Source: an uncultured Saprospiraceae bacterium
GTDB taxonomy: Bacteria > Bacteroidota > Bacteroidia > Chitinophagales > Saprospiraceae
Assembly: GCA_937951615.1 (NCBI GenBank)
Contig: CALFBH010000001.1
Location: 62,001-126,000, forward strand
DNA: 64,000 nucleotides
Direction of reading: 5' to 3'
In this document: positions 1 to 64,000 of the stretch, piece after piece
How the letters are laid out: each line of letters begins with the position of its first letter
Position numbering within the stretch: the stretch's first letter is position 1
Notes under the pieces: model-generated
Database searches by the model: none
Seen by the model: only the letters and a program-made list of their open reading frames with translations
What the model was told of the DNA's origin: nothing
Made by a program: the position numbers and the translations under genes

Positions 1-15
1 TCAAACACCGAAAAA

Positions 16-1821
16 ATGCCCAGGCGGGATAATTTCCCTCGCATCAGCATCGTCACTGTCTGCCGCAATGCTGTGGATGTGCTGGCGGCTACCATGCAAA
101 GCGTGTTGGCGCAAAGCTACCCAAATATAGAGTACATTATCATCGACGGAGCTTCGACAGATGGGACAGTCGACTTGATAAAAGAATACGAAAATCAATT
201 GACACACTGGCGCAGCGAAGCCGATGAAGGCATTTATGCCGCCATGAACAAAGGCATTCAGCAGGCAAGTGGTGAGTGGATTAATTTTATGAATGCCGGA
301 GATATTTTTCATGATGAACATGCGGTAGAAAAAATACTCGCTGAAGCAAAAGCGGAGACTTATTTATTATACTGTGATGTTTATTTGCGACAAGCAGATG
401 GCAAGCTGAAAGTCAGGCAGCATAAGCCACTTTATCAGGCAGGTTTGTATCATAATATTTGCCATCAGGCTACTTTTTACCGCTTGGAGAAGATTGGGAA
501 ATTTCAGTTTGACACCCAATACAAAGTATCTGCTGATTTTGATTTTTTATTACAAGCCATACATCAGAATAAGCAAAAATACCAACATATTCCTCAGCCT
601 TTAATTGTCTATCAGGGTGGCGGCTGGTCAGATAAATTTGCTTATCAAGCCTTATCGGAACGAGAACAACAATTCCAAAAAATCAAGCATCCGATTATTC
701 GACGCTGGAATCAATGGAATCTGCGTAGGCAGCAAATCAAATTGCGGCAAGAGGAAAAGAAGGAAGGCAAAGCACTGATTCTTGCGCTGTCTTTGGGCAG
801 ATATGGTGGTTGTGTGCGCTACGCGACAGAGATTATTGATGCTTTAAATTTGCCTTGCGATACCTATATTTCGACTTTTACAACAGAAAAAAAACCGCAA
901 AATAGTCGTACAGTATGGACGTATAAAAACCGTTTTCAGTTTGTATTGAACAGCCTCTTTGTCTTGCCTTTTTTATGGTTTAAAATAATGTGGGATGCTT
1001 GGCGCAAATCTTATTCCGCCGTTTATTTTCCGTACAAACATTTTTGGAATCTGCCTTTTTTATGGGGCTTCAAATGGCTGGGGCGCAAAACGGTGATGAC
1101 GATTCACGATGGATTTTTGCATGACGGTGATGGCAATAAACTAGAGCAATGGCTGGTCAGAAAATGTGTACAACAAGCCGATGAATTGATTTTTCTAACA
1201 GATTTTGTACAAAAAGAAGTACAGGAAAATATTGGTTTTAAAGCCAAAAGTTCAGTCATCGAGCATGGCATGTTTGATATGTATGTCCGCAGAGAAGCGA
1301 GAACACATTCGCCCAAACCCCGCCTTTTGTTCCTCGGCAGAATAGGAAAATACAAAGGCGTGGATATGCTCATAGAAGCGGTGAATCAATTGCCACAAGA
1401 CAGTTATGAACAGCTCTGCATTGCCGGAAAAATGTGGTACGACCTAAAAGTTGATACTACAAATGCCAAACTAAAAATACAGGATAAATGGTTGGAAGAA
1501 CAAGAAATGACCGACCTGTTACGCAGCCACGATATTTTGATTTTGCCCTATAAAGCAGCCTCACAATCGGGTGTTGTGATGATGGGTGTAGCGGCTGCGA
1601 TACCGATGATCTGCACAAAGGTCGGCGGCTTGCAGGAGCAGTTGAGCGAAACGGAAGCTCTGTTCGTGGAGCCTAATGTGGCGGCTTTGCGTGAAGGTAT
1701 TTTGCAATTGATTAATGACCCGCTTTTATACCAGAATATTAGTGAACAATTACTTCGAAAGCAGGAAGATTTGTCTTGGAAAAATATTGCTCGGCGTATT
1801 GAAGGAGTTTTACAAAAATAG
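16..1821 (+). CDS. Two-domain glycosyltransferase (GT2 fused to GT4-like)
   Basis: This 601-aa protein probably adds sugars to a cell-surface polysaccharide or glycan. Residues ~8-220 form a GT-A family 2 domain: it opens with the SIVTVCRNA strand, has D44 in IIIDGASTDGT, and carries NAGD (residues 93-96) where the metal-binding DxD normally sits. Residues ~255-600 look like a GT-B family 4 domain, with the LLFLGRIGKYKGVDMLIEA nucleotide-sugar strand near residue 436 and an acidic E..EALFVEP stretch near 545. Two transferases in one chain suggests that two successive sugars are added. The frame is open back to base 1, so the true start may lie before the window, but ATG 16 is only ~10 residues ahead of the GT2 core and is plausible. 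Donor and acceptor cannot be told from sequence. Confidence 0.85.
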   Translation: MPRRDNFPRISIVTVCRNAVDVLAATMQSVLAQSYPNIEYIIIDGASTDGTVDLIKEYENQLTHWRSEADEGIYAAMNKGIQQASGEWINFMNAGDIFHDEHAVEKILAEAKAETYLLYCDVYLRQADGKLKVRQHKPLYQAGLYHNICHQATFYRLEKIGKFQFDTQYKVSADFDFLLQAIHQNKQKYQHIPQPLIVYQGGGWSDKFAYQALSEREQQFQKIKHPIIRRWNQWNLRRQQIKLRQEEKKEGKALILALSLGRYGGCVRYATEIIDALNLPCDTYISTFTTEKKPQNSRTVWTYKNRFQFVLNSLFVLPFLWFKIMWDAWRKSYSAVYFPYKHFWNLPFLWGFKWLGRKTVMTIHDGFLHDGDGNKLEQWLVRKCVQQADELIFLTDFVQKEVQENIGFKAKSSVIEHGMFDMYVRREARTHSPKPRLLFLGRIGKYKGVDMLIEAVNQLPQDSYEQLCIAGKMWYDLKVDTTNAKLKIQDKWLEEQEMTDLLRSHDILILPYKAASQSGVVMMGVAAAIPMICTKVGGLQEQLSETEALFVEPNVAALREGILQLINDPLLYQNISEQLLRKQEDLSWKNIARRIEGVLQK

Positions 1822-1895
1822 ATTTTGCTCTAAAATATTTTGCAAAGTAATAAAATTTGTTTTAATCTTATAGATACGTTTAAAACTAAGAACAG

Positions 1896-2510
1896 ATGCT
1901 TGAAGACATCGAAGATCAAATAGACAATTTTTCCGACCTGACGGGAGCTGAACAGGAGGCTTTATTTTCAACCATTCGGAAACGAGCGGCGGCAGATAAA
2001 GTTGCTTTTAAAAGCTATGTTTCAGAATTGGAATATGGATTATACTCGCCACGACAGGTTATTTATGAGGCTTTGTACGAAAAGCCTCAGGGCTGGGAAA
2101 TTTTTTTATTTGAAGAACTTCAACGCTTTATTTTGGAAGCTGAAAATGGACATCAAGGCGCGATTGACGACCTCACGTCTATTTATTATCTAAGCAATCC
2201 AGAAGGTATGTCTCCTGAATTTTATGGCAGGGTAGTAAATTTCTTATCTGAACATCTCAATGCTTCACATCCTCGAATCAGAGAGCGTTGCATGGAAGAG
2301 ATCATGGACGCGAGGGAAGACTATGAAGTGGAGCTTTCTGTCGAACAGATTCAAAAGTTACAAAAACTGCTGACGGATTCTGATTTTGAGGTGCGGATAA
2401 ATACTTATTCTTATTTGAAAGATGATGGACTTTTACCCAAAGGTTTTCAAATTCCTTTTCTGGATAAATGGAGAGCTAAACTGACTGGAAAGGGATATTT
2501 ATTGAAGTAG
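1896..2510 (+). CDS. Hypothetical protein, possibly HEAT-like helical repeats
   Basis: This 204-aa soluble protein has no signal peptide or membrane segment. It is strongly acidic and helical in character. Residues ~120-185 resemble HEAT-type repeats (HPRIRERCMEEIMDA, then SDFEVRINTYSYL), the pattern of paired helices seen in adaptor proteins. I do not recognise a family and assign no function. It starts 74 bp after the glycosyltransferase with an A-rich leader and no Shine-Dalgarno sequence. Codon use and length support a real gene; the function is unknown. Confidence 0.7.
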   Translation: MLEDIEDQIDNFSDLTGAEQEALFSTIRKRAAADKVAFKSYVSELEYGLYSPRQVIYEALYEKPQGWEIFLFEELQRFILEAENGHQGAIDDLTSIYYLSNPEGMSPEFYGRVVNFLSEHLNASHPRIRERCMEEIMDAREDYEVELSVEQIQKLQKLLTDSDFEVRINTYSYLKDDGLLPKGFQIPFLDKWRAKLTGKGYLLK

Positions 2511-2580
2511 TTTAAATACAAATACAAATACAAACATCAAATACAAATTCAAATCATTCTCCCTTATTTCTCATTTTTAG

Positions 2581-2727
2581 GTAGTACTCGACTAAAGTAT
2601 GATTGAGTAAATTCCGTTGTCGTCAGACGAATTTCGTTGGAAATACAGCATATTTAAGGGGATAAAATCACCAATTTTCATAAAATCCTTCGTCTGCCGA
2701 CTATTCCATACTTTAATCGAACACTAC
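2581..2727. repeat. 147-bp palindromic intergenic element
   Basis: The outer arms 2581-2601 and 2707-2727 are inverted repeats matching at 18 of 21 positions. A second pair inside, 2619-2630 and 2690-2701, matches at 11 of 12. The RNA or single strand could fold into one long interrupted hairpin. No coding sequence lies within it. It looks like a small MITE or REP-type element between the HEAT-like gene and the carbonic anhydrase gene. Confidence 0.6.
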
Positions 2728-2790
2728 TCATTTTTACAAGTCAAAAAAAATGACTAAAATTGCACACATTAAAATAAAAAATAAACAAAT

Positions 2791-3357
2791 ATGAATAGTC
2801 AGAACGCTTTACAAAAACTTCAGGAAGGCAATAAGCGATTTGTTGCCGACAAATTAGATGGACAATTGCAGGATAGTGCAAGACGACAAGCCTTGACAGG
2901 CGGTCAGGAGCCTTATGCGATTATACTCAGTTGTGCCGACAGCCGCGTCGTGCCGGAACTGGCATTTGATACGGGCTTGGGTGAGTTGTTTGTTGTCCGT
3001 GTAGCGGGTAATGTTGCCAATACTTCCTCCATGGCCAGTATTGAGTACGCTGTTGCGCATTGTGGCTCTAAGCTTATTGTTGTCTTAGGACATCAGAGTT
3101 GTGGTGCAGTTACAGCAGCTGTAAAAGGCGGAGATAATGGTTATAATCTCAATCACTTACTAGCCCATGTTGCGCCAGCATTAGATGCGTCGGGTACAGA
3201 TGCTTCCGTGAATGATATCGTAAAAAAGAATGCTGAATTGACGGCAGAGGAATTAAAAACCCGCTCGTCTATTATAGGAAATGCTGTAGCTTCAGGCGAT
3301 GTACAAATCGTACCAGCTTACTATAATTTGGATTCTGGCAAAGTAGACTTTTTATAA
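2791..3357 (+). CDS. Beta-class carbonic anhydrase
   Basis: This 188-aa cytoplasmic enzyme interconverts CO2 and bicarbonate using zinc. The beta-class signature is complete: C48 with D50 and R52 in SCADSRV, then H101 and C104 in LGHQSCGAV, so the zinc ligands would be Cys48, His101 and Cys104, and the Asp-Arg dyad is present. The core VRVAGNVANTSSMASIEYAV is typical of the family. The length is at the short end but complete for bacterial members. It lies 58 bp upstream of a bestrophin gene on the same strand, which suggests a joint role in bicarbonate handling or pH. The leader is A/T-rich without a Shine-Dalgarno sequence, as usual in Bacteroidota. Confidence 0.95.
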   Translation: MNSQNALQKLQEGNKRFVADKLDGQLQDSARRQALTGGQEPYAIILSCADSRVVPELAFDTGLGELFVVRVAGNVANTSSMASIEYAVAHCGSKLIVVLGHQSCGAVTAAVKGGDNGYNLNHLLAHVAPALDASGTDASVNDIVKKNAELTAEELKTRSSIIGNAVASGDVQIVPAYYNLDSGKVDFL

Positions 3358-3380
3358 GTGTACTGATGTGTTGATGTAAA

Positions 3381-3412
3381 ACACGACAACACATCAACAC
3401 GACAACACATCA
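3381..3412 (+). repeat. C/A-rich tandem repeat leader (2 x 16 bp)
   Basis: ACACGACAACACATCA occurs twice in perfect tandem and ends three bases before the bestrophin ATG. About 27 bases of it recur upstream of uvrB (30752-30783), and a related repeat precedes ywbE. The run has almost no G or T and would be unstructured in the mRNA leader, although 3363-3376 could pair with part of it. Confidence 0.7.
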
Positions 3413-3415
3413 ACA

Positions 3416-4468
3416 ATGTTTATACACAAAAATTTTACTTTTAAAAGAATACTTACGTTTTCGGGTATACACATCCTTTGGCTGACTGCCTGGATGACTA
3501 GTGTGACTGCTCTCCACGCTATTTTTCACGATAGTAAGATATTCACTTCTTTAATCTCTATTCCCTGGTTGCCGCTTTCTATCATAGGTACGGCAGTTGC
3601 CTTTTATGTCGGTTTCAAAAATAATCAGGCTTATGACCGACTGTGGGAAGCCCGGAAGATATGGGGCGCAATAGTCAATAGCAGTCGAGCCTGGGGCAGT
3701 GCGGTGAAGGGGTACGTCAGCGGTCAGTTTGTTGATGGCGATTATTCGGAAGAAAATTTGCAGGTGATTAAGAAGCGACTGATTTACAGACATATTGGCT
3801 GGTTATATGCTTTGCGGAGTCAATTGCTTATCCCCACTCCCTGGGAGCATATTAGTCAGGGCAGACATGTTGCCCGTCTCGCGAAAAAACGTCGGGAAAC
3901 TTTTGGTATTGGTTTGCTGGATGATGAAATCACGATGAAAGAGTTGATGTGCTTTTTACCCGAAGGGGAATATGAGCGATTGATTAATCATAAAAACACA
4001 GCCACCCAAATCATTGATCAACAAGCTCAGGATTTGCAGCAACTCAGAAAACAGCATTTAATTGAAGATTTTCGCCATATCGCTTTGCAGGATATTTTGA
4101 ATGAATTTTATGTTCATCAAGGCAAATGTGAGCGTATTAAGAAATTTCCATTGCCACGTCAGTATGGTGGAATGAGTGTAATTTTTGTCGGCATTTTCAT
4201 TTTTTTATTGCCTTTCGGAATGATTTCTGAATTTCACAAACTGGGCGAATATGGTGCCTGGTTGTCCATCCCATTTTCGGTACTGGTTGCTTGGATTTAT
4301 CTGATGATGGAATTGGTTGGAGATTATTCTGAAAATCCATTTGAAGGGACAGGCAACGATATTCCGATGCATTCTCTTTGTCGTGTTATTGAAATAGATC
4401 TAAGGGAAATGCTGGGCGAAACTGACCTTCCACCGGCTGTAGAGGCAGTGAATGGGGTATTGATGTAG
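3416..4468 (+). CDS. Bestrophin family channel
   Basis: This 350-aa inner-membrane protein belongs to the bestrophin/UPF0187 family, pentameric ion channels. Hydrophobic segments are seen near residues 12-35, 43-66, 248-268 and 275-300. The family hallmarks follow the second segment (AFYVGFKNNQAYDRLWEAR, then W for the pore helix), and the C-terminal block IPMHSLCRVIEIDLREMLG is characteristic. Bacterial members include cation-selective channels, while eukaryotic and algal ones conduct chloride or bicarbonate; selectivity here cannot be read directly. The upstream carbonic anhydrase makes bicarbonate a reasonable guess. The start is fixed by the C/A repeat that ends at the ATG. Confidence 0.9.
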   Translation: MFIHKNFTFKRILTFSGIHILWLTAWMTSVTALHAIFHDSKIFTSLISIPWLPLSIIGTAVAFYVGFKNNQAYDRLWEARKIWGAIVNSSRAWGSAVKGYVSGQFVDGDYSEENLQVIKKRLIYRHIGWLYALRSQLLIPTPWEHISQGRHVARLAKKRRETFGIGLLDDEITMKELMCFLPEGEYERLINHKNTATQIIDQQAQDLQQLRKQHLIEDFRHIALQDILNEFYVHQGKCERIKKFPLPRQYGGMSVIFVGIFIFLLPFGMISEFHKLGEYGAWLSIPFSVLVAWIYLMMELVGDYSENPFEGTGNDIPMHSLCRVIEIDLREMLGETDLPPAVEAVNGVLM

Positions 4469-4474
4469 AGAGGA

Positions 4475-4534
4475 GAGACCGCTTCGCTGCGAGACCACTT
4501 TGTTGCGAGACCGCCTTCGGCTGCGAGAAGCGAG
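4475..4534 (+). repeat. Degenerate GAGACC tandem repeat
   Basis: Three imperfect copies of a 16-18 bp unit beginning GAGACC and ending TGC (4475-4490, 4491-4506, 4507-4524), plus a partial fourth, lie directly after the bestrophin stop codon. No gene is present. Confidence 0.55.
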
Positions 4535-4708
4535 ATCATGCCCTCTGGTATTGATAGAAGATATTTTTTTGCTTAAACAGAACTTTTTGAACGCATAATT
4601 TGTATGTATATATGAAAAGCATAACGGGTTTTCATAAAAAGAAATACATATAGGTCAGGTTATCAAATGAATAGCCTACCTCAAGAAGGTTTTTAGTTTG
4701 GGTTAGTA

Positions 4709-4743
4709 GAATCTCGCTTTAATTTATTTTGGCGAGATTCTTT
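4709..4743 (+). terminator. Possible plus-strand terminator
   Basis: A perfect 9-bp stem (4709-4717 with 4732-4740) is followed by TTT. It lies ~240 bp after the bestrophin stop, so it may end that transcript. The U-run is short. Confidence 0.4.
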
Positions 4744-4750
4744 CGTTAAC

Positions 4751-4781
4751 AAAAAAGGGTAGCACCATAAATGGACTACCC
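4751..4781 (-). terminator. serC intrinsic terminator
   Basis: Read on the minus strand, GGGTAG pairs with CTACCC (4776-4781 with 4757-4762), with extra pairing inside, and is followed directly by six T residues (4756-4751). It lies ~113 bp beyond the serC stop codon and is correctly oriented for it. Confidence 0.65.
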
Positions 4782-4893
4782 TCTCTTTCTGTATGTAGAA
4801 TGATGTTTATCTTTGAATTGCTAATTATGAAATTCTCAATTCTGCCACAAGATATTAGTATTTCTTTAAAGTTGAAAGTTTCGCAGAAAAATA

Positions 4894-5964
4894 TTAACCA
4901 TATTTTTTAGTAAAATCTTTCATCACTTCAATCAGCACATCAATACTTGCCACAGGCATGGCATTATAAATAGAAGCCCGGAAACCGCCCACAGAACGAT
5001 GTCCTTTTACACCTGAAATATTGGCTGCTGCGCAAGCTGTCAGGAAATCTCCTTCTAAGTCTTTGTTTTCCAATACAAAAGTCACATTCATCAAAGAACG
5101 ATCTTCTGTTCTGACGACTCCTTTGAACATTGAATTGGCATCAATCTCATCGTATAAAGTCTTCGCTTTTGCTGCATTGCGGGCTGCCATTGCGTTTACG
5201 CCACCCTGTTCTTTCAGCCAGCGCATCGTCAGCAGACAGACATAAATCGGATAGACGGGAGGCGTATTGAAGGCTGATTGTTTAGTAATATGGGTCTGAT
5301 AATCCAGCATGGTCGGAATTTCGCGCTTCACCTTGCCTAACATATCTTTGCGGACAATCACCAAAGTCGTACCCGCAGGTCCCATATTTTTCTGCGCTCC
5401 AGCATAGATGAGTCCATAACGCGAGGCATCAATCGGACGACTGAAAATCTCTGAAGACATATCTGCTACAATCGGCACAGCTGTATCGGGTAAAGCGTGA
5501 TATTGTGTTCCAGCAACGGTATTATTGCTCGTAATATGCACATACTGCAAATCGGCAGGAACATCAAATCCTTTTGGAATGAAGGTATAATTTTCTTCCG
5601 CAGAAGAGCCTAGTAAATTCAATCCGCCAAAACGCTTTGCTTCCTTAATCGCTTTTTTCGACCAAGTCCCAGTGTCTATATATCCAGCAGATCTGTCTTC
5701 ATCGAGCAAATTCATGGCAGCCATAAAAAACTGACTGCTTGCTCCGCCTGACAAAAATAATACTTCAAAATCATCGCTTAGACCTAGCAGGTCTTTTACC
5801 GTTTGATGTGCTTCGTCCAGCATAGCTGACACTTCAGGGCTGCGGTGCGACATTTCCAATATGGACAAACCTGCGCCATTATAATCGCGCACGGCTTCGG
5901 CAGCCTCTTCAAAAACTGATGCAGGCAGAATAGCTGGACCAGCACTAAAATTGTGTTTTTTCAT
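4894..5964 (-). CDS. serC: Phosphoserine aminotransferase
   Basis: This 356-aa PLP enzyme converts 3-phosphohydroxypyruvate and glutamate to phosphoserine, in serine biosynthesis and also in pyridoxal phosphate synthesis in some bacteria. The N-terminal NFSAGPAILP motif, the SHRS substrate loop near residue 40, LFLSGGASSQF near 70-80 and GAQKNMGPAG with the PLP lysine at K192 are all present, and ADMSSEIFSRP precedes it as expected. Length is normal. No serA lies beside it here. A TACTTTTG -7 box 164 bp upstream on the minus strand may drive it. Confidence 0.97.
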   Translation of the reverse strand: MKKHNFSAGPAILPASVFEEAAEAVRDYNGAGLSILEMSHRSPEVSAMLDEAHQTVKDLLGLSDDFEVLFLSGGASSQFFMAAMNLLDEDRSAGYIDTGTWSKKAIKEAKRFGGLNLLGSSAEENYTFIPKGFDVPADLQYVHITSNNTVAGTQYHALPDTAVPIVADMSSEIFSRPIDASRYGLIYAGAQKNMGPAGTTLVIVRKDMLGKVKREIPTMLDYQTHITKQSAFNTPPVYPIYVCLLTMRWLKEQGGVNAMAARNAAKAKTLYDEIDANSMFKGVVRTEDRSLMNVTFVLENKDLEGDFLTACAAANISGVKGHRSVGGFRASIYNAMPVASIDVLIEVMKDFTKKYG

Positions 5965-5995
5965 AACCTTCTAATATATTTTCCAGGCGAATTCC

Positions 5996-6099
5996 AAGTG
6001 AAAATACAAATTCAAACGACAAACTCAAATACAAAAAGCAATAGGTAATAAACCAGTTAGCCAAATTGTGAGTAGCATTGAACTGTATGCAGACACTTA
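5996..6099. repeat. 104-bp CAAATTC-rich dispersed repeat, copy 1
   Basis: This spacer segment aligns over the same 104 bp, at roughly 75% by eye, with 41060-41163. Both begin AAGTG and end CACTTA. A related shorter stretch is at about 14736-14780. It is non-coding. Confidence 0.6.
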
Positions 6100-6127
6100 A
6101 TTTATTTATTAAAAATGAAATTCGCTG

Positions 6128-6135
6128 CAAAAGTA
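6128..6135 (-). promoter_or_regulatory. Candidate -7 box for serC
   Basis: On the minus strand this reads TACTTTTG, matching the Bacteroidota TAnnTTTG -7 consensus. No clear -33 TTG is seen, so support is moderate. Confidence 0.35.
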
Positions 6136-6254
6136 GGCTTTTTCATGTTGTCGAATGTTATCTGTAGCTTAATTTTTCTGCTTTTCAATAGGCTTTTTGC
6201 TTATTCTTTTAAAAAACCTTAACTTGGATAAAGTATAATAAATAATCAGAAGGT

Positions 6255-6848
6255 ATGACCATTCAAACACAGACCAAAACAATTTCACCAATTCGTAAAC
6301 GCTTGTTTACAGTAGAGGAATATTATAAAATGGCAGAGGCTGGTATTCTACAAGACGAAGAACGTGTGGAACTGTTGAATGGCGAAATTATAACTATGAG
6401 TCCAATAAATAGTTTTCATGCAGGTACTGTAAATATTCTCTATGGGATGCTTTATGCTCAATTGAATGGAGAAGCGGTTATTATCTGCCAAAATCCAATT
6501 CACCTGAAAAACAGAGATGAACCAGAACCCGATTTTACAATAGCTCATTTCAAACAAAATCAGTATCGGGATGCTCATCCTATTCCTGCCGAAGTTTATT
6601 TTGTCATTGAAGTAGCCGACAGTTCATTGGAAAAAGACCGTGAATTTAAACGCCTGCTTTATGCGGAAGCCAATATCCCCGAATACTGGATCGTCAATAT
6701 CCCCAATCGCCAGATTGAAGTGTTCCGACAAGCCAAAGATGGAGATTATCAGGAGCAGACCATTGCAAAAATTGGAGAACAGGTGGCTTCTTCTACTACT
6801 GAATTTGTGTTGGTGGTGGAGGATTTGCTGGGTGGCTTTTCTGAATAA
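6255..6848 (+). CDS. Uma2 family (DUF820) nuclease-fold protein
   Basis: This 197-aa protein carries the Uma2/DUF820 domain, a PD-(D/E)xK restriction-endonuclease-like fold common in cyanobacteria and Bacteroidota. It has the VELLNGEIITMSP entry motif (residues 38-50), PEPDFTI with D93, VYFVIEVADSSLEKDRE with E119, and the YWIVNIPNRQIEVF strand near 145-158. The acidic core residues look intact, so activity is possible, but the biological role of this family is unknown. It stands alone, with no partner gene on either side. The start at ATG 6255 puts about 16 polar residues ahead of the domain, which is normal. Confidence 0.88.
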   Translation: MTIQTQTKTISPIRKRLFTVEEYYKMAEAGILQDEERVELLNGEIITMSPINSFHAGTVNILYGMLYAQLNGEAVIICQNPIHLKNRDEPEPDFTIAHFKQNQYRDAHPIPAEVYFVIEVADSSLEKDREFKRLLYAEANIPEYWIVNIPNRQIEVFRQAKDGDYQEQTIAKIGEQVASSTTEFVLVVEDLLGGFSE

Positions 6849-7102
6849 AACTGTCGACAAACCCTAAAATTACTCCCTTTCTTTGTTGTCTAAAAACCCT
6901 TAATTTTCTTCTGAATACAGTGTACATACTGATTTTTTAACTACCGCTCTATTAAACTGGAAAAAAGGCAGAGAAACCGCGACTGTAAGTGGCTTTTTAT
7001 TAGGCGTTTATGGCTTTATTTGATTGATTTTCATTTCAATTTTCATGCGTTTTTTTGCGGAAAACCAAATAAAATGTAATGGATAAAAAATCTATTTGTT
7101 CT
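6849..7102. other. Gene-free spacer
   Basis: The spacer between the Uma2 gene and the secreted protein at 7172 is AT-rich. I see no ORF of credible coding character, no strong hairpin and no recognisable riboswitch in it. Confidence 0.5.
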
Positions 7103-7110
7103 TAATTTTG
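7103..7110 (+). promoter_or_regulatory. Candidate -7 box for the 7172 gene
   Basis: TAATTTTG matches TAnnTTTG and lies 62 bp before the start codon of the T9SS protein. No convincing -33 TTG is present. Confidence 0.4.
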
Positions 7111-7171
7111 AGAAGTAAAAACTTGAACAATATTAAATCAATAAACATTTGTCATCTAAACAATTTTTATC

Positions 7172-8743
7172 ATGAAAATCAATAAACCATTCTTTACCGC
7201 AGTATTTATACTGTTTTCTTTTTCTGCTTTTTCACAAAATTGGACACCTATTGCCGTAAACGATGAATATCATTATGAACTGGTCGGTAGTACGGCTATG
7301 TATGACTCCACCACTATATTCAATGGAGGCTATATTCGCTATAATAGTCCGGTGGACGCTACCATCTGGATAGATTCGACCACAGTAAATGCCGGGCAAA
7401 CCATTTATCACCTCAATAAAATTGTAAAGCCCTGCGATACCTGTCCTGCATCACCTCCAGTTTATCTACGGAATCAACAGCAGTTTTTGCAACATCGTAT
7501 AATTTCTGATAATGCTGGTAAATATATTTTTGATGGTGATGAAAAATGGACTGTTTTTCCTCAAGTCCAAACTGGAACAAACTGGCTTTTTGACACATTA
7601 AATACTATCACCGCCGAAGTCATAGCAATTGAAGAAAATCAAATATTCGGGAATACAGATTCTCTAAAAACCATTCTTTTATCAAATAATGACACGCTCA
7701 TTTTATCCAAAGAACATGGAATTATTCGCTTTCCGCAAATGCAAAACAATACTTATCACAAGCTGATTGGAATACAAACTCGCGACTTGGGAGCAAGTAT
7801 TCCAGGTTTTCAGGAAATGTATGATTTTGAGGTTGACGATGTGTTTCAATATTACTACTACTTTGAAGCCATACAGGGCGGATATACAGGTCAGGCAAAG
7901 ATATCCATACTAGGCAAACAGGTTTGGACGGATTCTGTGAGATATGATATTGAGCGGATTCTGAGCCATTCATTAATCAATTATGGAACAACATATCCGC
8001 CCATAGTCACAACAGTACAGTTTTCACATACTTTCTATAAAGACGACATTGCCAACCAATATCCTGGACATTTATTTGAGGATGATATGATGTGTCAATG
8101 GGACGGCGAATGGGGTACGGAGCAATCTGACTGTACACGCTTTGGTTTTCCATTGGACAATAAATATTTTACCACAGAATACGGACAAAATCAAGATGAT
8201 AAATGGGTGAAGTTTATGCATTCTATGGACTTCTCTTCTTCTACACGCCTTAGTGATTTTTTTAGTGATGACCCCAATTCAGATATATTATCGCCCGACG
8301 AATGCTTTGGTGGTGGTTATACTTATCGAAGAAGCTGGGAAGAAGGACTTGGCGAGACTTCATTTACATTTAGTTGTTTTGAAGGTTATGGTATAAGAGA
8401 GTTGTCGGGCTATATCGTAGATGGCGATACGACAGGCATTATCACACCTGACTCTGTATTGATTCTTTCCAATGAAAGTGTAAGCTTGCGTACTGCCGCA
8501 AATATAGAAGTTTATCCCAATCCTGCAACTGATTATATCTCCTTTAAAATCAATGCTGTTCACTCTGTTTCCGAGTTGGACATCACGATTTATGATACGA
8601 TGGGTAAGGCATTGAAAACGGAAAATTATGCCGCCACTGCATCAGGTGAACTACAAGTCAGCGACTTGCTGCCAGGGATGTATTTATTGTCTTTTGAAAT
8701 GGATGGGCAGGTTTTTACTCGGAAGTTTGTGAAGGTGGAATAG
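7172..8743 (+). CDS. Secreted protein with T9SS type A sorting domain
   Basis: This 523-aa protein starts with a signal peptide (lysines, then PFFTAVFILFSFSAFSQ, cleavage after about residue 21). It ends with a type IX secretion C-terminal domain at about residues 446-523: YPNPATDYISF opens it, a TIYDTMGKAL strand follows, and LLPGMYLLSF and a TRKFVKVE end close it. It should therefore be exported by Sec, carried across the outer membrane by T9SS and attached to the surface or released. The middle ~420 residues are rich in aromatic residues, Thr and Asp. They match no family I can name. Cysteines occur in a few clusters (CDTCP near 91) and could form disulfides. No enzymatic motif was recognised. 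Confidence 0.85.
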   Translation: MKINKPFFTAVFILFSFSAFSQNWTPIAVNDEYHYELVGSTAMYDSTTIFNGGYIRYNSPVDATIWIDSTTVNAGQTIYHLNKIVKPCDTCPASPPVYLRNQQQFLQHRIISDNAGKYIFDGDEKWTVFPQVQTGTNWLFDTLNTITAEVIAIEENQIFGNTDSLKTILLSNNDTLILSKEHGIIRFPQMQNNTYHKLIGIQTRDLGASIPGFQEMYDFEVDDVFQYYYYFEAIQGGYTGQAKISILGKQVWTDSVRYDIERILSHSLINYGTTYPPIVTTVQFSHTFYKDDIANQYPGHLFEDDMMCQWDGEWGTEQSDCTRFGFPLDNKYFTTEYGQNQDDKWVKFMHSMDFSSSTRLSDFFSDDPNSDILSPDECFGGGYTYRRSWEEGLGETSFTFSCFEGYGIRELSGYIVDGDTTGIITPDSVLILSNESVSLRTAANIEVYPNPATDYISFKINAVHSVSELDITIYDTMGKALKTENYAATASGELQVSDLLPGMYLLSFEMDGQVFTRKFVKVE

Positions 8744-8770
8744 GTGGAGCAAATTACAAGATAAAAAGTA

Positions 8771-8832
8771 CCAAATTCCAAAAGCATATCATCAAGGCTT
8801 TGTCTTGGTATGCTTTTAGGATTTGGAATTTT
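8771..8832 (+). terminator. Terminator of the T9SS protein gene
   Basis: A long hairpin pairs CCAAATTCC-AAAAGCATA with TATGCTTTT-AGGATTTGG, with one bulge, and is followed by AATTTT. It begins 28 bp after the stop codon at 8743. Confidence 0.6.
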
Positions 8833-8842
8833 AATCTCGCCC

Positions 8843-8964
8843 ATGGTTAAAACCATTGACTACCAAATCATTCGTCGCTATGCGACTTAGCAAGCCTTCA
8901 ACTAGACAACTTTGCAAAGTGTCATAGACACGACCTATCTGGTAGACTACGGTTTCAACCGTAG
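8843..8964. repeat. Structured intergenic repeat region
   Basis: Several short hairpins are strung together: ATGGTT/AACCAT (8843-8856), GTCGC/GCGAC near 8873-8886, and CTACGGTTT with CCGTAG (8947-8964). The composition resembles dispersed non-coding repeats of Bacteroidota genomes. I see no gene between 8833 and 9102. Confidence 0.4.
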
Positions 8965-9018
8965 GCGAATCGGACGGCAAAATTGTGCAATTTGTTATAC
9001 GCACCTCTGACAGCCTTT

Positions 9019-9056
9019 TTTGCCATTCCTTTTATAAAGTTGTAACTTGTAATCTT
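9019..9056 (+). repeat. 38-bp direct repeat, left copy
   Basis: About 30 of 38 bases match 9563-9600, including an identical TTTGCCATTCC. The pair flanks the lone xisI gene in direct orientation. Confidence 0.5.
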
Positions 9057-9102
9057 GGAAAAGATTTTGAAGGTGAAATTTTTTGTCTAAAATCACTAAA
9101 GT

Positions 9103-9444
9103 TTAAGCTACTGCATAATCCGAAAACTCACGCATTTTAGGCGTTACAAAACCGACTACAATATCAGTAGGTGGTACACCTTTATACACCAATTTTTTAC
9201 CAAAATCTATGTCCGTCATATTGCGGTGAAACCATAATTTTTCATTGATGATTTCAATGTGTATCAGGCAATTGTGAATGTATTCGCCATTTTTTTTCCA
9301 GCCTGTGGTAGTGACCATATATCGGCGATTTTCTTTGTCTAAGACAAGCTTAGTCTCCAATTCCGGTTCATTAGAATACTTGATGCCTTCCATGTCGTTA
9401 AGCATCTCTAAAATCATTGATTGGTATTTGGTTGTTTTATCCAT
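9103..9444 (-). CDS. XisI family protein (lone copy)
   Basis: This 113-aa protein has the XisI fold (fdxN element excision controlling factor family). It shows the start MDKTTKYQSMILEML, a GWKKNGEYIHNCLIHIEI strand, KLWFHRNMTDIDFGKKLV, and the family-typical tail GVPPTDIVVGFVTPKMREF. It is divergent from a XisH-XisI pair only 188 bp away and has no XisH of its own. XisI was named for control of heterocyst DNA excision in Anabaena, but most homologues, as here, are in organisms without that process, so their role is unclear. A paralogue without a partner could be an extra antidote or modulator for the neighbouring XisH; that is inference. Confidence 0.85.
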   Translation of the reverse strand: MDKTTKYQSMILEMLNDMEGIKYSNEPELETKLVLDKENRRYMVTTTGWKKNGEYIHNCLIHIEIINEKLWFHRNMTDIDFGKKLVYKGVPPTDIVVGFVTPKMREFSDYAVA

Positions 9445-9469
9445 TTGTCTGTATCACATTTTTCTTTTT

Positions 9470-9477
9470 CAAAGATA
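9470..9477 (-). promoter_or_regulatory. Candidate -7 box for lone xisI
   Basis: The minus strand reads TATCTTTG, a full TAnnTTTG match, 25 bp before the xisI start. A -33 element is not evident. Confidence 0.45.
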
Positions 9478-9562
9478 AGGTTTTTTTGATTTTAAAACAT
9501 GAAGAATTTCATTTGGGATAATTTTCTTATCCCAAGTTGAATATGTAGAAGGAAAAATATAT

Positions 9563-9600
9563 TTTGCCATTCCCCTCATAAATTTGTAAATTGCAGTATT
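9563..9600 (+). repeat. 38-bp direct repeat, right copy
   Basis: Partner of 9019-9056. This copy lies just upstream of xisH and includes TAAATTTG at 9579-9586, a TAnnTTTG match. Confidence 0.5.
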
Positions 9601-9631
9601 CTATCATACTCGTCACTACACCCAAAAACCA

Positions 9632-10045
9632 ATGGCAAAAGACATTTTCCATGAAGAAGTAAAAGAGGCACTAATCAAGGGTGGTTGGATAATCACACAC
9701 GACCCCTTGCCTGTTGCATTTAAGGAAAAAAATGTAGAAATTGACTTAGGAGCAGAGCCTGTACTTGGAGCAATCAAAGAAAATAAGCTAATTGCGGTTG
9801 AAATTAAAAGCTTTATCGGAAAATCCGTCATGTACTCATTTCACGGCGCACTTGGTCAATTTATTAACTATCGCAGAATGTTGAGAAATACCGAGCCTGA
9901 ACGTGTCCTGTTTTTGGCAGTTCCGGTTGACGTTTACGAGGACTTTTTCCTTCATCCTTTTGGCATCAATGCTATTGAAGAAGAAGATTTAAAAATATTG
10001 GTATATGACCCACAGCAAAAAATAATAGTCACATGGATAAGATAA
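9632..10045 (+). CDS. xisH: XisH family nuclease-fold protein
   Basis: This 137-aa protein begins MAKDIFHEEVKEALIKGGW, the diagnostic XisH start, and continues ITHDPLPV. It contains IDLGAEP with D38 and AVEIKSFIG with E57 and K59, the spaced D...ExK set of a PD-(D/E)xK nuclease fold, then FHGALGQFINYR and the FLAVPVDVYEDFF strand. It overlaps the following xisI by 13 bp, so the two are translationally coupled. In Anabaena XisH and XisI are needed together with the XisF recombinase for excision of the fdxN element. No recombinase gene is nearby here, so a stand-alone, possibly conflict-related role is more likely. Confidence 0.92.
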   Translation: MAKDIFHEEVKEALIKGGWIITHDPLPVAFKEKNVEIDLGAEPVLGAIKENKLIAVEIKSFIGKSVMYSFHGALGQFINYRRMLRNTEPERVLFLAVPVDVYEDFFLHPFGINAIEEEDLKILVYDPQQKIIVTWIR

Positions 10046-10365
10046 AACAATATCAACAAATCATCAAAACAGCTATCAAGAATCATCATCATCCGAATAG
10101 GATACACCAATACGATGAATTTGAGTCACAAGTCACCTTTGATGACGAACATGGACATTACTACCTTATCAATGTAGGTTGGAATGAATACAAACGTATC
10201 TTTTCCTGCATTCTACATCTTGATTTAAAGGACGATAAAGTATGGATACATCAAGACTGGACGGAAGGCATTGTAGATGACCTTTTGGCAATGGGTGTAT
10301 CCAAAGAAGATATTGTGCCTGCTTTTCATGCGCCCTATAAACGGAAATATGCAGTATTGCAATAA
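10033..10365 (+). CDS. xisI: XisI family protein, partner of XisH
   Basis: This 110-aa XisI protein is encoded in a different frame overlapping the end of xisH by 13 bp. It has the typical MDKIKQYQQIIKTAI start, GWNEYKRIFSCILHLDLKDD, KVWIHQDWTEGIVDDLLAMG, and the tail VSKEDIVPAFHAPYKR. It is clearly related to but well diverged from the lone XisI at 9103-9444, so the second copy is not a recent duplication. Overlap with xisH indicates the two products are needed in step, probably as a complex. Confidence 0.92.
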   Translation: MDKIKQYQQIIKTAIKNHHHPNRIHQYDEFESQVTFDDEHGHYYLINVGWNEYKRIFSCILHLDLKDDKVWIHQDWTEGIVDDLLAMGVSKEDIVPAFHAPYKRKYAVLQ

Positions 10366-10379
10366 GCATGTATTGTAAA

Positions 10380-10414
10380 AAAATCCAAACCCCACACCTT
10401 GGAATTTGGATTTT
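10380..10414. terminator. Shared terminator between xisI and aspS
   Basis: AAAATCCAAA (10380-10389) pairs perfectly with TTTGGATTTT (10405-10414). T-rich ends on both strands allow it to act for both convergent transcripts. Confidence 0.5.
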
Positions 10415-10434
10415 CCCATTTTGAAATTTTCGAT

Positions 10435-12192
10435 TTACTCGACCAAGTCCAGCCCCAACTCATCCAACTGCTCCTGATGTACCGGCGAAGGCGCATCAAT
10501 CATCATATCCCGTCCCTGATTATTCTTCGGGAAGGCAATGAAATCACGAATCGTATCAACACCATTCATCACTGAACACAAGCGGTCGAAACCAAAAGCG
10601 ATGCCGCCGTGTGGCGGTGCGCCATACTCAAATGCACCCAGTAGGAAACCAAACTGCGCTTCTGCCTCTTCTTTGGTGAAGCCCAATAAATCAAAATTCC
10701 GGCTTTGCAAATCGCGGTCGTGGATACGAATAGAACCACCACCGATTTCCACACCATTGATGACCAAATCATAGGCATCTGCGCGGAGTGACTTCATGGT
10801 TTCGTGGTCGCCATTCATCATGCGTTCCATGTCCTTTTTCTTGGGCGATGTAAAGGGGTGGTGCATGGCGTGAAAACGCTCGCTCTCCTCATCCCATTCC
10901 AATAAAGGAAAATCAACTACCCAAAGCGGATTAAATTGTGTGCGGTCGCGCAAGCCCAATTCATCACCAACATGCAGGCGTAATTCATTGAGTTGCTTGC
11001 GGACTTTTTCTGTTTCACCAGCCATCACTAAGAGCAAATCACCAGGCTTGGCATTCATTTTTTCGCCCCAGGCAGCCAAGTCGTCCTGATTGAAAAATTT
11101 ATCTACGGAGGATTTGTAGCTGCCGTCTTCATTGCGACGCACATAGATCAAACCTTTCGCACCAATCTGCGGACGTTTCACAAAATTGGTCAGCGCATCC
11201 AGTTGCTTGCGGGTATAAGTCGCTGCGCCTTCTGCATTGATGCCAACCACCAGTTCCGCACTATCAAAAACGACAAAATCTTTGCCTTTCGCGACCTCAT
11301 TCAACTCGACAAACTCCATCCCAAAACGGGTGTCTGGCTTATCGGAACCATAACGTTCCATGGCTTCATCATAAGTCATGCGTGGGAAATCTGGTAAGTC
11401 CAGATTCAGCATCGACTTGAATAAATTTTTGGTCAGTCCTTCAAAAGTATTCAGAATATCCTCCTGTGTCACAAAAGACATTTCGCAGTCAATTTGTGTA
11501 AATTCCGGCTGACGATCTGCCCGCAAATCTTCATCACGGAAACATTTGACGATTTGAAAATATTTATCAAAACCAGCCACCATCAGAATCTGCTTGAAGG
11601 TTTGTGGCGATTGTGGCAAAGCATAAAAAAGTCCCTTGTTCATCCTGCTTGGCACAACAAAATCTCGCGCACCTTCTGGTGTACTTTTTATCAAAACAGG
11701 TGTTTCTACTTCCACAAAATCCTGTCCAGCAAGGTAAGTACGCGTTTCAATCGCCAACTTACTTCTGAATATGATATTGTTCTGAACTGGCTTACGACGC
11801 AAGTCCAGGTAACGATAGGTCATCCGCAGGTCGTCGCCGCCGTCCGTGTCATCTTCGATGGTAAATGGCGGCGTTTTAGAAGCATTCAGGATATTCAATT
11901 CAGACACTTCGATTTCAATATCGCCTGTCGGCATATTTGGATTTTTATTGCTGCGCTCGCGCACGGTGCCTTTTATCTGGATGACAAATTCGCGTCCCAG
12001 TTTTCTTGCACTGCCACACAAATCCGCATCATCATCCATGTTGAACACCAGTTGAGTAATTCCATAACGATCTCGAAGGTCAATAAAAGTCATGCCTCCA
12101 AAATCTCTGTTCTTGTTCATCCAGCCGGACAGCAGTACTTCCTGACCGATGTGCGTGGTGCGGAGTTCTCCGCAGTTGTGCGTTCTGTACAT
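10435..12192 (-). CDS. aspS: Aspartyl-tRNA synthetase
   Basis: This 585-aa class II synthetase charges tRNA(Asp). It has an N-terminal OB-fold anticodon-binding domain (residues ~1-110, with [20 protein letters not shown]), motif 2 at 218-235 ([18 protein letters not shown]), the bacterial insertion or GAD domain at ~300-410, and motif 3 near 535-550 ([10 protein letters not shown]). Length and order are those of bacterial-type AspRS. Whether it is discriminating or also charges tRNA(Asn) was not resolved. The start [10 protein letters not shown] is canonical. Confidence 0.98.
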
Positions 12193-12484
12193 GGTTTTGT
12201 TTTATAATGAATGAATGAGTAAATGTGAATGTGAATGAATGGAGAATAGTACATCCATTTACACAAAAAAATCACTACTCATTGAAAATTTATAATTCGT
12301 ATCAAGCATCGCAATTCTCAGCAATTATAATAGGCGACATTTTTATTTACGTAATAGTATTGAAAATAGTTCGCAAAGGTAAGAAAGGAATGGGGAATGG
12401 GGAAATTTTTTAAACAAAGCCCCGAATAGAATTTTCTGAAACAAGCAGATAGTTATTAGTTTTTTTGACAATAGGAGATGCCCC
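12193..12484. other. Gene-free spacer upstream of aspS
   Basis: This spacer holds GAATG-type low-complexity sequence next to aspS and A/T-rich sequence beyond it. The one short open frame (12225-12413) has no coding character. The only functional candidates I see are the promoter boxes listed separately. Confidence 0.5.
12374..12381 (-). promoter_or_regulatory. Candidate -7 box for aspS
   Basis: The minus strand reads TACCTTTG, the same octamer found upstream of rimP (54473-54480). It would give a leader of about 175 nt. Confidence 0.4.
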
Positions 12485-12515
12485 TTGAATAAACAAGATG
12501 TTTTTTGTATTTTTG
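12485..12515 (+). promoter_or_regulatory. Promoter of the nuclease-fold gene pair
   Basis: TTG at 12485-12487, a 20-bp spacer, then TATTTTTG at 12508-12515 match the Bacteroidota TTG...TAnnTTTG promoter well. The start codon of the first gene follows 73 bp downstream. Confidence 0.55.
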
Positions 12516-12588
12516 TTTTGGGATAAATTCAAACATACAGCTTAAACTCAGAAGTAGTTGAGTATAACTCTAAAATAGTGAAACACAA

Positions 12589-13080
12589 ATGAATGATGGT
12601 GCTTTAAGTGAACTATTAGCTGCAATCTCTCTTACTCGAAATACAAGTCAAGGGTATTTATTCCGAACTGTTTTAATTGCAGGAAAGTGGCCCGCAATAG
12701 ATATTTACGCAGAGGTCATTGGAGATAGTGTCCCAAAGAATTACTGTTTCATTCAAGTTAAATCTACGACTCTGGGTTATACAGCAAGGGATAATAAATT
12801 GAGAATACAGATTCCCAAAACGAAACTTAATAAATTAGCAGAATTTAACGGACCGAGTTACCTGATTGGAATTGATTATGTGGAAAGTAATCCCTTCGAT
12901 TCTAAAGCTTACATCTCTGCAATAAGAGGTACTTACGCAACAGGATTCTCAAGTATGCCAACAAATAATTTGTTGGACGAAAGCAACCTAATCCGATTGA
13001 AAGATGAGGTAGAAACATTTTGGAACGGAACGAACACATTTGACAAGAAAAACAGTACGACTTCAATATTTGATTTATGA
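12589..13080 (+). CDS. DUF4365-like PD-(D/E)xK protein
   Basis: This 163-aa protein resembles the DUF4365 family, which has a restriction-endonuclease-like fold. It has an N-terminal helix with E8, a hydrophobic strand with D38 (AIDIYAEV), and FIQVKSTT with Q56 and K58, i.e. QxK in place of ExK, as is usual in this family. The remainder includes a YLIGIDYV strand. Its stop codon overlaps the start of the next gene in an ATGA, so the two are coupled. Both look like nuclease-fold proteins, and I found no methylase or immunity gene. The DNA is more AT-rich than the flanking aspS. A role in defence or DNA handling is inferred from fold and context only. Confidence 0.7.
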   Translation: MNDGALSELLAAISLTRNTSQGYLFRTVLIAGKWPAIDIYAEVIGDSVPKNYCFIQVKSTTLGYTARDNKLRIQIPKTKLNKLAEFNGPSYLIGIDYVESNPFDSKAYISAIRGTYATGFSSMPTNNLLDESNLIRLKDEVETFWNGTNTFDKKNSTTSIFDL

Positions 13081-13472
13081 AAAATAAAAGACAATTCCAA
13101 GGCTGGCGTTCTGAACAAATTGCAAAGGTTTTTTTACTCAATTCGGGGCTTTTTGATATAGTTGAGAATTTTTCATCAAATTCAGATGAAAAAGCTGATT
13201 TTATAGCTGTTTATAAAGAAATGGATGATAAGAGATTTGAGGTGGAAGTAAAAGCTACTAAGTATTCTAAACATGAAATTCAGCGTAAATATGCAAAAAA
13301 AAATGGTCATTCTCCTAATGCACTCGTGATAGAATTTTATGTAAATTATGATGAAGAAACTGGCTATTTTAGATTAGCAAATGGCAATTATTCCTCTGAA
13401 CTGAGTAATATGTCTCGCGATAAATTTATTTCTGAAGTAGAAAACTATGCGGTGAAAATCGTAAGACATTAA
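13077..13472 (+). CDS. Small PD-(D/E)xK-like hypothetical protein
   Basis: This 131-aa protein is translationally coupled to the preceding gene through a 4-bp ATGA overlap. It shows a compact nuclease-like layout: a helix with E13 (GWRSEQIAKVFLL), a strand with D41 (EKADFIAVY), then FEVEVKATKY with E57 and K59, and a later strand ALVIEFYVNY. The D...ExK arrangement is complete, so it may be catalytically active, unlike its partner with QxK. I do not recognise a named family. The pairing suggests that the two proteins form a heteromer or act as effector and regulator. Confidence 0.65.
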   Translation: MKNKRQFQGWRSEQIAKVFLLNSGLFDIVENFSSNSDEKADFIAVYKEMDDKRFEVEVKATKYSKHEIQRKYAKKNGHSPNALVIEFYVNYDEETGYFRLANGNYSSELSNMSRDKFISEVENYAVKIVRH

Positions 13473-13506
13473 AGTGTTCAAATTCCAAATTCCAAAAAAC
13501 AACCCA

Positions 13507-13543
13507 CAACCCGATAACCCGTAACTCGCAACCCGATAACCCG
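13507..13543. repeat. Short direct repeat CAACCCGATAACCCG
   Basis: A 15-bp unit occurs at 13507-13521 and 13529-13543 (22-bp period), between the end of the nuclease-like pair and the convergent AI-2E gene. It is non-coding. Confidence 0.5.
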
Positions 13544-13546
13544 CAC

Positions 13547-14662
13547 TCACGCCACATCATTAATCCCTTCCGTCAGCTTTTGCACAACCTTGAACTCACT
13601 GAGGAATACACTGCCAATGACCCGTAAAATGGTGTACACCGGAATCGCCAAAACCATCCCGACAATGCCGCCTAGTTTCGCGCCAACCAGTATGACAATA
13701 AAAATTTCCAGCGGATGTGCCATGACACTATTAGAAAAAATAAAAGGCTGTAGTAAAAAATTATCTAACATTTGCATAGCAGCAAAGACCAGCACAACTT
13801 TCGTAATCATCGGTACAATAACTAAGCTGAAATCGGCATCCAGATTGGAAGAAATAGCAATAAAGATTCCGAAAATACCGCCAATCATTGGTCCGAGATA
13901 AGGAATCACATTGATAACGGCTGCAAAAAAAGCAATAAGGATAGCATTGGGAATACTCAGTAAACCAAGCAGTGTGGATATAAAAATAGTGATGACTGTT
14001 ACCTGTATTAAAATACCTCCAAAATAACGGGTCAGCATTTTGATGGTTCGTTCGATGACATTTGTAATTTCTGTTTGATGTTTATTGGGCGTCAGCACCA
14101 AAATAGACCGCATAAACAGACCCTCTTCTTTTAAAAAGAAAAAAGTAATAAATAAAACGGAAAATAATGCGATAAATAAATTGCCAGTAAAGCCAATCAC
14201 CGTTCCAAAAATATCGGTGACTTTCGCAGGGCTAAAAGTAGGCAGTACATTTTCTTTGATATAATCAATAAAACTTTCGTTGGAATCTGCGACCAATCCC
14301 CAGTCGGCAAGTCGCCCATTGATATTCATAAAAAAACCATCCAGTGTATTGGAAATAGCTGTGGCATCTACGCCGCCTAGATTGCGCGCCTGTTGGAGAA
14401 CTAGTGGTGCAAATAAACCAATCAACAAACTCAGCACGAGGAAAAAAGAAACCAGTGTCAGCACTGCCGCAATCGTTGAGCCAACCCTGAATTTTCCAAT
14501 CCGAATCCGCTTAAACAAACGCATAAAAGGCTTGCCAATCAAAGACAAGACCCAGGCAATAATCAGATAACTGACAATATCCGCGAAGTACCAGACAATC
14601 AGCCCGGCAAACAAAACACCCAGAATCGCAAGGACGTAACGTGTGATGTTATTTATAGTCAT
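13547..14662 (-). CDS. AI-2E family transporter (PerM/UPF0118)
   Basis: This inner-membrane protein of ~371 aa has eight or so hydrophobic segments and the AI-2E/PerM family features: the early YVLAILGVLFAGLIVWYF helix, a soluble region at about 115-160, and the later IPYLGPMIGGIFGIFIA motif. Family members have been linked to autoinducer-2 export or to sodium/proton exchange, so the substrate is open. I place the start at 14662 (MTINNITRYV). The frame continues 14 codons upstream to ATG 14704, but that extra stretch is low-complexity and lacks conservation features. Confidence 0.85.
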   Translation of the reverse strand: MTINNITRYVLAILGVLFAGLIVWYFADIVSYLIIAWVLSLIGKPFMRLFKRIRIGKFRVGSTIAAVLTLVSFFLVLSLLIGLFAPLVLQQARNLGGVDATAISNTLDGFFMNINGRLADWGLVADSNESFIDYIKENVLPTFSPAKVTDIFGTVIGFTGNLFIALFSVLFITFFFLKEEGLFMRSILVLTPNKHQTEITNVIERTIKMLTRYFGGILIQVTVITIFISTLLGLLSIPNAILIAFFAAVINVIPYLGPMIGGIFGIFIAISSNLDADFSLVIVPMITKVVLVFAAMQMLDNFLLQPFIFSNSVMAHPLEIFIVILVGAKLGGIVGMVLAIPVYTILRVIGSVFLSEFKVVQKLTEGINDVA

Positions 14663-14712
14663 AGTATGGTAATTGGTTGGTTGGCAATTGGATAATTCTG
14701 ACAATCTTTGCT

Positions 14713-14720
14713 CAAAGATA
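14713..14720 (-). promoter_or_regulatory. Candidate -7 box for the AI-2E gene
   Basis: The minus strand reads TATCTTTG. A TTG lies 24 bp further upstream (14747-14745), slightly long for the usual spacing. Confidence 0.4.
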
Positions 14721-14803
14721 AACCTTTTTCATTAAGTGTAAACACAAATTCAAATTCAAAAAGCTATTGGTAAATAGATCGACAGCTATATTAAGTGTAG
14801 CGT

Positions 14804-14852
14804 ATTAAACTTAAACTTATCCAGTCACTATCGAATTAAACTTAAGCTTAAT
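14804..14852. promoter_or_regulatory. Direct-repeat operator candidate upstream of the GbsR-like gene
   Basis: ATTAAACTTAAACTTAT (14804-14820) is repeated as ATTAAACTTAAGCTTAAT (14835-14852), a spacing of 31 bp or about three helical turns. The second copy contains a perfect 10-bp palindrome, TTAAGCTTAA (14842-14851). It lies 87 bp before a MarR/GbsR-type regulator and within the shared divergent spacer, so autoregulation is a fair guess. Confidence 0.45.
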
Positions 14853-14938
14853 AAGGCAACTGAATTTTCAGAACATTTTGAAAGTTGAAGACAAAGCCGT
14901 ACATTAGGAAAAATTATTCATTCATCTAATTCATCGCA

Positions 14939-15442
14939 ATGGAATTACAGGAAGGAAAAGATAAATTTATTCAGGCTTGGGGAACACTTGGTTCACATTG
15001 GGGCATCAATCGTACAATGGCACAGGTTCATGCGCTGCTGTTGATTTCAGAAAACCCTTTGTCGGCAGAAGAAATCATGGAAACCCTGAAAATTTCCCGA
15101 GGTAATGCCAACATGAATATCCGTGCTTTGATTGACTGGGGCTTGGTATTCAAGGAACTCAAACCCGGCGAACGCAAAGAGTTTTTTGTCGCAGAGAAAG
15201 AAATGTGGGAAGTGATTCGCAAAATTATTATCCAGCGAAAAAAGAAAGAACTAGAACCCGTCATCCGAGTCCTCAATGACATCAGTAATGTCGAACAAAA
15301 CAGCCCAGAAGCCCAGGAGTTTGCCCGCGTCATTGAAGACATTAATCTATTTGCCCAGAAAGCGGACTCTACTTTAGAAGCTCTAGTGAAGTCTGATCAA
15401 AATTGGTTTGTTGGGACTTTTTTGAAGAATATGATGAAATAG
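14939..15442 (+). CDS. GbsR/MarR family transcriptional regulator
   Basis: This 167-aa winged-helix regulator resembles the GbsR branch of MarR proteins. Residues ~35-75 carry the helix-turn-helix (LSAEEIMETLKISRGNANMN, then IRALIDWGLVFKE), and LKPGERKEFFVAEKEMWEV forms the wing and following strand. The C-terminal half is helical and probably dimerises. GbsR of Bacillus senses choline in osmoprotection, but in Bacteroidota the ligand is generally unknown. It is divergent from the AI-2E family permease, with a 31-bp-spaced direct repeat between them that may be its operator. Confidence 0.88.
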   Translation: MELQEGKDKFIQAWGTLGSHWGINRTMAQVHALLLISENPLSAEEIMETLKISRGNANMNIRALIDWGLVFKELKPGERKEFFVAEKEMWEVIRKIIIQRKKKELEPVIRVLNDISNVEQNSPEAQEFARVIEDINLFAQKADSTLEALVKSDQNWFVGTFLKNMMK

Positions 15443-15532
15443 AGTATGAATGAAAATACTCACAGGTTAATTTTTGAAAGATTTTGTCGCGTATCGTTCA
15501 TATTTTAGCTTTCGGAGACCAGATAATCTCTA

Positions 15533-15760
15533 TCATACTTTGAATTTTTCATCCATCTCCTGCATGACCTTTTTATGTGGAATACCTTTCCCTGCATCCA
15601 GTTCTGCAATAGACTCTTTAAGGAACTCCGCTTGCTGAGGAGACAAAGCCCAATCATCATTCTCTTCGCTTAGAATAGCTTCCAGATTAGTCAAGGTGGT
15701 TTCATCTGTAACTATCGTTAGCTTTTGAATGAGCTGTAATTTTCTTGCTTCTAATGTCAT
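15533..15760 (-). CDS. Addiction-module antitoxin-like protein, no toxin seen
   Basis: This 75-aa acidic protein ends in SIAELDAGKGIPHKKVMQEM, the tail typical of small antitoxins of the addiction-module/RelB-ParD-like type (IDxGxGxxxxEVxxxM). The N-terminal half (MTLEARKLQLIQKLTIVTDE) is like the helical part of those antitoxins. No RelE/ParE-type toxin frame is present in the 90 bp downstream, nor immediately upstream, so it is an orphan. It is divergent from the DUF433/DUF5615 remnant pair. Orphan antitoxins can be relics or anti-addiction elements; which applies here is unknown. Confidence 0.7.
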   Translation of the reverse strand: MTLEARKLQLIQKLTIVTDETTLTNLEAILSEENDDWALSPQQAEFLKESIAELDAGKGIPHKKVMQEMDEKFKV

Positions 15761-15872
15761 GGTCGTAATCTTTTTCTCAATATAGTGGTTTTTTGTGAAA
15801 AATGCTTGTAGAATACGATTAAGGAGTTCAATTTATTCTATGCTTCTACCTGCACAATACCGAAAAAAATCG

Positions 15873-15880
15873 TATCTTTG
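15873..15880 (+). promoter_or_regulatory. -7 box directly before the DUF433 gene
   Basis: TATCTTTG matches TAnnTTTG and ends only 5 bp before the ATG at 15886. If used, transcription would begin at or next to the start codon, giving a nearly leaderless mRNA. Confidence 0.45.
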
Positions 15881-15885
15881 AAAAC

Positions 15886-16113
15886 ATGAAATATGCAAAT
15901 AGAATCACTATAAACCCAAACATCTGTCATGGGAAACCTTGTATTAGAGGAATGCGTTGGCCTGTAGAAGTTGTGCTAGATTTACTGCTTTCCGAAATGA
16001 CTACAGAAGAAATTTTGGAAGATCACCCAGAGTTGGAGCGAGAAGATATACTGGCTAGTTTGGAGTATGCCAAGCTGCTTGTTTCTGGTAAAAGTGTAAA
16101 TGTAGCAGCCTAA
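15886..16113 (+). CDS. DUF433 family antitoxin
   Basis: This 75-aa protein is a clear DUF433 member: RITINPNICHGKPCIRGMR at residues 5-23, then WPVEVVLDLLLSEMTTEEIL and the helix-turn-helix-like HPELEREDILASLEYAK. DUF433 proteins are usually the antitoxin partner of DUF5615 PIN-like toxins, and such a gene follows 2 bp after this stop codon. Here the toxin is internally deleted (see next entry), so this antitoxin probably no longer has an active target at this locus. The length is complete. Confidence 0.9.
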   Translation: MKYANRITINPNICHGKPCIRGMRWPVEVVLDLLLSEMTTEEILEDHPELEREDILASLEYAKLLVSGKSVNVAA

Positions 16114-16115
16114 GC

Positions 16116-16325
16116 GTGAAAGTTCTCTGCGACGTACATATTTCTTTCAAAATAGCCACTTTAGGTACTCCAGTAGGACTCCTTAAAATTAACCTCGGAA
16201 ACTTATCTACACGTAAACTCATCTCAATTTTAGAAAAACATCTGGATTTAATTCTTGAAAATTTTGCTACAACTCCGTGCTGCATCGAAATTTATTCAGA
16301 CAGAATAGAGATTCACACTCCATGA
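16116..16325 (+). pseudogene. DUF5615 PIN-like toxin, internally deleted remnant
   Basis: A GTG start 2 bp after the DUF433 stop opens a 69-aa frame. Residues 1-14 (MKVLCDVHISFKIA) match the start of DUF5615/Mut7-C-type PIN proteins, including the first catalytic Asp (D6). Residues ~17-69 (GTPVGLLKINLGNLSTRKLI and the final IEIYSDRIEIHT) match the C-terminal third. The usual middle of about 50 residues, with the TxDxDF acidic site, is missing although the frame is kept. I infer an in-frame deletion that inactivated the toxin. The family normally runs to ~110-120 aa. A very short functional variant cannot be excluded. Confidence 0.7.
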
Positions 16326-16377
16326 TGATGGAGTCTTTTTAGAAAGTTTTGCTGAATTAGATTTCAAGAAAGTTAGC

Positions 16378-16437
16378 CACAAATGCACGAATTAAAAACG
16401 AAGTAGGATATATTCGTTTTTAATTTGTGCATTTGTG
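16378..16437. terminator. 25-bp-stem bidirectional terminator
   Basis: CACAAATGCACGAATTAAAA and the next bases (16378-16402) pair with 16413-16437 at 24 of 25 positions around a 10-nt loop. It sits between the toxin remnant and the convergent VIT-VWA gene and ends in A/T-rich flanks on both sides. Confidence 0.6.
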
Positions 16438-16464
16438 ACAAAAAACATACATGATGCGCCGTTC

Positions 16465-18738
16465 CTATAAAACCAACTTCACCGGCACCGAAAACACACT
16501 CACTTCCCCAAAAGCCAAATGCTTCATCCGATGATTTTCGATATTGCTTTTGATACATAGCCAGACTGCTTCGTCTAGTTCACCTTCTAACAATTTGACG
16601 ACAGTCACCTTGCCTGTTTTATCCAGCGTCACTTTCAGTGTGATGTGTTTTGGAAGTGCTATACCTGCTTTATGGCAAGCCATCGCCTGCGTGAGCGCAT
16701 GACCAAACTGCTGTTTGAAAATCGTCAGCTTATCCATCATTGGAATATCGAGTTCGCAGCTCGTGGTGATGGTGCCGAGTTCGACTTGTGGCGCTACTTT
16801 TTTGCTTTTTCTGACCACGCCTTCTATGGCTACATCAAAGCCAATGGCAGAGTTGGCTACACCTGCGGGCATGGCTAGTGGCTGCTGTACTTGTTGTGCC
16901 AGTTCGCCATTTTCGGTCATAATTTCTTCATGGTCAATCGCAACAAAAGACGTGTAAGCCGTCATCAGGTTATACTTCAATCCGAGTCCTGTTACTTCGT
17001 CTTTTATCTCACTTTCATCGGTCACTTGTTTATAATCGTCTAGCAATTTAATGCGCTCTCTTGCCCAAAGATATTTCAGCGCGACATTGCGGGTATCAGG
17101 CATCACACTGCCTACCGTAAACGTCTCTTTATAAGCTTGTCCACCAGTATCGCCTTGTATCGTGATGCTGCCTTTTGGTGTCCCTTTCCACTTACCGTGA
17201 ATGAGGATAGGACGTTCTGCAAATACATCAGCAATGGCAGTGGGTTCGATATCGTAGGTTTCAAAACCATTAAATTGAGCCTTCACCTGTGTCAGTACTG
17301 GTGTCTGAATATAATTTCTAAATTGCTCGGCAATATCGGCAGCATCTTCATTATTGATGACCACAAAAGGCTCGCCCATACCGACATGTGCCATGCCTTC
17401 CATCAAGTAACGATTGATGCCCGAACCAATACCAAAAGCAAATACATTCGCTTGGTCAAGGTTATTTCTAATGAGGTCAAAACATTCTTTTTCTACATCA
17501 ATATAGCCATCAGAAACGACAACAACAGAACGCGAGAGATTTGCATCGCAGCGTGGCAAGTCCAATGCGCGGCGCAAAGCAGGCAATAATTCCGTCCCGC
17601 CACTACCCTCTTCATGGTCAATTACACGCAGGGCTTCTTTTACGTTTTCGCTTGTCGCAAATTTAGACTCCTCCGCCCACAGATAAGACGTGCCAGCAAA
17701 GAGCATAACATTAAAGCGGTCGGAAGGACGTAGATTTTGCATCAGGTCAGTCATCAGCGTCTTGGACGTCTCCATTGGAAATCCACGCATCGAGCCGGAT
17801 ACATCCATAATGAACACATATTCGCGGGGTGGAATCTGGTCAATTTTAATCTGTTTTGGTGGCTGCACCATTAAAGTAAAAAAGTTTTCTTCTTCGCCTT
17901 CATAGAGCATTAAGCCCGACTGAATCTTGCCGCCTGCCAGTTGATAATTCAAGACAAAATCGCGATTGCCGCCCGTGCTTTCTGTTGGATCGAGTACAAT
18001 TTCAGCTTCGTGCTGGTCGGGATAGCTGACGCTCACTTTATGCGTTGCACAACTGATGTCTTGTATCGGCATTCCGGCAGATAGGTGAAGATTGAGGTCG
18101 AAATGATAAGCTGGCAGTTCGTCTTCATTGGTATATGGCGTAGCCACGAATTGATTATCCAAAGAAGCGGTGGCTGCTGACTCATTGGAGTAGCGCGGGC
18201 CAACAACCGTTGGGTAAACAAATTGATACACACCATCTGTTGGGATGAGCATTTCTGTGTATTTCAATACAACTTCGATACGGTCGCCGGGCGTGATATT
18301 GGCGACATTCATTTCGAAGACATTCGGGCGTTTTTGTTCTAATAGGGAAGCACGTTTGCCTTGGGCTTTAGCGACTTCATAGTTTTTCCGAGCTTCCTCC
18401 TTTTTCTGAATGTCGGCTGTAATCGTGCGATTGCCAATTTTCATTTCCATGCCATACACGGCTGCGCGGGTAGAAGCCGGAAAGGTATAAATGGCTTCAA
18501 TCGTGTTGCTGCCTTCATTGATATAGACTTGTGATATCTTCACATCGGCAATGACACCTGCTATATTGACATCGGCAGTGGTGGAGTGTAAAGGAAGTTG
18601 GTCGTAACCAGGGTTTTCGCCTTTGACAAAAAAGTAAGGCGACAGCGACTGATCTTCTGCATCGGGCTGGGCGAACATAGTTGTTGTCATCAGGAGGCAC
18701 AGGGCGAGGGTTGCGAATTGAACAAATAAATTTCTCAT
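16465..18738 (-). CDS. VIT and VWA domain surface protein
   Basis: This 757-aa exported protein has a signal peptide (MRNLFVQFATLALCLLMTTT, then MFAQ). A VIT domain follows at about residues 30-165 (ADVKISQVYINEGSNTIEAI, FPASTRAAVYGMEM). The von Willebrand A domain is at about 305-490, with an intact MIDAS start D312-V-S-G-S-M. The last ~90 residues (VTLDKTGKVTVVKLLEGELD, then EAVWLCIKSNIENHRMKHL) look like the AgmX/PglI or TonB-C-like domain of periplasmic energy-transducer relatives. The architecture resembles inter-alpha-trypsin-inhibitor heavy-chain-like bacterial proteins, whose ligands are unknown. The frame runs upstream to 18957, but the signal peptide fixes the start at 18738. Confidence 0.85.
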   Translation of the reverse strand: MRNLFVQFATLALCLLMTTTMFAQPDAEDQSLSPYFFVKGENPGYDQLPLHSTTADVNIAGVIADVKISQVYINEGSNTIEAIYTFPASTRAAVYGMEMKIGNRTITADIQKKEEARKNYEVAKAQGKRASLLEQKRPNVFEMNVANITPGDRIEVVLKYTEMLIPTDGVYQFVYPTVVGPRYSNESAATASLDNQFVATPYTNEDELPAYHFDLNLHLSAGMPIQDISCATHKVSVSYPDQHEAEIVLDPTESTGGNRDFVLNYQLAGGKIQSGLMLYEGEEENFFTLMVQPPKQIKIDQIPPREYVFIMDVSGSMRGFPMETSKTLMTDLMQNLRPSDRFNVMLFAGTSYLWAEESKFATSENVKEALRVIDHEEGSGGTELLPALRRALDLPRCDANLSRSVVVVSDGYIDVEKECFDLIRNNLDQANVFAFGIGSGINRYLMEGMAHVGMGEPFVVINNEDAADIAEQFRNYIQTPVLTQVKAQFNGFETYDIEPTAIADVFAERPILIHGKWKGTPKGSITIQGDTGGQAYKETFTVGSVMPDTRNVALKYLWARERIKLLDDYKQVTDESEIKDEVTGLGLKYNLMTAYTSFVAIDHEEIMTENGELAQQVQQPLAMPAGVANSAIGFDVAIEGVVRKSKKVAPQVELGTITTSCELDIPMMDKLTIFKQQFGHALTQAMACHKAGIALPKHITLKVTLDKTGKVTVVKLLEGELDEAVWLCIKSNIENHRMKHLAFGEVSVFSVPVKLVL

Positions 18739-18779
18739 AATTTTTATGTGTTGTATATGGTTAATCATTTTTACAATCA

Positions 18780-18787
18780 CAAAAGTA
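18780..18787 (-). promoter_or_regulatory. Candidate -7 box for the VIT-VWA gene
   Basis: The minus strand reads TACTTTTG, 41 bp before the chosen start at 18738. This also supports the shorter start, because the longer frame would begin upstream of the promoter. Confidence 0.45.
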
Positions 18788-18975
18788 TAGGAGAATGGAA
18801 TGACATGACTTGGCTTTTTAGTGAGTGGATAGGCTGGGCTATTATTCGTTGAGTTTTGGGTGGGATTCGATTTTTTAGCTATCTTTCCCGTGGGTATTGG
18901 TAATTGGGATATTAGGGGACTGGTAATTGGGGGACTCGTATATATTTTGCTCCGCAAAATTCAACAACACAACAA

Positions 18976-19229
18976 TAGGGCAAACGCATCAAAATTATCT
19001 ATTCTAAAACGGACGAATATGGCGAAAAACATGTCGCAGCTACGCAGCTAAAATGCTGTTGGTCGACTATTTTCTGCAAACGTTTAGCATCTACCAAGCT
19101 AGTTCAGCACTCTTTTTTGAAAATACAGCCCCTTGGGGCGAAATATTTGTAGAAATGTTGCAAATTAAAAATTTTAAAAGCCTCGTAGAGGCGACACGTT
19201 AAATGTATACGTTTGATGCGTTTGCCCTA
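18976..19229. mobile_element. MITE with perfect 18-bp terminal inverted repeats
   Basis: The ends are TAGGGCAAACGCATCAAA (18976-18993) and its exact reverse complement (19212-19229). The 254-bp body has no transposase. Terminal TA is consistent with insertion at TA, as for IS630/mariner-type elements. On both sides the flanks are ACAACAC microsatellite, so it appears to have jumped into the C/A repeat in front of ywbE. Its core (19016-19050, then 19099-19205) is shared with 36852-36990; relative to that copy it carries an extra ~46 bp bounded by AGCTA on both sides. Confidence 0.75.
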
Positions 19230-19230
19230 A

Positions 19231-19262
19231 CACAACAACACAACAACACAACAACACAACAA
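19231..19262 (+). repeat. CACAACAA x 4 leader repeat before ywbE
   Basis: Four perfect 8-bp units end 2 bp before the ATG. Similar C/A-only leaders precede the bestrophin and uvrB genes. The other part of the repeat is at 18963-18975, separated from this one by the MITE. Confidence 0.7.
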
Positions 19263-19264
19263 AC

Positions 19265-19462
19265 ATGGACGGTACAAAACGCAGCAATATCACGATTGGA
19301 GAATATGTTGAAATTGTAGAAAAGCAAAATCAAGGGAGCGGCGAACTAACAGAAGGACAGGTAAAGCGGATACTTACCAAGTCCTCCAATCATCCGCATG
19401 GGATAAAAGTCATGCTGACTTCAGGCGAAGTGGGGCGAGTGAAGCGGATTTTGGAGGAATAA
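19265..19462 (+). CDS. YwbE family protein
   Basis: This 65-aa protein matches the YwbE/DUF2196 family over its whole length: GTKRSNITIGEYVEIVEKQN, GSGELTEGQVKRILTKSSNH, PHGIKVMLTSGEVGRVKRIL. The family consists of small basic proteins thought to have a compact beta fold; function is unknown. The start is placed immediately after a CACAACAA repeat and a MITE, so its original promoter has probably been separated or replaced. Confidence 0.9.
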   Translation: MDGTKRSNITIGEYVEIVEKQNQGSGELTEGQVKRILTKSSNHPHGIKVMLTSGEVGRVKRILEE

Positions 19463-19586
19463 CCTAAAGGAAACCTATCCATAATTTTCTTTAGAACATG
19501 CAGTCAATTGAGGGAAATTTAAACACGTTCTTGGAGGGAGAGGCTTCCTTTAGGAATGAAGTGCGGGAAGGCAAATTCGCCATTCC

Positions 19587-19736
19587 TTATTTTGAAACAC
19601 CCTGCCCTTTCAGCACCAGTGCATAAGTAATCGCGACTGCACCAACCACGATATAAAAGACAATCGTTTCAATAGGGTTGCCGGGATAGGCTTGAACATG
19701 GAAGCCCATTTGTTCTACCAGCATCGGAAAAATCAT
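19587..19736 (-). CDS. Small membrane protein of 49 aa (candidate)
   Basis: A 50-codon frame on the minus strand starts with ATG at 19736, has an in-frame stop two codons upstream of it (19745-19743), and ends with TAA at 19587. The product would have an amphipathic N-terminus (MIFPMLVEQMGFHVQ), a short polar loop with YPGNP, one membrane-spanning helix (TIVFYIVVGAVAITYALVLK) and a short basic tail. The clean hydrophobic block and absence of low-complexity sequence support a real gene, but I recognise no family, and frames this short arise by chance. It lies between ywbE and the glucosaminidase gene. Confidence 0.45.
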   Translation of the reverse strand: MIFPMLVEQMGFHVQAYPGNPIETIVFYIVVGAVAITYALVLKGQGVSK

Positions 19737-19928
19737 CTGAGATTAAATACATGGAGGACGACGACATATTCGTTTATGTTTTTTGTTGTAGGCAATGGAC
19801 GCGAGACGCGGAAAACGCCCAGTACCCGAAAATAATCAAAGGCTTAAAAATGCCACGTTCAATTTGACTGATTAATTTGTTTATCAATCGTTTTTTGAAT
19901 TTGAATTTGACATTTGAGTTTGAGTTTT

Positions 19929-20672
19929 TCACTCATCATACTTGTACAATTCAAGATCTTCGATGGTCTTGATGAGTTTATCGGCATAGCTTGGGTCGGT
20001 CGCATAGCCAGCCAGTTTCAGCCCTTTTGCCCAGCCTTTGTAATCTTTGCGGTCTAGCTTATGTAAATCTTTGTATCGCTTGCCCGACAAGAATTTGCTG
20101 TGCGCACGATAGCTAGCCCAGGCAGACTCAAAACGGATAAAAAAGTCTTTGTGCGAATCGTCTGAAAAATTGGTGCAATGTCCTTTTTTACATTTTTTTG
20201 AAAAACATTTAATTCCAAAATGATTATTATGCTTTGACGCTAATGTGCTCGCCCCTGAATTTGTTTCCACCACGCCCTGTGCAAGTGTAATGCTCGCTGG
20301 AATCCCATACTTTTTCATTTCGGATACCGCGACGGAGGCGAATCGATCCACGTATCCCTGCTGGCGCTTCAGTTTTGCCAATTCTTCAGCACTGCGTTTT
20401 TTCACGGGTTTGGCTGCCACAATCGGCAAAGCTGAAAAGCTAGAGGTCTGTCCTGCCGAATTGGAAGAAGTAGATACCAATTTCCCACTTGAAGGATGTT
20501 TTTCGCTTGTTGGTGTATTGGCTTTCATTGCGCCAGTATTAAAATTGAATTGAAAGCTGACATCTTTGCGCGTCAGCACAACTGCCAGCAATACCAGCAA
20601 GCCGATTTTGAACCATGTTTTCCCAAAGAAGTATTTGAGTTGATCCAGCCCTTGATTAATTTGTCGTCTCAT
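19929..20672 (-). CDS. Membrane-anchored glucosaminidase (FlgJ-like)
   Basis: This 247-aa peptidoglycan hydrolase has a short basic N-terminus, one membrane anchor (WFKIGLLVLLAVVLT, residues 20-34), a Ser/Thr-rich linker at 50-95, and a mannosyl-glycoprotein endo-beta-N-acetylglucosaminidase domain from about 108 to 240. The domain has FASVAVSEMKKYGIPASITL, AQGVVETNSGAS with the catalytic Glu at 136, NNHFGIKC, and the YATDPSYADKLIKTIEDL end. It should cut between GlcNAc and MurNAc in the periplasm, in wall remodelling or division. Two close cysteines in IKCFSKKCKKGHC could form a disulfide or bind metal. Confidence 0.9.
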   Translation of the reverse strand: MRRQINQGLDQLKYFFGKTWFKIGLLVLLAVVLTRKDVSFQFNFNTGAMKANTPTSEKHPSSGKLVSTSSNSAGQTSSFSALPIVAAKPVKKRSAEELAKLKRQQGYVDRFASVAVSEMKKYGIPASITLAQGVVETNSGASTLASKHNNHFGIKCFSKKCKKGHCTNFSDDSHKDFFIRFESAWASYRAHSKFLSGKRYKDLHKLDRKDYKGWAKGLKLAGYATDPSYADKLIKTIEDLELYKYDE

Positions 20673-20813
20673 AATTTTTTATTTTTTAAAAAAAATCCAC
20701 TTGTGGATGATCTGATGTTTTAGTATCTTTAAAACATATAATCGCAAATTAAAACAATTTGTTTTAAAATGTAAACAAAAAAGTGAAATTTTTCTCGTTT
20801 TTAACAAAAAAAG

Positions 20814-21668
20814 ATGAAGATTCAGCTATTTTACTGGTATTCGCTTGTACTTTTCATCGGCAATGCCTGTGTGACGGTGCAGCCCCCGACGACCTTGGAT
20901 GAACCAAAAGAAGTGCAATCGCTTGTTGATACCAACTATACCCGAATTGCGCAGATTGAAGAACAGGCTACTTTTATCACGACCGATAAATTATTGAATG
21001 TTTATCTGATTACAAGGCGGGGTGAGTTGGTGAAATATACACCGGAAGGCAAAGAACTAGCGCGGTATAATAATTTTTCACTCGGACAGCCAAGTCTGAT
21101 TGACGCCACCAATCCATTTCAGGTGTTGGTCTATTATCCCGATTTTATGACGGTCGTCACGCTGGACAATACGATGAACGAAGCCGCAAAATACGAGTTG
21201 TTTGATTTGGAACTGAATAATGTGGATGCCCTTTGTTTTTCTGCCGACGGCAATGTGTGGCTCTATGATCCGACGACCTTTCAACTGAAAAAAATAGACC
21301 GCAATTCAGCGACTTTGCAGGAAAGCAATGATTTTTCGCAGCGCTTTGATCAATTGCCGCAACCGACTTTTTTATTGGAAAGAAATAATGCTTTGTATTT
21401 GAATGATCCCAAACAAGGCGTTTTTGTTTTTGATGCCTACGGGCAATACCTGAATACGATTCCCGTCACGGGACTAAAACGTTTTCAGGTTTTAGACGAT
21501 CAGTTGGTCTATTATAAAAGTGGAGCTTTGCAGGCTTTTCATTTAAAATCGCTGACGACTCGTCCGATTGCCTTGCCTGCTAATGTGCAGCGGGGAGATG
21601 AAATTAGCATAGAAAAAAATCGCCTGTTTGTCGCAACTGATGAAGGGGTGAGCTGTTATTTATTTTGA
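20814..21668 (+). CDS. Lipoprotein with beta-propeller-like strands
   Basis: This 284-aa protein begins with a lipoprotein signal (SLVLFIGNAC, lipobox Cys19), so it is probably anchored in a cell-envelope membrane on the periplasmic side. The body is a run of beta strands in which short DG/NG turns recur about every 40 residues (GELVKYTPEGKELARY, ADGNVWLYDPTTFQLKKID, GVFVFDAYGQYLNTIP), as in a six- or seven-bladed propeller. No catalytic motif is evident. Similar proteins are common in Bacteroidota and often lie near nucleotide or peptidoglycan functions; the role is unknown. Confidence 0.7.
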   Translation: MKIQLFYWYSLVLFIGNACVTVQPPTTLDEPKEVQSLVDTNYTRIAQIEEQATFITTDKLLNVYLITRRGELVKYTPEGKELARYNNFSLGQPSLIDATNPFQVLVYYPDFMTVVTLDNTMNEAAKYELFDLELNNVDALCFSADGNVWLYDPTTFQLKKIDRNSATLQESNDFSQRFDQLPQPTFLLERNNALYLNDPKQGVFVFDAYGQYLNTIPVTGLKRFQVLDDQLVYYKSGALQAFHLKSLTTRPIALPANVQRGDEISIEKNRLFVATDEGVSCYLF

Positions 21669-21721
21669 AAATGGGTAGGGGTGTTGCCTTCGACTCCGCT
21701 CAGGCAACTGTAATTGTCGTT

Positions 21722-21848
21722 GGTTTCGTAAACTTGCGGGCGGCCTTGTGGTAGGGAAGTTTGCTAAACCTCTCTCAATGCTTCCCACTTTAGAAGAAGG
21801 TTTAGCAAACTCGCAGCCCTCAAGGCTGTAGCGCAAGTTTACCAAACC
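21722..21848. repeat. 127-bp structured repeat, copy 1
   Basis: It differs from 21906-22032 at only four of 127 positions. Within each copy GTTTGCTAAACCT pairs with AGGTTTAGCAAAC, and the ends (GTAAACTTGCG... and ...CGCAAGTTTAC) pair with each other, giving nested hairpins. Flanks contain TGAGCGGAG-type motifs. The small minus-strand frames here are by-products of the repeat. Confidence 0.75.
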
Positions 21849-21905
21849 TCGACTCGCTCGGACAACTGAATTGTAGTTGGTTGAGCGGAGCCGAAATCAA
21901 CTGTC

Positions 21906-22032
21906 GGTTTCGTAAACTTGCGGGTGGCCTTGTGGTAGGGAAGTTTGCTAAACCTCTCTCAGTGCTTCCCACTTTAGAAGAAGGTTTAGCAAACTCGCAG
22001 CCCTCAAGGCAGTGGCGCAAGTTTACCAAACC
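21906..22032. repeat. 127-bp structured repeat, copy 2
   Basis: Second copy of 21722-21848, in direct orientation with 57 bp between them. The high identity implies a recent tandem duplication or gene conversion. Confidence 0.75.
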
Positions 22033-22124
22033 TGAGCGGAGCCGTTTGTATTGAGCGTCGTCGAAATAAAACCAACTCTTGGGACATTCGTAATTAAACA
22101 ATTCGTAATTCGTAATTAAAAACA

Positions 22125-22880
22125 ATGTTTTTCAAAAAAAGACAAGCGGGTTCTATACGAACAAGCATAGAAATTGATGGGCAGGAAATCCCTGTAAAAA
22201 TACATTTTGAAAATCGACGGGATGTCCGATTTTCCTGGACACGCACGGGCGCATTTTTGCGTATGCCGCTCACGATTTCCGACAAAAATGAGCAGAAAGC
22301 CCGGCAGGATTTTGAAAACTGGATGCGAAAAGTTGCCAAAGACAAGCCCGAACTTCTGGAACGCGTTCGCGGACGGGAATATGCTGACGGCGCTACACTC
22401 ACGGTCGGCAACAAGACTTACCTCATTCGGCTGGTACATGAAGATGTCAAATACCACAAAGCAAAAATTGTGGACGATACGATTTATATCACCGTCAGCA
22501 CGCGAGACTCTGGACACCATTTACAAAAAAGCCTTCGGCAGATGATTAGTCGCTGCGTTGGGCAAGATCATTTGCCACACATTATCAGTCGTGTGCAGTA
22601 CTGGAACGATAATCATTTCAATAAGCCCATCAATGCCGTCCGCTTCAAGCTCAATCAATCCAACTGGGGCAGCTGCTCCACTAAAGGCAATATCAATCTC
22701 TCCACCCGCCTGCTCTTCGCGCCCGACGATGTGATTGATTATGTCATTGTCCACGAATTGGCGCATCTGGTGGAACAAAACCACTCCGCCGCCTTCTGGA
22801 AAGTGGTGCATGATGTGATGCCGGATTATAAGGAGAAAGAGCAGTGGCTGAAGGTGAATGGGGAGGGGTGTCAGTTTTGA
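22125..22880 (+). CDS. YgjP/SprT-like M48-type metallopeptidase
   Basis: This 251-aa cytoplasmic protein has the YgjP (DUF45/WLM-related) layout. The N-terminal half is beta-rich (VRFSWTRTGAFLRMPLTISD). The catalytic part includes NWGSCSTKGNINLSTRLLFA at ~180-199 and VIVHELAHLVEQNHSAAFW, where H210, E211 and H214 form HExxH and H220 is the likely third zinc ligand. The family is linked to protein or DNA-protein crosslink processing by analogy with SprT/Wss1, but bacterial YgjP substrates are unknown. The start at 22125 follows an A-rich run. Confidence 0.88.
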   Translation: MFFKKRQAGSIRTSIEIDGQEIPVKIHFENRRDVRFSWTRTGAFLRMPLTISDKNEQKARQDFENWMRKVAKDKPELLERVRGREYADGATLTVGNKTYLIRLVHEDVKYHKAKIVDDTIYITVSTRDSGHHLQKSLRQMISRCVGQDHLPHIISRVQYWNDNHFNKPINAVRFKLNQSNWGSCSTKGNINLSTRLLFAPDDVIDYVIVHELAHLVEQNHSAAFWKVVHDVMPDYKEKEQWLKVNGEGCQF

Positions 22881-22995
22881 GTTTTTTTTCTTAAAAATGT
22901 GATTATAAATGAGCTTGTAATTGACCCTACAATAAGTACACCAATGAGTTGGTTATTGACCTCTACTTCAATCAACTGATTTCATATTTCATTTT

Positions 22996-23024
22996 TTGTA
23001 TCGTCACTTTTTTGGTTATCTTTA
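22996..23024 (+). promoter_or_regulatory. Candidate promoter of the ABC-3C cassette
   Basis: TTG at 22996-22998, 18 bp, then TATCTTTA at 23017-23024 (one mismatch to TAnnTTTG). It is 61 bp before the first gene of the cassette. Confidence 0.4.
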
Positions 23025-23085
23025 TGAAAATTTTAGAACTTAAAATCTTTTCTTAGAAACAGAAATAAAAACTATTAGACTCCTA

Positions 23086-23988
23086 ATGAACAGTCCACTA
23101 CAAAATAATTTTCAGATTCAAATTGAATCATTGCATCTTTTTGAATTTCAAGATTTCATAACAAAATTATTCATGTTCAGATATGGTGCTGAAAACTATA
23201 TTTCGCCTCGTGATATAAAAGATAAAGGTGCAGACGGAATAATTAGAGATAGAAACATACTTGTAGCCTGCTATGGACCTAAAAAAATTAATAAGAATAG
23301 ATATATAGAAAAAATAGTTGGGGATTTTGAGTCATATTCGGATAATTGGGAATCTCAATATAAAAACTGGATGTTTGTTACAAATAATGACATTCCTGAA
23401 TATGCTATTAGTAAAATTAATTCCCTAAAAGAAGATACAATACAGATTGGGATAAAAAACATATTGCAATTTATTGACGAACTGCCCAATCATCAAAGAA
23501 GAGAGCTTGGTAAATACCTCAACATTGATAACACTTTATTTGCGCTTGATTATTTAAAAGAAGTCATTGAGGATTTGTTGAAAGATGCTTCATTTACGAA
23601 AAAAAACATCGTCTATAAAAAGCAAATTTATTTTCCAGAAAAAGTGCGTTTAAATTTTAAAGAGGCTGATGTAGAGAGCATTTTGATAGAATTTGATAGC
23701 TATTTTGAGAATGGTGTTTTTGATGAAATTGAGAGTCTCCTCTTAGGCTATGAAGATGAAGACTTTGAGAAGCTAAAACATAGGATTATGTATGACTTCG
23801 ATAATTATTCAGAGAGTTTTAAAGATAGATTAAGGCGACTAACTGACTATTATCTGATTAAGTATTCAAGTGAAAACGATGATGATTATCTATATTACGT
23901 TAGAGCAGTGATAATTTATTTTTTTGAACAATGTATAATAGGCAAAAAAACGGATAAAGAGAATGATACTACCACATCCAGAAACTGA
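23086..23988 (+). CDS. ABC-3C system effector-like protein (nuclease-like N-terminus)
   Basis: This 300-aa protein is the first gene of an AT-rich three-gene cassette. Its N-terminal ~130 residues look like the restriction-endonuclease-like domain found in ABC-three-component effectors: a helix FEFQDFITKLFMFRYG, then DIKDKGADGIIRDRNIL with D55, then VACYGPKK where other members have a Q-x-Y-x-P strand, and WMFVTNNDIPEY. The classical ExK is not present, so catalysis is uncertain. The C-terminal half (from ~165) is acidic and helical and could be the conserved ABC-3C C-terminal region that contacts the ATPase. Its end overlaps the next gene by 26 bp. The family assignment rests on gene order and motif resemblance from memory. 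Confidence 0.6.
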   Translation: MNSPLQNNFQIQIESLHLFEFQDFITKLFMFRYGAENYISPRDIKDKGADGIIRDRNILVACYGPKKINKNRYIEKIVGDFESYSDNWESQYKNWMFVTNNDIPEYAISKINSLKEDTIQIGIKNILQFIDELPNHQRRELGKYLNIDNTLFALDYLKEVIEDLLKDASFTKKNIVYKKQIYFPEKVRLNFKEADVESILIEFDSYFENGVFDEIESLLLGYEDEDFEKLKHRIMYDFDNYSESFKDRLRRLTDYYLIKYSSENDDDYLYYVRAVIIYFFEQCIIGKKTDKENDTTTSRN

Positions 23989-24229
23989 TTTTTCTCTGAA
24001 TATATTAGTTGTTTCTGCTGATATTATTAGAGAGCTAAAAAAACATAAAAAGACAATCTTTTTAGAAAAGACAATGCAGTCTTTTCTAAAAAAAGATGTT
24101 AAACGAACACCCGATTTGTTTATTAAATGTCTGGTGTTTTTATATAGCGTTGGTTTGATTGAATATAATGATTTTAAATTAAAATTAACACCTAAAGAGA
24201 GTTACATACAATTAGAAATGTTCGAGTAA
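23963..24229 (+). CDS. ABC-3C middle-component-like small protein
   Basis: This 88-aa protein overlaps the preceding gene by 26 bp and ends 7 bp before the ATPase gene. It reads as a small winged-helix: an N-terminal strand (MILPHPETDFSLNILVVSAD), helices with Lys-rich IIRELKKHKKTIFLEKTM, and FIKCLVFLYSVGLIEYNDF, which closely resembles the Lxf-LYxLGLIE element of ABC-3C middle components. These are thought to bridge the ATPase and the effector. The subtype (MC6, MC8 or another) was not determined. Confidence 0.6.
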   Translation: MILPHPETDFSLNILVVSADIIRELKKHKKTIFLEKTMQSFLKKDVKRTPDLFIKCLVFLYSVGLIEYNDFKLKLTPKESYIQLEMFE

Positions 24230-24236
24230 AATTAGC

Positions 24237-26030
24237 ATGATTAAAAGATTATTTTCTAATACAGGACTACTACTGAAGAACTTTGAGTTCCACTCTGGTA
24301 TTAATATCATTTTAGGTAGATATTCAAAAAATGAAGATGCTACTGGAGTTAATGGTATTGGTAAATCAAGTTTAATAAGGTTGATTGATTATGCTTTTTT
24401 ATCAAATAGTGCTCAAAAAATATTTTACGGAAGCCGTTATGACTTCTTACGAGATGAAGAACACGATGTAGTCTTAGAGTTTGAAGTAAATAATAAATCT
24501 TATTTTATTAAAAGAGATTTTAAGAAAAAAAGCCCCGTATTATTTGGTTCTCAGGTAAATAATCTCGAAGAGTTTGAAAAACCTGAATTAGGAATTATAC
24601 TTGCTGATTTATTTCTACCAATAGAAAAAAGCGATGTGTTTTTTGAAGGTAATAAGTTTAGAACAATATTTGACTTTTTTATTAAAGATGATTTAGATAG
24701 CCGTAAAAGGTTTGAACCACTAAATTTTTTAAAATTCAATGCAAACATAAAGCAAAAGTCGATATACAATTTTTTCTTGCTTGGTTTGTCCACAAAAAAT
24801 TTAATTAAGTACGACGAACAATCAAAAGAGTATAATAAAATTAGTTCAGCGATAAAAACAGCCGAAGAGAAAATTAAAATTGACGCAGGTAAATCTATAT
24901 CAGAATACAGAAGTGAACGATTTAATATTCAGCAAAGGGTTGATTTGCTTGAAAGCAGTTTGGATAACTATCATTTTATTGAAAAATATAAAGACCTTGA
25001 AAAACAGTTAGTCAATGTTACAAAGGAAATAAACCTTAAACTTAAAGAGTATAATTCTTTGGACAGAAAATTGAATAAAATAAAAGAAAGCTATGAAGTA
25101 AATAAGAACATAGAAACTAAAGAAATCCAAAAAATATATAATGAAGTAAGTGAAAATTTTGGCAACCAAATCGCAAAAACACTGAATGAAGTTATTGAGT
25201 TTAAAAATAACATTATTCAAAACAGAAAAAGGTATTTAATACAAAAAGAAAAAAAAATACAAGAAGCAATCGATTTAGTATTGAAAGATATTTCAAACAT
25301 GGAGTTTAAACGCAGCAGCTACTATAAAAAAATGGATGAAAGTGGTGCTTTAGATAGTATAAAAAAAACTTATGAGGAGCTGATTATAGAAAAATCGGGT
25401 TTGGAAAAAAATCTGCAAGTAATTAAACAAATAGACGAATATCAGGAGATGCTTGCGAATCTTAATGTAAGAATCAGTGAAGTCCGCAGACAGATTTCAA
25501 GTGAATTAAAAGAATTTGAAAAGAAAATAGATGAGTTAAGAGAGATGTTTGTTGATATATTAAAAAATGCCATTTATGTCGGTGAAAATTATGACAATGC
25601 CTATTTCGACATAACTCCGAACCCAACCTCCAATCGCAATCGACTACCTTTTAATATCGAAATAGAAATACCAAAAGCGGATGCATTAGGACAAGAGCTT
25701 CTAAAGATTGTTGTTTATGATTTAATGGTATTTTTATATAATATCTCTAAGCCTAGAAAATTTCCTGACTTCTTAGTTCATGATGGAGTTTTTCATGGTA
25801 TTTCAATTAAAACGAAAATAAATACTATAAATTATGTTCATCGACATTATCTTAAAAATATAAAAGATAAAAAGCTCCAATATATTTTGACATTTAATGA
25901 AGATGAAATAATAACCTCTGTAGGTGACAACGCTGATTATGGAGAGTTTGGGTTTGACTTCGAAAAAAGTATAGTGGCCGAATTTGAAGACGTACCTGAA
26001 AAAACAATTTTCAAAAGAGTTTTCGATTAA
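24237..26030 (+). CDS. DUF2326-type SMC-like ABC ATPase of the ABC-3C cassette
   Basis: This 597-aa protein is an SMC/RecN-like ATPase. Walker A is GVNGIGKSS (residues 37-45, K43 and S44) after the INIILGRYS strand. Residues ~190-440 are long charged coiled coils. The C-terminal half-site has ADALGQELLKIVVYDLMVFL in place of the ABC signature, and FPDFLVHDGVFHG as the Walker B region, the layout of DUF2326 proteins. In published classifications DUF2326 ATPases are the ATPase component of ABC-three-component conflict systems, and gene order fits. The low G+C (~30% by eye) contrasts with carB next door, suggesting transfer. Its stop is 79 bp before carB. Confidence 0.78.
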   Translation: MIKRLFSNTGLLLKNFEFHSGINIILGRYSKNEDATGVNGIGKSSLIRLIDYAFLSNSAQKIFYGSRYDFLRDEEHDVVLEFEVNNKSYFIKRDFKKKSPVLFGSQVNNLEEFEKPELGIILADLFLPIEKSDVFFEGNKFRTIFDFFIKDDLDSRKRFEPLNFLKFNANIKQKSIYNFFLLGLSTKNLIKYDEQSKEYNKISSAIKTAEEKIKIDAGKSISEYRSERFNIQQRVDLLESSLDNYHFIEKYKDLEKQLVNVTKEINLKLKEYNSLDRKLNKIKESYEVNKNIETKEIQKIYNEVSENFGNQIAKTLNEVIEFKNNIIQNRKRYLIQKEKKIQEAIDLVLKDISNMEFKRSSYYKKMDESGALDSIKKTYEELIIEKSGLEKNLQVIKQIDEYQEMLANLNVRISEVRRQISSELKEFEKKIDELREMFVDILKNAIYVGENYDNAYFDITPNPTSNRNRLPFNIEIEIPKADALGQELLKIVVYDLMVFLYNISKPRKFPDFLVHDGVFHGISIKTKINTINYVHRHYLKNIKDKKLQYILTFNEDEIITSVGDNADYGEFGFDFEKSIVAEFEDVPEKTIFKRVFD

Positions 26031-26085
26031 ATCCAGTATTAAAAATAAAAAACACACAGCATTAATTCCCTCTCAATCAATTCCG

Positions 26086-26093
26086 TATATTTG
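26086..26093 (+). promoter_or_regulatory. Candidate -7 box for carB
   Basis: TATATTTG matches TAnnTTTG exactly and is 16 bp before the carB ATG at 26110. It supports the short start for carB and independence from the ABC-3C cassette. A -33 element is unclear. Confidence 0.5.
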
Positions 26094-26109
26094 CGCCCAA
26101 ATTTTCACT

Positions 26110-28926
26110 ATGCCACGCGACACCACGATTAAATCCGTTCTCATCATAGGCAGCGGTCCTATCATTATAGGACAAGCCTGCGAATTTGACTATTCCGGTA
26201 CACAAGCTTCCCGCTCTTTGCGCGAAGAAGGTATCGAAGTCACGCTCATCAATTCCAATCCGGCCACCATCATGACTGATCCTGTGACGGCTGACAACAT
26301 TTACCTGAAACCACTGACCGTCGAAAGTATTATCGAAATACTGGAAGAACGGGACATTGATGCGGTGCTGGCAACCATGGGCGGACAAACTGCGCTCAAC
26401 CTAGCCATCGAAGCAGATAAACAGGGTGTTTGGGATAAATATAATGTCCGGCTTATCGGTGTAGATATTGATGCGATAGAACTGACCGAAAATCGGGAAA
26501 AATTTCGCAAACACGTCATTGACATGGGCATGGAAGTCGCGCCTTCTCAGATTGCCAATTCATTTTTGGAAGGCATGGAAGCTGCACAAAAAATTGGCTT
26601 TCCGCTCGTGCTGCGTCCGTCTTACACGCTGGGTGGCACAGGCGGTGGTTTTGTACACAGAAAAGAAGAATTTGAAGATGCCCTGCGCTACGCGCTGAAT
26701 GCTTCACCGACACACGAAGTACTGGTAGAAAAAGCCGTTCTCGGCTGGAAAGAATTTGAGTTGGAATTGCTGCGCGATGACAATAATAATGTGGTCATTA
26801 TCTGTACCGTCGAGAATTTGGACCCAATGGGTATCCACACAGGCGATAGCATCACAGTCGCGCCAGCCATGACACTTTCTGATACGGCTTACCAAACCAT
26901 GCGAAACGATGCCATCCGAATGATGCGCTCACTTGGTAATTTTGCTGGCGGTTGTAATGTACAGTTTGCCCAAAACCCGGTAGATGAACGCCTCATTCCC
27001 ATAGAAATCAATCCGAGGGTGTCGCGCTCTTCTGCATTGGCGAGTAAGGCGACGGGTTACCCGATTGCTAAAATTGCGGCAAAATTGGCGATTGGTTATA
27101 CTTTAGATGAATTAAAAAATCAAATCACCAAAACGACTTCTGCTTATTTTGAGCCTACGCTCGATTATGTGATTGTAAAAATGCCCCGTTGGAATTTTGA
27201 TAAATTTCAAGGTTCTGACCATCGCCTCGGTTTGCAAATGAAATCGGTGGGCGAAGTCATGGCAATCGGACGTACTTTTCTGGAAGCTTTACAAAAAGCC
27301 TGTCAGTCGCAGGAAAATGGACGGATGGGACTCGGCGCAGACAAAAAAGAATGGATACGCACCGATGATATTATGCAACGGCTAGAAGAGGCCAGCGATG
27401 ATAGAATTTATCGCCTGAAAGATGCTTTGCGCCTTGGTGTTCCGGCTAAGACCATTCACAAGCTGACGCATATTGATCCTTGGTTTATTGCCCAAATCAA
27501 GCGACTGGTGAAAATGGAAGAGCTATTGGTACGATTTAATGTTGCGGAAGATTTGGAATACGATTTTCTAAAACAACTCAAACAGGTCGGTTATTCCGAT
27601 GCACAAATTGCCTGGGTGATGCGCATCAAAGAAGAGCAGGTCACGCGCCGTCGGAAGGACTTAGACATTCGTCGTGTTTATAAAATGGTGGATACCTGTG
27701 CGGCTGAATTTGAAGCGAAGACGCCCTATTTTTATTCTACTTTTGATGGTGAAAATGAAAGTATTCCAAGCGATAAAAAGAAAGTAATCGTATTGGGTTC
27801 AGGCCCAAATCGTATTGGTCAGGGTATCGAATTTGACTATTGTTGTGTACATGGTTTAATGGCGATTAAAGAAGCAGGTTATGAGTCGATTATGATTAAC
27901 TGTAATCCAGAAACCGTCTCCACCGATTTTGATGTTGCCGATAAATTATACTTTGAACCAGTTTTTTGGGAACACATAGAAGAGATTATCGAGCTGGAAC
28001 AACCAGAAGGCATTATTGTACAATTGGGCGGACAAACCGCCTTGAAACTGGCGAAGAAATTCTATGAAAAAGGTATCAATATTATTGGTACGAGCTATAA
28101 AGCCATGGATTTGGCAGAAGACCGGGGTGCATTTTCTGATCTGCTGAAAGAACTGAACATTCCCTATCCCGAATATGGTGCAGCCGACGACGCCGACGAA
28201 GCCCTTGTGATTGCCAATCGGGTGACTTATCCCGTCTTAGTACGCCCCTCTTATGTCTTGGGTGGTCAGCGGATGCGGATTGTCATCAATGATGAAGAGT
28301 TGGAAAAATCGGTTCTTGGCATTCTCAAACACATGCCAGAGAATAAAATTTTGATTGACCAATTTTTGGAACGTGCCAAAGAAGCGGAGATAGATGCCAT
28401 TTGTGATGGCGAAGATGTTCACATCATGGGTATTATGGAACACATCGAGCCGGCTGGTATTCATTCTGGCGATAGCTCGGCAGTATTGCCGCCTTATAGT
28501 TTGTCAGATGAAGTGATTGCCAGCATGAAAGAATATACCCGTAAGCTGGCTTTTGCTTTGGGTATCAAAGGGCTGATTAATATCCAATTTGCCATTAAAG
28601 ATGAAAAAGTTTATGTGATAGAAGCCAATCCACGTGGCTCACGCACGACTCCTTTTATTGCGAAAGCCTATAATATTCCTTATATCAAAATTGCGACACT
28701 GGTGATGCTGGGTACACACAAACTGAGCGATTTTGAGATGATTAATAAGCTGGACGGCTATGCCATAAAAGTGCCGGTTTTCTCTTTCGATAAATTCCCG
28801 AATGTCGATAAAAACCTAGGACCGGAAATGAAATCTACAGGTGAAGCCATTCGATTTATCAAAGATCTGACTGACCCGTTTTTCCGCGAACTCGACCGAA
28901 ACCGAAGTATGTTTCTGATGAGATAA
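26110..28926 (+). CDS. carB: Carbamoyl-phosphate synthase large chain, lacking allosteric domain
   Basis: This 938-aa enzyme makes carbamoyl phosphate for pyrimidine and arginine synthesis. It contains two ATP-grasp halves: residues ~1-400 start with VLIIGSGPIIIGQACEFDYS and ~550-936 start with VIVLGSGPNRIGQGIEFDYC. The oligomerisation region lies between them. E. coli CarB is ~1073 aa because of an extra MGS-like allosteric domain; this protein stops at the end of the second synthetase half, so that domain (UMP, IMP and ornithine control) is absent, which I believe is usual in Bacteroidota. No carA is in the window. I reject the frame extension back to 25984 because it overlaps the ATPase gene and lacks family sequence. 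Confidence 0.95.
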   Translation: MPRDTTIKSVLIIGSGPIIIGQACEFDYSGTQASRSLREEGIEVTLINSNPATIMTDPVTADNIYLKPLTVESIIEILEERDIDAVLATMGGQTALNLAIEADKQGVWDKYNVRLIGVDIDAIELTENREKFRKHVIDMGMEVAPSQIANSFLEGMEAAQKIGFPLVLRPSYTLGGTGGGFVHRKEEFEDALRYALNASPTHEVLVEKAVLGWKEFELELLRDDNNNVVIICTVENLDPMGIHTGDSITVAPAMTLSDTAYQTMRNDAIRMMRSLGNFAGGCNVQFAQNPVDERLIPIEINPRVSRSSALASKATGYPIAKIAAKLAIGYTLDELKNQITKTTSAYFEPTLDYVIVKMPRWNFDKFQGSDHRLGLQMKSVGEVMAIGRTFLEALQKACQSQENGRMGLGADKKEWIRTDDIMQRLEEASDDRIYRLKDALRLGVPAKTIHKLTHIDPWFIAQIKRLVKMEELLVRFNVAEDLEYDFLKQLKQVGYSDAQIAWVMRIKEEQVTRRRKDLDIRRVYKMVDTCAAEFEAKTPYFYSTFDGENESIPSDKKKVIVLGSGPNRIGQGIEFDYCCVHGLMAIKEAGYESIMINCNPETVSTDFDVADKLYFEPVFWEHIEEIIELEQPEGIIVQLGGQTALKLAKKFYEKGINIIGTSYKAMDLAEDRGAFSDLLKELNIPYPEYGAADDADEALVIANRVTYPVLVRPSYVLGGQRMRIVINDEELEKSVLGILKHMPENKILIDQFLERAKEAEIDAICDGEDVHIMGIMEHIEPAGIHSGDSSAVLPPYSLSDEVIASMKEYTRKLAFALGIKGLINIQFAIKDEKVYVIEANPRGSRTTPFIAKAYNIPYIKIATLVMLGTHKLSDFEMINKLDGYAIKVPVFSFDKFPNVDKNLGPEMKSTGEAIRFIKDLTDPFFRELDRNRSMFLMR

Positions 28927-28937
28927 CAAATAATGAT

Positions 28938-29008
28938 GAACTATGAACGAGGAATGATGAATACACTCATATTTGTATTCATCGTTCATCATTTATCATT
29001 CATAGTTC
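28938..29008 (+). terminator. Hairpin downstream of carB
   Basis: GAACTATGAACGAGGAATGA and following bases (28938-28965) pair with 28974-29008, interrupted by a 7-bp bulge. It begins 12 bp after the carB stop. The T-run is weak, so it could also be a REP-like element. Confidence 0.4.
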
Positions 29009-29197
29009 CTACAAAAACACAGGTTCATCTATAATTCCCTGCCTTGTCTCTAAATTTAATTTATATGTTCCAAAGAATGACTATTTTGGAGAATGAATGT
29101 TTGTAACTTGCTATACACTTTTGCATTGGCTAATAATTTCCCCTGCCGATAGTTATCAGTAAAGGACGCACAGAGATAAAATTGGTTCTATTGGGTT

Positions 29198-29376
29198 AGT
29201 CCTGAAAGGACGATATATGTCAGCGATGGAAGTATTCCATCGTTTGTAAAGAAACATGACCTTCAAGCCCTGAAAGGGCGAAATAGCTTATATCGCCCTT
29301 TCAGGGCTTGAAGATATGCGGTTTAAACTGGAATAGGACTGCGTCCTATCCTGACATATATCGTCCCTTCAGGACT
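29198..29376. repeat. Nested palindromic intergenic element
   Basis: The outer arms 29198-29223 and 29351-29376 pair at 25 of 26 positions. The inner arms 29261-29281 and 29293-29313 are perfect over 21 bp with an 11-nt loop. A small hairpin CGATGGA/TCCATCG (29224-29242) and one at ~29333-29350 lie between them. Weaker pairing extends to about 29171 and 29397. No gene lies in 28927-29492. This matches no functional RNA I know and is probably a dispersed repeat or MITE. Confidence 0.65.
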
Positions 29377-29492
29377 TTATTTCCCCATCATCTCTGTCCC
29401 GAAAGGGAAGATTCGATAATTTTGAGTCCAGTAGTTTAGAACATTTGAATTTGTATTTCTCATTTGAATTTGAATTTTAGAAAAGCGCTGTT

Positions 29493-30731
29493 ATGCAATT
29501 GATGGAAAACATACGCCTTGCCCTTCGTGCTATTCGTAGCAACTTATTGCGGGCTATTCTGACCTTGGTGATTATTGCCTTTGGAATCATGGCATTGGTC
29601 GGTATCCTGACGGCTATTGATGGGATCAACTCTTCATTGAGCAGCAGCCTGGCCAGTATGGGCGCGAATACCTTCAACATAGTGCGCAAAGGCGAGGGCA
29701 TTGGTGGAGGCGATCGACGCAGGCGCAAAAAAGGACCGCATATCACTTACGATCATGCCATTGAACTGAAAGAACGCTTTGACTTTCCTGCTCAGATATC
29801 TGTCTCAGAAATGGGGACATCGCTGGGAACGATTAAATACAAAAGTGAAAAAACAAATCCTAATGTCACGATTTATGGCATTGACGAAAACTATCTGGAT
29901 GTCGCGGGTTACGAGTTGTCGGAAGGCAGGAATATTACCTATACAGAGGCGATGAATGGGCGGCGCGTAGCCATTATCGGGCAGGATGTCGTCAAGAAAT
30001 TATACCAAGACGCAGAGCGGGACAATGTGATGAATTCAGATATTCTGGCAAATGGCATCAAGTATAAAGTGATTGGCATCTTGGCAGAAAAAGGATCAAG
30101 CGGCTCGTTTTCAGGCGACCGTATGGTGATGATTCCTTTGCAAAACCTGAAACAGACTTTCAGTAATCCAAACAGCTCTTATAATGTGTCCGTAGGTGTC
30201 AAAAACACGCTGGACATAGATGTAGCGATAGATGAAGCAACAGGCATATTCCGTAATGTCAGGGGCTTGAAAGTATCAGAACCAAACGATTTTGAAATGA
30301 CAAAAAGCGATGGTTTGTTTTCTTTGTTTCAGGAAAACACAGCAGCCATTCGCGGTGCGACTATTTTTATCGGCATCATCACTTTGCTCGGCGCAGCTAT
30401 TGGTTTGATGAATATTATGCTGGTCTCGGTAACGGAAAGAACACGAGAAATCGGCATCACCAAAGCCCTCGGTGCGACGCGACGCAACATCATGGTGCAA
30501 TTCCTGACAGAAGCGATTGTAATTTGTCAGTTAGGTGGTTTGCTGGGTATTGTATTGGGTGTAGCGGCTGGTTTTGGCGTGACGATACTGACGGATGGTG
30601 CTTTTGTCATTCCCTGGGCCTGGATTTTCCTAGGTGTTACCGTTTGTTTTATCGTGGGGCTGGTTTCTGGTTTGTATCCTGCTTTGAAGGCGGCTCGGTT
30701 GGACCCTATTGAGGCACTTCGGTATGAGTAG
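29493..30731 (+). CDS. MacB-type ABC transporter permease (FtsX domain)
   Basis: This 412-aa inner-membrane permease has the MacB/FtsX layout: an N-terminal helix (AILTLVIIAFGIMALVGILT, residues ~20-42), a periplasmic MacB_PCD domain at ~45-280, and three C-terminal membrane segments at ~285-410 with SVTERTREIGITKALGATRR, the motif contacting the ATPase. It ends in AARLDPIEALRYE, as is common for this class. Members export lipoproteins, peptides or antibiotics, or transmit force; the substrate is unknown. No cognate ATPase gene is adjacent. Start 29493 or the internal Met at 29502 are both possible. Confidence 0.9.
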   Translation: MQLMENIRLALRAIRSNLLRAILTLVIIAFGIMALVGILTAIDGINSSLSSSLASMGANTFNIVRKGEGIGGGDRRRRKKGPHITYDHAIELKERFDFPAQISVSEMGTSLGTIKYKSEKTNPNVTIYGIDENYLDVAGYELSEGRNITYTEAMNGRRVAIIGQDVVKKLYQDAERDNVMNSDILANGIKYKVIGILAEKGSSGSFSGDRMVMIPLQNLKQTFSNPNSSYNVSVGVKNTLDIDVAIDEATGIFRNVRGLKVSEPNDFEMTKSDGLFSLFQENTAAIRGATIFIGIITLLGAAIGLMNIMLVSVTERTREIGITKALGATRRNIMVQFLTEAIVICQLGGLLGIVLGVAAGFGVTILTDGAFVIPWAWIFLGVTVCFIVGLVSGLYPALKAARLDPIEALRYE

Positions 30732-30751
30732 GGGGTGAAATTCAAACTGCG

Positions 30752-30783
30752 CACGACAACACATCAACACGACAACACAACAA
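30752..30783 (+). repeat. C/A-only leader repeat before uvrB
   Basis: CACGACAACACATCAACACG and following bases, shared for about 27 bp with the bestrophin leader (3382-3408), end one base before the uvrB ATG. There is no Shine-Dalgarno sequence. Confidence 0.7.
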
Positions 30784-30784
30784 A

Positions 30785-32812
30785 ATGTCCTTCAAACTCA
30801 TATCCAATTTCAAACCCACAGGCGACCAACCCGAAGCCATACGTCAACTTGTAGAAGGGATAGAAACCGGCGAACCTGCACAAACCTTGCTGGGCGTCAC
30901 AGGTTCCGGCAAAACTTTTACGATGGCGAATGTCATCAAAGAGCTTCAGCGTCCTACCCTTATCCTTACCCACAATAAAACATTGACTGCGCAATTGTAC
31001 GGTGAATTTAAGCAATTTTTTCCTGACAATGCAGTGGAGTATTTTGTGTCCTATTACGACTATTATCAACCGGAAGCCTATATGGCGGTAACGGATACTT
31101 TTATAGAAAAAGACCTGCAAATCAATCAGGAAATTGACAAACTTCGCTTACGGGCAACCTCTTCTTTGCTGTCGGGCAGGCGGGATATTATTGTCGTGGC
31201 TTCGGTGTCCTGCATCTACGGTATGGGAAATCCTGATGATTATGAAACAGCCATCATTCGACTGACCAAAGGCATGGTGCTGAGTAGAAATACTTTTTTA
31301 TTTAACTTGGTAAACAGTCTCTATTCGCGGACGGAAGCCGACTTTACACGTGGCTCATTTCGGGTGCGGGGCGACACAGTGGATATTAATCTGCCTTATA
31401 ATGACGAAGGTGTTCGTATCGTGTTTTTCGGAGATGAAATAGAGGAATTATATCGTATTGAAATAGAAACAGGCAAGACCATTGAAGCAGTAACAGATAT
31501 AGCTGTTTTTCCAGCCAATCTCTACATCGCACCCCGCGACCGCCTGCAAATGATTATCCGAGAGATAGAAGATGAGCTACAGGAGCAAAGCAAATATTTT
31601 GAACGGGAAAGCCGCTTCCTGGAAGCCAAGCGCATTCGCGAGCGCACGACTTTTGATCTGGAAATGATGCGCGAACTAGGCTATTGTCAAGGGGTGGAAA
31701 ATTACTCCCGCTTTTTCGACCGTCGTCGTCCAGGACAACGTCCGTTTTGTTTGCTAGACTATTTTCCGGATGATTATCTGATGTTTATTGACGAAAGTCA
31801 CGTCACAATTCCTCAATTGCGTGGCATGTATGGTGGTGACCGAAAACGCAAATTGAATTTGGTCAATTATGGTTTTCGACTGCCTTCTGCCATTGATAAT
31901 CGCCCACTGGAATTTCCGGAAACGGAGAGCCTGATGAATCAGGTGGTTTACGTAAGTGCGACGCCGAGTGACTATGAGTTGGAGCAAACGGGTGGTGTAA
32001 TTGTGGAGCAGATTGTACGTCCGACTGGTTTATTGGATCCGCCTATCGAAGTTCGACCTAGTGTCAATCAGGTGGATGACTTGCTGGATGAAATCAACCA
32101 ACGAATAGCCGTGGATGAACGTGTTTTGGTCACGACACTCACCAAGCGGATGTCGGAAGAATTGGCAAAATACTTAGCGAATGTCAATATCAAATGTCGC
32201 TATATCCATTCAGAAATTGATACCATGGAACGGGTAGAAATTTTGCGCGATTTGCGGCTGGGTGAATTTGATGTACTGGTTGGTGTAAACCTACTTCGGG
32301 AAGGGTTGGATTTGCCAGAAGTTTCGCTGGTGGCTATCCTAGATGCGGACAAGGAGGGCTTTCTGCGGAATGCTCGTTCGCTGACCCAAACGGCTGGTCG
32401 AGCTGCCCGTAACTCTAATGGGAAGGTCATCATGTATGCCGATAAAACCACCAACTCCATGCGGCTGACCATTGATGAAACCAATCGACGCCGTTCTATA
32501 CAAATTGCTTATAACGAAAAACACAATATAACTCCAACGACCGTCTCCAAGTCAAAAGACGAAATTCGACGCCAGTCTTCCATTCTTGATGTTCGTGCCA
32601 GCGTGGATCCTAATGCCTATATAGAGCCAGAAGAAGCCAGCATAGCCGCCGACCCAATAGTAGGCTACATGAATACGGAACAGTTAGAAAAAGCCATTCA
32701 GCAGACAGAAAGGAGAATGAAAAAAGCAGCCAAAGATTTAGATTTTATTACTGCTGCCCAGCATCGAGATGAAATGCGGGCTTTGCAGAAGATGTTGAAA
32801 GATAAAGCGTAA
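30785..32812 (+). CDS. uvrB: Excinuclease ABC subunit B
   Basis: This 675-aa helicase-like protein verifies DNA damage and loads UvrC in nucleotide excision repair. It shows Walker A GVTGSGKT (residues 37-44), the damage-verification beta-hairpin YYDYYQPEAYM, FIDESHVTIPQ with the DE box, the ATPase motif GRAAR, and a C-terminal UVR motif (LDFITAAQHRDEMRAL). Length is normal. uvrA and uvrC are elsewhere. The leader is the C/A repeat described separately, an uncommon context for a repair gene. Confidence 0.98.
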   Translation: MSFKLISNFKPTGDQPEAIRQLVEGIETGEPAQTLLGVTGSGKTFTMANVIKELQRPTLILTHNKTLTAQLYGEFKQFFPDNAVEYFVSYYDYYQPEAYMAVTDTFIEKDLQINQEIDKLRLRATSSLLSGRRDIIVVASVSCIYGMGNPDDYETAIIRLTKGMVLSRNTFLFNLVNSLYSRTEADFTRGSFRVRGDTVDINLPYNDEGVRIVFFGDEIEELYRIEIETGKTIEAVTDIAVFPANLYIAPRDRLQMIIREIEDELQEQSKYFERESRFLEAKRIRERTTFDLEMMRELGYCQGVENYSRFFDRRRPGQRPFCLLDYFPDDYLMFIDESHVTIPQLRGMYGGDRKRKLNLVNYGFRLPSAIDNRPLEFPETESLMNQVVYVSATPSDYELEQTGGVIVEQIVRPTGLLDPPIEVRPSVNQVDDLLDEINQRIAVDERVLVTTLTKRMSEELAKYLANVNIKCRYIHSEIDTMERVEILRDLRLGEFDVLVGVNLLREGLDLPEVSLVAILDADKEGFLRNARSLTQTAGRAARNSNGKVIMYADKTTNSMRLTIDETNRRRSIQIAYNEKHNITPTTVSKSKDEIRRQSSILDVRASVDPNAYIEPEEASIAADPIVGYMNTEQLEKAIQQTERRMKKAAKDLDFITAAQHRDEMRALQKMLKDKA

Positions 32813-32915
32813 AATTTAAGCCTTCAACATTTTAAGGAACTGTGAGAAAATAAGATTAAGTGGTGTAATGTTTTTTGTGTGCAAAATATATGGTTTCAAA
32901 AAAAATACAGTTACA

Positions 32916-35900
32916 ATGTTTAAATTAAAGCAAATTCTCATTTTTTGTTGTCTTTTTTCCAATTTATCAGCTCAGGAGATACCAGATTATTATGAGTTAT
33001 TAAAATCGGAAGACCCCAATATTCATCAAATTCATGAGGCTTATAATGCTTATTACCAAGATCATGAATGGGAAAAAGATCAATACTTTCGAGCTTACAG
33101 AGAGTTTATTAGAGCGTACAAACTTTCTGATTTTGATGAAGCGGGCAATCCGATTAAACCTTCTTTCAATCAACACAAAAGTGCTGGTAGTGCAGCAGCA
33201 GTAGGTGGGGAATGGACATCCATGCCCGTAAAGATAGACCGAAATGATTGTTATTATACAGGACAAAACGGGGTACTCAGTGCCATAGATGTCGAGGTCA
33301 ATAATCCTAATGTCGTGTATGCAGGCACGCTAGCAGGCGAACTTTTTAAATCAAGCGATAAAGGATTAACTTGGTCAGAGACATTAATTAATAATTTGCC
33401 AGAGATTGGCAATGTGAATAATATAAAAATAGCACATTCCGATAGCTCAATCATATATGCAGCAACGGACGCAGGGCTTATAAAGAGTGCCGATGGAGGA
33501 AATACTTTTGATATGACCACTATTGACTACCGAAGTTCTTTTCCGAATATCAACTATGGTGGAGATGATTATAGGAGCGAATATATGTACGTTGATGTTG
33601 CCAATGATGATTCCGACAAAGTGGTAACGACGGACATCAATCCCAGTAATCTGAATACCTTTGTCGCGGTATCTCAAGATGGCGGACAAAATTGGAATAA
33701 ATATGCTTTTGGGTATAAAAATTTTCCGGTAGATGTAAAATTTCATCCGACCAATTCTAACATTATATATACGCTGATATTGGAAAGTAGTACAAAAAAA
33801 TTTAGTTTTTATAAATCTACCGATTCTGGATTGTCATTCCAACAAATCACCAACGGATTCCCTGTCAATAACAACCCCAACCAACAGGAAAACAGAACAA
33901 GGATAGCCCTTTCGCAAGCTCAACCCAATTTGGTGGCTTTGTATTTCAATGTCAATAATGAAGGAACAGGCTTTTACAAATCTACTGATTCGGGCGACTC
34001 TTTTTCCAAAGTTTGTTGTGGAAATACAACTGATATCGTCAATAATGCTTCCGGCAATCGTGATTTCTTTGGAGAAGGAATGAATGGTGTACAAATCAGA
34101 TGGGCAACTAAGTTTGCTATATCTGATACTGACTCCAACTTCGTAGTGGCAGCTACTAATCGCGCACCTCGACTTTCATTTAATCAGATGCAAGATTGGT
34201 TTTGGACACCTCAGCAAATAAATGTAAGTAACCAGCCTTATAACGTCATGAGTTCCACCTGCGGTACTCAAATGCACGGAGACCTAAAAGACATCATCAT
34301 TCGCGGAGACGATATATGGATAGCCAATGACGGCGGCTTAGCCCTGTCGGAAGATAAAGGGCAAACATTTACAGAAAGAGCGGACGGAATTCCGGTCACT
34401 ATGGCACTAGGTTTTGATATGACCCAAGACAGAAGAGATGTCATCGTTGCGGCGATGGATCACAATGGTATCATCGTAAGAGACCAATCCATATATGGCG
34501 AAAATTGGAAACCTCTAGGCGGAGGCGATGCGAGTAATGCTTCAATCAATCCCATTGATAACCTTTGGCTGTATGGCCGCCCTTCGGGAGATGTTTTGTT
34601 TAGAAGACCCGAAACAGGACCTTCTCATAGTCATCCAAGCTATACGGGACTTAATGTAAATTTGGGAAGCGGATACTTTTCGCGGTTCAATAACGTACAG
34701 TTTCATCCGAATAATTATTATACATTATATATAGTTGATTATCAAAATTTTAAAATAAAAAAGAGTACGGATAATGGCATTAATTGGCAAGATATTTTGG
34801 ATATTCAATCAGGAAATAACTGGTCTTATGCAGAGGTAAAAGTCAGTCATTCCAATCCTGATGTCCTATATGTATCGGATTATTCTAATTGGAATAGCAC
34901 ACTAAGTCGTTCTGCAAATGGCGGACAAACATGGAATAATATACTGCCTAATAATATCCCCAGCGGGTATAGAGTTCGCAACATTGAAATTGATAGCGAA
35001 GACCCAAATGTTGCTTGGTTGACCTTAAATAATAATTACAATCCGATAGTGTATAAAACAACTGATGGAGGAGCAACATGGACAGATTATTCGGCAGGAT
35101 TAGATGGTTATAAAATATACTCAATTATACATCAAAAAGGTGCCAGTCAAGGCGTTTATGTAGGTACACGCAGTGGAGTATATTACATAGATAACACCTT
35201 GTCTTCCTGGGTAAAATATGGCACCGACATGGATGGGCGCAACATATCTTTTCTCAAAATAAATTATGCTTATAACATAATAAGAGCCGGCACTATAGCC
35301 GGGATATGGGAAAATGACCTTTACCAAACCAATGCCCCACAAGCCAATATCTCTATGGATAATAATGAGATAGATTGTGGAGAAATTATCAACTTTGCAG
35401 ACCACTCGGCAGCAAGCGTGAATGCGACATATAGTTGGAGCTTTCCGGGAGGTGTACCGACAAGCTCTACCGATGAACGTCCGCAGGTCATCTATCCCGA
35501 TCCCGGCAGTTATAGTGCGACCCTTACAGTGACGGACGAAAACGGCACAGATACCTACACTTATAATGATATTACGGTCAATGCAACTGCATGTACAGAT
35601 TTCTATTTGTGCAATTCCGTCCAACTCATAGGTGTTTCAGGTATTAGCGAAAGTTCTTATTATAATAATGAACGTATTGCCCAAACATTGGATGGAGACC
35701 CAAACACACATTGGCACAACAACTGGCCCACCAATGCCCCAATGCCACACACTCTCGATTATGATTTGGGCGAAACTTACAGCATCAACGGATTCAGATT
35801 ACTCAACAGACCAGACAACTCCAATGGCTGGACCAAAGATATAGAATTGTATGGCAGTACCGATAATAGCAACTGGACTTTACTCACCTCAGAGTCACTA

Positions 35901-36833
35901 CCTTCTACTTCTGTCTGGCAAACTATTTTATTTCCCACGGCTACTGCGCGATATTTTAGAATAAAAATTCTTTCCAATCAAGACGGAAATAATGTTTCAG
36001 CCCTTGCCGAAATAGAAATAATCGGACACAGTGACTCGGATGGTGACAATGTGTGTGATTTTCAAGATGACTGTCCGCTTGAATATGGCGATATGGCGGA
36101 TAGTGGCTGCCCCACTTGCATTATCTTCGACATGAAAGTTTTATTGGAAGGAGGCTATGATACTACCTCTAATGAAATGACCACTACGCTTAATACAGAA
36201 CGTGGGTTATTGCCCGGACAAACTCCTTCTAATATCTTAGCAACACCTACATCAGCAGGACAACCTTATAGTACTATTCCCTGGAGTTATAATGGTGGAG
36301 AGGGTTCAGACTGGACGGATGTCAATTATTCTGCTGATGTAGTGGACTGGATATTGGTTTCTTTCAGGACGGATATTGATAAAAACACCGAGGTTGGCCA
36401 GGCTGCCGCATTACTGAATAAAAGTGGTGCTATTGATTTTCCGACCTGTGCATTACTCAATCAGGGCATAGATTCAGTCTATGTAATTATTGAACACCGC
36501 AATCATATAGGCATCATGTCGCCACAAAAAGTTGCCATACTGAATGGCACATTGAACTTTGATTTTCGTACAACAGACAGTTATAGGGATTCCACAAGTT
36601 CAGGACAAAAACAATTGCCCAATGGAATCTGGTGTATGTTTGCAGGAGACATTGACCAGTCAGATTTTCCAAGCTATGATATAAACGGTACAGATAAGGC
36701 TGTCTGGCTTCCTGAAAACGGACTTTTTTATCAATATTCTAAAGCAGATACAGATATGAATGGTGATGTAAACGGGGGAGACAAAGCGCTTTGGGATAAA
36801 AATAATGGAGTATCTTCTAGAGTGCCAAAATAA
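32916..36833 (+). CDS. Giant secreted BNR/sortilin protein with shared C-terminal module
   Basis: This 1305-aa protein has a signal peptide (FKLKQILIFCCLFSNLSAQ) and a short acidic helix of the sort found at the start of Bacteroidota sortilin-like proteins. It then has about 770 residues of BNR/VPS10-like repeats (SSDKGLTWSE, STDSGLSFQQ, TTDGGATWTD), a PKD domain at ~805-895, a discoidin/F5-8C domain at ~898-1032 (GDPNTHWHNNW, ARYFRIKIL), a thrombospondin-3 calcium repeat at ~1040-1065, and the shared module at 1068-1305. It should act outside the cell as an adhesin or glycan-binding scaffold. I chose the inner Met at 32916 because it opens the signal peptide; the frame reaches back to 32868. 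A GAACTGTGAGAAAATAAG-type string upstream recurs before the sulfatase gene. Confidence 0.88.
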   Translation: MFKLKQILIFCCLFSNLSAQEIPDYYELLKSEDPNIHQIHEAYNAYYQDHEWEKDQYFRAYREFIRAYKLSDFDEAGNPIKPSFNQHKSAGSAAAVGGEWTSMPVKIDRNDCYYTGQNGVLSAIDVEVNNPNVVYAGTLAGELFKSSDKGLTWSETLINNLPEIGNVNNIKIAHSDSSIIYAATDAGLIKSADGGNTFDMTTIDYRSSFPNINYGGDDYRSEYMYVDVANDDSDKVVTTDINPSNLNTFVAVSQDGGQNWNKYAFGYKNFPVDVKFHPTNSNIIYTLILESSTKKFSFYKSTDSGLSFQQITNGFPVNNNPNQQENRTRIALSQAQPNLVALYFNVNNEGTGFYKSTDSGDSFSKVCCGNTTDIVNNASGNRDFFGEGMNGVQIRWATKFAISDTDSNFVVAATNRAPRLSFNQMQDWFWTPQQINVSNQPYNVMSSTCGTQMHGDLKDIIIRGDDIWIANDGGLALSEDKGQTFTERADGIPVTMALGFDMTQDRRDVIVAAMDHNGIIVRDQSIYGENWKPLGGGDASNASINPIDNLWLYGRPSGDVLFRRPETGPSHSHPSYTGLNVNLGSGYFSRFNNVQFHPNNYYTLYIVDYQNFKIKKSTDNGINWQDILDIQSGNNWSYAEVKVSHSNPDVLYVSDYSNWNSTLSRSANGGQTWNNILPNNIPSGYRVRNIEIDSEDPNVAWLTLNNNYNPIVYKTTDGGATWTDYSAGLDGYKIYSIIHQKGASQGVYVGTRSGVYYIDNTLSSWVKYGTDMDGRNISFLKINYAYNIIRAGTIAGIWENDLYQTNAPQANISMDNNEIDCGEIINFADHSAASVNATYSWSFPGGVPTSSTDERPQVIYPDPGSYSATLTVTDENGTDTYTYNDITVNATACTDFYLCNSVQLIGVSGISESSYYNNERIAQTLDGDPNTHWHNNWPTNAPMPHTLDYDLGETYSINGFRLLNRPDNSNGWTKDIELYGSTDNSNWTLLTSESLPSTSVWQTILFPTATARYFRIKILSNQDGNNVSALAEIEIIGHSDSDGDNVCDFQDDCPLEYGDMADSGCPTCIIFDMKVLLEGGYDTTSNEMTTTLNTERGLLPGQTPSNILATPTSAGQPYSTIPWSYNGGEGSDWTDVNYSADVVDWILVSFRTDIDKNTEVGQAAALLNKSGAIDFPTCALLNQGIDSVYVIIEHRNHIGIMSPQKVAILNGTLNFDFRTTDSYRDSTSSGQKQLPNGIWCMFAGDIDQSDFPSYDINGTDKAVWLPENGLFYQYSKADTDMNGDVNGGDKALWDKNNGVSSRVPK
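36117..36830 (+). other. Shared C-terminal module, copy 1 (238 aa)
   Basis: Encodes the last 238 residues of the BNR protein: VLLEG..YD, RGLLPGQTP, GEGSDWTD..Y..D.VDW, ALLNQGIDSVYVIIEHRNH, then a first loop FPSYDINGTDK and a dockerin-like DTDMNGDVNGGDKALWDK loop, ending SSRVPK. Its codons are the most diverged of the four copies. Confidence 0.85.
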
Positions 36834-36851
36834 ACAGATCAAATCAGGGCT

Positions 36852-36990
36852 AATATGGCGAAAAACATGTCGCAGCTACGCAGCTAGTTCAGCATTCTTG
36901 TTGGAAATATAGCCCCATCCGAGCGATATGTTTGATAGAAATATTGAGCAGTAAGATTTTTAAAAGTGTCGTAGGTGCGACTATTGGTAA
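36852..36990. repeat. Dispersed repeat sharing the MITE core
   Basis: The first 35 bases (36852-36886) are identical to 19016-19050, and the remainder aligns loosely with 19099-19205. The 18-bp inverted ends of the MITE are not intact here, and the ~46-bp insertion is absent. It is non-coding. Confidence 0.65.
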
Positions 36991-37038
36991 ATGTATTTGA
37001 GAGTCATCGTAAAAGAATTGTAATACTAAGAATTACTA

Positions 37039-37070
37039 TTGAAAAGGATAAGCATTTTTGCTTACATTTG
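37039..37070 (+). promoter_or_regulatory. Promoter of the CotH/lamin-tail gene
   Basis: TTG at 37039-37041, 21 bp, then TACATTTG at 37063-37070 match the Bacteroidota consensus. The ATG at 37103 is 32 bp downstream. It shows that the frame extension to a TTG at 37058 is not used. Confidence 0.55.
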
Positions 37071-37102
37071 GAGTGATTTTTACAACAAATAATACACAAT
37101 TT

Positions 37103-40100
37103 ATGCTTATTCTAAACCTTTCTTGTTTGAATAAAAAATTACTTTTCATCTCACTTTTTATCAGTTTTCACTTTCTACTTATTGCGCAGTCCGTGGTCAT
37201 TAATGAACTTAATTATCGGGTAAAAAAAGCCGATGAGCAGGTTCAGTATATAGAATTATACAACACAAGCAATCAAACAATAGACCTGTCGGGCTGGGTG
37301 ATAGAAGAAGCTGTTTATTATCAAATCCCTTCTGGTACGATGCTTAATGCAAACAGTTACCTTATTGTTGCGGACAATATCAATGCGATACAAAACGAAT
37401 TTAATATTCCTGGAGGCGTGGCCGTTCTTGGTCCCTGGAAAGATAAACTGAACGACAATGGAGAAAGAATCAATCTTCGCAATTCCAACTATGAGTTTAT
37501 AGACCAGGTAGCTTATAGCGGCTGGCAGGAATGGCCCAATACCAAAAACGGTGCTGTACGGTCTATTCAAAAAATGCACCCATTACTACCCGGCGAATAC
37601 GGAGGATCATGGGATGGAAAAACACCGACACCCGGTAGGGCTAATAGTTCTATATTAGTCCCCGATCCGGCTACAGTTTCCGTTGTAAAAGAAATAGCGC
37701 ACAGCCCGGAAAATCCTGTATCTGGCGAAGCTGTAGAAATAGAAGTGGAGATAGCAAATAATGGACAAAATTCAGGCACTACCGTAAACCTTGAGTACCA
37801 AATCGTCACGCCCGGAAATTATATAAGAAGAGCAAGTTCATCCTATAATACCGGTTGGATTCCACTCGACATGAGAGATGATGGACAAGGGCAGGATGCT
37901 ACTGCTAATGATGGCACTTACACCACAGAAATTCCAGCTAACGTACAAGTCCACAGGCGATTGATTCGCTATCGAGTTACCGTACAAAATAATAATGGAT
38001 TCAGTAAAACCTTCCCCGACCCGGAATTTGATGAAGCCAATTATGCTTATTATGTGTATGATGGTTTTCCTACTTATAATGGTTATGATATCACACAGCT
38101 CAATGAAATGCAAAGCATTCAGGTCATTGCAGATTTGGATAATACGAGCAGCGTAACAGTTGTTTATGGAGGCGAAATATACGACCATGTCGATTTTTCT
38201 TTTCAGAATTTTTATAATGCTTCCCGAAAAAATATACGCTTCAATTTTAATTCGGGACATTCTGTAAAAGTCGCGAATGATTTTGGACAGGATTACGAAG
38301 TAAGAAGAGATAAGCTGAGCTTGTCGGGAACTTATATGAATGACATCAATGGACATGGACTGACAGAATCTTTGATTTTTAAATTATTTGAACTCAATAA
38401 TTCTACGGCTTCTTATGCCGACTACACCCAGCTGCGAATCGTAAGTGATTCAAATGAAAATGCAGGTGGAAACGATGGTGATTTTTGGGGCGTCTATGTC
38501 ATCAGAGATTATGTGAGATATGGTGGTGCAGGAATTGACGGCGATTTTCTGGCACAACGAAAATTGCCGGATGGTAATATATATGGCTATAAAAATTTTC
38601 GTTTGCACCACGAAGGTGCTGATGGACCTTATGGTATAAATAATTCGGTTTATACAGATTGGAACAACACTTTAGGGGATTCGCAGGATGGTTGTTCTTC
38701 CTGTAGTGTGCCTGGTATTTCTCAGAATTATATAGAGGCTAATCTTGATTTGGACAATCATTTTGGTTTTATGGCTGCGCAGGAGTTTGTTGCCAATAAT
38801 GAAACCAATTATGCAGGACAACATTGCTATTTTGAATACTATAATCCTGAAAATCAGAAATGGCAGATTTTTCCTGATGATTTTAATGCCGCATTTGGCG
38901 CACCAAGAGATGAAGTCGCCTTGTATGATCGTTCTGACTGCGACCCTGATGAAGATGTAAAAGGTCCTTTAAAAGAACAATTGACTGCTCATAATTCATT
39001 GCGAATACGTTTTGAAAATACGATAAGAAGTGGTGTGGATTTATTGTATAATGAAGACCAGGGCGAATTTCTGGTGGACAATGAAGCCGCTAAAATTTAT
39101 AATCAAAATGCAGCTTATTCCTGGACAAATCTGGATAAAACACGCTGGGGGCAGCCTTATTCGGATTATGCTGATGTAAAACAATGGTATAAAGACTATA
39201 TCGACGACAGAAAAGATTACCTCAATAATACCTACGGTAGCGGAAAAATTCCCAACAAGCCAAGCATCAATTATACTGGACCAGCAGGCTTTCCTCTCGA
39301 CCAACTGACTTTTCAGAACAGCGCATTTGCAGACCCACAGGGAGTCAATACATTTGCTTCATTAGAATGGAGAATTGGAGAATGGTCAGACCCTGCAAAT
39401 CCCGTTTACGATGATAGAGAAGACGATATTTATGAAATTATACCTGTCTGGTTAAGTGGCAAAGTCAATACATTTTCAAACACTTATACTGTGGATGGCA
39501 AGGGGCTCAGACAAGGACACACCTATCGGGTAAGGGTCAAATATACAGACAATACGGGAAGAGAAAGTCGCTGGTCAGATCCTATTGAATTTATTGCTGG
39601 TGCACCTCTCAATGCCGCTACATCACCCTTAGTGATTAGCGAAATTATGTACAATCCCAAAGCGGATTGTGGGAATGAATTTATTGAAATTACCAATGCA
39701 GGGAATACCAGCGTCAGTCTTGATGGATACTATTTTGCAGATGGCGTCGAATACAGTTTTCCAAGAGGACAATCACTTGCGGCAGGCAACAGACTTATAA
39801 TAGCAAAAGACAGCCTTGCTTTTACCTATCAATATGGCTTTGCACCTTTCGGTGAATATCAAAAACAGCTCAGCGATGTCGGTGAGCGGATTGAATTGCG
39901 GGGTACTTATGATGTCGTGGAGGATGTAGTGACCTATAGCAATACCTGGGGCAATGGAAGCCCTAATGACGCCTTAGAACTCATTGACCCACAACTCGAT
40001 AATTCCAACCCAAATAATTGGGCAAAACGTTCAAGTATTTGTGGTTCGCCTGAAGCCGAATATGAAAATATCCCTTATGCAGCAGACGATAATTTTGATA

Positions 40101-41053
40101 TTTTGAATGATGCTACCCTGTCGGGGAATGTATTATTAAATGATAATTTTTTCAATACCGTAAATGCGGAGGTTACCACCATACCGATTAATGGAATCCT
40201 GACTTTTAATAATGACGGCTCATTCACCTACATACCTAATCCTAATTTCAATGGAACAGATAGCTTTGTATACCAGATATGCACCAGTCCAGCATACTGT
40301 GACCAAGGAACAGTCAACATCAATGTAGAATCCGGCTGTATTGAACTCAACCTTCATGTCTTGCTGGAAGGCAATTACGACCCAGCAACAGGAGACATGA
40401 CCACTACTCAAAATACATTACGTGGATTGCTCCCAGGACAAACACCAGCCAGCAATTTAGTAACACCAACCCCTGCTGGGCAACCCTATAATACAGCCCC
40501 CTGGAACTATAACGGGACAGAAGGAGCAAGCTGGACAGACGCTGAATATACAGATGATATGGTGGACTGGGTACTGGTTTCTTTCAGAACAGGTATAGAG
40601 AAGAATACAGAGGTCGCACAGGCCGCAGCAGTTCTAAATAAAGACGGCAGCCTCTATTTTTTCGACTGTGGGTTGGAAAATGAAGGCTTCAGTTCGCTCT
40701 ACATTCTTATAGAACATCGCAACCACATGGGGGTTATGTCGCCAATCGCTATATCTGTAAATAATGGGATGCTGACTTATGATTTTCGGCAAAACGATAC
40801 ATATAGAGACATCACGAGTTATGGACAAAAACAATTACCTACAGGCGAATGGGTAATGTTTGCAGGAGATGGCAATCAGCTAGATATGCCAAGCTACGAC
40901 ATACAGGCGCAAGACAAAGCATTATGGCTGATAGAGAATGGGGTGTTTAATCAATACACCAACACCGATTTTAATTTGGATGGCGATGTCAATGGAGCAG
41001 ATAAAGCCCTCTGGGATGCGAATAATGGGGTGTCTTCGAGGGTGCCGAAATAA
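37103..41053 (+). CDS. Secreted lamin-tail/CotH protein with shared C-terminal module
   Basis: This 1316-aa protein has a signal peptide (KKLLFISLFISFHFLLIAQ). A first lamin-tail domain follows at ~30-165 (SVVINELNYRVKKADEQVQY, ELYNTSNQTIDLSGWVI). CotH-kinase-like sequence is at ~335-665 (KNIRFNFNSGH, DFWGVYVIRDYV, FPDDFNAAFG). A second lamin-tail domain is at ~840-970 (VISEIMYNPKADCGNEFIEI), then a cadherin/VCBS-like domain at ~990-1078 and the shared module at 1079-1316. CotH-type proteins phosphorylate spore-coat proteins in Bacillus; secreted bacterial versions are usually linked to cellulose or polysaccharide surface complexes. I cannot tell whether kinase activity is retained. The start was fixed by the signal peptide. 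Confidence 0.88.
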   Translation: MLILNLSCLNKKLLFISLFISFHFLLIAQSVVINELNYRVKKADEQVQYIELYNTSNQTIDLSGWVIEEAVYYQIPSGTMLNANSYLIVADNINAIQNEFNIPGGVAVLGPWKDKLNDNGERINLRNSNYEFIDQVAYSGWQEWPNTKNGAVRSIQKMHPLLPGEYGGSWDGKTPTPGRANSSILVPDPATVSVVKEIAHSPENPVSGEAVEIEVEIANNGQNSGTTVNLEYQIVTPGNYIRRASSSYNTGWIPLDMRDDGQGQDATANDGTYTTEIPANVQVHRRLIRYRVTVQNNNGFSKTFPDPEFDEANYAYYVYDGFPTYNGYDITQLNEMQSIQVIADLDNTSSVTVVYGGEIYDHVDFSFQNFYNASRKNIRFNFNSGHSVKVANDFGQDYEVRRDKLSLSGTYMNDINGHGLTESLIFKLFELNNSTASYADYTQLRIVSDSNENAGGNDGDFWGVYVIRDYVRYGGAGIDGDFLAQRKLPDGNIYGYKNFRLHHEGADGPYGINNSVYTDWNNTLGDSQDGCSSCSVPGISQNYIEANLDLDNHFGFMAAQEFVANNETNYAGQHCYFEYYNPENQKWQIFPDDFNAAFGAPRDEVALYDRSDCDPDEDVKGPLKEQLTAHNSLRIRFENTIRSGVDLLYNEDQGEFLVDNEAAKIYNQNAAYSWTNLDKTRWGQPYSDYADVKQWYKDYIDDRKDYLNNTYGSGKIPNKPSINYTGPAGFPLDQLTFQNSAFADPQGVNTFASLEWRIGEWSDPANPVYDDREDDIYEIIPVWLSGKVNTFSNTYTVDGKGLRQGHTYRVRVKYTDNTGRESRWSDPIEFIAGAPLNAATSPLVISEIMYNPKADCGNEFIEITNAGNTSVSLDGYYFADGVEYSFPRGQSLAAGNRLIIAKDSLAFTYQYGFAPFGEYQKQLSDVGERIELRGTYDVVEDVVTYSNTWGNGSPNDALELIDPQLDNSNPNNWAKRSSICGSPEAEYENIPYAADDNFDILNDATLSGNVLLNDNFFNTVNAEVTTIPINGILTFNNDGSFTYIPNPNFNGTDSFVYQICTSPAYCDQGTVNINVESGCIELNLHVLLEGNYDPATGDMTTTQNTLRGLLPGQTPASNLVTPTPAGQPYNTAPWNYNGTEGASWTDAEYTDDMVDWVLVSFRTGIEKNTEVAQAAAVLNKDGSLYFFDCGLENEGFSSLYILIEHRNHMGVMSPIAISVNNGMLTYDFRQNDTYRDITSYGQKQLPTGEWVMFAGDGNQLDMPSYDIQAQDKALWLIENGVFNQYTNTDFNLDGDVNGADKALWDANNGVSSRVPK
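40337..41050 (+). other. Shared C-terminal module, copy 2 (238 aa)
   Basis: Encodes LHVLLEG.YD..., YILIEHRNHMGVMSP, MPSYDIQAQDKALW and the final D.NLDGDVNGADKALWDANNG loop with SSRVPK. The last ~75 bases are nearly identical to those of copy 4 (about five differences). Confidence 0.85.
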
Positions 41054-41059
41054 AAGCCT

Positions 41060-41163
41060 AAGTGGAAGTACAAATCCAAACGTCAAATTCAAATTCAAAA
41101 AACTATTGACAATAAGCCAATTAGTCAAATTGAAAGTGGCGTTTAGTTGAGTCCAAGCACTTA
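41060..41163. repeat. 104-bp CAAATTC-rich dispersed repeat, copy 2
   Basis: Aligns end to end with 5996-6099, starting 7 bp after the stop codon of the CotH/lamin-tail gene. It is non-coding. The rest of the 256-bp spacer shows no gene. Confidence 0.6.
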
Positions 41164-41309
41164 CCTCAAAGAATCAATAAAGTCTATTAAAAAATAGGCA
41201 CTACGTTGAAAACCTATACTACAATATGTGGTTTATGTAGTCTTTGCGCTTAGGCGATTAATATTCAAGGCGCAAAAAATATTATAATTATTTTGAAAAA
41301 TCTATCCTG

Positions 41310-44300
41310 ATGATGAAGCTTAATCAACTAAGAAACTTTTTATGGACTATTCTTTTATTGATACAATGTCAATTGAGTATTGCCCAAATTATTCCAGCCG
41401 AACTAGGGATAATTCCATGGCCAAAAAACCTTACAGAAAATGTAGGCAATCTTAATCTAACTGTTTCGAGTAGTATAGTTTACGCCGATCCTTCCCTACA
41501 AGCTCTGGCAAATATTCTCAAAGACGATATCGGCAAAATTACTGGACTCAACCTTGCCGTAACATCTGGCACCGCTAATGCTGGCGATATTGAATTGCTT
41601 ATAAATAATAGCCTTCAGGACGAAGGTTATACTTTAGATGTCAATTCAAAAATCATAATTACAGCTAAGGATTATCGGGCAGTCGTATGGGGTATTTCTA
41701 CCTTATTACAATCCATAAATAGTGATGGTTCTGTAAAGAAGATAAGCATTAGCGATTCGCCCGATACCAACTACCGGGGACTAATGGTTGACTTAGCAAG
41801 GCAATGGCATCCTATAGAAAATATTGAAGATATTATCAATATGTGCCGTTTGTATAAAATCAAATATTTGCACTTACACTTGATGGATAGTCAGTATTTT
41901 ACATTCCCAAGCCAAGCCTACCCCTTGCTGCCTACACCAGGTTTTAGCTATTCTTTGGCAGAAATGCAGGGACTTGAAGCCTATTCGCAAGCCCGTGGCG
42001 TGACGATTGTTCCAGAATTGGAAGTACCTGGTCATGCAGGGGCAATGATAGCAGCCTATCCCAACCTTTTTGGGTCAGGCACAAGTGGAGCGATCAACTT
42101 TGCCCGCGCTGATGTACGGGCTGCCGTCGGAACACTTGTCGGCGAAATTGCTGATGTATTTCAAGCCACTCCATACTTTCATATAGGTTGCGATGAAGTT
42201 GACAAATCTGGCATGGGTTCACATCCCGATTATGTTAATGCCATCACAACGTACAACGTTGGAGATGTAGAAGGTTTGTTTAATTATTTTATAAATGAAG
42301 TGAATGGCTATGTAAAAGCCGAAGGCAAAACGACATTAGCATGGGAGGGCTTCGATTCAGGAAGGACAGGAAATGCCAAAGTGGATACAGATGTTATAGT
42401 TTGCCCATTTGACAATTATACAAGTGCAGATGTTTATGCAAATAATGGGCATGACATCCTGAATACTTCGTGGTTTCCTTTGTATCTTATTGGATCTACT
42501 TATGTACCCACAGAAAAAATATATAGTTGGAACAAAACAGAATTTGGCAGATATGCTTCTCCTTTCCCTTTCTCCCATAATAATCCCTATCAATATACAA
42601 TGACCAACACCAGTAAGATAATTGGTGCGCAAACCTGCTCTTGGGAACAAAGGCCTGAATATGAAATCCCCAGTCTGAGAAGTCGCCTATCCCCGATGTC
42701 CGAAAAAATTTGGAACACCAATGCCGGAAGAACTTTTGAAGATTATCAAACTCGATTTGCCAAATCTGATCAGGTGTTGACCACAATACTGGCAACTGTA
42801 GTTCCAGAAGCGATTACGCCTTCAGCAAGTTATGAGGTGTTTTCTGATAAAATTGCCATTCGCTGGAGAGCAGAAGGGCAATACCCAACCGCATACACGC
42901 TCTACCGAAGCACAAGCAACAATAACACTACCGCCACACCTATTTTGAGCAATACGACACTTACTTCTTATGACGACACCAATGTCAGCAACGGACAAAC
43001 ATATTATTACTGGATTAAAGCACACAATACCATCGGTACAAGTACCTTCGGTAATAGCGCAGATGGACGCAAAGGAAGCCTCGCGCTGGTCAATATGTAC
43101 GAACCATTCGATTATGCTGCCAATGCAGGATTGAATGGCTTAAATGGTGGCAACGGTTTTAGTAATGGATGGAATATTACTGGAAATAACGGCACGATTG
43201 AAGTGACAGGTGCCAGCCTGACTTATCCCAATTTGATGACAGGCGGAAATAGTCTGAGTATAGAGATGGATGGTACCACCAATTCTTTCTGGGCCGAAAG
43301 ATCTTTAGCGGGTAGCTTCTGTCCCGAAGGGTCGGAGGTGTGGTTAAGTTTCCTCATCAAAGCGAATAAAGTTGCCGACGGGCATTGCTTTTTAATTTTT
43401 GGAGATGGCTCAATTGGTAAAAAATGGGGCAATGGAATTTATTTTAAAGGAACAAATGTACAATTAGGACTGGTCGATGGGGAAACAAATTTGGTGGTAT
43501 TAAAAATTGAAAGTTTCAATGGAGCGGACAATGTTCATATCTGGACAAATCCAGCCATAGATGGCACGCCGCCGGACATGAATGACCCCAACCTATATTT
43601 CACCGATAGAGAGGATTTGGGTACAAACCCTAAAGTGGCCTTAAACGTACAACGCTGGGGAGAAGGACGTTATGAACTGGATGAATTCAGAGTTGGAGAT
43701 TCTTTTGATGATGTCCTGCCGACAATTGTAGGCTGTGCTGACGCAGACGGAGACAGCGTATGCGATGCCGATGATATATGCCCGAATGGTGATGATAATT
43801 TAGATAATAATAATAACGGTATCCCTGATGCCTGCGACGCTGGAGTTTGTCTTGAAGAGGCACTGGATGACTTTGATTATATCGCAAACACAAGCATTGA
43901 TGCTGCAAATGGTGGTACAGGCTTTAGTGATGCATGGTCGGTAGGTGCCGTCATGAATGGCTCTGTTGATGTATTGTCAGGATCGCTTTCTTATGCTGGT
44001 CACAACAGCTCGGGCAATAAACTCAGAATGACCCTTCAAAATGAAGATGCGACTAAATGGATAAGTAGAAACCTAACACAAGCTTTCCAAAATGGAGATA
44101 CGGTCTGGATGACTTGCCTGATACAGCCCATCTCTCTGGCTGATGGCGGATTCTGGATTAAACCAAATGGCAGACAGGATATAGCGATAGGAAAACGCTG
44201 GGGCAGTCAAATAGCCATTGATAATAGCGGTACAGGAATCAGTGTACAGGAAAATACAGTATCCAAATTAGTGGTCAGATACATATTGGAAAGCAACCAA

Positions 44301-47225
44301 ACCAGAGCGCATCTATGGATTAATAGAAACGATAATTTCACAGATGCCAATGCAGATGCTACTAAAACAGTAGGTTCAACAGCAAATATAAGCAGCGTTC
44401 AAATTGCTATGGAAAGATGGGGCGATGGTGTTATGGAAATTGATGAATTACACATTGGATGTTCGCCCAATCCGACTATAAGCTGTGACCCTTCTTTAGT
44501 TGGAACAAGCTGTGACGATGGTGATGTTTGTACAACAGGTGAAACTTATGATAGCAATTGTAACTGCTCGGGCGGTACATTTCAAGATTTAGACGGTGAT
44601 AGTATTTGCGACGCTAATGATGCCTGCCCTAATGATGACACCAATACTTGTAATGATAATAACGATTGTGACAATCTTTTACCACAACAACAAAATTTGG
44701 TTCTGGGCGAACGAACCATGCTTATCATACGTGGAGTCGATTCGATTACGCATACCTGGAATAATACTGATACCGACTTAGCCACTTTTAGTACGGAACT
44801 TGATACTTATGTTAGGAATACATCCTTCAATAAAGCCTGGGTAACTACCGAAATGACGCCCGTATATGATTTTACAGTAGATCCTAATAATAACGGTTAC
44901 TACCCGATGGGGCAGGCACTGCGCACTATCGCCATTAATAACGGCTATGATGTAGATAGCTATAATGTAATTGCTTACATCCACCAATCCACTACTGACT
45001 TTGGTGGAGCAGGGGCACTTGGTTCTGGCAATGGTTTGCAAGGTACACTTTGGGCAAATAATAATCTGAGTTGGTATTATCCTGGAAATATACATGAAAC
45101 TTTTCATGCTTTTGGCGTTGGTCATGCAAATTGTATTGATGGGGGAAATACGGTTTATCCCGGACAACATGTTGAAGGTTCCGACCCTTATTATTTCATG
45201 GGGAGCCAAGGAGATGCCGGACTGGATACAGATATTCCTAATTATATGAAGTATTGGTTTGGATGGATTGAGCCTTCGGAGGTGTATTGTTTGCCCGAAG
45301 TATCCGCCTGTGTTACGCGAAGAATCTATAAAGCTTCTTTAGTGAGTACTTATAATAACCAGCACAAATACGCTGTCCAACTCGGCGATCATTTATGGAT
45401 CAGTTATGAGCCGGATAATCAAAATACAAGAATAGTGACGAAGGGGCTAATGTTACACTATATTCCGGGGCCGGGATCTGCGATTACAAAACTACTAGAT
45501 ATTCGTCCTGAGTCTATTACTGAGCTGCCACCGGGTGTAGCGAGTAATTATCTACCTGTTATTGACTTCTGGGATGCAGCTATGGAGCAGGGAGATATTG
45601 TCAATTGGGATGGTACAAATATAACAATGATGGATACTGGAGGCACAGGAGATGAAAAATGGGTAGATATTGAATTCTGTGACTGCCTTGTTACCTCAGG
45701 CGATGATGATATTGATGGCGTGTGTAATGATTTGGATGTTTGTCCGAACAGTGATGATAATCTCGATACAGACGGAGACAATATACCAGATGCCTGCGAC
45801 GATTGTCCACTGGCGTACAACAATGATTCCAACGAAGATGGTATTTGTGATAATCTACAATGCCTGCGCAACGCTGCTGAAAGTTTCAGCTATCCAATAA
45901 GTATGGAGATTGATACCGCAAATGGTGGACTAGGCTTTAATGGCAACTGGACGAAGAACAGCCCTGATAACGGAGTCGTTGAGTTTACTTCAGGTTCATT
46001 GTCTTATCCTGATATAACATCTATTGGAGAAAAACTCCACATGAACATTGCCGATGAAACCACCAATACTGCCAGTATTTTAAGAGAGTTAGAAGGAGTT
46101 TACACCAATGGGGATGAATTTTGGATGAGTGTCCTCATAAAAGCCAATAACATAGGAGCTGGTGGTTTTTGGATAAAACCAGGTAATCGTCAGGACATTG
46201 CCATAGGCAAAAGATGGGGAACGCAGTTCTCAATTGACAATAATAGCTCAGTTAATACGATTCAGGGAAATACAACACACTGGTTGGTGGCAAGATACAG
46301 ATTAGAGGCAACACAGACGATAGCTGAACTTTGGGTAGATCCAGACCCCGCAACATTCGATGTGAATGTTCCCGATGCTACAAAAATAGCGGGATCCATC
46401 AGTAATATAAGTTCTGTCGCTATAGCCATTGAACGTTACGGACTTGGTGATTATGAAATCGACGAATTGCGTTTTGACTGCCAGCCTCCTGCACCGCTCG
46501 AACCTAATTGTATAGACATTCAATTACAGGTAATGTTGGAAGGAGCTTATGATATTACGACTACTGAAATGAGCACTAAACTTAATACCGAGCGTGGACT
46601 ACTACCAGGACAAACACCCCTCAATGCCTTAGTAGCACCTACGCCCTCCGGACAACCTTATAGTGCTAACCCCTGGAACTATAATGGAGGCGAAGGCTCA
46701 GATTGGACAGATACAAATTACGCTGCGGATATAGTTGATTGGGTATTGATCTCTTTTAGAACGAGCAGGGAAAAAAACACAGAAATTGCACAAGCTGCTG
46801 CATTAGTAAATAAAAGCGGTCTTGTCCAGTTCCCAAGCTGTGCTTTACTCAACCAGGGTATAGATTCAGTCTATATAGTCATAGAACACCGAAATCATAT
46901 TGGCATTATGTCACCTTACGCTATTCCTGTTATCAATGGAGTATTAAGTTACGATTTCACAGCAGCAGACAGCTACAAGGATACGACCAGCTTTGGTCAA
47001 AAACAGTTAGCTAATGGCAACTGGTGCATGTTCGCAGGTGATGTTGATCAGTCAGATCTTCCGAGTTATGATATAAATGGTATAGACAAAGCAGCCTGGA
47101 GTCCAGAAAATGGGCTTTTTGATCAATATTCTGATACTGACATGAATCTGGATGGCGATACCAATGGCGCAGATAAAGCCCTCTGGGATCTAAATAATGG
47201 CGTGTCTTCGAGGGTACCGAAATAA
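41310..47225 (+). CDS. Secreted GH20 hexosaminidase-metzincin fusion with shared C-terminal module
   Basis: At 1971 aa this is the largest protein of the window. After a signal peptide (FLWTILLLIQCQLSIAQ) come a GH20 N-domain (27-150) and the GH20 catalytic barrel (150-~490) with HIGCDEVD, catalytic D295-E296. A fibronectin-like domain is at ~502-594. Three copies of a ~205-aa concanavalin/laminin-G-like domain (~596-804, 847-1053, 1518-1727) are separated by thrombospondin-3 repeats. At ~1120-1460 sits a metzincin-like protease with HETFHAFGVGH, i.e. HExxHxxGxxH with H1262, E1263, H1266 and H1272. The shared module is 1734-1971. It could remove terminal N-acetylhexosamines and also cleave protein, as expected for attack on glycoproteins. 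The linkage of both activities in one chain is unusual. Confidence 0.88.
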   Translation: MMKLNQLRNFLWTILLLIQCQLSIAQIIPAELGIIPWPKNLTENVGNLNLTVSSSIVYADPSLQALANILKDDIGKITGLNLAVTSGTANAGDIELLINNSLQDEGYTLDVNSKIIITAKDYRAVVWGISTLLQSINSDGSVKKISISDSPDTNYRGLMVDLARQWHPIENIEDIINMCRLYKIKYLHLHLMDSQYFTFPSQAYPLLPTPGFSYSLAEMQGLEAYSQARGVTIVPELEVPGHAGAMIAAYPNLFGSGTSGAINFARADVRAAVGTLVGEIADVFQATPYFHIGCDEVDKSGMGSHPDYVNAITTYNVGDVEGLFNYFINEVNGYVKAEGKTTLAWEGFDSGRTGNAKVDTDVIVCPFDNYTSADVYANNGHDILNTSWFPLYLIGSTYVPTEKIYSWNKTEFGRYASPFPFSHNNPYQYTMTNTSKIIGAQTCSWEQRPEYEIPSLRSRLSPMSEKIWNTNAGRTFEDYQTRFAKSDQVLTTILATVVPEAITPSASYEVFSDKIAIRWRAEGQYPTAYTLYRSTSNNNTTATPILSNTTLTSYDDTNVSNGQTYYYWIKAHNTIGTSTFGNSADGRKGSLALVNMYEPFDYAANAGLNGLNGGNGFSNGWNITGNNGTIEVTGASLTYPNLMTGGNSLSIEMDGTTNSFWAERSLAGSFCPEGSEVWLSFLIKANKVADGHCFLIFGDGSIGKKWGNGIYFKGTNVQLGLVDGETNLVVLKIESFNGADNVHIWTNPAIDGTPPDMNDPNLYFTDREDLGTNPKVALNVQRWGEGRYELDEFRVGDSFDDVLPTIVGCADADGDSVCDADDICPNGDDNLDNNNNGIPDACDAGVCLEEALDDFDYIANTSIDAANGGTGFSDAWSVGAVMNGSVDVLSGSLSYAGHNSSGNKLRMTLQNEDATKWISRNLTQAFQNGDTVWMTCLIQPISLADGGFWIKPNGRQDIAIGKRWGSQIAIDNSGTGISVQENTVSKLVVRYILESNQTRAHLWINRNDNFTDANADATKTVGSTANISSVQIAMERWGDGVMEIDELHIGCSPNPTISCDPSLVGTSCDDGDVCTTGETYDSNCNCSGGTFQDLDGDSICDANDACPNDDTNTCNDNNDCDNLLPQQQNLVLGERTMLIIRGVDSITHTWNNTDTDLATFSTELDTYVRNTSFNKAWVTTEMTPVYDFTVDPNNNGYYPMGQALRTIAINNGYDVDSYNVIAYIHQSTTDFGGAGALGSGNGLQGTLWANNNLSWYYPGNIHETFHAFGVGHANCIDGGNTVYPGQHVEGSDPYYFMGSQGDAGLDTDIPNYMKYWFGWIEPSEVYCLPEVSACVTRRIYKASLVSTYNNQHKYAVQLGDHLWISYEPDNQNTRIVTKGLMLHYIPGPGSAITKLLDIRPESITELPPGVASNYLPVIDFWDAAMEQGDIVNWDGTNITMMDTGGTGDEKWVDIEFCDCLVTSGDDDIDGVCNDLDVCPNSDDNLDTDGDNIPDACDDCPLAYNNDSNEDGICDNLQCLRNAAESFSYPISMEIDTANGGLGFNGNWTKNSPDNGVVEFTSGSLSYPDITSIGEKLHMNIADETTNTASILRELEGVYTNGDEFWMSVLIKANNIGAGGFWIKPGNRQDIAIGKRWGTQFSIDNNSSVNTIQGNTTHWLVARYRLEATQTIAELWVDPDPATFDVNVPDATKIAGSISNISSVAIAIERYGLGDYEIDELRFDCQPPAPLEPNCIDIQLQVMLEGAYDITTTEMSTKLNTERGLLPGQTPLNALVAPTPSGQPYSANPWNYNGGEGSDWTDTNYAADIVDWVLISFRTSREKNTEIAQAAALVNKSGLVQFPSCALLNQGIDSVYIVIEHRNHIGIMSPYAIPVINGVLSYDFTAADSYKDTTSFGQKQLANGNWCMFAGDVDQSDLPSYDINGIDKAAWSPENGLFDQYSDTDMNLDGDTNGADKALWDLNNGVSSRVPK
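46509..47222 (+). other. Shared C-terminal module, copy 3 (238 aa)
   Basis: Encodes LQVMLEGAYD, RGLLPGQTP, VYIVIEHRNHIGIMSP, LPSYDINGIDKAAW and D.NLDGDTNGADKALWDLNNG with SSRVPK. DNA at the 3' end is again close to copies 2 and 4. Confidence 0.85.
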
Positions 47226-47333
47226 ATGGAGTGAACTGCTAAATCTTCCTCCAATTCATAACGGAGTATCAAATATCCAGCGATTCCCTCCTTTTTTTAC
47301 AAAAACTATATCAAAGCTTAAATTTCAAATATA

Positions 47334-50300
47334 ATGAAAAATTGTTTAATTATTTTTCTGACGCTAATGTGTGTACAGCAAATTAGTTTCGCACAATTCT
47401 CCGCAAGTGGCTTAGCAGGAGAATCCCTGAATAATCCAACGTCCTTACAATTTGGACCTGACAACAAATTGTACGTGTCACAGCAAAATGGACTCATTAA
47501 AGTTTACACGATTGTGAGAAATGGTGCAAATGACTATCAGGTAACTGCCACAGAGGATATTAACTTGGTCAAAAATATCCAAAATCACAACGACGATGGT
47601 ACACTGAACAATCAAAATAAACGTCAGGTAACAGGAATTTTGGTAACAGGAACGACCAATAATCCTATTTTGTACGTCACTTCGAGCGACCCTCGCATCG
47701 GTGGTGGTGGCGGCGGTGGAGACGCAAACCTCGACACCAATTCGGGTATGATTTCCAAATTGACCAAAAACGGCAATAGCTGGACCAAAGTGGATTTAGT
47801 ACGCGGCCTGCCGCGTTCAGAAGAAAATCACGCCACCAACGGCATTCAGATTGATGCTGCTACCAACATCATGTATGTAGCGCAAGGCGGACACACCAAC
47901 GCAGGTGCGCCCTCCAATAACTTTGCCTTTCATACTGAATACGCGCTTTCAGCTGCCATATTGACCATAAATTTGAACGCAATTGAGGCAATGCCAAATA
48001 AAACTGACTCACAATCAGGCGCGATATACAAATACGACTTACCAACTGTGAATGATCCAACTCGTTCTAATGTGAACGGAAAAGATGTAAACGACCCTTT
48101 TGGTGGAAATGACGGACTCAACCAAGCCCTTATCGTTCCTGGAGGTCCAGTACAAGTTTATTCCCCCGGTTATCGTAATGCCTATGACCTCGTATTAACC
48201 GAAAATGGAAAATTATATACTTGGGACAATGGCGCAAACGGCGGTTGGGGTGGACACCCCGCTAACGAAGGTGGCGGTTCGGCAACCAACAACTGGATTC
48301 CCGGTGAACCTGGCTCAACAGGACCCGGACCAAATGATGCCCAAGTCAATAACTTGGATGGTTTGCACTACATCACGGGGCCTGGATATTACGGCGGACA
48401 TCCAAACCCTATCAGAGCAAATCCAAATGGTGCGGGGTTGTTTACAAATAACCAGGCCGGTGGACAGAACGGTGTTTGGCGAACAAACGTAAATGGAAAC
48501 TCGGCAACTTCTTTACCCGCTGATTGGCCTCCTTTATCATTATCCGCTGCAAATCCCATTGAAGGGGACTTTCAAAATGCAGGTGTAGATGACCAGAGTT
48601 TATTTACTGTACAATCCTCCACAAATGGTATGGTGGAATACACGGCAAATAATCTGGGAGGTGCTTATAAAGGAAACCTCTTGGCAGCTTCGTTCAATGG
48701 AATCATTTATAACGTTAAACGCAACGCAGCAGGTACTATCAATAATAACAACGATGTGAGTGTTTTTGCCTCCAATTTTGGCGCAACACCGCTTGATGTG
48801 ACAGCGCAAGGCAATAATGACATATTTCCCGGTACCGTATGGGCAGCCACTTATGGATCGGATAATATTACGATTTTTGAACCCACTGATTATGACGGAG
48901 CCAATCCGCCAGCAGGAGGCGATAATATATATATAAACTGCGGCGGACCGACCCTTACCTTTGGTAATGTATGGCAGGCAGATAATTATTTTGTAAACGG
49001 CAATATCTTTAGTACAAACACGCCTATAAGTGGCACCTCCAACGATGCCCTCTATCAATCGGAAAGATGGGGCGGAAATCTAAGCTACAACATTCCCGTA
49101 TCAAACGGACTCACAAAAGTCAAACTCCATTTTGCTGAAATTTACGCTGGGGCAAATAGCGTTGGAGCAAGGGTGTTTGACGTTTTTATTGAAGGCAATT
49201 TAGTACTGGATGATTTAGACATATTTAATGAAGTTGGTGCTAATGCTGCCTTGGTAAAAACATTTGACGTAACAGTTACAGATGGTACGCTGAACATAAA
49301 TATGCAGGCGATAGTCAATAATCCCAAATTGAGTGCTATCGTTATTACGCAGGAAGGGCAGGGTTGTAGTGGCCAATATTCTAACAGTATCGACGAAGAT
49401 AATGACGGTTTTACGAATGCCGATGAAATAGACAATAATGCGGATCCTTGCAACGGAGCTATCGTACCAACAGATTTCGATGGTACACTTATCAATGGAT
49501 TTTTAGTCTCCAATTTGAATGACCCTGACGATGATGATGATGGTATTTCTGACAACACGGATAAATTTGCCTGGGATGCCAATAATGGTATCGGAACTAC
49601 TTTACCCATTGATTATCCCTTCCTAAATGGCGACCCTGGATTTGGATTCTTTGGTTTGGGATTTACCGGTTTAATGACCAATAATAGCAATGATTATTTG
49701 GATTTAATCAAAGATGAAGATAATAGTGATACAGAAATTATCGCAGGTGGAGCCGTAGGTTTATTTACCATAAATAATGTTCCCAACAGCACTCCAGTAA
49801 ATAATACTAACAATCAGCAAAATGGCTACCAATTCGGAATTGATGTCAATAGTTCAACACAGCCTTTTATTATTGAATCAGCTATTTTAGGACCTGTATT
49901 TACATCAACACCTGACCAATTTCAATCACAGGGTATTTTTATTGGCAATGGAGACCAAAATAATTATTTAAAAGTAGTCGTCACCGCAAATAGTGGCAAT
50001 CCCGCTATTGAAATTGGCAACGAAGTCAATGGCTCATTCACTTCACAAGTAATTCCCGTGTCGAATATTGGCAATGTATCTCAGTTGAGTCTCTTCTTAA
50101 AAGTAAATCCTGCTAATGGTGTCGTGCAAGCCCAATATAGTCTATCCGGGCAAGCGATTGATATAGGTAATTCCATTACGCTCTCTGGTCCTGCATTGAC
50201 GACACTCCAAGCCTCTGGTCAGAGTTTAGCAGTAGGGCTTATCAGTACAAAGGGGGACTCAAATTCTAATTTTAACGCTACTTGGGATTATATTAAAATA

Positions 50301-51479
50301 AATACAGATACTACACCACCTGCTACCGGAGAAGGTTTGAGTGCGACCTACTTCAATAATATAGATTTCACAGGCAGCACAATCACTAGAATAGACCCTG
50401 TGATTGATTTCAGTTGGGGCGGAGGCTCGCCAGATGCTGCTATTGGAAACGACACTTATTCTGCACGTTGGGAGGGTTTCGTAGAAGCTCCTACAAGCGG
50501 CATCTATACTTTTTTTACCAATACTGATGATGGGGCAAGATTATGGGTGAATGATCAACTCATCATTGATAGATGGGTCAATCAAGGACCTACGGAAATA
50601 GAGGGAACGATACAAATGACCGCTGGGCAAAAAATACCGATTAAAATGGAATACTTTGAAAACGGCGGTGGAGCTGTGGCTCAATTGCGCTGGCAAGGGC
50701 CAGGCGTTTCAAAGCAAATCATTCCAAGTAGTAAGCTCTTTCCTAGCTCTGGTAGTGAATGTAATGTAGCAAACCTGGCATTAGGTAAAAATGTCTCACA
50801 ATCCTCTGATTATGAAGGGACACTCACAGCGAGTAAAGCGAATGATGACAATAGTGATTCATTTTCTCATACCGAAAACAACACAAATGCCTGGTGGGAG
50901 ATAGACCTCGGAGCAGTATATGATATTTCAAAAGTAGAATTAGTAAACAGAAAAGATTGCTGTCAGGATAGATTAAGTGATTTTTATGTATTGGTTTCGG
51001 ATGTGCCGTTTAGTTCGAAAAATCTATCTACAACGCTCAATCAATCCGGGGTCAGTGATTACTATCAAGAAGGTGCGGTAGCTGCTAGCAAAGAAATCGA
51101 GATCAACCGGACGGGCAGGTATGTAAGGGTACAACTTGAAGGTACAAATTTTCTGCACTTAGGAGAAGTGCAGGTATTGGGCTGTACCGACTCAAACCCG
51201 AGGCTAAGTCAGGAGGCAAGAGTGTCCAGTCTCTTATATCCAAACCCGACCACTGATGGGCTGTTTTTGGATCTTGATTCGTATTACTTCGATAAAAATG
51301 TCGATTACACGATTATGAATGTACAAGGCCAATTGCTTGAATCAGCTACGCTTGGTTTAATTTATGCCAACATAGCAGAAGTAGATGTGAGTAGTTCCAA
51401 ATTTGTGGCAGGTACTTACTTCCTCTCTCTGACTACAGGAGACAGCAGAGAAGTACTCAGGTTTGTTATAATGAAATAA
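47334..51479 (+). CDS. Secreted propeller-malectin-PA14-discoidin protein with T9SS domain
   Basis: This 1381-aa protein has a signal peptide (NCLIIFLTLMCVQQISFAQ). A glucose/sorbosone-dehydrogenase-like or NHL propeller spans ~20-530 (NNPTSLQFGPDNKLYVSQQN, VYSPGYRNAYDLVL). A malectin domain is at ~533-672 (INCGG...., YQSERWGG). A calcium-binding Asp-rich stretch is at ~683-746, a laminin-G-like domain at ~756-992, a PA14 domain at ~1001-1137 (GIYTFFTNTDDGARLWVNDQ) and a discoidin domain at ~1146-1284. A type A T9SS domain (LLYPNPTTDGLFLDL...) is at ~1296-1381. Four glycan-binding-type modules suggest binding of complex polysaccharide. It is the only one of the five clustered genes without the SSRVPK module, so it serves as an internal contrast. 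Confidence 0.88.
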   Translation: MKNCLIIFLTLMCVQQISFAQFSASGLAGESLNNPTSLQFGPDNKLYVSQQNGLIKVYTIVRNGANDYQVTATEDINLVKNIQNHNDDGTLNNQNKRQVTGILVTGTTNNPILYVTSSDPRIGGGGGGGDANLDTNSGMISKLTKNGNSWTKVDLVRGLPRSEENHATNGIQIDAATNIMYVAQGGHTNAGAPSNNFAFHTEYALSAAILTINLNAIEAMPNKTDSQSGAIYKYDLPTVNDPTRSNVNGKDVNDPFGGNDGLNQALIVPGGPVQVYSPGYRNAYDLVLTENGKLYTWDNGANGGWGGHPANEGGGSATNNWIPGEPGSTGPGPNDAQVNNLDGLHYITGPGYYGGHPNPIRANPNGAGLFTNNQAGGQNGVWRTNVNGNSATSLPADWPPLSLSAANPIEGDFQNAGVDDQSLFTVQSSTNGMVEYTANNLGGAYKGNLLAASFNGIIYNVKRNAAGTINNNNDVSVFASNFGATPLDVTAQGNNDIFPGTVWAATYGSDNITIFEPTDYDGANPPAGGDNIYINCGGPTLTFGNVWQADNYFVNGNIFSTNTPISGTSNDALYQSERWGGNLSYNIPVSNGLTKVKLHFAEIYAGANSVGARVFDVFIEGNLVLDDLDIFNEVGANAALVKTFDVTVTDGTLNINMQAIVNNPKLSAIVITQEGQGCSGQYSNSIDEDNDGFTNADEIDNNADPCNGAIVPTDFDGTLINGFLVSNLNDPDDDDDGISDNTDKFAWDANNGIGTTLPIDYPFLNGDPGFGFFGLGFTGLMTNNSNDYLDLIKDEDNSDTEIIAGGAVGLFTINNVPNSTPVNNTNNQQNGYQFGIDVNSSTQPFIIESAILGPVFTSTPDQFQSQGIFIGNGDQNNYLKVVVTANSGNPAIEIGNEVNGSFTSQVIPVSNIGNVSQLSLFLKVNPANGVVQAQYSLSGQAIDIGNSITLSGPALTTLQASGQSLAVGLISTKGDSNSNFNATWDYIKINTDTTPPATGEGLSATYFNNIDFTGSTITRIDPVIDFSWGGGSPDAAIGNDTYSARWEGFVEAPTSGIYTFFTNTDDGARLWVNDQLIIDRWVNQGPTEIEGTIQMTAGQKIPIKMEYFENGGGAVAQLRWQGPGVSKQIIPSSKLFPSSGSECNVANLALGKNVSQSSDYEGTLTASKANDDNSDSFSHTENNTNAWWEIDLGAVYDISKVELVNRKDCCQDRLSDFYVLVSDVPFSSKNLSTTLNQSGVSDYYQEGAVAASKEIEINRTGRYVRVQLEGTNFLHLGEVQVLGCTDSNPRLSQEARVSSLLYPNPTTDGLFLDLDSYYFDKNVDYTIMNVQGQLLESATLGLIYANIAEVDVSSSKFVAGTYFLSLTTGDSREVLRFVIMK

Positions 51480-51674
51480 ATTTTTTACCATTACTAAATA
51501 GCCTAAGAACTGTGAGGAAATAAGAAACCTCAATCGCGACTGGCAAAATAATCATTATTTTATAAACCTTATAAACTCCCTTGACCAGCGTTGATAAAAG
51601 TTGGGGCTATATATTCAATATGGGTTAATGATGCTTATGGTAAAGTACAATTGACTTTTGTTACAGGATAGTCC

Positions 51675-51722
51675 GTTCTTGGACATAATTCTATATTAAA
51701 ATTATGTCCAAGAACTTTTTTT
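51675..51722 (+). terminator. Intrinsic terminator directly upstream of the sulfatase gene
   Basis: A perfect 15-bp stem (51675-51689 with 51701-51715) with an 11-nt loop is followed by seven T residues. The next start codon (51737) is only 14 bp further, with no room for a promoter. The apparent ATG at 51704 lies inside the stem. Either the sulfatase depends on read-through (attenuation) or this ends the upstream transcript. Confidence 0.75.
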
Positions 51723-51736
51723 ATAAAAATAAGATT

Positions 51737-54304
51737 ATGAACAAAAATATTCAGCTCTACAAAATTTACCAGATTAAATCAACCTTCTGGTTTTCTAAGC
51801 TAACGCTTCAATTATATGTATTAAGTCATCTACTTACTTTTTTGCCCCATCAGGTGTTTGCGCAAGGAAATCCACCTAATATGCTTGTTATCATGGCAGA
51901 TGATCTGGGATATTATGATATAGGGTTTAATCGTATTCATGCACCTGATGAGCCATATTATGGTATTATTCCGACTCCAAATATTGACCGAATCGCGCAA
52001 AGCGGTGTTACTTGTACCCGTGCTTATGTTGCTCATCCATTTTGCGGACCGAGTAGAGCAGCATTGCTGACAGGTCGTTATCCCCATGAAGTAAACTCAC
52101 AATATAATTTACCAAACGGTGGTAAAGATTGCAATGGACAGGATGTAGGAATACCTATTGGTCCTGATTCCGATTTTTTTAGCAAAGTTCTTCAGGAGGA
52201 GGCAAATTATACGACGTATATGGTCGGGAAGTGGCATTTAGGCAATGCACAACAGTTTGATCCTATTTCCAGAGGATTTACGGAATATTATGGTTTTTTG
52301 GGTGGTGGTCATCAATATTTTCCTGCTGGAGATCCAAGCCAGGGAATCAATAGTTCAAATCAGATTGCAGCCAATCAAAACAACACAGGAATCAATGATT
52401 ACTTTAAGTATTTGGAAAAGAACCGACAGGTGATTCCTGATGAGAGTCGATATGTTACCCGTGCAATTTCAGAAGAAGCTGTCAATTTTATTAAAGCTGG
52501 AAAGCAGTCTAGCCAACCCTTTTTAGCTTATGTAGCCTATAATGCCCCACATACTCCTTTGCAGGCACCTCTACCCGACAAAGATCAATTCCTTTTAGAT
52601 AATCCGAATTTCTTAAGTAATATAGAAAATAGCCCCGATATCCTCAATTCAAATAATGTAATAAATGCTGCTACAGAAGCAGAAAGACAAGAAATAATTG
52701 CTGAACTCATACAAGACCGCATTACTTATGCTACAATGGTCGCCATTATGGATGAAGGGATTGGAAATATCCTTGATGAACTCCAAAGTAGTGATGATGG
52801 TGGTAGTGTTTTTGACAATACAATTGTCATATTTTTAAGTGATAATGGTGGCAAATTGAGAGAAGCTGGAGGCGTAAACTACCCGCTAGACCGTGGTAAA
52901 GGATCTGTGAACGAAGGAGGATTTAGAGTGCCTATGGCCATTAGTTGGCCAGATGGAGGAGTTCCTGCCAACCTACTTCACAACTATCCCGTTTCATCAC
53001 TGGATATTTATCCTTCATTATTGGCTGCTGCCAATTTAGCGATACCTAATCGGTTAGATGGGGAGAATGTACTCAATGATATTAAAACAACTTCTCCGAC
53101 ACTCAGAAATGATCCGCTGTACATTTTACGTCATTATAACGGATTTAGTAATGTGAGTATCATGGACAACATTCCGGGTTCTGAAAAGAAAGTGATAAAA
53201 AAGGCTAATGGAGACTGGCAATATTACGACTTGGCTTCAGATATTACGGAGATGAATAACCTCAATAATGGAGCAACTGTCCTAGAAGCTGAAACGATTA
53301 TTCATCGACTAGTACCTAAAGTGAGAATATTAGCAGAACAACACCTTCAACCGCTTTTTTTTGATAAATGTAATGTAGGAGAGAATTGGGTTAATAATAA
53401 TATGCCAAGATTTAAAGATGCTAGTAATAGACCCGAAGCAGATACGCCTGATGAAACATTCTATTTTGACTGTTATGCCAATCTAACTGATAGCGATAAC
53501 GATGGCGTCTGTGATGAACTCGATTTATGCCCGGGCGGAGAAGATGCTATAGATGCTAATGCCAATGGTATTCCTGATTTTTGTGATGCCTGTGTAGATG
53601 TACAATTAAATGTTCTCTTGGAAGGCACATATAATACAGCTATAGATGCAATGGAAACAGCACTGAATACACAGCATGGAATATTACCAGGACAGACACC
53701 TGTCAGTTTACTCATTACACCTACACCACAGGGACAGCCCTATAATAATCCTCCCTGGAATTATGTGGGGGGAGAAGGCTCAGACTGGACAGACATCAAT
53801 TATTCCTCCGATGTGGTGGACTGGTTACTAGTTTCTTTTAGGACAGGCGAAGAAAAAAACACTGAAATTAGCCAGGTTGCTGCGCTCTTGACCAAGAGTG
53901 GATCTGTTGATTTCCCGACTTGTGCGCTACTCAATCAGGGGATAGATTCGGTTTATGTCGTTGTCGAACACCGAAATCACATGGGCATTATGTCGCCACA
54001 GAAAGTTGCAATACTGAATGGCATATTGAGTTTTGATTTCAGTCTAGCGGATAGCTATAGAGATGCTACTAGTTTTGGACAAAAACAGATGGGAGCGAAA
54101 TGGGGTATGTATGCAGGAGATGGCGACCAGTCAGATTTTCCCAGCTACGATATACAAGGCACAGACAAGTCTTTATGGTTGGAGAGCAATGGAACATTCA
54201 GTAGTTATGATATAAGAGATTTTAATCTAGATGGCGATGTCAATGGAGCAGATAAAGCCCTTTGGGATGCGAATAATGGCGTCTCTTCGAGAGTGCCGAA
54301 ATAA
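51737..54304 (+). CDS. Secreted sulfatase with shared C-terminal module
   Basis: This 855-aa protein should have a signal peptide within the first ~44 residues (LTLQLYVLSHLLTFLPHQVF, then AQ). It has a family S1 sulfatase domain (~44-580): MLVIMADDLGYYDIG with paired aspartates 55-56, HPFCGPSRAALLTGRYP with Cys103 as the formylglycine precursor in CxPSR, GKWHLG, and SDNGG near the end of the active-site region. A thrombospondin-3 repeat at ~583-618 leads to the shared module at 619-855. It should remove sulfate esters from a glycan outside the cell and needs a formylglycine-generating enzyme or anSME, neither in this window. With the GH20 gene it suggests sulfated N-acetylhexosamine substrates. 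I moved the start from 51704 to 51737 because of the terminator. Confidence 0.9.
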   Translation: MNKNIQLYKIYQIKSTFWFSKLTLQLYVLSHLLTFLPHQVFAQGNPPNMLVIMADDLGYYDIGFNRIHAPDEPYYGIIPTPNIDRIAQSGVTCTRAYVAHPFCGPSRAALLTGRYPHEVNSQYNLPNGGKDCNGQDVGIPIGPDSDFFSKVLQEEANYTTYMVGKWHLGNAQQFDPISRGFTEYYGFLGGGHQYFPAGDPSQGINSSNQIAANQNNTGINDYFKYLEKNRQVIPDESRYVTRAISEEAVNFIKAGKQSSQPFLAYVAYNAPHTPLQAPLPDKDQFLLDNPNFLSNIENSPDILNSNNVINAATEAERQEIIAELIQDRITYATMVAIMDEGIGNILDELQSSDDGGSVFDNTIVIFLSDNGGKLREAGGVNYPLDRGKGSVNEGGFRVPMAISWPDGGVPANLLHNYPVSSLDIYPSLLAAANLAIPNRLDGENVLNDIKTTSPTLRNDPLYILRHYNGFSNVSIMDNIPGSEKKVIKKANGDWQYYDLASDITEMNNLNNGATVLEAETIIHRLVPKVRILAEQHLQPLFFDKCNVGENWVNNNMPRFKDASNRPEADTPDETFYFDCYANLTDSDNDGVCDELDLCPGGEDAIDANANGIPDFCDACVDVQLNVLLEGTYNTAIDAMETALNTQHGILPGQTPVSLLITPTPQGQPYNNPPWNYVGGEGSDWTDINYSSDVVDWLLVSFRTGEEKNTEISQVAALLTKSGSVDFPTCALLNQGIDSVYVVVEHRNHMGIMSPQKVAILNGILSFDFSLADSYRDATSFGQKQMGAKWGMYAGDGDQSDFPSYDIQGTDKSLWLESNGTFSSYDIRDFNLDGDVNGADKALWDANNGVSSRVPK
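53591..54301 (+). other. Shared C-terminal module, copy 4 (237 aa)
   Basis: Encodes LNVLLEGTYN, HGILPGQTP, VYVVVEHRNHMGIMSP, FPSYDIQGTDKSLW and D.NLDGDVNGADKALWDANNG with SSRVPK. It is one residue shorter than the other copies. Confidence 0.85.
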
Positions 54305-54472
54305 AAGTCTATTATTCCAGGATAATTGTTTGCCCTAGTTTAGCCTGATTGCTTATTTTGGAAGTACATATTGAGTCCATAAGTAAGCAAGGAAGTATGA
54401 TGAAAAATTAGCGGCATTAAATTTTTTACCATTACTCACTAAAAAATATGTGGAAAAAACAAAGTAATTGCT

Positions 54473-54480
54473 TACCTTTG
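54473..54480 (+). promoter_or_regulatory. Candidate -7 box of the rimP-nusA-infB operon
   Basis: TACCTTTG matches TAnnTTTG and lies 15 bp before the leader hairpin. Transcription would begin at about 54487, so the hairpin is at the very 5' end of the mRNA. The -33 element is unclear. Confidence 0.5.
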
Positions 54481-54494
54481 CGGCAGTTAATACC

Positions 54495-54523
54495 AAAAGA
54501 GGGGACGAAGCGTCCCCTCTTTT
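54495..54523 (+). terminator. Leader hairpin (attenuator candidate) before rimP
   Basis: A perfect 13-bp stem, AAAAGAGGGGACG with CGTCCCCTCTTTT, closes a 3-nt loop and ends in a short U-run within the stem. It lies between the promoter box and rimP (start 54543). Because nusA, a termination factor, is in the operon, a feedback attenuator is plausible. Confidence 0.55.
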
Positions 54524-54542
54524 CATTTAATGACCGTTAGAT

Positions 54543-55025
54543 ATGAAAGATATTAAAGACCACGTAACGGGATTATTATCCGAAAAATTTGAAGAAGAAA
54601 ACTTTGAAGATTTCTTTCTTGTAGATATAAAAATGAAGACCAACAATCGAATGGAAGTCTTCGTAGAAAGCGATACTACAGTTAATTTTAAGCATTTGTC
54701 AAAACTCAACCGCTATCTACAAAAACATATTGACGAGGCAGGTTGGATGGGTGAAAAATACACATTAGATGTATCTTCGCCAGGAGTAGGGCAGCCCTTG
54801 AAACTCAAACGACAATATGCCAAGAACATTGGACGTAGAGTAGAAGTGCGGTTGAATGAGGGCAAGCCTGAAAGCGGCAAATTATTATCAGCCGATGAGC
54901 AGGAAATCGTGATTGAGCAGGAACAGACAAGAAAAGAAGGCAAAAAGAAAATCAAAGAACTGGTAAAGACCAGCATACCATTTGACAACATTAAGCAGAC
55001 AATTGTCAAAATAAGTTTTAATTAA
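54543..55025 (+). CDS. rimP: Ribosome maturation factor RimP
   Basis: This 160-aa protein assists maturation of the 30S subunit. It has the RimP N-terminal domain (FLVDIKMKTNNRMEVFVESD, HLSKLNRYLQKHIDEAGW) with YTLDVSSPGVGQPLK in the middle, and a C-terminal SH3-like domain with RRVEVRLNEGKPESGKLL. It is somewhat shorter than the E. coli protein but complete. It is first in the conserved rimP-nusA-infB order, 135 bp before nusA. Confidence 0.95.
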   Translation: MKDIKDHVTGLLSEKFEEENFEDFFLVDIKMKTNNRMEVFVESDTTVNFKHLSKLNRYLQKHIDEAGWMGEKYTLDVSSPGVGQPLKLKRQYAKNIGRRVEVRLNEGKPESGKLLSADEQEIVIEQEQTRKEGKKKIKELVKTSIPFDNIKQTIVKISFN

Positions 55026-55026
55026 T

Positions 55027-55131
55027 TTACTAGTTATTAGTAAATGGTGATTGGTAAATGGTGATTAGTTTTTAAGATTTTGCTTTGCAAAATCCTTTAC
55101 CTACTAATAACCAATTACTAGTAACTAATAA
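55027..55131. repeat. Imperfect palindrome between rimP and nusA
   Basis: GATTTTGC and GCAAAATC (55076-55083 and 55087-55094) form a tight hairpin, and outer TTACTAGTTATTAGTAA-like arms pair imperfectly with 55109-55131. It may be a repeat or a processing site in the operon mRNA. Confidence 0.4.
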
Positions 55132-55160
55132 CTACTTCATCATTAACACAATGAAATAAA

Positions 55161-56402
55161 ATGGGTATCAATTTAGTGGAATCATTCTCCGAATTTAAGG
55201 AGATGAAAAACATAGATAGACCAACGATGGTGCGGGTACTCGAAGATGTATTTCGTACATTAATTCGTAAAAAATATGGGTCTGATGAAAATTTTGATGT
55301 TATTGTAAATACAGATAAAGGAGACCTTGAGCTTTGGAGAGTGCGTGAAATAGTGGAAAACGGAACAGAGATTGAAGATGAAAATATACAGGTTCCTATT
55401 TCGTATGCATTGACGGTTGAAGAGGATTATGAAATAGGAGAAGAGTGCTACGAACAATTATTCCTCAAAGATTTTGGACGCCGGGCAATTATGGCAGCAC
55501 GCCAAACACTGATTTCCAGAATTTTGGAACTGGAAAAAGATGAAATATTCCGCCGTTATACAGATCGTGTAGGCGATATTGTGCTGGGAGAAGTTCATCA
55601 GATTTTGAAACGGGATATTCTGGTATTGGATGATGCAACAGGAAACGAGCTTATTTTGCCCCGTAATGAAGCCATTAAAGGTGATTTCTTCAGAAAAGGT
55701 GAACTTGTTCGGGCGATTATACGTAAGGTAGAAATGAGAAATAATAATCCGATTATTATTTTGTCACGTACAGATAATACTTTTCTGGAAAAACTATTGG
55801 AACAAGAAGTTCCCGAAATTGAGGATGGATTGATTACAGTGAAAAAAATCGTAAGAATGCCAGGCGAACGTGCAAAAGTAGCCGTAGAGTCTTATGATGA
55901 TCGAATTGATCCAGTAGGAGCATGTGTAGGGATGAAAGGGTCGAGAATTCACGGAATCGTTCGTGAATTGAGAAATGAAAATATTGACATTATTAATTAC
56001 ACCAATAATGAAGGGCTGTTGATTCAGCGGGCTTTGACGCCGGCAAAAATCACAACAATGGATATAGATACAGAGAATAAAAGAGTCTCCGTTTATCTGC
56101 GTCCTGATCAAGTATCCCTGGCAATTGGTAAAGGCGGACTGAATATCAAACTGGCGAGTCGTTTGACAGAATACGAAATTGATGTATATCGGGATACCGA
56201 TGAAGTCATCGACGATGTAGATTTGGACGAATTTAACGATGAAATCGAACAGTGGATTATTGATGAGTTTAAAGGAGTAGGTTGCGACACAGCTCGTAGT
56301 GTACTGGAATTAAGCAAAGAGGAATTGATACGCCGCACAGACTTAGAAGAAGAAACAGTTTTAGATGTACTCAGAATTTTGAGTGCAGAATTTGACGAAT
56401 AA
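55161..56402 (+). CDS. nusA: Transcription termination/antitermination factor NusA
   Basis: This 413-aa factor binds RNA polymerase and modulates pausing, termination and antitermination. An N-terminal domain (NLVESFSEFKEMKNIDRPTM) is followed by an S1 domain (~135-200), then two KH domains (DPVGACVGMKGSRIHGIVRE for KH1; VSLAIGKGGLNIKLASRL for KH2). The C-terminal ~50 residues contain one acidic helix-hairpin-helix-like repeat (FKGVGCDTARSVLELSKEEL). Shorter C-termini than in E. coli are normal outside gammaproteobacteria. Confidence 0.97.
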   Translation: MGINLVESFSEFKEMKNIDRPTMVRVLEDVFRTLIRKKYGSDENFDVIVNTDKGDLELWRVREIVENGTEIEDENIQVPISYALTVEEDYEIGEECYEQLFLKDFGRRAIMAARQTLISRILELEKDEIFRRYTDRVGDIVLGEVHQILKRDILVLDDATGNELILPRNEAIKGDFFRKGELVRAIIRKVEMRNNNPIIILSRTDNTFLEKLLEQEVPEIEDGLITVKKIVRMPGERAKVAVESYDDRIDPVGACVGMKGSRIHGIVRELRNENIDIINYTNNEGLLIQRALTPAKITTMDIDTENKRVSVYLRPDQVSLAIGKGGLNIKLASRLTEYEIDVYRDTDEVIDDVDLDEFNDEIEQWIIDEFKGVGCDTARSVLELSKEELIRRTDLEEETVLDVLRILSAEFDE

Positions 56403-56514
56403 GGGCATCATTTTAGATGCTCTAAAGTCTATTCCAAAATAGGAGAAGGCAATTGATTCAGTGTCCGATATTATGAGCCGGACAGATAGTTTACAATTGC
56501 TGAAAAAAATAAAT

Positions 56515-59500
56515 ATGGCGAAACGTCTAGTTAAAGTTGCAAAAGAATTGAACGTAGGGACAACCACTATCGTGGAACACCTCAATAAGAGTGGTTTCGA
56601 TGTGGAGAATAAGCCTACGGCTAAACTTACAGATGAGATGTACAATAATCTTATCAGTGAATTTAGTGGTTCTATTGCTATTAAAGAACAGGCTGACTTA
56701 TTGACGATAGGAACGCGTAAATCTAAAGAGAAGCAGGAAGAGGTCGTGCCTGAAGTAGTATCAGCACCCGTACCTGTCGTGGAGCCAGAACCGGAAGTCG
56801 TCGAACCTGTGGTAGAGGAAGTGATAGTAGAAGAAGTGGTTGTTGAGGAAGTACCAGTTGTTGTGCCTGAAGTAGTGGAAGCTCCTCCTGTAGTGGTGGA
56901 AGCGAAAGTAGTTCCTCCTGCGCCTGTTGAAGTTGAAGAGGTTGTGGTTGTGGTTGTACCAGAAGAAGTGACGATACCAGAAGAGGTGATTTCTCCTATT
57001 GTGGAGGAAGAGGTCGTGCAGGTCACACCAGTTAAGAAAGAAGAAGTGGTGCAAGAACCTGTGCCTGAACAAAAAACAAAAAGAAAAGAGAAGAAAGAAG
57101 ATTTTGTTGAGACGCCAAAATTAGATGGGCTGAAAGTTATTGATAAAGTCGACTTGAATGAGTTAAAGCAGAAAAATAAAAAGAAAGGAAAGAAAAAACA
57201 GGCAAGCCCTCCTCCAAAAGTAACACAGACTTCCAAGCCTGTAAAAGCAAAAAACTCACCACCAAAAGTAAGTCCGCCACCTCAACCTGAAAAAACAAAA
57301 GAAGTGACCGCAAAAGCAAATGTTCCAGCACCCGCAAAACCACCACGAAAAGAAAACGAAATATACAGAGCAGAAACGCCTACATTGAAAGGAGTGAAAG
57401 TGTTTGGTAAAATAGACATCAGTAAATTTGCTAAAAAACCTTCTTCCAAAAAGAAGAAAGATAATAAGAAAGCAGAACCTGGAGATAAGAATAAAAACAA
57501 ACAAGGACAAGCAAAACCAAAAACTGGGGAGGCTGGTGACAGCAACGCTAGAAAACGCAGACGCAAGCGCAAAAAAGTAGCTACAGAAGGAACAGGAAAT
57601 GCAGCAAAAAAAGGTAGTGGCAACAGCAACAATAATAGAAGAGGTGGAGGTAGAGAAAATAAAGAAATCTCGAAGAAAGAAGTCGATGACAAGCTAAAAG
57701 CAACCATGGCCCGATTGCAGGGTGGTGGAAAAAATAGACGTTCTAAAATACGTCGAAGTGATCGTGAACGCCGTCGCGAGAAGGAACAGGAGGCTATGGA
57801 TCAGGAAGCTGCACAAGGTGGCAAACTACAAGTCACCGAGTTTATCTCAGTGTCCGATTTGGCAAGCCTCATGGATGTTTCTGCTACGGAAGTTATCATG
57901 GCCTGTATGAATATGGGGGTCATGGTGGCAATTAATCAACGCTTAGATGCGGAGATTATCGAACTCGTTGCCGAAGAATTTAAGCATGAAGTAGAATTCA
58001 TTAGTGCGGAAGCGCAAATGGAAATGGAAGAGGAAGAAATTGTAGATGCTGAAGAAGATTTGAGACCACGTGCGCCGATTGTTACTGTTATGGGACACGT
58101 TGATCACGGTAAAACTTCCTTACTTGACCACATTCGCAATGCCAACGTTATCGCAGGTGAAGCGGGTGGAATTACACAGCACATTGGAGCTTATGAAGTA
58201 AAAGTAGGTGATGATAAGCGCAGAATTACTTTCTTGGATACACCAGGACACGAAGCCTTTACCGCAATGCGGGCACGTGGTGCAAAAGTAACTGATGTTG
58301 CAGTGATTATTGTAGCAGCAGACGATAGTGTGATGCCTCAAACGAAGGAGGCTATCAGTCACGCACAGGCGGCAGGTGTACCGATTATCTTTGCGATTAA
58401 TAAAATTGATAAAGACGGTTCTAATCCTGAACGAATTAAGCAGGAACTGGCGAGTATGAATATGCTGGTAGAAGACTGGGGCGGGAAATTCCCGTCACAG
58501 GAAATCTCAGCAAAAGAGGGAACCAATGTAGACGAACTGCTCGAAAAAATTCTATTAGAATCAGATATTCTGGAACTGAAAGCCAACCCGGAGCGCCATG
58601 CGCAGGGCGTTGTGCTGGAAGCCTCGCTGGATAAAGGAAGAGGTTATGTATCTAAATTTTTGGTACAGGCGGGAACACTGAAAATCGGTGACCCGATTGT
58701 TGCAGGTAGCCATTATGGAAAAGTACGTGCAATGATTAATGAGCGCGGTCAGCGTGTAGAGCAAGCAGGTCCTTCTGCGCCGGTACTTGTTTTGGGAATG
58801 AAAGGTGCGCCACAGGCGGGTGAAAAATTCAAAGTATTTGCTACTGAACAAGAAACTCGACAATTAGCGACCAAACGGGCACAAATACAAAGTGAGCAGG
58901 ATCGTCGTGCGACCAAGCGTCTTAGTCTGGAAGAGATTGGGCGTCGTCTGGCACTTGGCTCATTTAAAGAATTGAACCTCATCGTCAAAGGTGACGTGGA
59001 TGGCTCTATTGAAGCCCTTGCCGATTCTTTACTCAAACTATCTACAGAAACTGTACAGGTCAATATCGTACACAAAGCTGTCGGACAAATTATTGAATCT
59101 GATATTCTTCTGGCTTCTGCCTCCGATGCTATTATCGTTGGCTTCCAGGTTCGTCCTTCCGCTGTCGCTCGTAAGCTGGCAGAAAAAGAAGGCGTACAAA
59201 TCAAGACCTATTCGGTTATCTATGCTGCCATTGAAGAGATCAAGCTGGCGATAGAGGGTATGCTGGAACCAACCAGAGAAGAAAAAGTTGTTGGATCTGT
59301 TGAAATACGCGAAGTTTATAAAATTAGTAAAGTTGGCACCGTCGCAGGTTGTTATGTGCAGGAAGGTAAAATGACTCGAAAGACCCATATCCGTATTATT
59401 CGGGATGGCATTGTTGTTTATCCGATTAAGGAAGGCGTTGTTGGCGAACTAGCTTCACTCAAGCGTTACAAAGACGACATCAAAGAAGTCAAAAACGGGA

Positions 59501-59595
59501 TGGAATGCGGTATAACCATTAAGAATTTCAATGACCTGAAACCAGAAGATATTATCGAAGGTTATGAAATCATTGAAATCAAGCAGAAACTGTAA
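56515..59595 (+). CDS. infB: Translation initiation factor IF-2
   Basis: This 1026-aa GTPase brings initiator tRNA to the ribosome. The N-terminal IF2_N domain ([20 protein letters not shown]) opens the protein. A ~100-residue V/E/P-rich stretch (~75-185) is followed by a long Lys-rich linker, a second N domain ([20 protein letters not shown]) and the G domain with [25 protein letters not shown] and NKIDK. The frame runs 18 codons further upstream to a GTG at 56461, but the conserved start and the A-rich leader favour ATG 56515. The last 32 bp overlap the next gene. Confidence 0.96.
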
Positions 59596-60442
59596 TAAAT
59601 CCATAGGATTTCGATTTGCGATTTTTCCATTGGTTTTATTTTACATCGCCGCCTGCCAACAACAAGATTTGTTAAGCGGAAAATACAATTTGCAGCAGCC
59701 AGATAAAGTCATTCGCCTGCCGAAAACGCTTACAGAAATTTCGGGATTAGCCGATTTGAAAAATGGCAGACTGGCTGCGATACAAGACGAAAAAGGGATA
59801 CTTTTTGTTATTAATGTAGAAACAGGAGAGATTGAATCCACAGACGAATTTGGTAAAAACGGCGACTACGAAGGACTGACCATAGTAGAGGACAATATAT
59901 ACTGTGTAGAAAGTACAGGTAAAATCCACGAAATCAGCTTAACTGATAAAACCAAAGTACCTGAAAAATACAAAACCTGGCTCAGTAGTAAAAATAACGT
60001 AGAAGGACTTTGTTATCACAAGACATCAAACAGTTTATTACTGGTTTGCAAAGAGCAGTCGGGCAGAAAAAAGCACAAAAAAAGTGTACGCGGTATCTAT
60101 GCTTTTAATCTTCAAACCAAAAAACTTAAAAAACAAGCATTCTTCAATATTTCAGAAACAGAAATTGGACAAATGCTCGACGATGATATGTGCGGATATT
60201 TTCAGCCTTCCGGCATTGCTATCTCACCTATAAACAATAAGGTTTATATCATTTCTTCCGTCGGAAATGCCATAGCAGTATATAGCGAAGCTGGACAATT
60301 GGAACAGGTACTTTCTTTATCCAATATCCATTTTACACAACCAGAAGGTATCGTTTTTGATGTTGACGGGACCTTATACATTGCAAATGAAGGACGTGGT
60401 AGTTGGGGAAATATTTTAGTTTTTCAACACTTTAAAAATTAA
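59564..60442 (+). CDS. SdiA-regulated-like lipoprotein
   Basis: This 292-aa protein begins inside the end of infB (32-bp overlap) in another frame. It has a basic start and lipobox ([11 protein letters not shown], Cys31), so it is a lipoprotein. The remaining sequence matches the SdiA-regulated family propeller ([80 protein letters not shown]). Function is unknown; the name comes from a Salmonella gene controlled by SdiA. Overlap with an essential factor gene suggests it shares the operon transcript, though an internal promoter cannot be ruled out. Confidence 0.85.
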
Positions 60443-60447
60443 ACAAC

Positions 60448-60729
60448 ATGGGATTATTCACAGGATTATTTGGAAAAAAAGAATACTCAGATATCTTCAC
60501 AAAAAAAGAATTAATAGACGCAGGAGCCTGTCCAAATTGCTGGGGACATCAGGAATACGACGGACAATACAGACAATTTGTAGTTGACCAAACAAAGTCG
60601 AACATCAATAAAGACCACCAGCACCAAAAATCATTCATCCAGCAATTTGTAGAAACCAATTTAGAAGGAATTCGCCTAAAAAAAGACGAAGGAGAATTAT
60701 CTTGCCCAGCTTGTAGCAAAAGATTTTAA
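60448..60729 (+). CDS. Small zinc-ribbon-like protein
   Basis: This 93-aa protein starts 5 bp after the previous stop. It has CPNC at residues 28-31 (AGACPNCWGHQEYDGQ) and CPAC at residues 88-91, a pair of CxxC knuckles fitting a zinc ribbon, with His residues in between (KDHQHQKSF). No family name is recalled. Its position right behind the SdiA-regulated-like gene suggests one transcription unit, but a role in that pathway is not shown. Confidence 0.75.
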   Translation: MGLFTGLFGKKEYSDIFTKKELIDAGACPNCWGHQEYDGQYRQFVVDQTKSNINKDHQHQKSFIQQFVETNLEGIRLKKDEGELSCPACSKRF

Positions 60730-60909
60730 AAAAAGCCCTCGTCCCTTAGAACACAAAGGAAAATTCATTCATGTTCTTTATACTATACAAGCCGATAGCT
60801 ATACGGCTTCATGTCCTTTAGTGTCCTTAGTGGTTTAAAAAAAACACCCCAATGCGCAATCCAAAAAGCCCTTTGGAATTTGGTATTTTTCCTTTGAAAT
60901 TTTTCCCTT

Positions 60910-62142
60910 TCAACTCTGCATCCTAAACCAACGCAAAGAAGGATCTAAAAACTTATTATCCTTTTTCCCTTTGGTAATCGCCTTCGTAAATTTCTTGAAT
61001 TTCTTCCCACTCCTATAAGGTCGAAAAGCCTTATTGCGAAGAAAATCCTGATACACCTTCCGATCACCAAAAACGCCATCTCGGCTAGCTTGTTCCAGAT
61101 AATCATGCATAGCAGCAACATTATTGCTCAAAGCATGAACCTCCGCAATCCGATAAGCCATCAAGCCACGATAACTTTGACCAATATCGTAATTCGCAAA
61201 ACGAGCTTCCTTATAATATGCAATCGCCGACTCATAATCACCCTGCTCTTTTTTGAGATGTGCAATTTCTTCTTTTGGAAACGGTAAGTCCGGTCGGAAG
61301 ATAAGGGCTTTATTAAACTCACTCTCTGCCCGCTTCGAATTGCCTTTGGCGCCATACACCAAACCCATATAAAAATAAGTCATGGCATTTTCAGGATGCA
61401 AATTCAGAGCTTGTGTCAGGTCGCGAATAGCAGCATCATAATCTTCCAAAAAATAATTGACAGCAGCCCGATTATAATAAGCCAGAAACAATCGGGAGTT
61501 ACGCTCAATCGCTTGATCAAACCAGCCCCTTGCAATTTTCAGGTCGCGCTCCACCGGATTTTCCAAATCCTGATTGAAATAACGCGCTGCGCCAGCATTA
61601 CAATAAGCCATGGCAAAAGTAGAATCATAACGCACTGCCTGATAAAAATCCTGCAAGCCCTGATCAAATTTATTCTGCATACAAAAAGCCATGCCCCGAT
61701 CATTATAAAACTTAGGATTCAGCTTATCTATTTGCAGACTTTTGGTATAATATTCAACAGACTCCTCATACTGTTTAGCTTCATAATATGTTTTGCCCAA
61801 AGCAAAAAAAGCATCCGTAGAATTGGGATTCAGCTCTGCTAGCTTTTCAAAATCCTTAATGGCATTATCATAATCTTTGACATACAAATAAGTATAACCC
61901 CGAAAATAATAGGCTTTTTCGTAATCAGAATAATAATCAATAAAAGTCGTGAAGTCAGCAATGGCTTCTGTATAGTTTTTTTGTGCCTTATGTTTCAAAG
62001 CGGTTTTAAAAAAATAAAAATCTGGCTTATCTTCGGTCTGCGTATATCCGGGGGCTATCGCCCCTATTATCAGGACGCAGAGGAGGAGGGCTTTTTTTGC
62101 TGCGAATGCATGTGTTTTGAAATCTTTATACAAATCTGTCAT
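60910..62142 (-). CDS. Secreted TPR-repeat protein
   Basis: This 410-aa protein has an N-terminal signal peptide (AAKKALLLCVLIIGAIAPGY, then TQ) and about eight tetratricopeptide repeats at ~45-335 (YTEAIADFTTFIDYYSDYEK, YDNAIKDFEKLAELNPNSTD, YEESVEYYTKSLQIDKLNPK and more). The C-terminal ~45 residues are basic (FKKFTKAITKGKKDNKF). It should be periplasmic or surface-exposed and act as an adaptor; many Bacteroidota TPR proteins of this type are linked to envelope complexes. It converges with the zinc-ribbon gene, and no strong terminator was seen in the 180-bp spacer. Confidence 0.9.
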   Translation of the reverse strand: MTDLYKDFKTHAFAAKKALLLCVLIIGAIAPGYTQTEDKPDFYFFKTALKHKAQKNYTEAIADFTTFIDYYSDYEKAYYFRGYTYLYVKDYDNAIKDFEKLAELNPNSTDAFFALGKTYYEAKQYEESVEYYTKSLQIDKLNPKFYNDRGMAFCMQNKFDQGLQDFYQAVRYDSTFAMAYCNAGAARYFNQDLENPVERDLKIARGWFDQAIERNSRLFLAYYNRAAVNYFLEDYDAAIRDLTQALNLHPENAMTYFYMGLVYGAKGNSKRAESEFNKALIFRPDLPFPKEEIAHLKKEQGDYESAIAYYKEARFANYDIGQSYRGLMAYRIAEVHALSNNVAAMHDYLEQASRDGVFGDRKVYQDFLRNKAFRPYRSGKKFKKFTKAITKGKKDNKFLDPSLRWFRMQS

Positions 62143-62216
62143 AGTATTATACCATTATCAAAAGCTGTTGAATTTGAATTTGGTGTTTGGGTTTGAATTT
62201 ACAATATAATTAAATT

Positions 62217-62798
62217 TTGTTAAAAGCATATTATACAAAAAACATCATAGAAGCCGGCTGCGACGAAGCCGGGCGCGGATGCCTTTCAGGGGCAGTCTAT
62301 GCCGCAGCCGTCATCCTACCATCAGATTTTAGGCATGAACTGCTGAATGACTCCAAGCAACTCACCGAGCGGGAGCGCGAACACCTGCGCCCCATCATCG
62401 AGCAAGAAGCAGTGGCTTGGGCAGTAGCCTCCGTATCGCCTGCCGAAATTGACGACATCAATATCCTCAATGCTTCTTTTCTGGCGATGCACCGCGCCAT
62501 CGACCAACTCAGCATCCGACCTGAATCTTTGCTCATTGATGGCAATCGCTTCACGCCTTATAATTTCATTCCGCACCATTGTATTATAAAAGGAGATGGA
62601 AAATATTTGTCGATCGCCGCTGCATCTGTCCTAGCAAAAACCTATCGCGACGATTATATGGCTGATCTCCACAAAGCCTTCCCGATGTACAGTTGGGATA
62701 GCAATAAAGGCTATCCGACCAAAGCCCATCGCGCCGCTATCCGCGAGCATGGCACGACGCAGTATCACCGAATGACCTTTCGCTTGTTGCCGGAATAA
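62217..62798 (+). CDS. rnhB: Ribonuclease HII (TTG start)
   Basis: This 193-aa enzyme cuts the RNA strand at RNA-DNA junctions and removes single ribonucleotides from DNA. The catalytic motif is [14 protein letters not shown] with D16 and E17; later acidic residues are in LLIDGNRF (Asp near 104) and [11 protein letters not shown] (Asp near 143). The [16 protein letters not shown] block is typical. No ATG precedes the motif in this frame, so the start is TTG 62217 ([15 protein letters not shown]), ~15 residues before the catalytic Asp, which is the normal distance. The TTG start may limit translation. It diverges from the TPR gene. Confidence 0.95.
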
Positions 62799-62887
62799 GG
62801 ATTTTTTTGAATGTCGAATATTGAACAGTAGAATATCGAATGTCGAAGGGTGCGTGATCTTTCTGAAACAAGGCAATAATTTTTTAT

Positions 62888-62895
62888 TATTTTTG
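62888..62895 (+). promoter_or_regulatory. Candidate -7 box for the 62996-63697 genes
   Basis: TATTTTTG matches TAnnTTTG, 100 bp before the first start codon. No clear -33 TTG. Confidence 0.4.
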
Positions 62896-62925
62896 TAGAA
62901 TGGGCTTGTATCTTGAAAAATAGTT

Positions 62926-62968
62926 CTGAACTAGCTCCATCAGTGCGACATGTTTGTGAACATCACAA
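62926..62968. repeat. Partial third copy of the MITE-core repeat
   Basis: CTAGCTCCATCAGTGCGACA and the next ~12 bases resemble the second half of 36852-36990. The similarity is short and diverged. Confidence 0.35.
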
Positions 62969-62995
62969 TGAATCAAGCATTTAAAAATTAATATT

Positions 62996-63223
62996 ATGGG
63001 AGAAAAGAAAGTATTAACAAGAGAAAATACACCCACTAATGAATTACAAAGACCTGTAGAGAAGATATTTAAAGGCTTGAAATTAAGTTATCATGAGGTT
63101 TATTATTTAGATTATGATGTAAATGAAGATACTGGAATGATTAATAAAGATAGGCTGGTTGAGCATTACACAAAAGAGCAAACGACTCGTAATATGAAAG
63201 CTCTAAAAAGTGCTCGTCACTGA
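62996..63223 (+). CDS. Small hypothetical protein
   Basis: This 75-aa, basic-ended protein (MGEKKVLTRENTPTNELQRP, then VEKIFKGLKLSYHEVYYLDY and a C-terminal TRNMKALKSARH) has no signal peptide or membrane helix. I recognise no family. It ends 15 bp before the phosphatase-like gene, so they may share a transcript. The DNA is AT-rich like the next two genes. Confidence 0.5.
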   Translation: MGEKKVLTRENTPTNELQRPVEKIFKGLKLSYHEVYYLDYDVNEDTGMINKDRLVEHYTKEQTTRNMKALKSARH

Positions 63224-63238
63224 AAAACAGAATAACTT

Positions 63239-63697
63239 ATGAATAAAATAATATTATTACTTTTAATGGCTTGCACTTTCATTGCCTGCAAACAAGAAGC
63301 AGACTCTAATGAGGTTTTATTTGTTTGTACGCACGGAGCTGCAAGAAGCCCAATAGCAGCGGCGTATTTCAATAAATTAGCAAAAGAAAATGATTTAAAT
63401 TTTCATGCAGTTTTTAGAGGAACAGAACCGAATAAAGAATTGACTAAAGAGACCGTTGGTGGACTAACAGATGATGGCTTTGAAATTAACAAATGGAAAC
63501 CAGAAAAGGTATCTGCTCAAGATGTTGAAAAGGCTTATAAAATTGTAACATTTGATTGTGCTGTCCCTCCAATAAAGCCTTCAACTTTTAAAGAGGAATG
63601 GAATGGCACGCCATCAATAAGTAAAGATTATAATGTTGCACGAAATGTAATCAAAGAAAATGTAGAAGAATTGATTGAAAGCCTCAAGGAAGAATAA
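63239..63697 (+). CDS. Lipoprotein-type low-molecular-weight phosphatase/arsenate-reductase-like protein
   Basis: This 152-aa protein has a lipoprotein signal (IILLLLMACTFIAC, lipobox Cys17) ahead of a low-molecular-weight protein tyrosine phosphatase fold. The P-loop VLFVCTHGAARSPIAAAYF has C30-x5-R36. Downstream parts are shorter than in ArsC or Wzb, and the usual DPD-like loop is replaced by TFDCAVPPI near residue 103. Export of this fold is unusual because it normally works in the cytoplasm. It could act on envelope substrates or be a non-catalytic relative. Arsenic-resistance neighbours are absent. Confidence 0.75.
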   Translation: MNKIILLLLMACTFIACKQEADSNEVLFVCTHGAARSPIAAAYFNKLAKENDLNFHAVFRGTEPNKELTKETVGGLTDDGFEINKWKPEKVSAQDVEKAYKIVTFDCAVPPIKPSTFKEEWNGTPSISKDYNVARNVIKENVEELIESLKEE

Positions 63698-63720
63698 GTT
63701 GATTTAGAAATCATTAAAAC

Positions 63721-64000
63721 ATGAACAAAGAAATTTTTTTACCGAAAGACTTTAAGGTGCCTGAACAGCTAGAGACGAATCGACTTTGCTTGAGGATGTT
63801 GAAAGTTTCCGATGTAGTGAAAGATTATGACGCGGTGATGTCTAGTGTCGAGCATTTGCAAAAAACAAAACCTTTTGGCCCAAATAAAAAATGGCCCAAG
63901 GGTTTGACTGTTGAACAGAACTTAATTGATCTTGGCTGGCATCAAAAAGAGTTTCAGATGAGATCGTCTTTTGCATATACAGTCATGAATCTTGATGAAA
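63721..64000 (+). CDS. GNAT family acetyltransferase, truncated by the window end
   Basis: The frame starts at ATG 63721, 23 bp after the phosphatase-like gene, and is still open at base 64000 (93 codons). The sequence VPEQLETNRLCLRML with VSDVVKDYDAVMSSVEHL, then LTVEQNLIDLGWHQKEFQ and SSFAYTVMNLDE, is typical of the N-terminal half of RimJ/RimL-like GNAT proteins. The acetyl-CoA-binding motif lies beyond the window. Confidence 0.7.
   Translation, partial: MNKEIFLPKDFKVPEQLETNRLCLRMLKVSDVVKDYDAVMSSVEHLQKTKPFGPNKKWPKGLTVEQNLIDLGWHQKEFQMRSSFAYTVMNLDE

Follow-up and report, generated by a model that had tools for sequence, protein, structure and literature searches.

A solitary xisI beside a xisH-xisI pair in a Saprospiraceae genome: a putative nuclease-inhibitor module and the probable survivor of a second one

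Results

Organization of the xis locus

The window, by which we mean the whole stretch of 64,000 nucleotides analysed here from an uncultured Saprospiraceae bacterium, contains a coupled xisH-xisI pair and, divergently oriented beside it, a lone minus-strand xisI. A preliminary description of this DNA had recognized these genes from the sequence, and both a check of the open reading frames, which recovered all three at the same coordinates, and searches with Pfam profiles confirmed the assignment. Each protein matches its family over its full length at the score given below, where the curated cut-off for PF08814 and PF08869 is 25 bits. The xisH and xisI genes of the pair overlap by 13 nt and together span 9632-10365 on the plus strand. 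We refer to the lone and the paired XisI as A-type and P-type, respectively. The features of the locus are as follows.

8835..9004, no strand: palindromic repeat of ~170 bp, ending 14 bp from R1 and distinct from R1 and R2
9018..9056, no strand: left direct repeat R1, 39 bp, 31/39 identical to R2
9103..9444, minus strand: lone xisI (A-type), 113 aa, full length; PF08869, 115 bits
9414..9488, minus strand: sequence read as the 3' scar of a lost xisH; it overlaps the 5' end of the lone xisI and reads ...DKWIKQPNTNQ*
9513..9535, no strand: inverted repeat TTGGGATAA-ttttc-TTATCCCAA in the divergent intergenic region, part of pair I18
9554..9571, minus strand: possible 5' scar of the same lost xisH, AATGGCAAAATATATTTT, MAKYIF, an inverted match to the start of the intact xisH
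9562..9600, no strand: right direct repeat R2, 39 bp, 31/39 identical to R1
9632..10045, plus strand: xisH, 137 aa; PF08814, 167 bits; PD-(D/E)XK fold with D38/E57/K59
10033..10365, plus strand: paired xisI (P-type), 110 aa; PF08869, 122 bits

The whole host genome (6.96 Mb) encodes four XisI and three XisH proteins, and its other two xisHI pairs are ordinary; one of these (L009:3591-5511) directly adjoins a gene pair with weak HigA and RelE matches that lie below the cut-offs of those models. PADLOC defence profiles gave no match to XisH or to either XisI of the window (E 0.1), and an Rfam scan of 8700-10500 was likewise negative. The palindromic repeat at 8835-9004 has 61 matches in the genome, itself included, on both strands, and its predicted RNA fold (z -4.3) lies far beyond that of shuffled sequences; it resembles a MITE- or REP-like family. 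Elsewhere in the window, a Uma2-family putative nuclease is encoded at 6255-6848 (plus strand), ~2.3 kb from the lone xisI, and a Uma2 gene also adjoins xisHI in a Euhalothece type I R-M operon (L251). Two small overlapping reading frames at 12589-13080 and 13077-13472 (plus strand) contain QVKST and EVEVKAT motifs and are possibly PD-(D/E)XK-like; neither has a match in Pfam, PADLOC or NCBIfam.

The lone xisI retains traces of a lost xisH that is intact in a sister species

The two XisI proteins of the window are only 28% identical and are no closer to each other than random members of the family (mean identity 37%), and a recent duplication of xisI was rejected on account of this low identity. 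The preliminary description had proposed a phylogeny of the two proteins, and in a FastTree reconstruction of 198 XisI sequences, calculated from few alignment columns, they are of different types and have separate nearest relatives in G199, a species of the same genus. The lone XisI groups with the A-type protein of that species (L116, 74% identical), whose gene shares an overlap with an intact xisH. For the paired XisI, the nearest relative is a P-type protein (L117, 89% identical) that is solitary in G199, and L147 of G359, likewise solitary, is also close to it on the tree. At L117 an internal deletion has shrunk the P-type xisH in frame to MAKDIFHEEAKAALIT joined to TWIR*, and the xisI behind it is intact. 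From these pairings it follows that both species hold both XisI types, and that each type is paired with XisH in one species only, in opposite fashion. The A-type unit of G199 is located on a different contig from its P-type xisI, and the 4.3 kb retrieved around the latter contain no A-type xisI. The dN/dS ratio is 0.12 between the lone XisI and L116, and 0.05 between the paired XisI and L117.

Comparison with G199 also bears on the sequence immediately upstream of the lone xisI. The alignment between the window and L116 extends 10 nt beyond the start of the lone xisI, into xisH, and the terminal DKWIKQPNTNQ* of the window corresponds to DKWIRQPNTKR* in L116, with identical frame offset and stop. 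This 3' scar is firm over 9414-9454 and weaker upstream of 9454. Among 5000 shuffles, 12 reached its score against the C-terminal part of the XisH profile, or 20 when only the last 12 residues were considered, and the best match of the XisH HMM in the region falls on it, at a sub-threshold -2.0 bits; a xisH relic was therefore not accepted from the HMM alone, and the G199 comparison settled the 3' end only. The candidate 5' scar, inverted pair I7, matches the start of the intact xisH at 16 of 18 nt. In the register that was tested the match is 15/18, a value reached in 3 of 5000 shuffles, and it is the sole match of at least 15/18 in the 64 kb besides the xisH gene itself. Judged by these comparisons, the lone xisI is very probably the survivor of a separate xisHI unit, the xisH of which is nearly gone here and intact in the sister species.

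XisH has the fold and active-site residues of PD-(D/E)XK nucleases

The PD-(D/E)xK core that had been read from D38, E57 and K59 is conserved across 120 distinct XisH sequences: D38 and K59 occur in all 120, and E57 in 98%. A structure model of XisH (pLDDT 84.7) most closely resembles the deposited XisH structures 2okf (Z 23.2) and 2inb (Z 22.7), followed at Z 6-9 by nucleases that include EndoMS, Can2/Card1, CdiA-CT and Hjc, all of which we take to be PD-(D/E)XK enzymes. Because Z values under 8 are common, the matches to CdiA-CT toxins (Z 7.7 and 5.6) were set aside as evidence. XisH combines the core fold of the superfamily with its D-...-ExK residues and is a putative PD-(D/E)XK nuclease, predicted to cleave DNA or RNA in a metal-dependent manner. 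The XisI model matched XisI entries at Z 15.4-16.7, with the next entry at 4.7, and the structure search returned no good match to a known antitoxin or immunity protein.

In the genomes surveyed, XisH is almost never found without XisI, whereas XisI is often found alone

XisH and XisI were surveyed in 398 genomes of the window's bacterial family. XisI is present in 69 of them and XisH in 62 of those 69, with up to 14 XisH matches in a single genome. The XisH sample comprised the best-scoring 150 of 203 matches, from 57 genomes, the 53 lower-scoring ones lying outside it; the XisI sample comprised 150 of 297 matches plus 18 entries from an order-wide search (six of the same genomes), 168 in all from 51 genomes, with at most 11 candidates scored per family genome. 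Among the matches listed, a whole XisI immediately follows 144 of the 147 testable XisH, 143 as called by script and one (G324:C329) by reading of L140; two XisH at contig ends and one beside a fragment cut by a contig end were set aside. The three exceptions lack XisI (L208), have a split XisI (L210) or have a fragment of it (L154), such that L208 is the single intact XisH without any XisI among the matches listed. Internal stops occur in 5 of the 150 XisH. In contrast, 76 of the 165 testable XisI among the matches listed (three at contig ends were set aside) are without XisH and 89 are with it, and 74 of the 76 are full length, covering ~94% or more of the profile. Fisher's test of this asymmetry among the matches listed gave 5e-22. 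The order-wide search, in which every candidate was scored apart from some in G182 (22 of 31 scored) and contig ends were included, yielded by hand count in 11 genomes 25 of 25 full-length XisH paired and 23 of 48 full-length XisI unpaired (Fisher's test, 8e-6); in both tests, rows from one genome are non-independent.

The decayed loci are asymmetric as well. Among the matches listed, XisH fragments lie beside XisI at 19 loci and a whole XisH lies beside a broken XisI at two; the script had called 21 relics, of which G199:C246:985 and G366:C49:151 proved to be a second XisI behind an intact pair. No neighbouring gene family recurs beside the 81 XisI without a listed XisH, and an alternative partner for solitary XisI was rejected on that ground. 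Extra XisI proteins beside a pair are mostly diverged (25-41% identity), with exceptions at L119 (62-83%) and L166 (64%). A contig search with one XisH query returned eight loci, seven of which have adjacent XisH and XisI of full length and the eighth of which is degraded, so that named chromosomal relatives are few. Among the matches listed, the two genes form a unit whose putative toxin gene is almost never kept without its partner, as in toxin-antitoxin and effector-immunity systems, and the near absence of XisH without XisI, together with the frequency of XisI alone, suggests that XisI protects cells from XisH.

Two further arrangements were noted in the survey. Four XisI fragments lie in a row at G041:C105:268-4304, where the genome has just one XisH match, and open frames of 433 aa with a weak, sub-cut-off XisI-like stretch occur in two genomes of another family (L022 and L023).

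Solitary XisI proteins are under purifying selection

Three comparisons (L048/L051, L149/L177 and L031/L177) involve solitary XisI from different species at the same chromosomal place, and their dN/dS ratios are 0.02-0.03. Conservation across 18 conserved columns is 0.90 in 83 solitary and 0.88 in 111 paired XisI. In G556, a genome estimated to be 95% complete, XisI is solitary and XisH gave no match. On the XisI tree the paired or solitary state switches ~58 times, which is near the value for shuffled labels and indicates that losses of XisH are frequent and scattered. By these measures, solitary XisI proteins are under purifying selection.

The direct repeats are specific to this locus

The direct repeats that flank the lone xisI, given earlier as 38 bp with ~30 of 38 positions identical, are real and measure 39 bp at 31/39. 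Their local alignment score is 39, as compared to at most 35 in 2000 dinucleotide-shuffled pairs of both flanks (0/2000). A search of the whole 6.96-Mb genome with a 32-base pattern of the letters common to R1 and R2, allowing up to 3 mismatches, found only these two places; the repeats are therefore not common intergenic filler, and that explanation was rejected. A promoter origin was also rejected: the Bacteroidota promoter motif is TTTG-N16-21-TAnnTTTG, and the window contains two matches to it, neither at the repeats, with 3.3 expected by chance.

Two readings of the repeats were weighed, each of which is compatible with the nuclease-inhibitor explanation developed below. The preliminary description had suggested an insertion or duplication of the xisHI upstream region, and this is possible, if tentative, in the form of an A-type xisI segment that would have entered the upstream region of a P-type xisHI unit, with duplication of ~39 bp. 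Across six genomes from the genus, 17 nt of R2 recur exactly once more, upstream of the orthologous P-type xisI of G199 (L117); the stretch retrieved there has this one copy and no second xisI, which fits an A-type insertion that duplicated its site. The position of the G199 A-type unit on another contig and the restriction of the repeats to this locus point the same way. However, target duplications are usually shorter than 39 bp, R1 and R2 differ at 8 of 39 sites, and their longest identical run is the 12-nt GGAATGGCAAAA, as a start-codon region would be. It is on this run that the other reading builds, in which R1 and R2 would be two xisH leaders with start codon (ribosome site plus ATGGCAAAA, minus strand) left over from a tandem array. 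R1 and R2 share the minus-strand ending GGAATGGCAAAA, from which R2 runs on as MAKYIF with its 16/18 nt likeness to the intact xisH start, as would fit leaders whose xisH genes have been lost; arrays that contain two or more XisH or XisI occur at L119, L150 and L175. We nevertheless regard this reading as rather unlikely, as the HMM detected no XisH-like sequence after R1 and none of 117 xisH leaders, the window's own included, matches either repeat above shuffles, a result on which R1 and R2 were rejected as leaders of other xisH genes.

On cyanobacterial plasmids xisHI occurs in defence loci

XisH was found in 38 plasmid records and XisI in 42, and among the matches listed all are cyanobacterial except Herpetosiphon. 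At the 19 plasmid places inspected, XisI occurs without detected XisH in Anabaena cylindrica, TIOX110, two Synechocystis (the loci of which are near-identical), Nostoc commune SO-36, Picosynechococcus PCC 7003 and Brasilonema; a broken XisH accompanies a whole XisI in Leptolyngbya boryana and Pseudanabaena galeata, and both genes have decayed in 'Nostoc azollae'. In PCC 7003 the first 12 xisH codons are fused in frame to xisI, and PCC 7002 has both genes. The same alignable defence locus of the two strains (L247:7247-8743 and L242:1511-2336) contains a higB-HTH pair that has met the same fate: in PCC 7003 higB is reduced to its end and the HTH gene behind it is kept. In both cases the first gene was lost and the next retained, although HigB is an annotated toxin family and XisH is not annotated as such.

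Nine intact plasmid pairs (H1, H2, H5, H7, H9, H17, H23, H26 and H39) were inspected, and five of these nine, which were hand-picked rather than random, lie in or beside defence loci on cyanobacterial plasmids.

PglX-xisHI-BrxC: BREX (L254)
type I M-xisHI-Uma2-S-R: type I R-M, Euhalothece (L251)
SspBC-xisHI: Ssp (L252)
drmA-xisHI-methyltransferase: DISARM, by annotation (L236)
HmaB/DUF1156 locus with xisHI: defence

In the window's family, PADLOC profiles revealed no clear excess of defence genes within 2 kb of xisHI over solitary xisI (among the 25 models listed, the most frequent matched 3 out of the 135 genes flanking 58 xisHI loci and 2 out of the 107 flanking 40 solitary loci), and an association of this kind was rejected there. 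In a separate arrangement (L237:1363-2330 and L240:1363-2330), a solitary XisI gene shares 4 nt with an adjoining gene for a 213-aa protein that weakly matches N6-methylases.

The host genome lacks an XisF-type recombinase domain

According to the accessible text of two reports, excision of the fdxN element in Anabaena requires xisHI (PMC4874684, PMC2674450). The XisH and XisI of that element (PF08814/PF08869; structures 2inb, 2okf, 2nlv, 3d7q, 2nwv and 2nvm) agree with those of the window in families, gene order and overlap, and the window XisH is 49% identical to 2okf and 2inb in structural alignment. The present locus differs in that one XisI is solitary and in that the XisF-type large serine recombinase, the partner expected of an fdxN excision factor, has no counterpart in the host genome; the earlier remark that no recombinase is nearby holds for the large serine recombinase domain PF07508, which has 0 matches in the genome. 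Of the 69 XisI-bearing genomes, 61 are without PF07508 and 8 have a match. XisH was absent from isolate phage records and was found in one contig of a viral collection. On that contig (L235:733-4681), xisHI lies ~1.5 kb from a 554-aa reading frame that, judged by reading, resembles a large serine recombinase, an arrangement like that of the fdxN element.

Discussion

Two XisI types, the scar of a lost xisH, reciprocal pairing in a sister species, a family-wide asymmetry and purifying selection can each be read from the sequences compared here, and we consider it probable that xisHI is a nuclease-inhibitor module of toxin-antitoxin-like character and that the lone xisI is a solitary inhibitor under selection. 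In this model, the two genes would act like a toxin-antitoxin or effector-immunity pair, in which XisI, translated from the overlapping start, would keep the nuclease XisH harmless. The lone xisI would be the solitary inhibitor of a second, divergent unit of another type, the nuclease gene of which was presumably deleted to its last codons and perhaps also keeps its first, and this XisI may have been retained as protection against XisH of the same type that arrives from outside or resides elsewhere. The model predicts that XisH is harmful alone and neutralized by XisI. The preliminary description had thought a nuclease with one or two inhibitor-like partners conceivable. The idea of a nuclease and its inhibitor has gained strength from the asymmetry, the conserved PD-(D/E)XK site and the lack of an XisF-type recombinase domain, whereas the extra XisI is best read as the survivor of the other unit rather than as an additional partner for the XisH next to it. 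Against the model stand the requirement for xisHI in fdxN excision, the lack of a clear excess of defence genes beside xisHI in the window's family, the absence of good XisI matches to known antitoxins or immunity proteins, the intact XisH of L208 that has no XisI, and the sub-threshold HMM score of the 3' scar.

The asymmetry between XisH and XisI would also be expected if XisI had an independent function on which XisH simply relied. XisI could then be the main protein, a regulator or a DNA- or RNA-binding protein with its own role, and XisH a dispensable accessory that folds or works only with XisI, easily lost but unable to persist without it. The conservation and low dN/dS of solitary XisI agree with this, as does G556, where no XisH was found. 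We consider it unlikely, since the genes are patchily distributed and occur in many copies (69 of the 398 family genomes encode XisI, and one genome has as many as 14 XisH matches), diverged XisI occur beside one XisH, the nuclease site of XisH is conserved, and plasmids carry the pair within defence loci. Still less probable is that xisHI is a recombination accessory, either an excision-controlling pair that works with another recombinase or the leftover of an excised element. The family name and the Anabaena genetics, as far as the accessible text of PMC4874684 and PMC2674450 describes them, would favour such a role, as would the viral-collection contig with its recombinase-like reading frame near xisHI. 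Yet PF07508 is absent from the host genome and present in only 8 of the 69 XisI genomes, and an XisI without XisH would be roleless in such a pair.

The nuclease-inhibitor model has parallels in known systems. In the accessible text of a Klebsiella survey of type II toxin-antitoxin systems (PMC7192599), orphan antitoxins resemble XisI in that the inhibitor-like gene often occurs without the toxin; here, however, solitary xisI is under purifying selection at fixed loci, and the toxin and antitoxin roles of XisH and XisI are putative. The orphan immunity arrays of the Vibrio cholerae type VI secretion system, as the text consulted presents them (PMC5361080), place diverged partners behind one complete pair, as is seen at L150, L175 and L176, but XisH is a bare 137-aa domain and no secretion cluster was seen. 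A published single-cell genome is described, in the part of the report that was accessible, as having four xisH and seven xisI (PMC4853749), which is the same direction as the asymmetry. In the accessible text of the reports consulted that name XisH and XisI, XisI is not termed an antitoxin; PMC4853749 mentions both XisI and antitoxin, and its accessible XisI passages draw no link. XisH and XisI domains are among the predicted eCIS-associated toxins of Moorena in the accessible text of PMC11297309, a listing that is a prior hint of toxicity.

Both the window's family and cyanobacteria have many copies of the xisHI genes, which are annotated as excision factors, yet 61 of the 69 XisI-bearing genomes have no XisF-type recombinase domain. 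We put forward, as a possibility that falls somewhat short of even odds, that XisH-XisI is a widespread and unrecognized nuclease-inhibitor (toxin-antitoxin or guard) family that serves as an add-on in cyanobacterial BREX, type I R-M, Ssp and DISARM loci, that solitary XisI protects against XisH, and that the part played in fdxN excision was acquired later by co-option. The asymmetry predicts that XisH is harmful and XisI protective in a type-specific manner and, if this is true, a widely misread gene pair would be reassigned. Natural matched pairs are provided by the A-type XisI of the window with the XisH of G199, by the P-type XisH of the window with the XisI of G199, and by PCC 7002 with PCC 7003.

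Follow-up and report, generated by a model that had tools for sequence, protein, structure and literature searches.

A predicted secreted Saprospiraceae polypeptide joining a GH20 hexosaminidase domain to an M6-like metzincin domain

Glycans protect proteins against proteases, and a locus in an uncultured Saprospiraceae bacterium raises the question of whether one secreted chain could act on both the sugar and the protein of its target. In the 64,000-nucleotide stretch of DNA that was analysed (hereafter the window), an initial annotation had read a single secreted polypeptide as a glycosidase joined to a metzincin protease. Translation of the window bore this out with an uninterrupted frame of 1971 codons at 41310-47225 (+), whose N terminus resembles a signal peptide and ends in ..CQLSIAQ as read from the sequence. 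The order along the chain is signal peptide, GH20, fn3-like domain, two ConA-like domains, protease, a third ConA-like domain, and a C-terminal module of 239 residues (Table 1).

Table 1. Features of the gene and of related sequences. Positions are those of the window, except for the G566 relative, which is given on its own locus.
Feature	Position	Strand	Basis
Whole gene, 1971 aa	41310..47225	+	Open frame; G397 orthologue of nearly full length
Signal peptide, residues about 1-26	41310..41387	+	Sequence reading
GH20 domain 2 (PF02838), residues 33-149	41406..41756	+	Pfam
GH20 catalytic domain (PF00728), residues 154-469	41769..42716	+	Pfam; comparison with PDB 3RCN and relatives
D295-E296 codons	42192-42197	+	Within GH20 catalytic domain
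fn3-like domain, residues about 495-590	42792..43079	+	Weak Pfam fn3 match; stronger in G566 relative
ConA-like beta-sandwich domain 1, residues about 596-805	43086..43730	+	Profile; fold inferred from domain 3
ConA-like beta-sandwich domain 2, residues about 848-1055	43851..44483	+	Profile; fold inferred from domain 3
M6-like metzincin domain (predicted), residues 1123-1462, ~340 aa	44676..45695	+	Conservation, structure models, TIGR03296, hhalign
HETFHAFGVGH zinc-binding motif, residues 1262-1272	45093..45125	+	Motif search, alignment, chance estimate
Met1297, candidate Met-turn residue	45198..45200	+	11/12 conserved; aligned with M6 Met-turn
ConA-like beta-sandwich domain 3, residues 1516-1732	45864..46502	+	Profile, AF2 model, structural matches
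Shared C-terminal module, residues 1733-1971, ending SSRVPK	46506..47222	+	Genome-wide recurrence
C-terminal module copies in window	36114-36830, 40334-41050, 46506-47222, 53588-54301		
G566 relative	L043 1994-8581	-	GH20...protease, catalytic pair lost

For the GH20 block, both Pfam families were matched well above their cut-offs, PF02838 at E 4.8e-22 (79.5 bits against 26.1) and PF00728 at E 1.3e-42 (146.9 bits against 22.3), and solved hexosaminidase structures were matched by phmmer. HIGCDEVD begins at residue 291, and the numbering of the proposed catalytic pair as D295-E296 is therefore correct; in alignment the pair falls in register with the Asp-Glu of PDB 3RCN and of the relatives. 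With these matches and the position checked, the GH20 reading stood. The surroundings of the active site are atypical, with HIGCDE for HIGGDE and HLMDSQYF for HLTDDQGW. The window protein thus shares with GH20 beta-N-acetylhexosaminidases such as 3RCN both Pfam families and the Asp-Glu pair, but differs from them in these two segments and in the joined protease.

The separate HExxHxxGxxH site that had been proposed was located as HETFHAFGVGH. Chance occurrence of the pattern was ruled out by an expectation of 1.9e-5 at the composition of the protein and by its appearance in one of 20,000 shuffles. Conservation was followed in an alignment (A5) of 11 close members and one divergent paralogue, reaching down to 32% identity. 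All 12 sequences keep H1262, E1263, H1266, and H1272, and G1269 and M1297 are changed only in the divergent paralogue, from Flavivirga. A comparison is offered by the thuringilysins, which we take to be M6 peptidases. Their third zinc ligand is Asp, and an HExxHxxG/NxxH/D motif is among the features of the metzincin clan MA(M) (PMC12237041). That motif is present in the protease domain, with His at the third ligand position in 12 of 12.

Searches for a family gave a mixed outcome. Pfam has no match for residues 1123-1462, and searches of NCBIfam and of PDB sequences gave nothing of use. M6 and M11 had been suggested as candidate families; M6 proved the right direction, as judged by the structural match to InhA2 described below and by TIGR03296, but PF05547 (M6) matched none of 10 members in Pfam, nor did PF05548 (M11 gametolysin) match the protease domain. 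A genome search for M11 carries no information, as its controls were silent too. TIGR03296, the NCBI model for M6, weakly matched five of the 12 members (best E 6.1e-5), the domain of the window itself being unmatched. When aligned by hhalign with two true M6 domains (confirmed by PF05547), the HExxH, the Met, and a K..GWI segment came into register at P 0.002; this is taken as supportive only, because the accompanying probability of 13% is low.

Structure prediction was more informative as to fold. A first AlphaFold2 model, made from 10 close sequences, had a pLDDT of 56.5 and was too weak to be used alone, yet the structures that Foldseek and VIA matched to it best were nearly all metzincins (InhA2, fragilysins, Amuc_1438, OgpA, ADAMs, and snake-venom enzymes). 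A second model, spanning the protease and the following beta-sandwich domain (23 rows), reached pLDDT 76 and ran strand, long helix, strand, helix, and three strands before the HExxH helix. This metzincin-type order places HExxH on a predicted helix at model residues 135-145 (protein residues 1257-1267), in keeping with an active-site helix. InhA2 (4yu5) was the best structural match, with Z 17.2 and rmsd 4.2 over 294 residues (model residues 10-338). A Met-turn is supported by conservation and alignment, Met1297 being kept in 11 of 12 sequences and collinear with the M6 Met, but its loop was predicted at pLDDT under 50.

Motif, conservation, predicted topology, and the InhA2 match together uphold the metzincin assignment, and we are highly confident that the GH20 and protease domains are what they appear to be. 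The protease domain is predicted from sequence and models to be an M6-like metzincin branch in fold, outside the curated M6 models, because InhA2 is its best match, TIGR03296 matches weakly and only in part, and His stands in place of Asp. It resembles M6 InhA2 (PDB 4YU5/4YU6) over the whole domain, as well as in TIGR03296 and the register noted above, but differs from M6 peptidases in the missing PF05547 match, in an identity of about 10%, and in the third ligand. OgpA and Amuc_1438 from Akkermansia are O-glycopeptidases (PMC7518263). They share the metzincin fold and a three-His zinc site (Z 8.4-9.6 against the first model), but the match is confined to the peptidase core, some 140-150 residues, and nothing seen in the domain of the window points to O-glycan recognition.

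Three homologous laminin-G-like domains had been placed between the two enzymes, with shared-module sequence following the protease. The three are indeed mutually homologous, with hmmsearch values of 6e-98 to 1e-112 for a profile built from the three themselves and pairwise identities of 28-48%, and the shared module does close the chain; however, only two of the domains lie between the enzymes, the third coming after the protease and ahead of the module. No match to them was found by sequence in Pfam, LamG included, or in the PDB. Domain 3 was modelled with many strands at high pLDDT in the second AlphaFold2 model, and its nearest structures were a BT_1020 domain (Z 17.1), GH131, Cip1, calreticulin, and CBM66, with legume lectins nearest by Foldseek. 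The name laminin G, which no model upholds, was dropped in favour of these other ConA-like structures. Because there is no LamG match and the nearest folds are of lectin or CBM type, ConA-like is the safer label, and the domains are possibly glycan-binding. Secreted proteases with modules of carbohydrate-binding type are also found in the CBM-bearing M60-like mucinases BT4244 and HC11, which depend on their CBMs, but these belong to another peptidase family, and no glycosidase domain is reported for those described there (PMC13003899).

To place the chain among its relatives, genome collections were used, which yielded mostly Saprospiraceae metagenome-assembled genomes, one from Chitinophagales, and Flavivirga aquatica. 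The protease family looks rare. A single-sequence scan of 395 phylum-wide genomes matched only the genome of the window (1 of 395), and the family was found in four of 298 genomes of the order and eight of 298 of the family Saprospiraceae. A phylum-wide profile search at E 0.1 added only short matches; L048, L049, and L051 were inspected as possible members and two were unrelated, while L051 is a small putative metallopeptidase with HEVGHAFGLVH whose membership is unsupported. No relatives of the protease domain were found in viral contigs or plasmids.

The GH20...protease order occurs in four genomes of three genera (the window, G397, G808, and G566). G397, of the same genus as the window, holds a near full-length orthologue with identities of 77% in GH20, 81% in the protease, and 59% in the C-terminal module. 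In G808 a GH20 domain with canonical HIGGDEVD shares its contig and orientation with the protease, an assembly gap interrupting what is likely a single gene, and in G566 the order is held in one frame of 2196 residues. Elsewhere the protease module has other company or none. In G403, of the same genus as G808, it is preceded by an S8 subtilase (PF00082, E 5e-50), and the protease domains of G403 and G808 are sisters in the tree (support 100/98). It stands alone in L028, L029, L034, and Flavivirga, where one member consists of the module and a T9SS tail only. Since GH20, S8, or no partner is seen across relatives, the protease behaves as a portable cassette that has had at least two catalytic partners, GH20 among them. 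On a small tree with weak deep support, either a single ancestral fusion followed by losses or repeated joining could have given this pattern.

The same exchange of partners would be expected if two independent enzymes had come onto one chain through shuffling of secreted modules, with no common substrate. The subtilase joined to the sister of the G808 protease domain and the stand-alone modules speak for that explanation, but it is somewhat unlikely given that the GH20...protease order is kept across three genera. Another possibility is that the work is done by the protease, with GH20 mainly a targeting module whose glycosidase activity is altered, weak, or vanished. This is what G566 would suggest: its GH20 has lost the Asp-Glu pair, the arginine of D.AR, and the histidine of PGH and has fallen to 28% identity with the window, against 61% for a protease whose motif is intact. 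However, the Asp-Glu pair is retained in the window, G397, and G808, the last in canonical HIGGDE form, and between the window and G397 GH20 is nearly as conserved as the protease, and we regard this possibility as unlikely. That the metzincin-like domain is inactive or serves self-maturation only, as its want of a sequence relative of known activity and a divergent paralogue in which Gly is replaced by Ser and Met by Leu might suggest, is improbable when the zinc ligands and Glu are invariant down to that paralogue and a stand-alone secreted version exists. The paralogue (L030:3728-5794, 32% identity, HEMLHMFSVGH with HxxS for HxxG) is one of two neighbouring members in Flavivirga aquatica, the other lying at L030 6938-8293 on the opposite strand.

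The gene sits in a run of five large genes for secreted proteins on one strand (32868-54304), which encode a BNR/Vps10-like protein with F5/8C, a lamin-tail protein with CotH, the GH20-protease, a malectin/PA14 protein bearing a T9SS type A tail, and a sulfatase. Four of the five, the sulfatase included, are closed by the 239-residue C-terminal module, which is common to about 60 proteins genome-wide and frequent in relatives. It contains two DxNxDG-like repeats and ends in (G)[VI]SS[R]VP[KR] flush with the stop codon. No Pfam or NCBIfam model matched it; a possible role is that of an export or anchoring signal not described before. SprA is the T9SS translocon; because the genome encodes it, export by this route is plausible for proteins with the module. 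Elsewhere in the window, a DUF2326/AAA ATPase (24237-26030) is matched by PDC-M68B, a candidate defence model of PADLOC, at E 6e-55 and less strongly by LmuB.

On balance, the polypeptide is probably a secreted two-centre enzyme whose net effect, with both activities and the substrate predicted, would be coordinated breakdown of glycoprotein or of a glycan-protein matrix. The mechanism of family GH20 is substrate-assisted, and by it this domain would trim terminal beta-linked GlcNAc or GalNAc. The metzincin would hold zinc on its three histidines and, with Glu1263 as general base, cut polypeptide. The three ConA-like domains would most likely bind glycans and keep both centres on one glycosylated target, while the C-terminal module would export or anchor the chain, T9SS being the putative route. 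Glycoconjugate targets, for which mucins and proteoglycans were first proposed as candidates, agree with the lectin-like domains and the nearby secreted sulfatase, which single out none of them, and we hold with moderate confidence that both domains would act on one glycoprotein target. Other species carry the protease module with no GH20 attached, so the protease does not depend on coupling.

Chains that join different degradative activities have a precedent in Bacteroidota (PMC13235733). A literature search, with most subscription journals outside its reach, found no papers on GH20-protease fusions. More tentatively, the protease may represent a peptidase family of its own, new and intermediate between M6 and metzincins with a three-His site, a cassette distributed among GH20, S8, and no partner, and its GH20 version may be a two-step depolymerase in which the glycosidase bares the peptide for the protease. 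With a hexosaminidase, a protease, and lectin-like domains in one secreted molecule, the enzyme could strip the protective shield and cut the core, and the fused chain allows a direct test of the coupling of glycosidase and protease. It points, too, to a metalloprotease family absent from Pfam that has been swapped between catalytic partners in close relatives.
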